A stretch of DNA of 35,271 bases, from the IMG/VR virus record IMGVR_UViG_3300030099_005086, positions 1 to 35,271 of that record, one strand, 5' to 3'. Of this stretch, positions 1 to 35,271 are shown one piece after another; position 1 is the first letter of the stretch, and the number at the start of each line of letters is the position of its first letter. Origin of the DNA: a virus. Below the pieces are notes generated by a model. It saw nothing but the letters and a program-made list of their open reading frames with translations, searched no databases and had not been told where the DNA came from. Made by a program: the position numbers and the translations under genes.

Positions 1-333
1 GGTGAAGGTAGTGTAGGTGATACATTTGCATCTATGTTTACTACATTCATTAACAATAAACTAGATAAACTAGTAACACCAGTAGATTTATTAACTCATG
101 ATAATGAGCAATATATTCTTGGTGAATTAAGATCTTGTCTTGGTAAAGATGATAACTATCGTGCAGATATTGCATCAACTTTAGCAACAAGACTTGCAAA
201 CTATGCAGTAGTTTACTCTAAAGAAAGTAAAGTTACACAAAAGATTACTGATAGATTAATTAGACTTTGTACAGATGATTATTTTACTAATGATCTAAAG
301 TATCTAGTTAATGATGAATCCAGACATCATTAA
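1..333 (+). CDS. C-terminal end of an unidentified phage protein (5' end outside window)
   Basis: The frame is open from base 1, so this is the C-terminal end (110 codons visible) of a gene that starts before the window; the first ATG, at 34, is probably internal. The visible part is mostly helical and charged and ends in a His-His dipeptide before TAA. I recognise no motif. It lies 17 nt before the next gene in the same direction, so it probably belongs to the same replication-side operon. An AAA+-type C-terminal helical bundle would fit its look, but nothing specific shows that. Confidence 0.8.
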   Translation, partial: GEGSVGDTFASMFTTFINNKLDKLVTPVDLLTHDNEQYILGELRSCLGKDDNYRADIASTLATRLANYAVVYSKESKVTQKITDRLIRLCTDDYFTNDLKYLVNDESRHH

Positions 334-350
334 AATGACTGTAAAATAAT

Positions 351-1400
351 ATGGCAACTAAAAGTGTATTTCAAAAATTTGATAATGCAATATTAGATGA
401 CTTACAAGTTTCAGTGGAGGGGTACATTGGTATCCCTTCATCTAACTTGTCTGTTATAAATGATATAGCATTAGAGGAATGTGTAGATAATTATGAAAGA
501 ATTAAAGATATTTTATATCCTGAAGTAATGAGCACTGCACCTTTCTCTACATATAAAAAGAAAAAGATGTTTGTATTCCCATCTTGTGAAGTTTCATCCT
601 TAAGAATAAAAGAAGCAGCTAAAGAACATGGTATTAGAATTACTAATGATTTTGAAGAAGCTGATTTATTTATTACTCATTGGAATGCATGGGATGAGTT
701 TAGTCATGGTGAAAATATAAGTACAACAAAATTGCTTGGTACTATTACTAATTATGATTTAGTTGCAGATGGAACTAGTGTAGTTAAAGATTATCATAAT
801 AAAACAGGTCAGTATGTGGCTCATACACGTAAGTTAGCAGAAAGATATTTTTCTTGTTCAGTACATGATAATATTTTTGATAGATATTTTTATACAGGGA
901 TGGCATTAAAACTTGCTCATAGAATTAAGTTTGAAGGTGTACCAGTTTATAGTATTGATGATTTATTAAATAGTTCTTCTACATTACAACCTTTAACTCA
1001 ACAGCTATTAGATGATCTTAAACACTACTATTCTAGTTATAGTAGTGAAGATAGAAACATAGCAGATAAAATTGTTTGTACTATAGATTATAATACAAAC
1101 TTTCATTTTATTTATGAGCTTTCACAAAATTGTTATAGTTCTATTAGCAATAGTAAAGATAAAGATGTAAAATATTGGTTAGATAGATCTAATTTATATT
1201 CATATTATCATATGAACAGAGTTGGATTTATAGAACATCTACATCAAAATGATAAGTTAACTACTGATACTTTTAAATATCTAGAACAATTTACTAGAAG
1301 AGATATTAGTATTAACAATAGAGATTTATATGTATTTAGTGTTCAAATTAAACCTGAGTATCGTAAGTATTTAAGTATTAAAAAAGAAAAAAATGAATAA
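351..1400 (+). CDS. Unknown 349-aa protein of the replication block
   Basis: An ATG-initiated gene of 349 codons with no family I can name. Residues about 72-110 read like an alpha/beta segment: a hydrophobic strand (MFVFPSCEV), a helix, then 'HGIRITNDFEEADLFIT'. That has a faint BRCT-like rhythm but lacks the diagnostic tryptophan context. The C-terminal half is rich in Tyr, Ser and Asn. There is no signal peptide or membrane segment. It overlaps the next gene by 8 nt, so the two are probably co-translated. Its position upstream of an exonuclease and a DNA polymerase suggests a role in replication or recombination; that is context only. Confidence 0.8.
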   Translation: MATKSVFQKFDNAILDDLQVSVEGYIGIPSSNLSVINDIALEECVDNYERIKDILYPEVMSTAPFSTYKKKKMFVFPSCEVSSLRIKEAAKEHGIRITNDFEEADLFITHWNAWDEFSHGENISTTKLLGTITNYDLVADGTSVVKDYHNKTGQYVAHTRKLAERYFSCSVHDNIFDRYFYTGMALKLAHRIKFEGVPVYSIDDLLNSSSTLQPLTQQLLDDLKHYYSSYSSEDRNIADKIVCTIDYNTNFHFIYELSQNCYSSISNSKDKDVKYWLDRSNLYSYYHMNRVGFIEHLHQNDKLTTDTFKYLEQFTRRDISINNRDLYVFSVQIKPEYRKYLSIKKEKNE

Positions 1401-2499
1401 AGTATTTGAATTAAAAATCAATAGACCTAATGATAAAAAAGTTGAGGTAAATTTTTTAGAACTAGGACATTATATAAAAGATGAAGATAAATATATTGAT
1501 TCTTTTAAAAATTTATTAAAATCTAATGATAAAAAATTAGATTTAAATAATGTTAGTCTTGCCTGGAGAAGTCCTAAAATTAAATTACCAAGAGAAAAAG
1601 CAGCTTTAGTTGCAGAGAAATATAATTTTAAGTTTAAAAGAGACAGACAAACTAAAAATCTAGATATGATTGTTACAAGTTTGAATTTTATAGACAGTTT
1701 TATAAGTCAAACTTGGTGTACAAAAATGCCTGCAGAAGATATTTTAGAAGTAGTTGAAGAACATAAAGATCTTATAATTAACTATGATGAATGTATAACT
1801 ATGCTATCTAAAATAGAAATTGATTTTTGTTTAAGTAGTTACTATTATCATAATGATAATAAATTTGCAGATGCTTTAGGTCAATTAAGAGGTAGTTCTT
1901 CACGTTCTAATTATGTTAAATATATTAAGAAAGAAGCTTATGAAGATTTTGAATACTTATATAGTAATCAAAATAAATTAGTATCTGATAATCGTATTTA
2001 TGATATTGCTTCAGAAGATTCTGTTACTATTGATAAAGAAATGTATCGTAATATTGTTAACATGATTATTAGTAGTGATGAAGAAAATTTATCTTTAGGT
2101 ATGGAAAGTTTGGCTAATAGTAATATAGAAAAATCAAAAGGTTATATAGCTATGATCTTTTATTTATATAGTGAGCGTTTTAAACATAGCAAAACATATA
2201 ATCATGTAAATTTTAAAGCTTTAAGAAAACAGTTTGATATATATACTACTAATGGAGTTTCATATTATCCTTATCCTTATGAAAGTTTTCTTAATAAAAT
2301 GTTAGATCAAAATTTATTAGATACATTCATATTAAAAACTATTCATGAACAGTTAGTTAAAAATGTAATACATAATAACTTAAATTGGCATAATAGTTTA
2401 TTTGATATTACTATTGAACTTAAAGATGAACATAAAAAAAAGTTAACTGATTACAAGATGAAGGAAATAATTAAAGAATCAGCAGACTTACCATTTTAA
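1393..2499 (+). CDS. Unknown 368-aa protein of the replication block
   Basis: A 368-codon gene that starts inside the end of its upstream neighbour (8-nt overlap) and stops 2 nt before the exonuclease gene. The product is Lys/Asn/Tyr-rich, predicted helical and soluble, with no signal peptide, membrane segment or motif I recognise. The N-terminus (about residues 1-70) has an alternating hydrophobic/charged pattern that could be a small beta domain. Packing between an unknown gene and a PD-(D/E)XK nuclease puts it in the DNA-processing operon. Function unknown. Confidence 0.8.
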   Translation: MNKVFELKINRPNDKKVEVNFLELGHYIKDEDKYIDSFKNLLKSNDKKLDLNNVSLAWRSPKIKLPREKAALVAEKYNFKFKRDRQTKNLDMIVTSLNFIDSFISQTWCTKMPAEDILEVVEEHKDLIINYDECITMLSKIEIDFCLSSYYYHNDNKFADALGQLRGSSSRSNYVKYIKKEAYEDFEYLYSNQNKLVSDNRIYDIASEDSVTIDKEMYRNIVNMIISSDEENLSLGMESLANSNIEKSKGYIAMIFYLYSERFKHSKTYNHVNFKALRKQFDIYTTNGVSYYPYPYESFLNKMLDQNLLDTFILKTIHEQLVKNVIHNNLNWHNSLFDITIELKDEHKKKLTDYKMKEIIKESADLPF

Positions 2500-2501
2500 T
2501 T

Positions 2502-3530
2502 ATGAAAAGAAACTTTGACAAAGAGAATAACTTTTATTCTAAAAAATTTAAATTTTCATATTCATCTCTAAATAAATTATTATTTTCACCTAGTTTATTT
2601 TATAGAGATTATATTCTTGAAGAAAGAGAAATCAAAACTGATAAACATCTTATAGAAGGTAAACTTATACACTTGCTTCTATTACAACCAGAAGAGTTTG
2701 ATAAAGAGTTTATACTAAGTCCTAGTAAAGTACCATCTGATGCTGTTAGACGTGTTTTAAATGAAGTTAAAAACAACTTACCTGGTATACTTAATAGTGG
2801 AGATCCTGAAGTAGAACAAAACTATGAGGAACCTAAGTTAAATGATTTAGACTCACAAATTATAACAGCTTTACAAAATCAAAATCTTTATCAATCTTTT
2901 AAAGATGATAGCAAAAGACTTGCTAAAATTCAAACACCTGAAAATGAGGAGTATTTTAAATTTTTACTTGAAAGTAATAAAGAAATTATAGATCAAGATA
3001 CATTAGACCGTTGTAAAAAATCTGTAGAAATACTTAAAGATAATAAAGCTGTCTCAGCATTATTTACTCATCAAGTTACAGATTTTGAAATGGATGATGT
3101 AGAAATTTTTAATGAAGCTAAGTTATCTTGTAAATTAAAAGGATATGATTTTGGTTTAAAAGGTATTGTAGATAGATATGTAATTGATAATAGTAAAAAA
3201 GAAATTACAATTATAGATTTAAAAACAACAGGTAAAACTATAGCTGACTTTAAAGATACTATAGAATATTATAATTACTGGTTACAAGCAGCAATGTATG
3301 TAAAGCTTGTTATAGAAAATCTTACTGAAGAACTTGTTGATTACAAAATTAATTTTAATTTTGTTGTCATAGATAAGTATGAGCAAACATATGTCTTCCC
3401 TGTATCAAAAGATACATTAAATACTTGGGGTTCTGCATTAGTGAATATATTAGATGTTGCTAATTTTCATTATACAGAGAAAAGATATGACTTGCCATAT
3501 GAGTATGCAAAAGAACAAGTTATATTATAA
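2502..3530 (+). CDS. PD-(D/E)XK family exonuclease (RecB/Cas4/RecE-like)
   Basis: A 342-aa protein with the layout of phage PD-(D/E)XK exonucleases. The N-terminal 'SYSSLNKLLFSPSLFYRDYI' resembles the 'S.S.l..f..cP..yk' entry of that superfamily. 'EGKLIHLLLL' (about 52-60) is the usual helix bearing a G.l.H motif. The catalytic core is GIVDRY (D224) followed by IIDLKTT (D239, K241), and the closing helix has QAAMY (262-266). Family members degrade or resect duplex DNA and often work in phage recombination or replication. Its stop overlaps the next start (TAATG at 3528-3532). RecE-like recombination exonuclease and Cas4-like nuclease cannot be told apart by eye; I see no Cys cluster for an Fe-S centre, which favours the former. 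Confidence 0.85.
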   Translation: MKRNFDKENNFYSKKFKFSYSSLNKLLFSPSLFYRDYILEEREIKTDKHLIEGKLIHLLLLQPEEFDKEFILSPSKVPSDAVRRVLNEVKNNLPGILNSGDPEVEQNYEEPKLNDLDSQIITALQNQNLYQSFKDDSKRLAKIQTPENEEYFKFLLESNKEIIDQDTLDRCKKSVEILKDNKAVSALFTHQVTDFEMDDVEIFNEAKLSCKLKGYDFGLKGIVDRYVIDNSKKEITIIDLKTTGKTIADFKDTIEYYNYWLQAAMYVKLVIENLTEELVDYKINFNFVVIDKYEQTYVFPVSKDTLNTWGSALVNILDVANFHYTEKRYDLPYEYAKEQVIL

Positions 3531-4111
3531 TGAAAATCTATAGAGAATATTTTCAAAAAAGTAAGGTATTTATCTACCCTCTTCTACAAATAAAGAAGGG
3601 GGTAAGATTTGTACCTATAGAAACTTATATTTCTTGGGACAATAAATATACGATCAAAGATTATATGTTTATATGTCTTTATAAAATAGATTCAAAAAAA
3701 GAATCTGCATTTAGAAAATTTGAAAAAGATATTATTCTTTCTAATAGATACTTCCATGAATATTATAAACATGAAGATTATCATATCTATGTATTTGATT
3801 TATCTAAGTATAAACATGACTGGTCAGTATTTATAGAAGGAAAGTATTCTAAATTTTCTGATAATGCAAAACAGATTATTACAGATTTTTTTGGTAAAGA
3901 TGGAACTATTTCAGAGTATGTAGAATCTTATATATATCCTTCATATTATCATGAAGATTATGCTGAGGATCTTGGAGTTACACTACAAGAACTAAAAGAT
4001 ATACATGAACTGTGTAGTAAACCTGAATTTGAAAAAGAAAATTGTGAAATAAAACTAACTGAAATAGAGTTATTTAATAATAATTCTATATCTTTGGATT
4101 CTAAAAATTAA
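3530..4111 (+). CDS. Unknown 193-aa protein coupled to the exonuclease gene
   Basis: The ATG at 3530 shares its A with the exonuclease stop codon (TAATG), a strong sign of translational coupling and of the correct start. The product is rich in aromatic and charged residues (Tyr, Lys, Asp, His), predicted soluble, without a membrane segment or a motif I recognise. Coupling suggests that it is made in step with the nuclease and may assist it; this is inference from arrangement only. It ends 4 nt before the next gene. Confidence 0.75.
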   Translation: MKIYREYFQKSKVFIYPLLQIKKGVRFVPIETYISWDNKYTIKDYMFICLYKIDSKKESAFRKFEKDIILSNRYFHEYYKHEDYHIYVFDLSKYKHDWSVFIEGKYSKFSDNAKQIITDFFGKDGTISEYVESYIYPSYYHEDYAEDLGVTLQELKDIHELCSKPEFEKENCEIKLTEIELFNNNSISLDSKN

Positions 4112-4115
4112 TATT

Positions 4116-4589
4116 ATGGCAACAAAATCAACAGTAAATCCAAACATGATGCTCATTACATCTAATTGGAATCAAACAAAAACATTTAAAGCAATTGCAA
4201 TTACAAAGGAATGTCCTTTTGTTGAAGCAATCTATGATCCAGGAAGTCAAATACTTGCACTTATTTCAAAAGATAAGAAAGAAGGATACCACATGTTACC
4301 TAAACTAGATGACAATGGTGATCCTGTAATGACTAAGCTTAAAGCAAGACCTGATGGTAAAAAATACAAAGAACAAAGAGTTTTATTAAATACTTACACA
4401 GAAATTTATATTTCTGAGTCTGATGAAATTGAAAACTTTATTAAAATGTTCTGTATAAATGCTAAAGATTATGATTGGAAACAATATACAGTAGCATTAC
4501 CAGAAGCTGGTGGATTAGATTTGCTTGGTACAGAAGGTAAAACACTAGAAGATATAAAACTTGAAGGTGTTGATTTAAAATCTGTTTAA
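4116..4589 (+). CDS. Unknown 157-aa protein, last gene before a terminator
   Basis: A compact 157-aa protein beginning MATKSTVNPN, with an alternating hydrophobic/polar pattern that suggests mostly beta structure and an acidic, Gly/Leu-rich C-terminal tail ('LEDIKLEGVDLKSV'). Small beta proteins with acidic tails next to phage polymerases are often single-stranded-DNA-binding proteins, so that role is worth testing, but I see no diagnostic OB-fold signature and do not claim it. It is the last gene of its operon: a strong intrinsic terminator lies 20 nt after the stop codon. Confidence 0.75.
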   Translation: MATKSTVNPNMMLITSNWNQTKTFKAIAITKECPFVEAIYDPGSQILALISKDKKEGYHMLPKLDDNGDPVMTKLKARPDGKKYKEQRVLLNTYTEIYISESDEIENFIKMFCINAKDYDWKQYTVALPEAGGLDLLGTEGKTLEDIKLEGVDLKSV

Positions 4590-4608
4590 TATATTAATTT
4601 TAAAATTA

Positions 4609-4633
4609 AGAGGGAGAGATCCCTCTTTTTTTT
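4609..4633 (+). terminator. Intrinsic terminator after the exonuclease operon
   Basis: A perfect 7-bp stem (agaggga at 4609-4615 with tccctct at 4620-4626) closes a 4-nt gaga loop and is followed by an uninterrupted run of T to 4633. This is a textbook Rho-independent terminator on the + strand. It separates the nuclease operon from the DNA polymerase operon. Confidence 0.85.
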
Positions 4634-4651
4634 GCTCTAACAATTACTATT

Positions 4652-4756
4652 ATGTCTTTAAAACCTAAACAAAATTTTGATTATAATACATTTGCCTGCA
4701 CTATAGGTTTTGTAGGTATAATTGTTTTAATTACTTACATGTTAATTATACACTAA
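4652..4756 (+). CDS. 34-aa single-pass membrane microprotein coupled to DNA polymerase
   Basis: ATG at 4652 opens a 34-codon frame with a short polar N-terminus (about 14 residues) and one hydrophobic segment ('CTIGFVGIIVLITYMLII'), ending in TAA. The last A of the stop is the first base of the polymerase ATG (TAATG at 4754-4758), a junction used elsewhere in this phage between real genes. It is the first frame after the terminator and so would lead the polymerase transcript. It could tether or regulate something at the inner membrane, or act mainly as a translated leader that feeds ribosomes to the polymerase gene. Function unknown. Confidence 0.55.
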   Translation: MSLKPKQNFDYNTFACTIGFVGIIVLITYMLIIH

Positions 4757-6744
4757 TGAATCATTGGATAATGGACTATGAAACGTTATCAGATTGTTTC
4801 GTAGCAGTATTTAAACATTATAAAAAAGATGAAACTAAAGTTTTCAGTATATGTAAAGTACAAGATGACTTTCATGAGTTTATGGATTTTCTTTGGACTA
4901 ATTGTAGAGAAAAGCAATGGCATATTTCTTTTAATGGTTTAGCATTTGATGCTCAAATAACTACACATATACTTAAAAACTATATAGGTTGGGAAGTTGG
5001 TGGTGAAGTATTTGCTAAAGATATGTATCAGTTTGCACAAAGAACTATAGATAAAGCAAATAGAAAAGAATTCTTAGACTATCCTGAGTGGGAGATGCCA
5101 ATTGGACAAATAGATTTATTTAAATTAAATCATTGGGAGAATCCTGCTAAACGTTCTAGTCTTAAGTGGATACAATACACTATGGATTGGGATAATATTC
5201 TTGATATGCCTATAGATCATACTGCATCTATACAAACAAAAGAACAGTTAGATACTGTAATAAAGTATTGTATTAATGATGTTGAATCTACAAGAGAAGT
5301 ATTTAATAAAAGTAAGTCTTTGATTCAATTACGTAAAACATTAACAGATCAGTATGATATAAATTTATTTAGTGCTTCAGAAGCTAGAATTAGTAAAGAG
5401 TTATTTGCTTATTATCTATCTAAAGAATTAAATATTCCTAAGAATCAGATAAAAAAGATGAGAACTCACAGAGATATTATTAAAATATCAGATGTGATAT
5501 TACCTTATATAAATTTTGATACTGAAACATTTAATAGATTACTAGAGAGATTCAAAGCTGTTGAGTTAGATCCATTACATACTAAAGGTGGATTTAAATA
5601 TTCTATTAATTATAAAGGTGTTAAAACACATTTTGGTTTAGGTGGTGTACATGGTGCTGCTAAAGCTGGTGTATATAAGTCTGATGAAGATAATGTTATT
5701 ATGTCTTGTGATGTAGCTAGTTTTTATCCTAATCTATCTATTAAAAATAAATTTAGTCCTGATCATATACCTGCAGAACAATTCTGTAAACTATATGAAT
5801 GGTTTTATACTGAAAGAAAAAAGATTCCTAAGAGTAATCCTATGAACTATGTATATAAAATTATACTTAATAGTACATATGGTCTTAGTAATGATAAAAA
5901 CTCTTTCCTATATGATCCTGAGTTTACTATGAAAATAACTGTAAACGGTCAACTAAGTTTAATGATGTTATATGAGATGCTAATGGAAAATATTCCAAAT
6001 AGTAAACCATTATTACAAAATACAGATGGTATAGAACTTATAATACCTAGAGAATATATGGGATTATATCATCAAATATGTAGTGAATGGGAGCTAATAA
6101 CAAATTTAGAACTAGAACATGATGAATATGAAAAAATTATTCTTGCTGATGTAAATAATTACATTGCTATGCACAGTTTTAAAGAAATTGATATAACAAC
6201 CTGGAATGAACTGCGTAAAAAACATTCAAACTATGTGTTTAAAGTAAATAATAATAAATTTTATTATGCACCTACCAAATGTAAAGGACGTTTTGAGTTT
6301 ACAGGACTTGCTCTTCATAAAAATAAATCTAAACTTGTAGTACCCAAAGCAATCTTTGAATATTTTATTAATGATAAGCTTCCTGAAGACTATATAAAAG
6401 AAAATAGAAACATATTAGACTATTGTATTGGTAGCAAAACTAATAGTGGTTGGCAACAATTACTTAGAACAGTGAATGCTAGTGGTTTAAATGAAGAAAA
6501 GCTACAAAAAATCAATAGATATTATATATCTAACTCAGGTGGTAAGATTATTAAGAAGAATAAAGATGGTAGAGAAATACAATTAGAATCTGGACAATGG
6601 TTGCAAACAACTTTTAATGATATAAAACTAAATCCTAAATGGGAAAGTTATAATATAAATGAGAAGTATTATTTGCAAGCAATTGAGAAAGAAATAAATA
6701 ATATTTTAGGCAATAAAATTAATCAATTAATGCTGTTTGAATAA
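4756..6744 (+). CDS. Family B DNA polymerase with 3'-5' exonuclease
   Basis: A 662-aa replicative polymerase. Exonuclease motifs are visible: Exo I DYETL (D7, E9), Exo II FNGLAFDA (N60, D65) and Exo III YCINDVE (Y171, D175). Polymerase motif A is DVASFYPNLS (D319), motif B is KIILNSTYG (K368, N372, Y375, G376), and motif C is QNTDGIEL (D424), where the usual first Asp of DTD is Asn. 'KCKGRFEFTG' (about 508-517) fits the KxKG-type motif on the thumb side. The length is close to short phage family B enzymes rather than the 900-aa T4 type. It presumably replicates the phage genome. Translation is coupled to the preceding 34-aa microgene. Confidence 0.93.
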   Translation: MNHWIMDYETLSDCFVAVFKHYKKDETKVFSICKVQDDFHEFMDFLWTNCREKQWHISFNGLAFDAQITTHILKNYIGWEVGGEVFAKDMYQFAQRTIDKANRKEFLDYPEWEMPIGQIDLFKLNHWENPAKRSSLKWIQYTMDWDNILDMPIDHTASIQTKEQLDTVIKYCINDVESTREVFNKSKSLIQLRKTLTDQYDINLFSASEARISKELFAYYLSKELNIPKNQIKKMRTHRDIIKISDVILPYINFDTETFNRLLERFKAVELDPLHTKGGFKYSINYKGVKTHFGLGGVHGAAKAGVYKSDEDNVIMSCDVASFYPNLSIKNKFSPDHIPAEQFCKLYEWFYTERKKIPKSNPMNYVYKIILNSTYGLSNDKNSFLYDPEFTMKITVNGQLSLMMLYEMLMENIPNSKPLLQNTDGIELIIPREYMGLYHQICSEWELITNLELEHDEYEKIILADVNNYIAMHSFKEIDITTWNELRKKHSNYVFKVNNNKFYYAPTKCKGRFEFTGLALHKNKSKLVVPKAIFEYFINDKLPEDYIKENRNILDYCIGSKTNSGWQQLLRTVNASGLNEEKLQKINRYYISNSGGKIIKKNKDGREIQLESGQWLQTTFNDIKLNPKWESYNINEKYYLQAIEKEINNILGNKINQLMLFE

Positions 6745-6762
6745 GATTTATATTTATATTTG
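6736..6762 (+). promoter_or_regulatory. Candidate Bacteroidota-type promoter for the DUF932-like gene
   Basis: TTTG (6736-6739) and TATATTTG (6755-6762) match the -33 TTTG and -7 TAnnTTTG elements known for Bacteroidota sigma factors and lie about 29 nt before the next ATG. The 15-nt spacer is shorter than the usual 17-23, and in AT-rich DNA such a match can occur by chance. Confidence 0.3.
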
Positions 6763-6790
6763 TAAAAAATCAACAAAACTTTAAATAATT

Positions 6791-7633
6791 ATGGGATATA
6801 AAAAACCTGCTAATGTGACTGAGATGGATCTGTGTAATGCACCTTTACCAACACATAAAGATACTTATACAGTGATACCTCATTCATTAATAATTAATCA
6901 AACAAATACTTTACTTCAAAAGTTTAAATTACGTGTTAAAAGTAAAGTTTATAAGTGTAATGCTAATGCTAAAGTAGCACAAGGTATCTATTATTTAGAG
7001 CCTCAAAATGTAGGATTGCAAAAAATAGATGATGAGTTAGGTCTTATGTTTGCTTGGACCAACTCATATGATAAAAGTGTTAGGTTTCAATGTGGTATTG
7101 GAGCCTATGTATTTGTATGTAATAATGGAATGATCCATGGTGATATGGCAACATATGCTAGAAAACATACTGGTACTGCAGATATAGAAGCTAAAATGCA
7201 ACTGCAAGCCCAAATACAGAATGCATCTAAACATTTTAATCAACTACTTAGAGATAGAGATCTATTTAGAGGTCATAAGCTAACTTCTAAAGAACAAGCA
7301 GAGCTATTAGGTAGATTGTATATAGAAGAAGAAATACTTGATGTTAGTCAGCTTGTAATAGCTAAAAAAGAAATGAATAAACCATCTTATAATTATAATT
7401 GTGATTTGGAAAATGCATGGACTTTTTATAATAATATTACACATGCATTAAAAACATCTCATCCTAGAAATTGGATGAGTGATCAACAAGAGTTTCATAA
7501 GTTTATGACATCTGAATTACTAAGTAATGTTCAATTACATGTTTCAGATAATCCAAACCAACTATCTATATCAACAGAAGATACAATAGAAGAAATTTCT
7601 AGTATGTTATATGGTGTAGATAATATTCAATAA
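6791..7633 (+). CDS. DUF932-like phage/plasmid protein
   Basis: A 280-aa protein. Residues about 95-130 ('QCGIGAYVFVCNNGMI' followed by an Arg-Lys-His) match the 'C.....vCsNG......rH' core of DUF932-family proteins, which are common on phages and plasmids and have no settled function. A helical region follows (about 130-200, rich in Gln/Lys/Glu), and the C-terminus is acidic. There is no signal peptide or membrane segment. It stands between a candidate promoter and a hairpin terminator, so it may be its own transcription unit. Some DUF932 genes lie near anti-restriction genes; nothing here tests that. Confidence 0.7.
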   Translation: MGYKKPANVTEMDLCNAPLPTHKDTYTVIPHSLIINQTNTLLQKFKLRVKSKVYKCNANAKVAQGIYYLEPQNVGLQKIDDELGLMFAWTNSYDKSVRFQCGIGAYVFVCNNGMIHGDMATYARKHTGTADIEAKMQLQAQIQNASKHFNQLLRDRDLFRGHKLTSKEQAELLGRLYIEEEILDVSQLVIAKKEMNKPSYNYNCDLENAWTFYNNITHALKTSHPRNWMSDQQEFHKFMTSELLSNVQLHVSDNPNQLSISTEDTIEEISSMLYGVDNIQ

Positions 7634-7686
7634 AGGGACTCCACGGGAGGATTTGTTTTTTGCATTTCAGATTCTCCCTCCCTTTT
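7632..7686 (+). terminator. Two-tier hairpin, probable terminator of the DUF932-like gene
   Basis: The outer stem is aaaggga (7632-7638) with tccctttt (from 7679). The inner stem is gggagga (7645-7651) with ttctccc (7672-7678), including one G-U pair; a 6-nt bulge separates the tiers. A T-run follows directly (7683-7686, then more T after 'aac'). The structure overlaps the stop codon region of the upstream gene and ends just before the next ATG, so it could also influence that gene's translation. Confidence 0.5.
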
Positions 7687-7697
7687 AACTTTTTAAT

Positions 7698-8045
7698 ATG
7701 TATACAGGTATAAAAACAAATGAAGGTACTAAAATAGTATCTGTAGAAAATAAAGCTAAACTTTATAAATATTTTGATATGGTTAGACAACACACTTTAA
7801 CAAAGGTACAAGCTACATATTTAGAACCAGGACAACTTAACTCAAAGTTTTATGGTTTATATTTGTTTGATGAGAATGATAATCAATTTGATAAAATATC
7901 AGACTTACAAAGTGCAAATATTATATTAGAAAAAATGGGTATTGATAATAAATTACCTGAACATTATAGTTTGAAGGAACTTCAAGCTATTAGAGATAAT
8001 CATATAGATACGTTTGACTTTAATAATTGTATGGATGTCAGTTAA
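7698..8045 (+). CDS. Unknown 115-aa protein
   Basis: An ATG-initiated 115-aa product, mixed charge, no membrane segment. The middle ('KFYGLYLFDENDNQFDKISD') looks like a short beta unit and the C-terminus is helical. I recognise no family. The start lies 12 nt after the hairpin/T-run. Its last 11 bases overlap the start of a 36-codon zinc-ribbon gene in another frame, so the small genes from here to 8556 form one tightly packed operon. Confidence 0.65.
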   Translation: MYTGIKTNEGTKIVSVENKAKLYKYFDMVRQHTLTKVQATYLEPGQLNSKFYGLYLFDENDNQFDKISDLQSANIILEKMGIDNKLPEHYSLKELQAIRDNHIDTFDFNNCMDVS

Positions 8046-8145
8046 ATGTAAACATTGTGGTGTATATAATTTAATGGAAAAAGGAGAAGAATATACACAT
8101 TGTCTTAATTGTAATAAAAAATTAAAATCAAATGGAAAAAACTAA
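8035..8145 (+). CDS. 36-aa zinc-ribbon microprotein
   Basis: A 36-codon frame starts at the ATG at 8035, inside the end of the upstream gene, and stops at 8145, inside the start of the downstream gene, so it bridges an otherwise empty 86-nt gap. The product holds two CxxC knuckles, CKHC (residues 5-8) and CLNC (23-26), spaced as in minimal zinc ribbons. Such domains bind nucleic acid or partner proteins. The paired knuckles and the gapless overlaps make chance unlikely, though the peptide is very short. Confidence 0.6.
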   Translation: MSVKCKHCGVYNLMEKGEEYTHCLNCNKKLKSNGKN

Positions 8146-8329
8146 TTTAACTAAAAATGAACTTATACTTGTCATAAATAGTATACAACGTCAAATTATA
8201 GTATTAGATAAAACTGAAAAGAAAAACTCTAATCTTATGCCTAAATATAGGCGTCTTCTTGAAACTTTATTAGAAATGGAAGATCAACTAACAAATCCAG
8301 TAAAAGAAAAAATAACAATATATAAGTAA
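8132..8329 (+). CDS. Small helical protein (65 aa)
   Basis: A 65-aa, mostly helical product with heptad-like Leu/Ile spacing (about residues 7-55) that could form a short coiled-coil hairpin. No catalytic or binding motif is visible. The start lies inside the zinc-ribbon microgene and its stop shares a base with the next start (TAATG at 8327-8331), so it is embedded in a coupled cluster. Function unknown. Confidence 0.65.
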   Translation: MEKTNLTKNELILVINSIQRQIIVLDKTEKKNSNLMPKYRRLLETLLEMEDQLTNPVKEKITIYK

Positions 8330-8556
8330 TGGGTAGAATGAAAGAGCTTTTTATAAAGCAAAGAGAAGAAGAAGTATATAATGAATTATATGCATATATA
8401 ACTAGAAAAAATGATCCAACTAATTTAGATATTCAATGTCCAAATTGTAATAACACTACTCTTTTATTTAAAAGTGTAGATGATATTAAATGTCTATCAC
8501 AAGGTTGTGGTCATGAATTTGTATTAATAAATGCTAATACTGTAAGATTTAAATAG
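8329..8556 (+). CDS. Small zinc-ribbon protein (75 aa)
   Basis: A 75-aa product. The N-terminal third is a charged helix. The rest carries CPNC (about residues 38-41) and a second knuckle 'CLSQGCGHEF' (about 56-65), giving a C2C2-type zinc ribbon like those in phage DNA-binding and transcription-related proteins. The start is fixed by the TAATG overlap with the previous gene. It is the second zinc-ribbon gene within 500 bases. A regulatory or nucleic-acid-binding role is likely; the target is unknown. Confidence 0.7.
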   Translation: MGRMKELFIKQREEEVYNELYAYITRKNDPTNLDIQCPNCNNTTLLFKSVDDIKCLSQGCGHEFVLINANTVRFK

Positions 8557-8623
8557 TTCCTAAAACAAAAACAAGAACCATAATAATTACATAAATTGCT
8601 GGAGTTATATCTATACGTTTCAT
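8549..8623 (-). CDS. Possible 24-aa antisense membrane micro-ORF (weak)
   Basis: On the - strand, opposite the gap between two + strand genes, a 24-codon frame encodes a short polar start (MKRIDITPA) and one hydrophobic segment ('IYVIIMVLVFVLGTI'). It overlaps the 3' end of the zinc-ribbon gene. There is no clear promoter or ribosome-binding feature, and AT-rich DNA yields hydrophobic codons easily, so this is only a candidate. Confidence 0.15.
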   Translation of the reverse strand: MKRIDITPAIYVIIMVLVFVLGTI

Positions 8624-8652
8624 ATATATAACATACGTATTATAACTTCAGC
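8598..8652 (+). promoter_or_regulatory. Long imperfect hairpin in the largest intergenic gap
   Basis: The left arm (8598-8617) and right arm (8636-8652) pair over 12 bp including one G-U, then a 3-nt bulge (tct), then 5 bp (atacg/cgtat), closing an 18-nt AT-rich loop. The wobble is a G-U only in + strand RNA; the - strand would have a C-A mismatch, so the structure favours a + strand transcript. No T-run follows, so it is not a standard terminator. It may be a processing site, an mRNA-stability element or an operator. The 8557-8682 gap holds nothing else convincing. Confidence 0.45.
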
Positions 8653-8682
8653 TTATGTTAACTAAGTGTTAAATAAAATAAG

Positions 8683-8994
8683 ATGAAAAAATCTAAAAAG
8701 CAAAAAACGTTTGAACAAGTAGCTTCAACTAGTTATTTGATAGAACAAAATATGGATAGAGTCAAAGAATTATTACTTAGAAAAAATAAAGCATATGGTA
8801 ACTCTGCAACTAATCCTGCTAAAATATTTTCTAAAGGTAATGCAGTAGATAGTTTATGTGCACGTATTGATGACAAACTAATGAGAATATCTAACTCAGG
8901 TATCAATAAAGATACTTTAGATACTTTAGATGATCTGATGGGTTATTTTTGTTTATTGCGTATTGCAATTAAAAAAGAAGAAGGTGAGATATAA
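8683..8994 (+). CDS. MazG-like / DUF1599 (nucleotide-modification-associated) protein
   Basis: A 103-aa protein matching the DUF1599 pattern as I know it: 'LLLRKNKAYGNSATNPAKIF' (about 31-50), then 'CARIDDKLMRI' (about 60-70), then 'DTLDTLDDLMGYFCLL' (about 76-91). These helices carry the acidic residues expected of an all-alpha MazG/dUTPase-like nucleotide-binding fold. Phage members lie near nucleotide-metabolism or DNA-modification genes and are thought to act on (deoxy)nucleotides; the reaction is unproven. The start is the first ATG after the hairpin region. Its end overlaps the next gene. Confidence 0.75.
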   Translation: MKKSKKQKTFEQVASTSYLIEQNMDRVKELLLRKNKAYGNSATNPAKIFSKGNAVDSLCARIDDKLMRISNSGINKDTLDTLDDLMGYFCLLRIAIKKEEGEI

Positions 8995-9196
8995 AGGTCT
9001 AATACTTCAAGAAAAGATTTCTGAGACTGGGGTACCAATGCGTATATTTAAAAAAGAACTTTTAGAAGGTTACAAAGAAATAGATTTACCTTCTGACAAA
9101 TATATTGTTGTTAATGAAAGAACAGGAATACCATTTTTAAAAACAAAACCACAAAATAATAATGAAGAAAAATTTATATTCTGCTACTGGGAGTAA
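8984..9196 (+). CDS. Unknown small protein (about 70 aa, GTG start)
   Basis: A short charged product ending 'KFIFCYWE'. The longest frame would use TTG at 8963, but GTG at 8984 gives a shorter overlap with the upstream stop (8992-8994) and reads naturally (V/MRYKGLILQEK), so I prefer it; ATG at 9038 is a third option. No motif is recognised. It lies 12 nt before the radical SAM gene and is probably co-transcribed with it. Confidence 0.55.
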   Translation: MRYKGLILQEKISETGVPMRIFKKELLEGYKEIDLPSDKYIVVNERTGIPFLKTKPQNNNEEKFIFCYWE

Positions 9197-9208
9197 TATC
9201 ATAGTGAT

Positions 9209-10066
9209 ATGGCCATAGAAAAAGTAAGACGTAAAACATTTAAAATAAGAGAGTCTGGTAGATCAACAGACTTTATATCACCTAGCTTTGGTCACGGTTG
9301 TTTATATGACTGTAGTTATTGCTATATGAAAAGACATAAACCTAATGGTTTAAGTATTGCAGTAAATACTGAAGAAATATTAACTGAAATTAATAATCAT
9401 TCTTGGTTTGCTGTAGTAGATAAACCTAATCAAACTCATCCTAATCTTATTACATATGATATAAGTTGTAATGAAGACTTTGCTTTACATGCTAAGTATC
9501 ATGAATGGGTCAAGATTTTTGACTTTTTTAAAAATAGTCCATTTACAATGGGTAGTTTTGCTACTAAATATGTAAATAAAAAATTTCTCACATACAATCC
9601 TGAAAAGAATATACGTATAAGATTTAGTTTAATGCCAGAATCAATGAGGTATAAGCATGAGCGTAATACATCTACAATTTTGGAAAGAATACAAGCTATT
9701 GATATGTTTATAGAAGCAGGATATGATGTACATATTAACTTCAGTCCTATCATTGTAACTAATACATGGCTCCAAGACTATGAGGAACTATTTAATTTAG
9801 TAAATGATAATGTAGTAAATAAGAATGTAGTTTTTGCTGAGTGTATATTTTTAACTCATAATGTTAAAAAACACACAGTAAATCTTACAAGACATAAGAT
9901 TGCAGAAATTGATTTATGGAAACCTGAAATACAGGAAACTAAACAATCTCAATATGGAGGAGAAAATCTACGTTATAGTAAATATAAAAAGTCTTTATAC
10001 ATAAGACAATTTATAGATCTACATGATAAAATAATTAAGTGGAATAAGATCAGGTACATTTTTTAG
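9209..10066 (+). CDS. Radical SAM protein related to spore photoproduct lyase
   Basis: A 285-aa protein with the cluster motif CLYDCSYCYM (C31, C35, C38: CxxxCxxC), which binds the 4Fe-4S cluster and S-adenosylmethionine. The 'CxxxCxYCY' form and the following 'YDISCNEDFALH' (C87) resemble spore photoproduct lyase, where a Cys after the cluster donates a hydrogen during direct repair of UV-induced thymine dimers. 'VHINFSPIIV' (about 174-183) would be a barrel strand. C87 as the equivalent donor is my inference. A DNA-repair role for the phage genome in sunlit water is plausible; a protein- or nucleotide-modifying radical SAM enzyme is the alternative. The TAG stop lies in the loop of the following terminator hairpin. 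Confidence 0.78.
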   Translation: MAIEKVRRKTFKIRESGRSTDFISPSFGHGCLYDCSYCYMKRHKPNGLSIAVNTEEILTEINNHSWFAVVDKPNQTHPNLITYDISCNEDFALHAKYHEWVKIFDFFKNSPFTMGSFATKYVNKKFLTYNPEKNIRIRFSLMPESMRYKHERNTSTILERIQAIDMFIEAGYDVHINFSPIIVTNTWLQDYEELFNLVNDNVVNKNVVFAECIFLTHNVKKHTVNLTRHKIAEIDLWKPEIQETKQSQYGGENLRYSKYKKSLYIRQFIDLHDKIIKWNKIRYIF

Positions 10067-10077
10067 TGTACCTGATC
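10048..10077. terminator. Bidirectional terminator hairpin between convergent blocks
   Basis: A perfect 11-bp inverted repeat (gatcaggtaca 10048-10058, tgtacctgatc 10067-10077) encloses an 8-nt loop, ttttttag. The last three loop bases are the stop codon of the radical SAM gene. T-rich sequence follows on the + strand (from 10079), with a shorter T-rich stretch on the - strand side. It lies exactly where the + and - transcription blocks meet, so it probably stops both. Confidence 0.8.
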
Positions 10078-10087
10078 ATTTTCTCTA

Positions 10088-10381
10088 CTATTTTTTCATT
10101 CTACCATAAGAAGAACCACCACCACCGTATGATCCTAAACCTCTTCTAGCCATTGTCATAGCTTGAGACATGTTATCACTCATAGGCATATCTCTTCTTT
10201 CTGTACCCATAGCAGCTACTTTTAGTTTAGCTATCTCTTCAGCATTAGGTGAATGTGCTCCACCCACCATTTTATAACCTTGTGACTTTAATTTATTAAA
10301 TAGTGCTTGTGCACCTTTGTTTTTCTTGTTTGCTCCCCCATCTCCGTAGGAAACTCCTGCTTCTGTCATTCTTTGAGGCAT
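10088..10381 (-). CDS. Gly/Met-rich basic small protein (97 aa), last gene of the late operon
   Basis: A 97-aa basic product: a Gly/Lys-rich N-terminus, a helical middle ('NAEEIAKLKVAAMGTE'), and a Gly/Ser/Tyr-rich tail ending in RMKK. Low-complexity tails like this are common in small phage virion proteins. No enzyme motif is visible. It is the most distal gene of the long - strand operon, ending 10 nt before the shared terminator hairpin. The function is unknown; a DNA-binding or virion-associated role is a guess from composition and company. Confidence 0.65.
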   Translation of the reverse strand: MPQRMTEAGVSYGDGGANKKNKGAQALFNKLKSQGYKMVGGAHSPNAEEIAKLKVAAMGTERRDMPMSDNMSQAMTMARRGLGSYGGGGSSYGRMKK

Positions 10382-10412
10382 GATTTCTAATTTTTAAATT
10401 TATATATATAAG

Positions 10413-10781
10413 TTAACGTTTTCCACCGTGATATGCAACTGCATGACCTTCTTTTATTAATAAATCATTAACACATATCATTGTTAGTTTATCTGATCCA
10501 TCTACTTTATCTATAGATAATTTTCCTAAACATCTACCAAACTTTCCAACACCTTGTGAATTTAAAACAATAGTATCACAACCTTCTAGTAAACATTTAA
10601 GTCTATCTTTAGCAGCTAGACCCCTTTTCTTTTCTTCTAAGTCTCTTGTTCTAGACTCAGGAGTATTAATACCAGCAAGTCTTATACGTTTCTTAACTTT
10701 AATACTAAAACCAAGATCTATATAAGCATCAATAGTATCTCCATCAATAACTCTAATTAAGTCAATTTGATAAGAATACAT
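10413..10781 (-). CDS. Staphylococcal nuclease homologue (SNase/thermonuclease-like)
   Basis: A 122-aa protein with the SNase core: VIDGDT (11-16, metal-binding D15 region), RIRLAGINTPES (R34, T40, E42) and FGRCLGKL (R83). By alignment with staphylococcal nuclease these correspond to D21, R35, E43 and R87, so the catalytic set is present; the D40 calcium ligand is Asn here (N39). There is no signal peptide, so it acts in the cytoplasm or is released on lysis. It probably degrades nucleic acid, such as host DNA or debris during late infection. It lies just downstream of a 23-aa CDGSH microgene and a holin-like gene. Confidence 0.85.
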   Translation of the reverse strand: MYSYQIDLIRVIDGDTIDAYIDLGFSIKVKKRIRLAGINTPESRTRDLEEKKRGLAAKDRLKCLLEGCDTIVLNSQGVGKFGRCLGKLSIDKVDGSDKLTMICVNDLLIKEGHAVAYHGGKR

Positions 10782-10786
10782 CTTTA

Positions 10787-10858
10787 TTAGCTGTTATGAG
10801 AACCATCACAGTTCCCATTTTCATCTTTTGTTTTACCACATACACATTGTCCCATCAT
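10787..10858 (-). CDS. 23-aa CDGSH-type iron-sulfur micropeptide (candidate)
   Basis: A 23-codon frame begins at an ATGATG whose first ATG overlaps the TGA of the holin-like gene (ATGA), and stops 5 nt before the nuclease start, filling a gap that would otherwise be empty. The peptide contains CVCGKTKDENGNCDGSH. This matches the CDGSH iron-sulfur consensus (CxC..S/T...P.CDGSH) with one extra residue and no proline: two Cys in CxC, then Cys and His of CDGSH, the usual 3Cys-1His ligand set for a 2Fe-2S cluster. Known CDGSH proteins dimerise and act in redox or iron homeostasis. Whether so small a peptide binds a cluster is untested. Confidence 0.6.
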   Translation of the reverse strand: MMGQCVCGKTKDENGNCDGSHNS

Positions 10859-11247
10859 TTCTTTGTTTTTTCTAATGATCTTCCTCCAAAATAAGCTCCA
10901 ATCACTGTTATTAATACTAACTGAAGTAAATCAGTCCACTTTTCTTCTACATTAAATGCTATTGCACCAGCATCAATAAATATCATAAGCACTGTGCAAA
11001 CAACTAAAAAAATTAAAACTAATGGTCTTACATTTTTACTTAACCATGAGTCACTTTTTAAGTCTGCCTCCCATCTAGATGTGATGTTTTTTTCCATCTC
11101 AATCTCATAGTTGGCAATTAATTCTTTTATTTTTCTCTCTGCTTCTAGCTTCTCTTCTTTTGTAGTAGTTAGATTATCTAATACACCACCAACTGATTCA
11201 ACTAGCTTATCAGCACCACCACTGAATATTTTACCTATAATACTCAT
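10855..11247 (-). CDS. Holin-like membrane protein (3TM holin family-like)
   Basis: A 130-aa protein starting at ATG 11247, one base after the upstream stop; a longer frame from TTG at 11310 would overlap the neighbour and is unlikely. The N-terminal 'GGADKLVESVGGVLDNL' is amphipathic, followed by a Glu/Lys-rich helix, then 'SWLSKNVRPLVLIFLVVC', two hydrophobic segments and a basic tail. That order (amphipathic helix, charged helix, 'W..r.vRP' before the membrane segments) matches the 3TM holin family of phages and gene-transfer agents. It would form lysis pores in the inner membrane. Confidence 0.75.
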   Translation of the reverse strand: MSIIGKIFSGGADKLVESVGGVLDNLTTTKEEKLEAERKIKELIANYEIEMEKNITSRWEADLKSDSWLSKNVRPLVLIFLVVCTVLMIFIDAGAIAFNVEEKWTDLLQLVLITVIGAYFGGRSLEKTKK

Positions 11248-11248
11248 A

Positions 11249-11524
11249 TTAACACTTCCATCTTTTTCTAGCAAGACATGCTCTTTTCTTAGGAGTTTTT
11301 CTACAATCAATATTAAACTTCTTAATTTGTCCTAAGTTTCTAGCACAGAAAGATCTTTTACGTGGACCTCCACCAGGTTGAGGAGCTTTAAGATTAGAAC
11401 CTGTTTTACGGTTAATCATCTTACGTCCCTTAGCAGTTAGTCCACCTGATTTACTTTTACAACCATTCTTGATTGTACAACCAGCCATACCACCTTTCTT
11501 ATATTCTATAATACTAGACATCAT
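11249..11524 (-). CDS. Basic Cys-containing small protein (DUF6321-like)
   Basis: A 91-aa strongly basic product. 'GGLTAKGRKMINRKTGSNLK' followed by a Pro/Gly stretch and 'RKRSFCAR' matches, from memory, the DUF6321 pattern seen in marine phages and large algal viruses. Several Cys (in 'CTIKNGC', 'FCAR', 'DCRK', 'ACLARKRWKC') could bind metal or form cross-links. The start is in ATGATG at 11524, and the upstream gene's TGA overlaps it; the second ATG (11521) is equally possible. It is one of a run of very basic small proteins and probably binds nucleic acid or sits in the virion. Function unproven. Confidence 0.7.
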   Translation of the reverse strand: MMSSIIEYKKGGMAGCTIKNGCKSKSGGLTAKGRKMINRKTGSNLKAPQPGGGPRKRSFCARNLGQIKKFNIDCRKTPKKRACLARKRWKC

Positions 11525-11829
11525 TTCTTTTTCTTGCCCTTGTTATGTTTCTTTCTTATTGCTTCTTTCCCTCTTTTAAATATAGCAGCTTGTCTAGGTT
11601 TACCACCATACTTAGATCTTTGTTCTCCAACAGTTAATATCTGTATCTTTCTAGCAAAAGGTTTACTAATTTTTTTAACCTTTGCTACAGTAGCTCTTGC
11701 ATCTGCTTCAGTTGCATACTTAATCCTAACAGTATCTTTAGGATTTTCGTCTGTATACAATCTTCTTCCAGAACCTTTTGGCTTTTTCCCAGTTCCTACT
11801 TTTGGATCTTTCTTTTTTCTTTTGGTCAT
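11521..11829 (-). CDS. Very basic small protein (102 aa, phage/algal-virus type)
   Basis: A 102-aa Lys-rich product: a basic N-terminus ('KVGTGKKPKGSGRRLYTDEN'), then a short alpha/beta domain ('DTVRIKYATEADARATVAKV') and a Lys-rich C-terminal tail. The 'GSGRRLYTDENPKDTV' stretch looks like one I have seen in proteins of phages and nucleocytoplasmic large DNA viruses; I give no family name with certainty. The overall charge suggests nucleic-acid binding. The stop overlaps the next start by the ATGA/TGATG pattern. Confidence 0.7.
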   Translation of the reverse strand: MTKRKKKDPKVGTGKKPKGSGRRLYTDENPKDTVRIKYATEADARATVAKVKKISKPFARKIQILTVGEQRSKYGGKPRQAAIFKRGKEAIRKKHNKGKKKK

Positions 11830-11871
11830 TTTCTAATTGAAATAATTCCATTAAATATTGACTCCACACTA

Positions 11872-12123
11872 TTACTTGCCTACTTTCTTCTGTGCCATTT
11901 TATGTGATGCACTAAATGATGCACCATTCTTCATTGCATCAACCATCATTTGCATATGCTTTTTAGTATGATGTACAGAATGTTTTTTAAGTGTTTTTTG
12001 TTGTCTCATAGTTAATGCACATACATCAACACCTTTAACTTTTCCTATACATTTTTCTCCACCTTTCTGGTATACACTCTTTGGCATTGTGCCTTTCTTC
12101 TTTGCTTTTTTAATCATTGCCAT
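11872..12123 (-). CDS. Basic His/Met-rich small protein (83 aa)
   Basis: An 83-aa basic protein with two Cys in the first half ('EKCIGKVKGVDVCALT') and a helical His/Met/Lys-rich second half ('HHTKKHMQMMVDAMKNGASF', then 'SASHKMAQKK'). Related-looking helical 'MM..M..G.SF..AH..A' segments occur, from memory, in marine phage and giant-virus small proteins. It may bind DNA or metal. A 42-nt gap on its downstream side holds no clear element. Function unknown. Confidence 0.65.
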   Translation of the reverse strand: MAMIKKAKKKGTMPKSVYQKGGEKCIGKVKGVDVCALTMRQQKTLKKHSVHHTKKHMQMMVDAMKNGASFSASHKMAQKKVGK

Positions 12124-12141
12124 AACTATTTCCTTTTTTAA

Positions 12142-12423
12142 TTATTTCCTTTTTTTTCTTTTTACTGATTTAACTCTTCTTGGCTTACCAGCAGGTTGAC
12201 CAAGTCTTTTCTTTTGTGCTATTCTACTTCTTTTCTCTGAAGCTGTTAGCTCTGATGCAGTCTTTGGTGTCTTGCTACTAACACGTTTAGATGGTCTGCA
12301 GTATGGTGTCCCACGTTTCTCACCTTTACGTCTCCCACATGGTTTACCTGTTCTAGTGTCTACCCACTTTTCTTTGAACCATCTTTTAAGAGCAAGTCCT
12401 TTATCTGTCTTTCTGACTGCCAT
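12142..12423 (-). CDS. Very basic small protein with 'KRWFKEKWVD..CGR..YCRP' motif
   Basis: A 93-aa Arg/Lys-rich protein. 'LALKRWFKEKWVDTRTGKPC' followed by 'GEKRGTPYCRPSKRVS' and 'KTPKTASELT' forms a conserved-looking block (two Cys, several aromatic residues) that I recall from phages and algal viruses, possibly annotated as DUF5872. The C-terminus is a nearly pure basic tail. Such composition suggests DNA or RNA binding, perhaps genome condensation in the virion. The start is fixed by the TAATG overlap with the upstream gene at 12423. Confidence 0.7.
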   Translation of the reverse strand: MAVRKTDKGLALKRWFKEKWVDTRTGKPCGRRKGEKRGTPYCRPSKRVSSKTPKTASELTASEKRSRIAQKKRLGQPAGKPRRVKSVKRKKRK

Positions 12424-12644
12424 TACTTTTTCTTACCACCTTTGCCCCAGTTTGCAGCACCAACCTTTCTACACTTTGCAATCGCACCTGATGCATATGC
12501 TGATGGGAATACTCTGTATCGTCTTTTAACTTTGTGATAACAAGCATCCTTTTTACTTCCACCTTTCTTCATCTGTTTAATATTAGGTGAAGCGTATTCT
12601 ATCATACTTTGTCTTTGTTTTTGACTTTCCTTTGATAAATGCAT
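12423..12644 (-). CDS. Basic small protein with 'VFPSAYASGAIAKCRKVGAANWG' type motif
   Basis: A 73-aa basic protein starting at ATG 12644; a longer frame uses TTG at 12662 and would overlap the upstream gene, so the ATG is preferred. The second half carries 'KDACYHKVKRRYRVFPSAYA' and then 'KCRKVGAANWG', a motif I know from small proteins of marine phages and large algal viruses; no function is established. Two Cys in a basic setting could bind zinc. It ends in a Gly/Lys tail and overlaps the next gene by one base. Confidence 0.7.
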   Translation of the reverse strand: MHLSKESQKQRQSMIEYASPNIKQMKKGGSKKDACYHKVKRRYRVFPSAYASGAIAKCRKVGAANWGKGGKKK

Positions 12645-12648
12645 ATCT

Positions 12649-12861
12649 TTATTTTTTAGCAAATTTTTCTAACCCAGCTATACCAAAACAACCAAGTACC
12701 ACAAATACAAATGAATCGTAAACAAATTCATTTATAACTAAATCTTTTCCTACCCAACCTGTAACTAGATCAGCTATCATTATCAAACACATAATGACAA
12801 AAGCAATGAAGCCTATTATAGCCTTCTCATTCCAATCATTATTATCTTTAAATATTTCCAT
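12649..12861 (-). CDS. Two-pass membrane protein, possible second holin or antiholin
   Basis: A 70-aa protein with a short charged N-terminus, a first hydrophobic segment ('AIIGFIAFVIMCLIMIADLV'), a short polar turn, a second hydrophobic segment ('FVYDSFVFVVLGCFGIAGLE') and a basic end (KFAKK). Size, two membrane segments and a charged tail are typical of class II holins. It sits in the same operon as the 3TM holin-like gene, so it could be a partner or inhibitor of that protein. The start overlaps the upstream stop (TGATG at 12861). Confidence 0.65.
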   Translation of the reverse strand: MEIFKDNNDWNEKAIIGFIAFVIMCLIMIADLVTGWVGKDLVINEFVYDSFVFVVLGCFGIAGLEKFAKK

Positions 12862-13052
12862 CAGTTCTCTATTATAGATCCACCGTAAGCCTTCTTCTTC
12901 TTCTTTTTCTTATGAATCTGTTTATATAAATCTCCTCCAGGTTTTAATCTCTTAGCTAATGCCTTTCTTCTAGGGGTACATGTTTTCTTTGTCATAGGGG
13001 TACAATAACCCTTATGATCTGGATCAATTCCCATGAACCTCTTCTTAGCCAT
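12861..13052 (-). CDS. Very basic Cys-containing small protein (63 aa)
   Basis: A 63-aa protein with 'GYCTPMTKKTCTPRRKALAK' (two Cys nine residues apart) followed by 'PGGDLYKQ' and a run of seven Lys. The 'CTP.TK.TCTPRRKALA' block looks like one seen, from memory, in small marine-phage proteins. The high positive charge suggests DNA binding or packing. It lies 2 nt after the 126-aa beta protein gene and overlaps the membrane-protein gene by one base. Function unknown. Confidence 0.68.
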   Translation of the reverse strand: MAKKRFMGIDPDHKGYCTPMTKKTCTPRRKALAKRLKPGGDLYKQIHKKKKKKKAYGGSIIEN

Positions 13053-13054
13053 TA

Positions 13055-13435
13055 CTATGCCTTACTAAAGTACGCATACTCTGCAGCTACACCTGTATCA
13101 GCAGAACCTAAAAGATTAATCTTTGTAGATGCAGCTACTGGTATAAATACAAACTCACCTTGTAAAAGAGTAGCTACTACTACATCAGTAGAACCTGTTT
13201 GAGTTCTTATAGTTAAAGTAGCTGAAGTAGATGTGCCTGTATGACATACATATAAATAATTTACAACAGTATTTGCTGCACCATCTAAAATAATTACTTC
13301 AGTTGTAGTTACAGCAGTACTTGCAGATTCTATTGCAGGTGCTCCTACCGTTAACTGTTTATTTTTATTTACTGCTACTGGATCTGATGTTATACCTGCT
13401 CCATTTACTATTAAATTTGCCGTTATTGTTGCCAT
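13055..13435 (-). CDS. Beta-rich small virion-like protein, paralogue A (126 aa)
   Basis: A 126-aa Ala/Thr/Val-rich protein with alternating beta pattern and no signal peptide. It has the same length as the next gene upstream and shares its plan: an N-terminal 'ANLIVNGAGITSD', a central 'YLYVCHTGTS', a 'LLQGEFVFIPV' strand and a C-terminal 'EYAYFSKA'. The pair is clearly a tandem duplication. Small beta proteins of this type in late operons are commonly capsid decoration, neck or head-fibre proteins; that assignment is inferred from composition and position. Confidence 0.78.
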   Translation of the reverse strand: MATITANLIVNGAGITSDPVAVNKNKQLTVGAPAIESASTAVTTTEVIILDGAANTVVNYLYVCHTGTSTSATLTIRTQTGSTDVVVATLLQGEFVFIPVAASTKINLLGSADTGVAAEYAYFSKA

Positions 13436-13454
13436 TTCTTCTTATTTTTAAAAA

Positions 13455-13835
13455 TTATGCTTTAGTAAAAAATGCATACTCAATTGTAGCTGCATATACA
13501 TTACCTGTTTCAGTAATATCAATATTTGCTACACCACCTTTAATTGGTATAAAACAAAACTCACCAGGAGCTAGTTCACCAAAATCAGAACCACTATTTA
13601 CAGTAATTTTAACTGTACCACCTGCAGCGGTAGTTCCTGTATTTGATACATACATGTATCTTACAGCACTACCTGTAGGTACAACTGCACTTGCTGTACT
13701 ATTTTTTAACAAGCTTAATGCACCAGATTCAACAGTAGGGTTACCAATAGATAAAGTGGCTGACTTATTATATGCAAAAGCGTCAGAAGACATTCCTGCT
13801 CCTGATAGAATTAATTGTGCTGATATATTTGCCAT
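13455..13835 (-). CDS. Beta-rich small virion-like protein, paralogue B (126 aa)
   Basis: A 126-aa partner of the preceding paralogue, with matching landmarks: 'AQLILSGAGMSSD', 'YMYVSNTGTTAAGG', 'LAPGEFCFIPIKGG' and the C-terminal 'IEYAFFTKA'. Identity looks moderate, so the duplication is not recent. It lies 18 nt after the giant T9SS cargo gene, in the same operon. It is probably a virion surface or neck component, either forming mixed oligomers with paralogue A or specialised for a different site. Confidence 0.78.
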   Translation of the reverse strand: MANISAQLILSGAGMSSDAFAYNKSATLSIGNPTVESGALSLLKNSTASAVVPTGSAVRYMYVSNTGTTAAGGTVKITVNSGSDFGELAPGEFCFIPIKGGVANIDITETGNVYAATIEYAFFTKA

Positions 13836-13853
13836 TATTCTTTATTTAATAAA

Positions 13854-16800
13854 TTAATATTTCACTATATTATAATTTACAATTTTATTTTGATATTTAA
13901 TAGTAAAATTGTAAATACCTTTGTTATACTTACTTAAATCAATTTGATTAACATCTTTTAAGTTTAGTATTTCTTTTCCTAAATTATCTCTTATTATTAT
14001 ATCAACAGTCTCAGTTATATTTACAAGACCAGTTGTTGGATTAGGATATAACATAATTATTTCTTCACCAAATCTTGCAGGAGGTTGTGGTCCACTCCAA
14101 CCATCTTGACAATAATCATATGTAAGTTGACAAACATTATCCCACTCATTATTACAACAATAGTCATCTACTGAAATAACCCAAGCATAACATTCATCAT
14201 TTAACCAATAAGGATTACCAGCACCTGTTATACAACCTGCATCATACAAACAAGATATTGAATCATTAACATTAGCAATATCATTGTAGTTCCATGCATT
14301 TTGATCCATACAACCCGTAATGATTTCAATACAAGAACCATTTTCAGTATTAGCCAATGAATCATAATTAAGGGCAGTAGAGTCAGTACAACCATAAATG
14401 TAAGGTATGCAACTAAAATCTTCAGTATTGGCTTGTGGATTAAAGTTAAGCATAGAAGGGTCAGTGCAACCATAAACATAAGGTACACAAGTGTTATTAT
14501 CAACATTGGCTAAAGGATTATAATTAAACATAGTACTATCTGTACATCCATAGATAGGAAGTATACAACTAAAATCATCTGTATTACAACTATCACAATA
14601 ATTTAATGCAATTGGATCTGTACACCCATAAATATAAGGAACACATGACCCATTGTCAACATTTGCTATAGGATCATAGTTATATGCAGTTGAATCCATG
14701 CAACCATAGGCAAAATGAATACATGATCCATTATCAGTATTTGCAAGAGGATTATAGTTCCACATTGTAATATCCATACAACCATATATAATACCTACAC
14801 AGGATGAATCATCAACATTAGCTAATGCATTATAGTTAAAAGCATTAGGATCTGTACACCCTGGAATAGGTAATATACATGTATTATCATCAATATTTGC
14901 AGTTGAATCAAAATTTAGTGCTAAAGGATTTGTACAACCTTCAATTACAGGAATACAACTATTATCATCTACATTAGCATTAGGATTATAGTTAAAAGCA
15001 AGAGCATTCATACATCCTTCTACAACTTCAATACAAGAACCTACCAACTCTACATTTGCTAATGAGTCATAATTAAGTGCAGTTGGATCCATACATCCTA
15101 ATACAATTAGTGTAGAACATGAACCATCATCATAATCATAAGACGCATCATACTCTAAGTATATAGGATTTGTACATCCTGGATTATAATAACAACTTCC
15201 ATCAGTTGTATTAGCAGAACTGTCATAGTTAACAGCCAAAGGATCTATACAACCATAAACTTTCTCTATACAATTATTACCACAATCTAATAATGTTGTA
15301 TACTTAAATGGATAAGTTAATATAGGAGACCATGGTGATCCACCTATACCAAATGTTATATTTCCAAAAGGATCTATAAGTTGTATACCACATTGATTTG
15401 CTGTAGTAATTGAATTACCTTGAGTATAAAAATATATTTTTACAGGTTCCATTGCTGATAATGAAACTAGTGTATCTAAAACAAAACCCTCATGAATAGT
15501 GTAAGGTCCATATGTATTACCTGCTTGTACTAGTGTAATGTATGAACCAAACCAACCATCACCAGGACCATCAGTTAACTTTAATGTGTAATCACATCCT
15601 GGAATTATTTGTTGTTGATTTGCTAAACTATCATAATTAAACATTGTAGAATCAATACATCCTAATATAACAGGAGTTACACATGAACTATCATCTATAA
15701 CTGCCATAGGATCAAATTCTACATAACTTGGATTTGTACAACCAGAAGGAGGACTAGGTGGTGGACAAAATGATAGTATAAAATTTTGTTCTATCTCATA
15801 TCCAAAGTTTGTATTAGGAGCAGCTAAATAAAATATAGTATCACCACATAATGGATTCATTACAAGAACTTCACCATCTACTCCACCATAACATGAACCA
15901 CATAAACCATCACCAAATTGATCTAACAATCTAAATTCTAAAGCCATTGTAGTATCTAAACAAATAGATGTAGTAACAGGTATACCAGTTTGATTATAAT
16001 TAGGACTTGTAGCTATAACATTCTCTGATAAAGTATCTACAATCTCCCATGATGTTTCACCAGGATAACTATCTGGTGTTACCATAACACTTATATTTGT
16101 TTCATTAGGAGCACAAGCTGCAGTAACATTACAACTACCATCATCCATTGTTGCCATAGGGTTATATAAAGGAGATGTTTCATCCATACAACCCACAATG
16201 CAAGCTTCAGGTGTAATCCATATTGTATCACTATAATTACCACTTTCAAATTTTACAAAAAAGAAATGAGGAATTTCTTCTGTTACAAAATTACCACCTG
16301 CTTTAAGTGCTATAATATTATTATTATTATTAAAATAAGAAACTTCCCATATGGTATATGGAAAGGTAGTTGGAGGAGTAGCACCTACTGGAACTCCTGC
16401 TTGGAAAAATTGACTTTGTACAAAAGGTGTAGCTTCTAAATCATATCCATAATGTATTTGATTAACATCACATGAAGGACCTATTCCATTAGTTAACCAT
16501 TCAAATATAAGTTCTGTTTGATTACCGTTACATTGTTGAGAAGCATTAACTGAATTAAAACCTAAACAATCAGGCCATATACATTCATCATCAAAATATG
16601 CTGAAGGATTATAATTTACTGCCACTGGATTTAAACAACCATATATAGGTGGTGCACAAGGAGCAATAGTAAGTGAGTCAATATATAAAGCACCAAAATC
16701 ACCTTCTACAAATGCTATAGTATCTTGACAAGCATTACGTATTAAAAACCATCCATCTTCACCATTCCATTGTGAGCCACTTAAACCATCTCCATAACTA

Positions 16801-17093
16801 TCTGTAATTGTAAATATATATGGATTATTAATACTATAAACAAATTCAGAATATTCTTCTAATAATTCATAGTCATCTAATAGAACTCCAGTATCACTCT
16901 CTAATATAGTAGTACCATTTACATCTTCTATCTTCCATTCAATTTCTTCAGGATACTGATCAGCTTGATACAATACTTCAATCCAACTATCTGGAGTTAC
17001 AAAGACTTGACTAAAAGCTTTTGTACTAACTAAAATAAGTGACAATACATATATCACAAATAAAGTTTTAAATATGTAAGCTATTATTTTCAT
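13854..17093 (-). CDS. T9SS-exported repeat protein (signal peptide, Cys repeats, type A sorting domain)
   Basis: A 1,079-aa secreted protein. Residues 1-29 form a signal peptide (hydrophobic core, then 'AFSQ'). Several modules follow with 'DSYGDGLSG' or 'DQFGDGLCG'-like sites (possibly calcium-binding) in the first half, then about 17 repeats of the type 'GCTDP.A.NYN..AN.DD.SC', most in one tandem run. A Trp/Cys-rich unit precedes the end. The last 70 or so residues are a T9SS type A sorting domain: 'LYPNPTTGLVNI', 'DNLGKEIL' and 'KGIYNFTIKYQNKI'. In Bacteroidota this domain sends cargo across the outer membrane and is cleaved during surface attachment or release. The phage gene must therefore rely on host Sec and T9SS. 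Likely roles are surface masking, superinfection exclusion or adhesion. The start overlaps the upstream stop (TAATG). Confidence 0.9.
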   Translation of the reverse strand: MKIIAYIFKTLFVIYVLSLILVSTKAFSQVFVTPDSWIEVLYQADQYPEEIEWKIEDVNGTTILESDTGVLLDDYELLEEYSEFVYSINNPYIFTITDSYGDGLSGSQWNGEDGWFLIRNACQDTIAFVEGDFGALYIDSLTIAPCAPPIYGCLNPVAVNYNPSAYFDDECIWPDCLGFNSVNASQQCNGNQTELIFEWLTNGIGPSCDVNQIHYGYDLEATPFVQSQFFQAGVPVGATPPTTFPYTIWEVSYFNNNNNIIALKAGGNFVTEEIPHFFFVKFESGNYSDTIWITPEACIVGCMDETSPLYNPMATMDDGSCNVTAACAPNETNISVMVTPDSYPGETSWEIVDTLSENVIATSPNYNQTGIPVTTSICLDTTMALEFRLLDQFGDGLCGSCYGGVDGEVLVMNPLCGDTIFYLAAPNTNFGYEIEQNFILSFCPPPSPPSGCTNPSYVEFDPMAVIDDSSCVTPVILGCIDSTMFNYDSLANQQQIIPGCDYTLKLTDGPGDGWFGSYITLVQAGNTYGPYTIHEGFVLDTLVSLSAMEPVKIYFYTQGNSITTANQCGIQLIDPFGNITFGIGGSPWSPILTYPFKYTTLLDCGNNCIEKVYGCIDPLAVNYDSSANTTDGSCYYNPGCTNPIYLEYDASYDYDDGSCSTLIVLGCMDPTALNYDSLANVELVGSCIEVVEGCMNALAFNYNPNANVDDNSCIPVIEGCTNPLALNFDSTANIDDNTCILPIPGCTDPNAFNYNALANVDDSSCVGIIYGCMDITMWNYNPLANTDNGSCIHFAYGCMDSTAYNYDPIANVDNGSCVPYIYGCTDPIALNYCDSCNTDDFSCILPIYGCTDSTMFNYNPLANVDNNTCVPYVYGCTDPSMLNFNPQANTEDFSCIPYIYGCTDSTALNYDSLANTENGSCIEIITGCMDQNAWNYNDIANVNDSISCLYDAGCITGAGNPYWLNDECYAWVISVDDYCCNNEWDNVCQLTYDYCQDGWSGPQPPARFGEEIIMLYPNPTTGLVNITETVDIIIRDNLGKEILNLKDVNQIDLSKYNKGIYNFTIKYQNKIVNYNIVKY
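14248..15258 (-). repeat. Tandem array of about 13 Cys-bounded repeats within the T9SS cargo gene
   Basis: Within the gene, units of roughly 26 codons recur, each starting near 'GC[TMI][DN]' and ending near 'SC' or 'TC' with a central 'NYN..AN'. I count about 13 in this run; about four more lie scattered upstream in the protein. The units have diverged at the DNA level, so this is an old amplification rather than a fresh slippage product. Confidence 0.85.
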
Positions 17094-17266
17094 TATATTT
17101 CTAATCCAAAATTGAATACTATAATTCTAAATCTTTTTGCAGTACAATCTGCTTCACAAAATAAACATACTTTGACTTCTAATAGTGTTAACTTTCCAAG
17201 TCTGAATGTTACTTCATATTTTTCTTTTTTATTTCCTGATGACCAGGAATTTATCCAATTAATCAT
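17093..17266 (-). CDS. 57-aa Cys-cluster protein coupled to the T9SS cargo gene
   Basis: A 57-codon frame starts at ATG 17266, 3 nt after the thioredoxin-like gene, and its TAA overlaps the start of the T9SS cargo gene (TAATG), so it fills what would otherwise be a 176-nt gap in a dense operon. The product is beta-like, with CLFCEADC (residues 34-41: CxxCxxxC), which could bind metal. There is no signal peptide. It may be a cytoplasmic helper of its neighbours or an unrelated small phage protein. Function unknown. Confidence 0.6.
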   Translation of the reverse strand: MINWINSWSSGNKKEKYEVTFRLGKLTLLEVKVCLFCEADCTAKRFRIIVFNFGLEI

Positions 17267-17269
17267 AAC

Positions 17270-17617
17270 TTAAAATTTACTAATTATTAGCTCATCAATA
17301 TAATCTTGTACCTCTTCTCTAGTAGCAGCCATTTTAAAACTAAGGTCTGCTTGAAATCTTTTAACTTCTTCATCATCATCAAATACTATTATAGTTGGTA
17401 CAACTGCTATTTGATATTTCTTTTGATTATCATTACCATCTATAGATAATATCTCTGTATCACAATCATTTAGTTTATCAAACCATTCTACATCATTTGC
17501 TGAATTAAAATCAGCATTAAAATGTATCACTGTCACTTGAGCAAAAACAGTAGATGAGACTAGTAATAAAAATAATACAAATAAATATATCCCAAATATT
17601 TTCCATATTGGTTTCAT
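17270..17617 (-). CDS. Exported thioredoxin-fold protein with lost active site
   Basis: A 115-aa protein: an N-terminal signal peptide or anchor (about residues 1-26, ending 'STVFAQ') and a thioredoxin fold. 'VIHFNADFNSANDVEWF' aligns with the thioredoxin strand and active site (F.A.WCGPCK), so CGPC is replaced by NSAN. The cis-Pro strand 'VVPTIIVFDDDEEVKRF' is intact. The only Cys is in 'LNDCDTE'. Without CxxC it cannot do thiol-disulfide exchange; a binding or chaperone role in the periplasm is likelier. It lies two genes upstream of a Cys-rich exported protein, which invites the idea of a helper for that protein. Confidence 0.8.
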   Translation of the reverse strand: MKPIWKIFGIYLFVLFLLLVSSTVFAQVTVIHFNADFNSANDVEWFDKLNDCDTEILSIDGNDNQKKYQIAVVPTIIVFDDDEEVKRFQADLSFKMAATREEVQDYIDELIISKF

Positions 17618-17619
17618 AG

Positions 17620-17904
17620 TTATCTTAATTTATCTATTTTTTCTTCTATACGTTTCATATCCTCTTTCAATTCTTTGACATCATCTTGAGTTGTCATAAT
17701 TGTTTGACGTATAAGTTGATCTTTCATATCATATTCCATACGTGTAATTTCAGGATCTGCTGGTGCTGGTAATTCTTTAGCTTCAGTTATATCTGCTTGT
17801 AAAGTAAACCACATCCCAACTAATGTAAATATTAAAACTGCTATACCAGCAAGTGTTTTAATACTTAACTTTAACGTAGTATCTTCATTTAGTTCTTTTG
17901 CCAT
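17620..17904 (-). CDS. Single-pass membrane protein with coiled coil (94 aa)
   Basis: Starts at ATG 17904, sharing a base with the upstream stop (TAATG); the longer GTG frame from 17958 is rejected. A polar N-terminus is followed by a membrane segment ('TLAGIAVLIFTLVGMWFTL', about 14-32), a Pro-containing linker and a charged coiled coil ('DDVKELKEDMKRIEEKIDKL'). This layout resembles inner-membrane spanins and other phage lysis or tail-associated membrane proteins. It may work with the neighbouring XhlA-like protein. Confidence 0.65.
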   Translation of the reverse strand: MAKELNEDTTLKLSIKTLAGIAVLIFTLVGMWFTLQADITEAKELPAPADPEITRMEYDMKDQLIRQTIMTTQDDVKELKEDMKRIEEKIDKLR

Positions 17905-18137
17905 TATTCTAAAAACATTTTTGCAACAGCAGCTGCTACAATTCCATATAATACCCACATAGCTTTTGATAAAAATTTACGTGCACTAGTATTTTTATTT
18001 ACTCTAGCAGTAACACCATCATCTGGATCTAAAAGTTGTTTAGTTAACATGTCAAGCTTTTCATCCATTTTGTCAAGCTTATCATCTACTTGTTCCATTT
18101 TTTGTTTCATCAACGCTATTTCTTGAGCAGTATCCAT
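17904..18137 (-). CDS. XhlA-like coiled-coil/membrane protein (77 aa)
   Basis: A 77-aa protein: an N-terminal coiled coil with strong heptads ('MKQKMEQVDDKLDKMDEKLD'), a short linker and a C-terminal membrane segment ('AMWVLYGIVAAAVAKMFLE'). That order is the same as the XhlA (hemolysin-like) proteins of phage lysis cassettes, which anchor to the membrane by the C-terminus and assist holin or lysin. Assignment is by architecture only. Confidence 0.65.
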   Translation of the reverse strand: MDTAQEIALMKQKMEQVDDKLDKMDEKLDMLTKQLLDPDDGVTARVNKNTSARKFLSKAMWVLYGIVAAAVAKMFLE

Positions 18138-18144
18138 TTATCTA

Positions 18145-18309
18145 TTATTTACCACAACCACATCCTCCACCATTTTGTTTTGGTGGAATCATTGATCTTG
18201 AAGAAGCCTTAACACTTCCTTTTCTAATTATTCTTCCTGTACCTTTATTGGCTCTTTTTAAAGCCCCTGAATAGTTTTTTGAATATGTATTTGCAGCTTT
18301 TTTTAACAT
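18145..18309 (-). CDS. Basic small protein with Gly/Cys tail (about 54 aa; possibly the 3' half of a frameshifted gene)
   Basis: A basic product ending 'PPKQNGGGCGCGK'. The ATG at 18309 is the first conventional start; the frame is open back to a TTG at 18348. It overlaps an upstream frame (18397-18245) by 65 nt. In the overlap lies an A7 run; removing one A would fuse the two frames into one protein of about 80 aa. Either there are two overlapping genes, a programmed slip occurs, or there is a homopolymer error in the assembly. The function is unknown; the basic composition recalls the other small late proteins here. Confidence 0.55.
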   Translation of the reverse strand: MLKKAANTYSKNYSGALKRANKGTGRIIRKGSVKASSRSMIPPKQNGGGCGCGK

Positions 18310-18397
18310 CTCTCTTTTTTTGTTTTTTAAATTCTTGAGCTTGTTCAAAACTCATATTTCTTGTATAATCGTAATAGTATTTAGATTTACCAGACAT
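18245..18397 (-). CDS. Small Tyr-rich protein (50 aa; possibly the 5' half of a frameshifted gene)
   Basis: ATG at 18397, directly after the lipoprotein gene, opens a 50-codon frame: 'MSGKSKYYYDYTRNMSFEQA', then a Lys/Gln-rich helix, then a basic C-terminus that overlaps the next gene. Without this frame there would be a gap in a packed operon. The part before the A7 run reads like a good protein start, the part after it much less so, which hints that the true product shifts frame there. Confidence 0.5.
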   Translation of the reverse strand: MSGKSKYYYDYTRNMSFEQAQEFKKQKKRDVKKSCKYIFKKLFRGFKKSQ

Positions 18398-18407
18398 ATA
18401 TAAAATA

Positions 18408-19454
18408 CTAAAATATTTTGTAATTTACACCTAATTTAAAATCATACCATTCTTTATTCCAATACTTATTATATTTACCTTCAATAAATGTTCCTAAATT
18501 TTTATTTATTCTTTGACCAAAAATTATCCCACCAGAATAATCATACCATTGATCTCCATCTTGAAATCTATGATAAGAATATAAACTACCATCATCATAA
18601 TGATAAGGCATTAAGTTACCCCAAGCATGTAACCAATAATTTTTTTCATAATGATAATAATCAAAACCTAATACTAAAGAATGTTGCCATTGACTATCTA
18701 ATTCATTTCTTTTCTTTTCCACATAATTATAAAGAACTTGTGGTATAACAACTTCTTCCCAAACTTCTGGACTAGTTGCTACAACATTTCCTTGTGGATC
18801 AGTATACTCACTATTAAATACGTCTATATTATAACCCTCTTGTAATGCTAGATAGGTATAATGTAGATTACCATTAGATAATATCCATTCTTCAAGTGGA
18901 TCAAATCCATATGGTTCAGATACACGTTGTACAGCTCCTATATTAAATGATAATTTTTTATCTGATATTATTCTATATCTTTGAGAAGATTCAAAATATT
19001 CTATATCTGCTACACCATCTTGTAGATATTCTATCTTTGCTATCCATTTATCTGATAAGTATCTTACAAAGTGATGTTGATCTAAATACTCAATACCCTC
19101 TTGTCTTTTATATTCAAATTGAAATAAATATTCAAACCCTTTTAGTCTTCCAATTGTAGCTGCATCATTAAATGAAGTCTCTGTACCATCTTTAAATCTA
19201 GTTTGATCTTCATATTGAAATAGCTTTATCTTTCTTATACCACCTATTACAGAATAATCAAAAGGTGTTTCTATAACATTTGTTACAAGTTGACCTGTAT
19301 TTACATTAAAAGCATTTTGATCTGATAATGATGTACCACCATTAGCAGCTCCATAAACTGTAGAAAATTTAAGTAAATTATTTATCTGTGAACAACATTT
19401 TTTAGGTGCTACACAAGATACTAGAAAAAGTAATAATATTATTAGTGCTCTCAT
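18408..19454 (-). CDS. Predicted outer-membrane beta-barrel-like lipoprotein
   Basis: A 348-aa exported protein. The N-terminus has a hydrophobic core and a lipobox-like LVSC (C14), followed by 'KKCCSQ', where signal peptidase I cleavage is an alternative. The body alternates polar and aromatic residues (many Tyr, Trp, Phe), as in transmembrane beta strands, and ends 'FKLGVNYKIF', with the C-terminal Phe typical of outer-membrane barrels. It is therefore probably inserted in or attached to the host outer membrane. Phage-made outer-membrane proteins often block receptors against superinfection. It lies in the same operon as the T9SS cargo and the exported thioredoxin-like protein. Confidence 0.7.
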   Translation of the reverse strand: MRALIILLLFLVSCVAPKKCCSQINNLLKFSTVYGAANGGTSLSDQNAFNVNTGQLVTNVIETPFDYSVIGGIRKIKLFQYEDQTRFKDGTETSFNDAATIGRLKGFEYLFQFEYKRQEGIEYLDQHHFVRYLSDKWIAKIEYLQDGVADIEYFESSQRYRIISDKKLSFNIGAVQRVSEPYGFDPLEEWILSNGNLHYTYLALQEGYNIDVFNSEYTDPQGNVVATSPEVWEEVVIPQVLYNYVEKKRNELDSQWQHSLVLGFDYYHYEKNYWLHAWGNLMPYHYDDGSLYSYHRFQDGDQWYDYSGGIIFGQRINKNLGTFIEGKYNKYWNKEWYDFKLGVNYKIF

Positions 19455-19458
19455 TTTA

Positions 19459-19698
19459 TTAATCTAAATCAGGATACCAATCAGATGGTAGATTATCTAC
19501 ACAATCTTCTAGTTCTTCTGTTGTTAAATAACTTTCATATCTACTTGAAAAATATCCAGAATATTTTGATGCATCTGGATGAGGATAAATATCTGCTACT
19601 GTATTAGCTTTTGAATTTGGAAAACCTAACTCACCATCAATCCTATCTATAATAGATTGAATATCAGCTTCATTTGTTTTTATAATATATTTAGCCAT
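19459..19698 (-). CDS. Unknown acidic small protein (79 aa)
   Basis: A 79-aa acidic protein beginning 'MAKYIIKTNEADIQSIIDRI' and ending 'NLPSDWYPDLD'. There is no membrane segment or motif I know. The start overlaps the stop of the LamG-like gene (TAATG at 19698), and the stop lies 4 nt before the lipoprotein gene. Lying beside probable appendage genes, it may be a small tail or assembly protein, but this is only context. Confidence 0.65.
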   Translation of the reverse strand: MAKYIIKTNEADIQSIIDRIDGELGFPNSKANTVADIYPHPDASKYSGYFSSRYESYLTTEELEDCVDNLPSDWYPDLD

Positions 19699-20531
19699 TA
19701 GTCTATAGTATGTCTTTGATTACAATAAGCAACTACTGCATCTATTTCATTTTGTGTAGCTACTGTTCCCATTTGTAATATAACTTCAGCAATTTCTACA
19801 TCACCTTTTTGTGAAAATGTTTTACCAAGTCTATCAAATTGATAATTACCAGCTGCAGTACCTGTTACACTTGACATTACACCATTTTTACCAAAAGTAA
19901 AAACACCTGAACTATCCCTTGTTAAATGTAAAATGCATCTTTCAGTATTAGAATAGTTTGTTCCCATACCTCCATTATTAACACCAGTACCAGCAACTTT
20001 TAGTGTACCACCATTTGCTGCATTAATTCTAACAAAATCACTATTAGAACCACCAGCAGCATAACCTGCAATATAACCTTGACCACTACCAGTACCAAAA
20101 GTTTTTATTTCAATAACAATATGATAAGTAAATGCATTTGAAGTAGAATAAGCAGTAGTTAAATCTAAAAAAGGACCATTATTAAATTCTAAATAAAAAG
20201 GAGCTGTACCAGAAGATCCTTGTGCTTTTGCTATTGGTTGAGTTGATGCTGTAGTATTAGCAAAATCTCTACCAGATCCTATAGAACTTCCAGGAACATG
20301 TGCATCACCTATTTTATTAAACCACTTAACACAATTATCTGTTGTGTCACCTGCATCTGGAACTACAGGAGCTAATGTTGAAGTATCACTTACACAAGTT
20401 TTTACATCATAAGTTGTCCACCATCCAGCTAAACTTGTAAGATCAATAGGGAGAAAACCATGAGCATCTCCATTACCTCTAACACCTTTGGCTCTACCAT
20501 TAGTTTGACTTAATGTGGTTAATAATCCCAT
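19698..20531 (-). CDS. LamG/concanavalin-like protein, probable receptor-binding or appendage protein
   Basis: A 277-aa protein with no signal peptide. The order of strands fits a LamG/concanavalin-like jelly roll: 'DLTSLAGWWTTYDV' at the start, 'CVKWFNKIGDA', a Gly/Ser-rich middle ('FTYHIVIEIKTFGTG', 'FVRINAANGG'), 'CILHLTRDSSGVFTFGKNGV' and the closing 'DVEIAEVILQMGTVATQNEI', which is the usual last strand and helix. Such domains bind glycans or proteins at phage tail tips or on capsids. It is coupled by TAATG on both sides, upstream to the fibre-like gene. Confidence 0.75.
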   Translation of the reverse strand: MGLLTTLSQTNGRAKGVRGNGDAHGFLPIDLTSLAGWWTTYDVKTCVSDTSTLAPVVPDAGDTTDNCVKWFNKIGDAHVPGSSIGSGRDFANTTASTQPIAKAQGSSGTAPFYLEFNNGPFLDLTTAYSTSNAFTYHIVIEIKTFGTGSGQGYIAGYAAGGSNSDFVRINAANGGTLKVAGTGVNNGGMGTNYSNTERCILHLTRDSSGVFTFGKNGVMSSVTGTAAGNYQFDRLGKTFSQKGDVEIAEVILQMGTVATQNEIDAVVAYCNQRHTID

Positions 20532-21217
20532 TATAAATTTGGTATTGATCCAACTATCATTGCAGTTGAATTAGAATCTGTAGCAATGCTTGTAAAATAA
20601 TTTGATCTAAAAGAAAGCTGATTAGCACCACAATCAAAAGTAATACTAAATCCTGGAGGTATAACACAAGTTTCTGCTGATCCATAATTAGTTATTACAG
20701 TTACATTGCCTGTTACCGCTGTATTTGTTATAGTTAAACTAGACCAATTTAATTGAATATCACTAGTTAATGTTTGACCAGTAGCAACGCTTCTAGCAAA
20801 AGGTTGAGCTGTTATAAGACCAAACTCTGCTGTTATAAGTCTTCCAGTAGTATCTACTGATAATTCTTGAAGTCTTCCAGTAGAATCTGTTGCTGCCATA
20901 CTCATAGCTTTTGTTACATTTGTATCACCATCAGCACCAATTGCACCTTCAATAGTTTCTACTGCACCTTCTATTTCAGATAAATTAGTGTTTGCTGTAG
21001 TTTGCAATACTTCTAAAGCTGCAATATCTGTTTCAACTGCTGTTAAAGTAGTTTCTATTGTATCTAGTTTTGTATTTGTTGTTGTCTGTAAAGCTTCTAA
21101 ATCTGAAGTATTAACAGTTACATCACCAACGTTTACACTAACATTTTTAATTGCTTGTAGAACTTTGCCTGTCCATGCTTTCCAATTTATTGCTTCAGTT
21201 AATTTATAACCTGCCAT
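20531..21217 (-). CDS. Coiled-coil fibre-like structural protein (228 aa)
   Basis: A 228-aa protein. The N-terminal 'AGYKLTEAINWKAW' could be an attachment segment; a long Leu/Thr/Ile heptad region follows (about 38-95), typical of trimeric phage fibres, then 'SMAATDSTGRLQELSVDTTG' and a C-terminal beta domain with 'CVIPPGFSITFDCGANQLSF'. It has no signal peptide. It is the first gene of the dense - strand operon and is translationally coupled to the LamG-like gene, so the two probably form one appendage. A candidate promoter lies about 45-52 nt upstream. Confidence 0.75.
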   Translation of the reverse strand: MAGYKLTEAINWKAWTGKVLQAIKNVSVNVGDVTVNTSDLEALQTTTNTKLDTIETTLTAVETDIAALEVLQTTANTNLSEIEGAVETIEGAIGADGDTNVTKAMSMAATDSTGRLQELSVDTTGRLITAEFGLITAQPFARSVATGQTLTSDIQLNWSSLTITNTAVTGNVTVITNYGSAETCVIPPGFSITFDCGANQLSFRSNYFTSIATDSNSTAMIVGSIPNL

Positions 21218-21238
21218 AACTTTTTAATTTTTAATAAT

Positions 21239-21269
21239 TATATTTGTACAATTATAATATACAAAATTA
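21239..21269. promoter_or_regulatory. Divergent Bacteroidota-type -7 elements
   Basis: TATATTTG on the + strand (21239-21246) and TAATTTTG on the - strand (21262-21269) both fit TAnnTTTG. The first would serve the lone + strand gene at 21295, the second the fibre-like gene at 21217 and the operon behind it. Neither has a good TTTG about 20 nt upstream, so they may be factor-dependent phage promoters or chance matches in AT-rich DNA. Confidence 0.35.
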
Positions 21270-21294
21270 TATTCTAACTTTAAATTTTTTAATT

Positions 21295-21471
21295 ATGAAA
21301 TATGAATTTCACTTTTCTTTTTGTTCTAAATATAAAACCTTAATTGGTTTAAATATGGAACATGTAACCTATCATTTAGAAAATGATGAGACTACTAAAG
21401 ATATACCAATGACTGTTATAGAGTTTGGTATTATCTTTGCTGTCCTAACTTTTACAATCAAACACTTCTAA
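21295..21471 (+). CDS. Lone + strand small membrane protein (58 aa)
   Basis: ATG at 21295 opens 58 codons: a polar N-terminus ('MKYEFHFSFCSKYKTLIGLN'), an acidic middle and a C-terminal membrane segment ('MTVIEFGIIFAVLTFTIKHF'). A further upstream start (21244) is possible but less likely. It is the only + strand gene in 25 kb of - strand DNA, ending at the base next to the stop of the giant gene on the other strand. The exact abutment of stops and a TATATTTG element upstream support it. It may be an early or host-expressed membrane protein. Confidence 0.5.
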   Translation: MKYEFHFSFCSKYKTLIGLNMEHVTYHLENDETTKDIPMTVIEFGIIFAVLTFTIKHF

Positions 21472-24400
21472 CTACTTAACATAGAAGTCTTTAACGGTAT
21501 CATATGATGCCCACCTATTTAGGGTATATAACATAGGAATGGCATCCATCCATTCCTTTTTTAATTTGAGTTCACCTTTTCTCCCAGTTCTTTGATAAAC
21601 ATACTTTTGAAAATCTTCTTCTGTTTTAAAGCCTGCTTGCATTCCCAAAGCTGTCCAACCAGTACCAAAAGTTACTTGAAGTGCTTGAGCTAATTCTCTA
21701 ACAATTCTAGTTGAAGGAATAGGTGATTCAATTAATCCAACACCTTGATCTAATGCTTCAATACTTGGCATAAAAAGTAACATATCTCTTTTTAATCTAC
21801 TAACTGTATAAAGGATAGAATTTACTAAACGTTTTTTTCTATCACTGTCATCATCTCCTACTAAAGCAGATGATAATACAGATTGCATTACATAGACCAT
21901 CATTAATAAAGATAGTTCTCCTCCTACTCTTTTTAAATTATCTATCTTTAATTTAGCTTTATCACCTTCATATGTTTTATAATCTTCCATTGCTTTAGTT
22001 ATATTTCCATTTGTTTTGTAAACATAACCTAAAAAGTTAAATGCAGTTAAGTATCTTCCTTCTAACCAACCTAAATTTTCATCAAAATATTCTCTTCTAA
22101 ATCTTGCTTTAATAGCAGGAGCAATCCACTTATGAAACTGTGCAGCTAATCTACCTATAGCATGTGATTGAATTATCATTCTATCTTCATATGCATAGTT
22201 ACCATGTATCTGCTTATTAACCTCACGTATATAATTTCTTATTTCACGTCTTGAATCATCATTAAGATCCATAGTTTTTGTTCTATTTGGTAATCTTACT
22301 TTATCAAAACCTTCTTCGTAAGTAGCTTCACCTGTTCTACTATCATATGATATTATATCATAAAAACTTTTTTCTTCTCCTGTTTTTGAATTTATAGCAA
22401 CTACTGATCTTAATATAGCATTACCTACTTTAGTTTGTACATTATACTCGGCAGCATCCTGAACAGAATATGCAATATTACTTATTGCTCTAAATGCAAA
22501 TGAACCTTGAGTTCCTGGTAATGTTTTAGTAACCTCTCGTATATCAGCCTTATCATCCATCATTCTAAACTCATTAACTGACCATTGATATTTACTTCCA
22601 GGTATTTTCTTTTTGTATTTAATTTGACCTGTAGCATCTTCATAATTATATGCAAGATCTTGCATAAGTCCAGGTAAATATTCTACATTAAATTCTCTTG
22701 TTGCAGCAATACCTGCATCTCTATCATAAAATCTAGCACCTACTGTTTCTATTGCATTGTTTATTCTTGCAATACCATAGTTACTTATATTACCAAAAAA
22801 GTTAAGTCCAACATATGTTAAAGATGAATAACTAATTAAACCATCAATTGCTTTTTCTAAACCAACTTTAGTTTCATCTTCTCTATAAAAGGTCATACTT
22901 AACCATTTCTTTGCTCTTCTAGATATATAAGTTTGTTGTTGTGTAGCACTTCCTGCTCCTTTTTTATATACATTAGATACAGTATCTCCAACTTTACTAA
23001 CTAACTTTTTACTCACAGAACTTAATACACCTGACTCTTCATACTCTCTCTTATCAATAATCTCTATTATTGCTTTAAAGGTTTCTTCCATTTCACTCAT
23101 TACTTGGAAGTTTTGTGCCATACCAGCAAATCTCAAAAGACTATCTCCCATGTCTAAACTTATTTCATTAAGAGCTGGTTGAGTTTGTAATGCTTGTCTT
23201 TTACCTCTTAATAGTGCTATTTCTTGAGTAAGTTCTTGTTTTCTATTTTTATTCTTTTCTTTATTAAGTAGTTCTACTAAACTATTTATAGTATTATCTA
23301 TTTCTAAAAGTTGAGCTTCATCACGCGGTGATCCAACATAATATATAGGAAGTTGTTGATCTATTAAATTTCCAAACTCATCAACTCCAACAAACTTTTG
23401 TTCAGAGCTTTTTTGAAAAAAGTTTTTAAACCCTCTAAGAGCCCTACCTGTCATTGATTGTACAACATCAGGTTTACTAGAAAGACCTTCTAAAAATCTT
23501 GATTTAATTAATGGTGTTTTACCACTCATAGTACCATTGATAGTACCTGGTAACATATTTAAAAGTTCATTTTCATACACCTCAACATACATATTGTAAA
23601 AGTTTCTTCTAGCAATACCTAATTGTGAAGTATCATTCATAATAGCGTCATACTTTTCTGAGACCATAGATTCTCCTTTGCTTGAAACTAATCTTATTTC
23701 TGTATTTTCTTTTTTTACTACATCAATAGTTCCTTTAGTAACTACACCTGTAGGCTCACCATTTTTTCTAATAGCTTTATCATACTCTATTGTTTCAAAG
23801 TATTTTAATTTAAAGTTATTATATGCAAATTCAGTAACATCTGCTCTTTTAGCCCAGTATCCTGCATTATCACCTGTTGAAATCCATCTTTGATATTTTC
23901 TTCTTTCTTCTTTAAATTTATCTGTATATCTATGATAATCACCATCTACAGGAAGACCATTTTTAATTTGTTCTGGTCTCATAAATAGACTATACTTTTG
24001 TCTAGACTCAAATACTTTTTTATTATATTCTATTTGTTCGGGTGTTGCAAGACTAATATCTAAATCTCTTATATAATCTAACCATTCTCCATCTTTACCA
24101 TATCTATCTTTACCTGCTTCTTCACGTAACTGATCATATTGAGATCCTATTTGTTTTACATATGTTCCTAAAAAGTTACCATCATTATCAAAATTTAACA
24201 TATAATAATAAAGCTCTTTATCACTTATATTATTTTGTTTAGATATAGCTCTTAATGATTCTGCATTAATTCTAATTCTATTAGCTTGTTTTTCTGTAAG
24301 ATCTAGAACTAATTGTCTTGCTCTTTTGTATTCTTTATCCATTAATGCTAGTAAAGTATCAGATGCTGTAGCAATATCACTTGCATAGAAACTTAACATA

Positions 24401-27087
24401 TCTAAATCTTTACCAAACTTTATAACACTATCTAATTCTTCCTCAGAAAATTCTCTTTGACTTTTTGTTGCTACAAAAAACTTAACATAATTTTCCAATG
24501 CAGTTTCTAATATACCTGGCATTTGTACAGTTGTACCTGTATCTACATTAACTTCAGTATATCCATCAGCTAATCTATTAAGTTGATTAGCTAAATTATC
24601 TTTTAATCTTAACTGTGCACTACTTAATCCAGAAGTCTCAGTTATATTTGTTAGACCTCTAAAGTTTTCTACATATCTTTTTATATAATTTACTTTAGCA
24701 ATATAATCTGAACTACCAAAATTATCTTCGTTAGTTAAATACTTTTCAGCTTCTTCTAATTCTCTTAAAGATTTTTGTAAAAGTTTAGTATAAAGTATAT
24801 CTGCTTTACCTTCTGAAAGACCAATACCAATAGCACTGATAGTTTGTTGCATATCAAGAACTGTAGTATCTTTATCTTTTAATAAACCTCTTTCATTTTT
24901 TAATCTTTTAATTGCTTCATTTCTATTAAACAATTTTTTTCCAAAGTCTAATACTACACCGTATAATGCTTTATATGTTGCATGAGATAATCCCATTTCT
25001 TCTGGTTGACCCTCTGCAGCTGTAATAAAATCTTCATTTTCTGCATCAGATCTATAAGGACTGTTTTCTACTATAGTTTTATAATTTAATCTACCAGTTG
25101 GATTTATATTTTTAGGAACTATTTGATCAACAAACTTTTTATTATCCATAGGTTTATGAAAAACAAAACCTTCTGTTTCAAAATTAAGATTATCAAATGT
25201 TTGTTCAGATCCTCTTCCTTCTATACCAGTAACTAAAATATGATATGTAGATGATGATTGTTCTGAAGGATCTAATTCATATCCCATATTTTCAAACAAT
25301 CTTCTATACATATTAACTTGTATCCCATGTTGCATTCTAGTTGATAGAGCCATTGTACCATCTTCTTGATATAACATACTATCTTCATTAACTGGATAAG
25401 TCCTATTTCTATAAGAATCTCTACCTATTGAGTTTTTACTTGTCTTTAGATCTATTATACCAATCTTACCATCTGGTTTTATTACAACAATATCTGCAGT
25501 ACCTGCTATACCTGCATTTCTATCAGATAATATAATTTGTGGTAATACTAAAGATCCTGTGCTTCTTAAATCACTTAAAAAGTCATTTAAATCATTATAA
25601 GCTTTTTGTGCAACATCTTCAGATAATACTTTTAATTTAGGTATATCTTCAAACTTTGTAACTCCTGATGCAAGACTTTCTAATATGACGTCAAAATCAT
25701 CACCTATGTCTCTATTAAGTTTATACTCACCCATATCATCTAGTTGACCTTTAATTGCAGTAGTTACAGATGTATATGTTTCACCTGTTTCAATGTCAAT
25801 ATATGTATGTGTATTTCTATCTAGTGTAATTATGTCAGAGGTTAATTGATTTATTTCTTTATTTGTTGTAACAGATTGATAAAATAAATTTTTAACTATA
25901 TCTGACTGAACCTCATTTGCTTGAGACAAAATATAATCATATATATTTTTAGTCTCTGGTGCAAGAGAGTATCTAACTTTGTTAGGAAAGTTTGCTTTTA
26001 GATCAAATGTAACAGCATCAGTATTTAATAATTTAGCAACATCAGATAATGTTGCATTTTCACTAATAGCTGCAGTTGGTAAGACTAATTTATTATCAGT
26101 TATATATCTATAATAATCTTTTACAATATCTAAAAACCATTGTATAAACTCTTTTACTTTATTTAAAAAGCCATCTCTATTTGTATTTTCTTCAAACTCT
26201 TTATTAAATGTTCTTCCTAATGCTTTTGTTAAAAATTCAGTAGCTCTATCATTAGATGTAAAACCTCTAGCATTTGTATATGCATCTTCTACTTCTTGCA
26301 ATAATGCAGGAAAAGCTTTTACAGCTTCTCTATATAATGAATTAGCTAATGCTTTATTATCTATTTTAGCTGACTCTATAAATGGATGTAATATTTCTTC
26401 TACTATAGTATCTGTATCAAATCTACCTTGAATAAGTTTTACCTTTTCTCCATGCACATAACTTTTAATTTGATCAAATGGTACTTTTGCTTTTTCTGCT
26501 TGTGGAAGTGCTTCATAGTATTCATATGCTACACCTGGTTTAACAACTTCTACAGATAAAGAAGGAAATGTTCTAAGAAGATGTGTAATCAAATTAGAAG
26601 CATGAACAGAATCTTTATTTCTATTCTTTTCAATTAAATCTTTTACAGTAAATAAATTATTATCTAAACTAATACTAAAGGTTAGCTTCTTTCTAGTTAA
26701 TCCTTTTACCAATAAGTTAGGATCAAGATTCCAAAACTCCATCCAACTATTCATCATTCTTAAATTTTTTCTAAGAATTTTATCACTATGAATACCAGTT
26801 ACAGGATCAGTATGCACTACATAATATTTATTTTTAAGTTTTGTTATTAAACCTTTTCTTGCAAGATTTGCTAATAGTGCAACACCAAAATCTCTTTGTT
26901 TTAAACTAAACAAAGTCTTTTGATCTTTAAGCATTTGTTTTGCATCTTCAACTGTAGGTATCACATCATTATTAGATGCTTTTTGAAAAGAATCTATAAT
27001 CATATCCACTGAAGGAACAGATTTAAATTCATTCAATAATGTTTTATATTCAACACTGCTTCTATTATAACATTTATTTACTGCCAT
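21472..27087 (-). CDS. Giant phage protein with PD-(D/E)XK nuclease domain (probable ejected virion protein)
   Basis: A 1,871-aa protein. The start is ATG 27087, sharing a base with the upstream giant gene's TAA; a GTG start at 27096 is rejected. A nuclease domain lies at about 440-600: 'GIAGTADIVVI' (D532), 'GIIDLKTS' (D546, K548) and a Q590 helix ('QVNMYRRLF'), the PD-(D/E)XK layout. Long charged helices fill the middle. A hydrophobic region (about 1722-1745, 'LLMMVYVMQSVLSSALVG') near the C-terminus could insert in a membrane. In crAss-like phages giant proteins next to the virion RNA polymerase are thought to be packaged and ejected; this one fits. The nuclease may act on host DNA or process other DNA at entry. 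Confidence 0.85.
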   Translation of the reverse strand: MAVNKCYNRSSVEYKTLLNEFKSVPSVDMIIDSFQKASNNDVIPTVEDAKQMLKDQKTLFSLKQRDFGVALLANLARKGLITKLKNKYYVVHTDPVTGIHSDKILRKNLRMMNSWMEFWNLDPNLLVKGLTRKKLTFSISLDNNLFTVKDLIEKNRNKDSVHASNLITHLLRTFPSLSVEVVKPGVAYEYYEALPQAEKAKVPFDQIKSYVHGEKVKLIQGRFDTDTIVEEILHPFIESAKIDNKALANSLYREAVKAFPALLQEVEDAYTNARGFTSNDRATEFLTKALGRTFNKEFEENTNRDGFLNKVKEFIQWFLDIVKDYYRYITDNKLVLPTAAISENATLSDVAKLLNTDAVTFDLKANFPNKVRYSLAPETKNIYDYILSQANEVQSDIVKNLFYQSVTTNKEINQLTSDIITLDRNTHTYIDIETGETYTSVTTAIKGQLDDMGEYKLNRDIGDDFDVILESLASGVTKFEDIPKLKVLSEDVAQKAYNDLNDFLSDLRSTGSLVLPQIILSDRNAGIAGTADIVVIKPDGKIGIIDLKTSKNSIGRDSYRNRTYPVNEDSMLYQEDGTMALSTRMQHGIQVNMYRRLFENMGYELDPSEQSSSTYHILVTGIEGRGSEQTFDNLNFETEGFVFHKPMDNKKFVDQIVPKNINPTGRLNYKTIVENSPYRSDAENEDFITAAEGQPEEMGLSHATYKALYGVVLDFGKKLFNRNEAIKRLKNERGLLKDKDTTVLDMQQTISAIGIGLSEGKADILYTKLLQKSLRELEEAEKYLTNEDNFGSSDYIAKVNYIKRYVENFRGLTNITETSGLSSAQLRLKDNLANQLNRLADGYTEVNVDTGTTVQMPGILETALENYVKFFVATKSQREFSEEELDSVIKFGKDLDMLSFYASDIATASDTLLALMDKEYKRARQLVLDLTEKQANRIRINAESLRAISKQNNISDKELYYYMLNFDNDGNFLGTYVKQIGSQYDQLREEAGKDRYGKDGEWLDYIRDLDISLATPEQIEYNKKVFESRQKYSLFMRPEQIKNGLPVDGDYHRYTDKFKEERRKYQRWISTGDNAGYWAKRADVTEFAYNNFKLKYFETIEYDKAIRKNGEPTGVVTKGTIDVVKKENTEIRLVSSKGESMVSEKYDAIMNDTSQLGIARRNFYNMYVEVYENELLNMLPGTINGTMSGKTPLIKSRFLEGLSSKPDVVQSMTGRALRGFKNFFQKSSEQKFVGVDEFGNLIDQQLPIYYVGSPRDEAQLLEIDNTINSLVELLNKEKNKNRKQELTQEIALLRGKRQALQTQPALNEISLDMGDSLLRFAGMAQNFQVMSEMEETFKAIIEIIDKREYEESGVLSSVSKKLVSKVGDTVSNVYKKGAGSATQQQTYISRRAKKWLSMTFYREDETKVGLEKAIDGLISYSSLTYVGLNFFGNISNYGIARINNAIETVGARFYDRDAGIAATREFNVEYLPGLMQDLAYNYEDATGQIKYKKKIPGSKYQWSVNEFRMMDDKADIREVTKTLPGTQGSFAFRAISNIAYSVQDAAEYNVQTKVGNAILRSVVAINSKTGEEKSFYDIISYDSRTGEATYEEGFDKVRLPNRTKTMDLNDDSRREIRNYIREVNKQIHGNYAYEDRMIIQSHAIGRLAAQFHKWIAPAIKARFRREYFDENLGWLEGRYLTAFNFLGYVYKTNGNITKAMEDYKTYEGDKAKLKIDNLKRVGGELSLLMMVYVMQSVLSSALVGDDDSDRKKRLVNSILYTVSRLKRDMLLFMPSIEALDQGVGLIESPIPSTRIVRELAQALQVTFGTGWTALGMQAGFKTEEDFQKYVYQRTGRKGELKLKKEWMDAIPMLYTLNRWASYDTVKDFYVK

Positions 27088-30000
27088 TAGTAACACTTCT
27101 TTATTTGTTCTATAAACTCTTCTTGTGATAAAGCAGGTAATAGTTCTAATGCACTTTCATATGATTGAACTAAACCTTCAGGAGTAGAGAATTTATAATC
27201 TTTTTTAATTTGATCAAAGTTATCATTATTATCTCTTAAATCGTAGAATGCATTTTCAATAATACTAAAATCTGTAGAGATCTCTTCTTTATTACCATTA
27301 AGTAATTGATTTAATTTAGATCCTAACATATCCATTTTAGAATCATCAATATCTATTGCAACATCATTTACATTAGGTGAGTCATCAATAGATTCTTCAC
27401 TTTTAACTCTAGCTTTTTCAGAATTTTCTAATAAAGCATTAAGCTTTTTACCATCAATAGTAATCTCTTTATTAGTAGCATTAACAGTTTTACCATCTGC
27501 TACTGCATCAACAACATTTTTATTTCTTGGTAATATCTTATCAAAGTCTGTATTTTCAAGCACATCTAAAGCTTCTTCTACATTTTTAATTTGACGTTCA
27601 AGTTTATCATTTTTTGCAGTAATATAATCAACAATTTCTTGTTTACTTTTTAATTGACCATAAACTTCACCTATACCTGTTTGATATTTACTTCCTAATA
27701 TTTTACCTATTCTATAATCAGCTCTTACACCCAATGCAATAGTTTCATCTCTAGCTATCATAACATCTAAGTTAGTATCCTTTGCATATTCTCTATCTCT
27801 ATACACTTTATCTAATTCAAATAAAACAACTTGACGTTTACCATCTAATACAACAGTAGTTAAGAATGATGCAGGGAAACCAAACTCATATCTTGTGTTA
27901 CCTGATTTATCAACATAAGGAGATAAATCAAAACCATTAAATTTAATTTTAGTAATATTACTACGTATTTTTTTAATATCCCTATCACTAATTTTTCCTC
28001 TCTTGTTTACTCTTCTCTTTCTAATAGTTATTTCACCATCTTTTGCAAAGTAAATAGGAACACCTTTATACATATTGATTGATGCAACACCAGTATCTTT
28101 ATTAAATACAACAGGTGAATTCTTTAAAATTCTTTGTGCATTTTTTGCAATTTGAGTATTTGTAATATTACCAGTATCATTATCAAAGCCAAACTTATTA
28201 AGCAGTTCTTTCTTTAAATATGAATATGTTTTAGGAGCTCTCTGTTTTAATTGTGCTAATCCAGTTCCTAAACCTTCTTGTGGGAATACTACAGACTTAC
28301 CTTGAGCTAAAATCTCTTGTATAGCTGTATCTATTGCTTTTTTGTTTTGCTTAAGTTCAGCATCATTCATGTATGCTCCAGCATCAACAGATGGTTCTTT
28401 TTTAGTAGGTATACCAAATGCATTTTCTTCACCTCTAATAACTGCTTGTCCAGCTGTACCTGTTTTTAATAAGTTATCTCCAAATACATATATCAAATCT
28501 TCATTCTCTCTAGTTAAATCAATAGTAAATTTCTTCTCTGTAGTTACTTCAAAAGGAGATTCTTCTGATACAGTAATCATTCCTCTACTCTTTGTAGTAA
28601 AATTAGATTGACCTATCTCACGAATTAAAAATTCATTTGCAGCATGTCTAGTATAACCTCTTAAGAATTCATCAAATAATTCATCATATGTTGCACCAAA
28701 TACAGTTTTAAAAGTACTATCAAATCTAGCACTATCTTCATTAATTTTAAATGCATTATGAACATTATCTATTTGATTAATAATATCTTCTAGTAATACT
28801 GCAGGTATAGTATTCATAAATGTACCACTCTTATATGTAAGTCCATCTTTTAATAATAAGTAATGAACCAGATGTGTAGTATTAACAGGATCAATAGAAT
28901 ATAAGTTTGCAAAATCTATTTCTAAATCTATTATTTCTGATTGAGGTGGTCTACCCCAACTATTACTTTCAAGCTTACTAATACCATCATTATTTTGTAG
29001 ATCATATACATCACTATACTGAACAAAAGAATTTAACCATTTATTTTCTATACCTTGTACTTCAAGTTGTTCTTGTAGATTATTTACAACATTTTCTAAC
29101 CTTAATATATCTGATGTTTTATCATCATAAATAAAATCATTTTGTAATGATGCAGTTAAATCTGCTCTACCTTTTCTATCTAGATACTTGATATAAGCTT
29201 TAGCTCCAAAGAAAGCTGTAATATCTTTCTTAATTCTATTTCTTCTTGATTCATCAAGCACTCTAAAGTTATTTTTAAAGTTTGCTAAAGTCGTATCATA
29301 TATTCTCTTAAAAGGTTTAGTAGCAGATAAAAACACAACAGGTAATAATTCTTTAGTAAACTCATTATAAATATCATAATAAGTTGATAAGAATTGATTT
29401 TTATCTTTGACTACTTTTCTTACATCAAATGTTAAAGGAATAATATTTTGTTCACTTGCTTGTGTAATTAAATCAGCAACATGTTTATCAAAATCTTTAT
29501 TATTTAATTCTAAACCTAACTTTTCAAAAGATTGATCTATAAGATCTATATCACCAATACCTTTTGTTAAATCTGTTAATGCATTTAGGTCTCTAACATT
29601 ATCACTAATATTAATAAATTTAATAAAGTTTTCTAAGAATGCTATTTCTGCTTCAGCTTGAATAGCTGCATTATCTCCTTCAACTCCTTGAGTAGAATTA
29701 AAAGGATCTTGTTGATTTAGATCAACAGAAAATGACTTTGTATTAATTTCTTCTTTAATATATTCTGTATTTAAAGAATTTATTTTTGCAGTAAGTCCTT
29801 GCTCAGTTATAAATTCATCTTTTAAAGCTGCAATTCTTGCATTTATATAACTTTTAATACTTCCCTCTAATGATGCAGCATACACAGCTTCTTTAATAAC
29901 TGGATGTTTTAAATGATATAAAGCATCCTTATAGTTCATACCTAAAGCAATCATAGTACCAACAACTGGTAAAGCTTTTTTAGTAATGCTTAATTTAGCT

Positions 30001-33000
30001 GCAAGTCTTTCTTTTGCATTATCTGTCATTGCTGTAATGAATGCAGATATTATATATTGTTTTCTTATACCCTCTTGTGCACTTTTACCTCTTTCTGTAT
30101 AAATACCAAAATCATTTAATGATTGACCGTTCCATGTAGGTATTAGGTTAGAATTAGCAAAAAGTTTTACATTATTTTCAGCTAAAACACTAAATCCTGT
30201 ATTAGGTCTTACAATAGCTCCAATACCATCTGCACCAGTTTTAATATTATTCCATGCTCTTGCTTGTCCATATAAATCATTTGGATCAATACCAAGCTCT
30301 TCAACTTCTTCCATCAATTCTGGAAACTCTTCCTTTAATTCCTTAAAGAATTGGTTTAATAATTTTATATCTGCAGGTTCATTAGCAATACCTACAGTTC
30401 TTCCAGGTGTATTAATAACATGTTCATTAGCTACTAAACCTTTTCTTATATCTACTAAATCATTATTCAAAGCACCAAGATAAGGTTCACCAAACTTCTC
30501 AACATACTCTTTATATTGATTAAATGTAACAGGTAAACCCAATAATTCTAATGCACCATTTAAATCTTTATTAGCTTTAAATATAATATCTAATTGTTTA
30601 GCAGTTATTTCATCAATACCTTCTATTGCTTCAGCAACAAGTAAAGCATTTAATTCAGAAGAAGCTTTTGCTAAACCTCTTTCAGAATTATTTTCTATTA
30701 ATGAAGTAATCTTTTCTATTGCAGCTTGACCTTCTGCAGAGTATAGTATAAATGCCTCTTCTGTGTCTCCTAAATTACTCCATTGTTTTACAGCTGCATT
30801 TATATCAGAATCTTTTCTTCTTAACTCAGTTGTAACTACATAACGGATATAGTCTTCATATTTTTGTCTAGGTGTTGTGCCTTTGCCATATTCACTAAAT
30901 TTACCATCAGCATAATAAAATTCTTTAATAGCCATGAATAATTTATCAATATCAAAGTCAGCTCCTGATACCTCAATAAGTTCTTGTGCAGTTATCATAC
31001 TTGAACCATAAACAACTGGTAAAAAGTCTACTAACTTTAAACTAATAGCAGAATGTTTATCTTGAGATGGTATACGTAAACCAAAAGCATCTAATATAAA
31101 ATCAGGAATTGTATCTCCAGGTTTTATATATTTCATTACTTCTTTATGATGAGGAGCCATCATAAATTCAGTATAATAAACACCTGTTGGATTACCGTTT
31201 GTATCTAATTCAGGAACATTATGTCTTAATCTATCTACTACAATATCTCCAATACTTGCTCTTTTAATATCAGATAGATTTGTAGGATCTGTAAATTTAA
31301 CATTTGCTTCAATGCTTTGAGAGTTTTCACTATATTCAGCATCTCTAATTATTTCACTTTCTAATATAGATCCATTCTCATCTACCTTTGTAACTCGTCT
31401 TAACACTTTAACACCAAAGTCAGATACTAAAGCAGCTGTAACAGTTGGTTGTCTTTCACCTAAAACTTTTTTACTAAAGAATGTTAAAAATAATTCTTCA
31501 AATTGTTGTTGTGTTACTTGTGAATTTAAATTAAATCTTGAATTACCTTGACCATTATTTTCAAAAAATGCTAACATTTGTGGTGAAGCTTGAGATGCTT
31601 TTAAACCAGAAACAGCCATATCTAAAAATGATTCTAATTTTACAGTTACCTTACCTCTATCTACTGACTTATGTACTTCATCTATTGCTTCAGATAAACT
31701 AAATGTTAAGTTTCTTTTTCCTAAATATTTTAATCTAACACGTCCTGAAATTTTTTGATGATATAAATTTTTCAATTCACCTACTGTTATTGGTTCATTA
31801 TTATTTATACCTTTAATAGTAACTTCTTGATTTAAATTTTGTTCAGAACCTAGTATTAATTTTATTTGTCTTGCATCAACACCTTCCATTTTATTTGATG
31901 GATTCACTACTTGCTCTTTAAATTCACTTGCATCAAGTGCTGTAAAATCATTATCATTTAATTCAGTAAAAGGATCTGTAGCTATAGTCACATCAACAAC
32001 ATTTCTTTTTGCTCTTTTTGAACCTGATTCTGGTACAGCAACAGCAATAGTATTTGTTAACTCTTCTTGTCTTTCTAATTTTAATCTTAAATTATGTAAA
32101 GGTTCTCTTGTTAATTTAGGAATAGTGTAATTACCTTGTTCATCTTTTAATGATGTATACTCAGGTGTTAGTGCAAAGACTGACATTTTATCATAGACAT
32201 ATTTATCACCATAAACAAACTTCTTTGAATTAATAACAGCTCCATTTTCTTTAAAACCATTTCTTCCAAAAAATTCATCAGCAGTAACTTTTTCACCTAT
32301 ATCAATTTTATTCATCAAATCATTCATTGAAGAATTATATTTACCTATACCATACATCATGTATCTCATACCTTTAGCAGTAGTATACATTTGTGCATCA
32401 GCTTTCTTGCCCTGATCCTCACCAATTTCACCACTAATATCAAATTGTTGATCAAAAGTTGGATCAGTAAATGTAAGTTGTGAAACAGTTGTTATAGCAT
32501 GCTCTATACCATTCTTAACATCAGGTAATAATGTAGATATATTAGGTCCAGAACCACTATATTGTTTTTCTCTTTTAACATTGTCAGTAGCATCTTTGGT
32601 ACCAATAGCATTATCACCTTTTCTAAGTTGATTAAATAAACTTAAGTTGATTTTATTATTTACAAATATCTGTGCAATATTAAAATCAGGATTATTTTCT
32701 TTTAGATTTAATTGTTCTGCAGCTATTTTAGAATCATAGTTAGGTCTATAATCATATTTACCTTTTCCTAAATCTTGACTTACACCAAGCTCATTTGTAA
32801 TTTGTTCTGATAATCTACCTAAAGCACCTATTTCACCTAAGTAAACTAAATACTCATCTACTGAACTAAGTATAGCATCACTAATTACATCTTTGATAAC
32901 TATACCTTCTTCTTGTAATCTTACTATAGCATCATCATAATTTAAACCTTCTAAAGCTAATTCTTCTAGTCTAACTTTAGCTGTGTTATCTACTTCAGTT

Positions 33001-35271
33001 ATAGTTTTTAATTCAACATCTTCTAAAACTAAATTAGATGCTTGTTGTTTAGGAGCTGTATATTCATATACATATAAATTAATATTACCTCTAAGGAATG
33101 GAGTTTGTTTATTATTACGTAAATAATATTCCTGATCTCCTATAAGAACACTTTTTTGATTATCAAAATACGGTGTAGTAGATATAGCATCTCCTAAACC
33201 TTCTACAAGAATAGATGAATTAATATCATTAATATTAACTAAACCATGATTTTTTAATTGATATTGCTTATCAGAAACAAATGCTTCAGATACTTCACCA
33301 GATCTTAGGTTAATTGCATTATATGCTCTACCACCTCTTAATATAAATCTTTGATTACCCTTTAATATTGATGACTCTTCTTTTGTACCTAGATAAGGAC
33401 TTTTAGTTCCTTTTCTTCTTTGATTAATTGACGGTGGTCTAACAGTTAAAAGCTCTTCAGATTCAAACATCTTTAATGCTCTTGCTGTTCCATTATTTAT
33501 AGAAGTTTCATCATTATAACCTTGAAATATAGAGCCAGAATTTGCAGTATAACCATCTTTTTCACGTAATATTCTGTTATATTCATTCTTTACTATATAT
33601 TCAAAAAGATTTAAAACTTCATCAGTAAGCTTTATACCTAAGTTAGGATCTTCTTCTACAGCTTTTCTAACAGCAAGCCTAACAAAATCAGCTGTATTTG
33701 TTTCAGCTATAACTCCTAAGTTAACTGGAGCAACTACAAAGTCTTTACCATCAGAATCTCTGTAAATATTTTTAGGATAAATCTTACCATTATTACTATT
33801 ATAAGAATCAGCTACATATACATCTAAGTTAGTTGAACTATAATCAATAACATTTGACTTACCAAATCTTATACTTTTCTTAGAGTTAGGATCAGAAAGC
33901 AAATTAGCAGCTAAGTCTCCAGACTTACCCATTGCAAGTTTTTTATTTTCAACACCTAATATTCTCAAAGGATTTAGAGCTCCAGCGTTTATTAAAGCTA
34001 AAAACTGTGGATCTTCTAATAAAGGATTATTTGCAATGTATGGGTCTTCTTTTAATTTAGCAACAAACTCTTGATTATTCATTTGTTGAATAAATCTTAA
34101 GTTATATGATGGTAACTGATGTGCCCATATTAAATTATTCTCAGCATCACGCATAACTGATGCACCAACAGACTCATCAAAGTTTGCATTGTTTAATCCT
34201 AAGTTTCTTAATCTACCTTTAACACCAACATTTTCTATAATCTGTGTTGTTGTAGTATCATCTTCTTTATCAGTTTCTATACGTTGTTGATTATAGAATA
34301 AGTTCTCACCTCTTAGTATAGACTCTTTAATCTCATTTAAAGCATCTACTGTGATAGGCTCTACAACTGTTTCATAAGAAGATACAAATCCAGATAATAT
34401 TCTTCTTTCAAGTTGATTCTTTCCAAGCTTTTTAATATCTCTTAGAGATAATATACTGTACTTAATATAGTTAGGATGAAGATAGATACCAGTAAGTTCT
34501 CTTATCTTTGTGCTATATTTATTAGATAGATCTTCTACTTGATTAATTGTAATCTTTTTATCTATCTCATTCATCTTTTGTTCAAGTGCTTCAAAAGTAT
34601 TTCTTACTTGATTTTGACCTTGTTTTGATAATAAGAAATTTACTTTACTTCTATTAGCTGCTCTCCAATATTCTATTTGTGAATTAGCATCATCCTTTCT
34701 ATTAGATGCATATGATATAACAACTCCTGTAGATGGATCTTTTACTAAATTTAAATTATCAACTCTAAATAGATTGAATGTTTTAGTTACTTTGTTAAAC
34801 CAATCAGGATTAGTTATAGTTGGTAATTCACCTTCTAATAATTGTTCAATACTTTCTTGTGATTGAATACCTATATCAAAAAAGAATTTATCTACAAATG
34901 CTTTTGTCTGAGGATTATTTTGAGAGTTATAATACATTCTTTGTAGAATAGCTATAGGATCTGTTTGATTAGCAACACTTTTTAAAATACCATTATAAAC
35001 AGATTCAAAATCAACTAAAACTCTTAATGCTATACGTGGATCTTTTTCTATAAAGTTTTCATCAGTGGTAGTTCTAGTATATATATTACCAAACTGATCT
35101 TTTTCTTCTACACTTATAGTAGCAATATATTCTCTAATTTCTCTAGCAACAGCTCTCTTATGATCACGCTGTGATGCTTCTTTTTCATATTGGTGCTCTC
35201 CTCCAGATTCATCATTATGATCCATATTCTCTATAATCTCTTCAAGTGAATCTTCAAATGAATCAATTAAC
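27087..35271 (-). CDS. Giant crAss-like virion RNA polymerase (N-terminus outside window)
   Basis: The frame stays open to the window edge (15 codons before the Met at 35225), so more than 2,700 residues are visible and the true start is outside. Counting from that Met, 'GADFDIDKLF' (DFDID at 1423-1427; bases 30945-30959) matches the DxDxD metal-binding loop of crAss-like virion RNA polymerases, single-chain enzymes of the double-psi beta-barrel type related to RNA-interference polymerases. They travel in the virion and transcribe early genes after ejection. At about 2225-2350 lies a macro-like domain with 'IYVFGDNLLKTGTAGQA', 'FGIPTKK' and 'FPQEGLGTGLA'. The rest is mostly helical, with no membrane segment seen. 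It is coupled (TAATG) to the nuclease-domain giant gene. Confidence 0.85.
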   Translation of the reverse strand, partial: LIDSFEDSLEEIIENMDHNDESGGEHQYEKEASQRDHKRAVAREIREYIATISVEEKDQFGNIYTRTTTDENFIEKDPRIALRVLVDFESVYNGILKSVANQTDPIAILQRMYYNSQNNPQTKAFVDKFFFDIGIQSQESIEQLLEGELPTITNPDWFNKVTKTFNLFRVDNLNLVKDPSTGVVISYASNRKDDANSQIEYWRAANRSKVNFLLSKQGQNQVRNTFEALEQKMNEIDKKITINQVEDLSNKYSTKIRELTGIYLHPNYIKYSILSLRDIKKLGKNQLERRILSGFVSSYETVVEPITVDALNEIKESILRGENLFYNQQRIETDKEDDTTTTQIIENVGVKGRLRNLGLNNANFDESVGASVMRDAENNLIWAHQLPSYNLRFIQQMNNQEFVAKLKEDPYIANNPLLEDPQFLALINAGALNPLRILGVENKKLAMGKSGDLAANLLSDPNSKKSIRFGKSNVIDYSSTNLDVYVADSYNSNNGKIYPKNIYRDSDGKDFVVAPVNLGVIAETNTADFVRLAVRKAVEEDPNLGIKLTDEVLNLFEYIVKNEYNRILREKDGYTANSGSIFQGYNDETSINNGTARALKMFESEELLTVRPPSINQRRKGTKSPYLGTKEESSILKGNQRFILRGGRAYNAINLRSGEVSEAFVSDKQYQLKNHGLVNINDINSSILVEGLGDAISTTPYFDNQKSVLIGDQEYYLRNNKQTPFLRGNINLYVYEYTAPKQQASNLVLEDVELKTITEVDNTAKVRLEELALEGLNYDDAIVRLQEEGIVIKDVISDAILSSVDEYLVYLGEIGALGRLSEQITNELGVSQDLGKGKYDYRPNYDSKIAAEQLNLKENNPDFNIAQIFVNNKINLSLFNQLRKGDNAIGTKDATDNVKREKQYSGSGPNISTLLPDVKNGIEHAITTVSQLTFTDPTFDQQFDISGEIGEDQGKKADAQMYTTAKGMRYMMYGIGKYNSSMNDLMNKIDIGEKVTADEFFGRNGFKENGAVINSKKFVYGDKYVYDKMSVFALTPEYTSLKDEQGNYTIPKLTREPLHNLRLKLERQEELTNTIAVAVPESGSKRAKRNVVDVTIATDPFTELNDNDFTALDASEFKEQVVNPSNKMEGVDARQIKLILGSEQNLNQEVTIKGINNNEPITVGELKNLYHQKISGRVRLKYLGKRNLTFSLSEAIDEVHKSVDRGKVTVKLESFLDMAVSGLKASQASPQMLAFFENNGQGNSRFNLNSQVTQQQFEELFLTFFSKKVLGERQPTVTAALVSDFGVKVLRRVTKVDENGSILESEIIRDAEYSENSQSIEANVKFTDPTNLSDIKRASIGDIVVDRLRHNVPELDTNGNPTGVYYTEFMMAPHHKEVMKYIKPGDTIPDFILDAFGLRIPSQDKHSAISLKLVDFLPVVYGSSMITAQELIEVSGADFDIDKLFMAIKEFYYADGKFSEYGKGTTPRQKYEDYIRYVVTTELRRKDSDINAAVKQWSNLGDTEEAFILYSAEGQAAIEKITSLIENNSERGLAKASSELNALLVAEAIEGIDEITAKQLDIIFKANKDLNGALELLGLPVTFNQYKEYVEKFGEPYLGALNNDLVDIRKGLVANEHVINTPGRTVGIANEPADIKLLNQFFKELKEEFPELMEEVEELGIDPNDLYGQARAWNNIKTGADGIGAIVRPNTGFSVLAENNVKLFANSNLIPTWNGQSLNDFGIYTERGKSAQEGIRKQYIISAFITAMTDNAKERLAAKLSITKKALPVVGTMIALGMNYKDALYHLKHPVIKEAVYAASLEGSIKSYINARIAALKDEFITEQGLTAKINSLNTEYIKEEINTKSFSVDLNQQDPFNSTQGVEGDNAAIQAEAEIAFLENFIKFINISDNVRDLNALTDLTKGIGDIDLIDQSFEKLGLELNNKDFDKHVADLITQASEQNIIPLTFDVRKVVKDKNQFLSTYYDIYNEFTKELLPVVFLSATKPFKRIYDTTLANFKNNFRVLDESRRNRIKKDITAFFGAKAYIKYLDRKGRADLTASLQNDFIYDDKTSDILRLENVVNNLQEQLEVQGIENKWLNSFVQYSDVYDLQNNDGISKLESNSWGRPPQSEIIDLEIDFANLYSIDPVNTTHLVHYLLLKDGLTYKSGTFMNTIPAVLLEDIINQIDNVHNAFKINEDSARFDSTFKTVFGATYDELFDEFLRGYTRHAANEFLIREIGQSNFTTKSRGMITVSEESPFEVTTEKKFTIDLTRENEDLIYVFGDNLLKTGTAGQAVIRGEENAFGIPTKKEPSVDAGAYMNDAELKQNKKAIDTAIQEILAQGKSVVFPQEGLGTGLAQLKQRAPKTYSYLKKELLNKFGFDNDTGNITNTQIAKNAQRILKNSPVVFNKDTGVASINMYKGVPIYFAKDGEITIRKRRVNKRGKISDRDIKKIRSNITKIKFNGFDLSPYVDKSGNTRYEFGFPASFLTTVVLDGKRQVVLFELDKVYRDREYAKDTNLDVMIARDETIALGVRADYRIGKILGSKYQTGIGEVYGQLKSKQEIVDYITAKNDKLERQIKNVEEALDVLENTDFDKILPRNKNVVDAVADGKTVNATNKEITIDGKKLNALLENSEKARVKSEESIDDSPNVNDVAIDIDDSKMDMLGSKLNQLLNGNKEEISTDFSIIENAFYDLRDNNDNFDQIKKDYKFSTPEGLVQSYESALELLPALSQEEFIEQIKKCY

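Follow-up and report, generated by a model that had tools for sequence, protein, structure and literature searches.

The window analysed in this work, i.e., the whole stretch of 35,271 nucleotides, comes from a marine virus and harbors on its minus strand an ORF (10858..10787) coding for the micropeptide MMGQCVCGKTKDENGNCDGSHNS and lying between a holin gene and a nuclease gene. The earlier note had placed a frame at exactly these coordinates, leaving its strand unstated, and had named the same two neighbours, which the matches below corroborate. The features of the locus are the following:

10787..10858, minus strand: CDGSH-core micropeptide of 23 aa, or of 22 aa from a second ATG at 10855, with homologues in the same place
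10796..10846, minus strand: metal-site core CVCGKTKDENGNCDGSH, 17 residues with three Cys and one His, unique in the window, its ligands invariant in gene-anchored relatives
10855..11247, minus strand: 3TM holin gene (phrog_3427, E=5e-29), whose stop overlaps the micropeptide ATG
10413..10781, minus strand: SNase-type nuclease gene (PF00565, E=2.7e-9; phrog_452, E=2e-33), 5 nt downstream of the micropeptide

The tight fit of the ORF into its gap, also claimed previously, was found again: the micropeptide ATG (10858–10856) and the holin TGA (10857–10855) form a 4-nt ATGA overlap, and the micropeptide stop ends at 10787, leaving a 5-nt gap before the nuclease ATG at 10781. The holin ORF as listed starts with a TTG at 11310, its likely start, inferred from relatives, being the ATG at 11247; its product matches the Pfam family GTA_holin_3TM with E=2.5e-4, under the gathering score. 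Homologues of the micropeptide occupy the same place in five other loci (L002, L008, L010, L023, and L005). Since L002, L008, and L010 have a single ATG, aligned with the second ATG of the window (TAATGG), Met2 is a possible true start, and a length of 22 aa appears as likely as one of 23 aa. The peptide has four residues before the first Cys and two after the His. The full motif occurs once in the window and in 0 of 100 dinucleotide shuffles, even with three mismatches allowed; a CDG[ST]H-type DNA pattern is present once in the entire virus record of 110,739 bases.

The DNA identity between the window and L008/L010 is 93–100% in the micropeptide core, about 85% in the nuclease gene, and about 70% in the holin gene, values that would fit a small cassette, either exchanged or tightly held. 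At the DNA level, the micropeptide and the nuclease gene start resemble L008/L010 far more closely than does the adjoining holin gene, which suggests a mosaic exchange boundary there. Elsewhere on the minus strand of the window (13854–17093), a 1079-aa phage protein ends with a C-terminal Por secretion (type IX) sorting domain (PF18962, E=2e-6), which may point to a Bacteroidota host and perhaps to a phage protein routed via the type IX system of that host.

Size, forms, and conservation of the viral family

The window micropeptide is one member of a large family rather than a single oddity. The pattern CxCGKTxDxxGxCDGSH was retrieved from 30 IMG/VR contigs, and a looser pattern with the same spacing of nine residues between the second and the third Cys (hereinafter 9-spacing) from at least 120, a figure representing a lower bound for the size of the family. 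From the looser-pattern matches listed, 117 ORFs were read; 64 of them code for products no longer than 35 aa and a further 22 for products of 36–60 aa, and L222, MKEVKCKCGCTNNPEGYCDGSHLNK, is an example of the short free-standing form. The core is also carried by larger proteins: a prohead protease (L240; Peptidase_S78_2, E=1.7e-12) has it as its C-terminal tail, proteins that we read as SAP-like (L016, L018, and L306) have it as a tail or an insert, and membrane-anchored forms were found in L019, L031, and L303. A 96-aa protein (L302, 3130–3417) harbors a degenerate second motif, CGCGRSPTGKCIGWH, near its N-terminus and the full core near its C-terminus. None of the micropeptides tested matched PHROGs below E=0.2, and probing phage records with four of them by tblastn retrieved nothing, or chance-level matches only (E of 3 or more). 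The literature gave nothing on point for CDGSH in phage, bacteriophage, or cyanophage, nor for holin with iron-sulfur. The family is large and strongly conserved, and we found no earlier description of it.

In order to avoid selecting for the motif, further loci were collected by searching with the adjacent membrane protein. When the window-type 3TM holin served as the anchor, one of the 80 best relatives was accompanied by the micropeptide (L002, L008, L010, and L023, the other relatives of the window, entered via the motif search). A second 3TM holin (group B), diverged from the window holin but homologous to it (hhalign probability 99%), had the micropeptide in 15 of 80 loci, its ATG coinciding with the holin stop or preceding it by a few bases in all 15. 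The 12 distinct cores of this group gave an omega of 0.20, with the three Cys and the His invariant; as the filter itself required the His, the statement that no His-less copy was missed rests on the reading of all downstream ORFs and on a search for the tail LPFP, which never occurs without the motif (26/26). The third anchor, a 2TM holin-like family unrelated to the 3TM holin (hhalign probability 1%), was screened for the three Cys alone: the micropeptide was found in 50 of 80 loci and the His in 50 of these 50, with pN 0.093, pS 0.731, and an omega of 0.036 (bootstrap 0–0.07), best read as "very low" since synonymous sites are near saturation. In the other 30 loci the ORF is cleanly absent, the next gene usually following directly.

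The earlier note had pointed to broken frames and varying Cys or His residues in relatives as the decisive check. All 65 gene-anchored copies keep the 3Cys-1His ligand set that it had described in the window, including L497 and L498, with CDSSH and CGY; no degenerate copy was seen, the ORF being either cleanly present or cleanly absent, and the ligand codons change synonymously while the ligand residues stay invariant. Because most close holin relatives lack the micropeptide, holin function does not require it. An untranslated chance frame in an intergenic gap might be imagined for an ORF of only 23 codons, with no database family and absent from most close holin relatives; nevertheless, the motif's absence from the shuffles, its presence in at least 120 contigs, the two omega values, and the lack of degenerate copies make this extremely improbable, and on the strength of the omega values and the shuffles we reject it as far as sequence allows. 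The micropeptide is almost certainly a real gene; as read from these alignments, it is under purifying selection and consists of almost nothing but a CDGSH-type metal-site core.

Resemblance to CDGSH proteins

The CDGSH consensus is C-x-C-x2-(S/T)-x3-P-x-C-D-G-(S/T/A)-H, with a Pro among the eight residues that separate Cys2 from Cys3 (PMC3174974; PMC5859297); moreover, CISD proteins possess an N-strand before the motif and a lid-Pro (P) motif, and form a beta-sandwich dimer or pseudo-dimer (PMC3174974). The micropeptides share with CISD/NEET proteins (PF09360; types 1–7 of PMC3174974) the CxC, a Ser/Thr three residues after Cys2, the CDGSH, and the four ligands. The window peptide has the CISD ligand order (CxC...C...H, ending with CDG(S/T/A)H), and the gene-anchored relatives keep these ligands, two of them with CDSSH. 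On the other hand, it departs from the full consensus, nine residues instead of eight separating its Cys2 from its Cys3 and the Pro being absent (in the 9-spacing family a Gly replaces it), and it lacks both the N-strand and the lid-Pro. Micropeptides are also shorter (22–45 aa, compared to about 60 aa or more in CISD proteins), and a dimer fold is known for the latter and none for the former.

A profile built from 21 micropeptides matched 18 PDB chains, all of them CISD/mitoNEET (best E=7.6e-4), assigned as such by name or according to PMC3174974 (3tbm, 3tbn, and 3tbo). Tandem and fused relatives match the Pfam zf-CDGSH model weakly and in its last third only (19.9 and 19.2 bits), relatives scoring 11–20 bits against a gathering cut-off of 29.5, and no zf-CDGSH match was obtained for the window peptide itself. 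AlphaFold gave no confident fold (pLDDT 63 for a 40-aa relative and 58 for a tandem relative of 57 aa), and Foldseek found no match for the low-pLDDT model of the former.

The SEC-C zinc motif is comparable in being a short metal motif, CxC...C(C/H), that many unrelated proteins carry as an appendage. It ends with CC or CH, whereas the micropeptides keep CDG[ST]H, including Asp-Gly-Ser; a generic zinc loop or a SEC-C motif is disfavoured, since this Asp-Gly-Ser and the Ser/Thr after Cys2 are retained.

The exact canonical CDGSH motif was also found, among the matches listed, in viral ORFs of 24–60 aa from marine and freshwater contigs (L331–L450). Some are free-standing micropeptides of 24–39 aa with the motif at their very start (e.g., L331, L333, L343, and L401), and the two that were tested both scored above the Pfam zf-CDGSH cut-off; this implies that such a mini form exists outside the variant spacing, too. 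They share the short free-standing form with the 9-spacing family and differ from it in the eight-residue spacing, in the Pro, and in their neighbours, which are enzymes: the commonest is a 2OG-Fe(II) oxygenase-domain family, a CMD-family protein recurs too, and an upstream membrane neighbour was observed in 1 of 40 among the matches listed. The profile matches, all to CISD/mitoNEET chains, the weak zf-CDGSH matches, and the exact-consensus viral forms passing Pfam together argue for a CDGSH identity. The likeness put forward by the earlier note stands at the profile level and fails at the level of the textbook motif. The micropeptide very probably descends from, or copies, a CDGSH core, and by its sequence the window peptide is a CDGSH-core variant that we do not file as CISD.

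Cellular genomes harbor the core as well. In Flavobacteriales it was found in 28 of 396 genomes (0 with a reversed-pattern control), including free peptides of 28–46 aa. Flavobacteriales YceI proteins (L032, L046, L056, and L482–L486) carry it at the extreme N-terminus, before a hydrophobic signal/anchor segment, where a metal site is unexpected, and in PSP1-domain proteins of the same order (L034, with PF04468 at E=4e-28, L457, L468, L473, and others) a Lys-rich stretch is followed by a CDGSH-like core at the end. In Opitutae, tandem copies are present in proteins of about 57 aa, and ribosomal protein bS16 (L037, with PF00886 at E=4e-21, and L052) has a long Ala/Glu-rich C-terminal extension containing the CxCGKTxDxxGxCDGSH core. 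In the tethered forms (L019, L031, L303, and the YceI fusions), the charge pattern places the motif presumably on the cytosolic side.

Association with lysis genes

The placement beside lysis genes, which had been noticed for the window, recurs in unrelated cassettes. The micropeptide has this position at the group-B loci (15/80) and at the 2TM holin-like loci (50/80), and in the L489/L510 cassettes it is accompanied by endolysin and holin genes. In L489 and L510, the order is 1TM protein, 2TM holin-like protein, micropeptide (25 and 26 aa, respectively), 1TM protein, M15 endolysin, and 3TM holin (phrog_894, E=1.7e-30, for the endolysin and phrog_3427, E=9e-13, for the 3TM holin of L489). In group B, it is M15 endolysin (phrog_894, E=2e-26), 3TM holin, micropeptide, and a gene that we take to be NinG-like. 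According to these two orders, the micropeptide occupies different slots of related cassettes, and a conserved site beside holin and endolysin, as found here, is that of a phage lysis-cassette gene. The protein encoded between the micropeptide and the M15 endolysin in L489 (2989–3168) and its homologues is a 59-aa single-TM protein with a calcium-loop-like segment, DKDKDGIPD.

At the 92 distinct 9-spacing loci among the matches listed, the upstream neighbour has a predicted TM segment in 39 of 65 cases, compared to 140 of 752 other short same-strand ORFs (19%; p=3e-12), and the downstream neighbour in 26 of 51 (p=6e-7); both p-values overstate the case, the loci being phylogenetically non-independent, and the variety of arrangements is the better argument. 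The upstream overlaps of the 9-spacing micropeptides cluster at -4, -1, and -11 nt. An M15 motif lies within 3 kb of 33 of 88 9-spacing loci and of 0 of 48 canonical-spacing loci among the matches listed. About half of the micropeptide loci among these matches have no membrane-protein neighbour. No match to an M15 endolysin was found in the virus record of the window itself, which rules out, as a general rule, an obligate partnership with the Zn-dependent M15 endolysin. The linkage to lysis is strong but not exclusive; judged from these arrangements, the micropeptide is an optional small gene of many marine phages that frequently lies in the lysis cassette, in start-stop overlap with a holin or another small membrane protein. 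A small gene overlapping or abutting a holin recalls phage antiholins and other lysis-cassette accessory proteins. The antiholins known to date, however, reside in the membrane or the periplasm and lack a metal core, whereas the micropeptide, by its sequence, is itself a metal-site core.

Possible role of the micropeptide

In all likelihood, the micropeptide binds a metal, folding around one metal centre held by the CxC, the third Cys, and the His. We lean towards a [2Fe-2S] cluster, as in CDGSH proteins, and consider zinc or another metal rather unlikely. The absence of the N-strand, the lid-Pro motif, and the dimer fold, which protect the cluster in CISD proteins, would count against cluster binding. 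The site might be a minimal CCCH zinc loop without any redox role, dimerising or docking on a partner such as a holin tail, an endolysin, or a capsid protein. The presence of the 17-residue core alone, without the CISD parts covering the cluster, the inserted residue, the replaced Pro, and the first annotation of CDGSH itself as a zinc finger (PMC5859297) speak for such a loop; nevertheless, conservation extends beyond the ligands to the Gly and the Ser/Thr after Cys2 and to the Asp-Gly-Ser before the His, as in the CDGSH core, and we hold the zinc loop to be unlikely, too.

A somewhat better case can be made for a portable metal-binding tag or scavenger. Phages and certain marine bacteria would append or express it so as to retain iron, zinc, or clusters or to make proteins more stable, and its late-operon place would derive from strong expression. 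The same core occurs in prohead protease, SAP-like, bS16, PSP1, and YceI proteins, some loci with it have no lysis genes, in about half of the loci a membrane neighbour is missing, and canonical-spacing micropeptides adjoin 2OG-Fe(II) oxygenases instead; thus, the micropeptide may be a general tag and have nothing special to do with lysis, although we do not favour this, as membrane and lysis genes adjoin the 9-spacing forms much more often than the background would predict, and in several arrangements.

Our best explanation, held tentatively, is that of a CDGSH-core micropeptide co-made with the holin and serving as a metal-centred lysis accessory. Translational reinitiation straight after the holin would make the micropeptide, so that both would appear together and in proportion; the micropeptide would then work at the cytosolic face of the membrane, setting or sensing the trigger time of the holin, and loss or redox change of its metal centre would alter its effect on the holin. 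The linkage to lysis is supported by the enrichment of TM neighbours, the two unrelated membrane families, the different slots in M15/3TM cassettes, and the start-stop overlaps, and the side of the membrane by the tethered relatives, whose motif presumably faces the cytosol. These data suggest that lysis may be tied to a metal or redox signal. For an action on lysis or on the membrane we see even chances; a metal- or redox-gated timing of lysis is doubtful, and the broadest proposal, that a large family of virus-encoded CDGSH-core micropeptides comprises metal- or redox-responsive regulators of holin triggering, by which the iron or redox state of the infected cell helps set the time at which it is lysed by marine phages, is more doubtful still.

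Should a cluster be bound by these peptides, about 20 residues would suffice for CDGSH chemistry, with no need of the NEET fold; this would bear on the beginnings of iron-sulfur proteins and offer a ready-made minimal scaffold. To our knowledge, few natural free-standing iron-sulfur (or metal) proteins would then be smaller than the micropeptides. Should the micropeptides act on holins, metal or redox state would become an input to marine phage lysis, which is of interest where the ocean is iron-limited. Either way, genes of 22–45 codons that are common, conserved, and, as far as tested, absent from PHROGs are part of these viral genomes.
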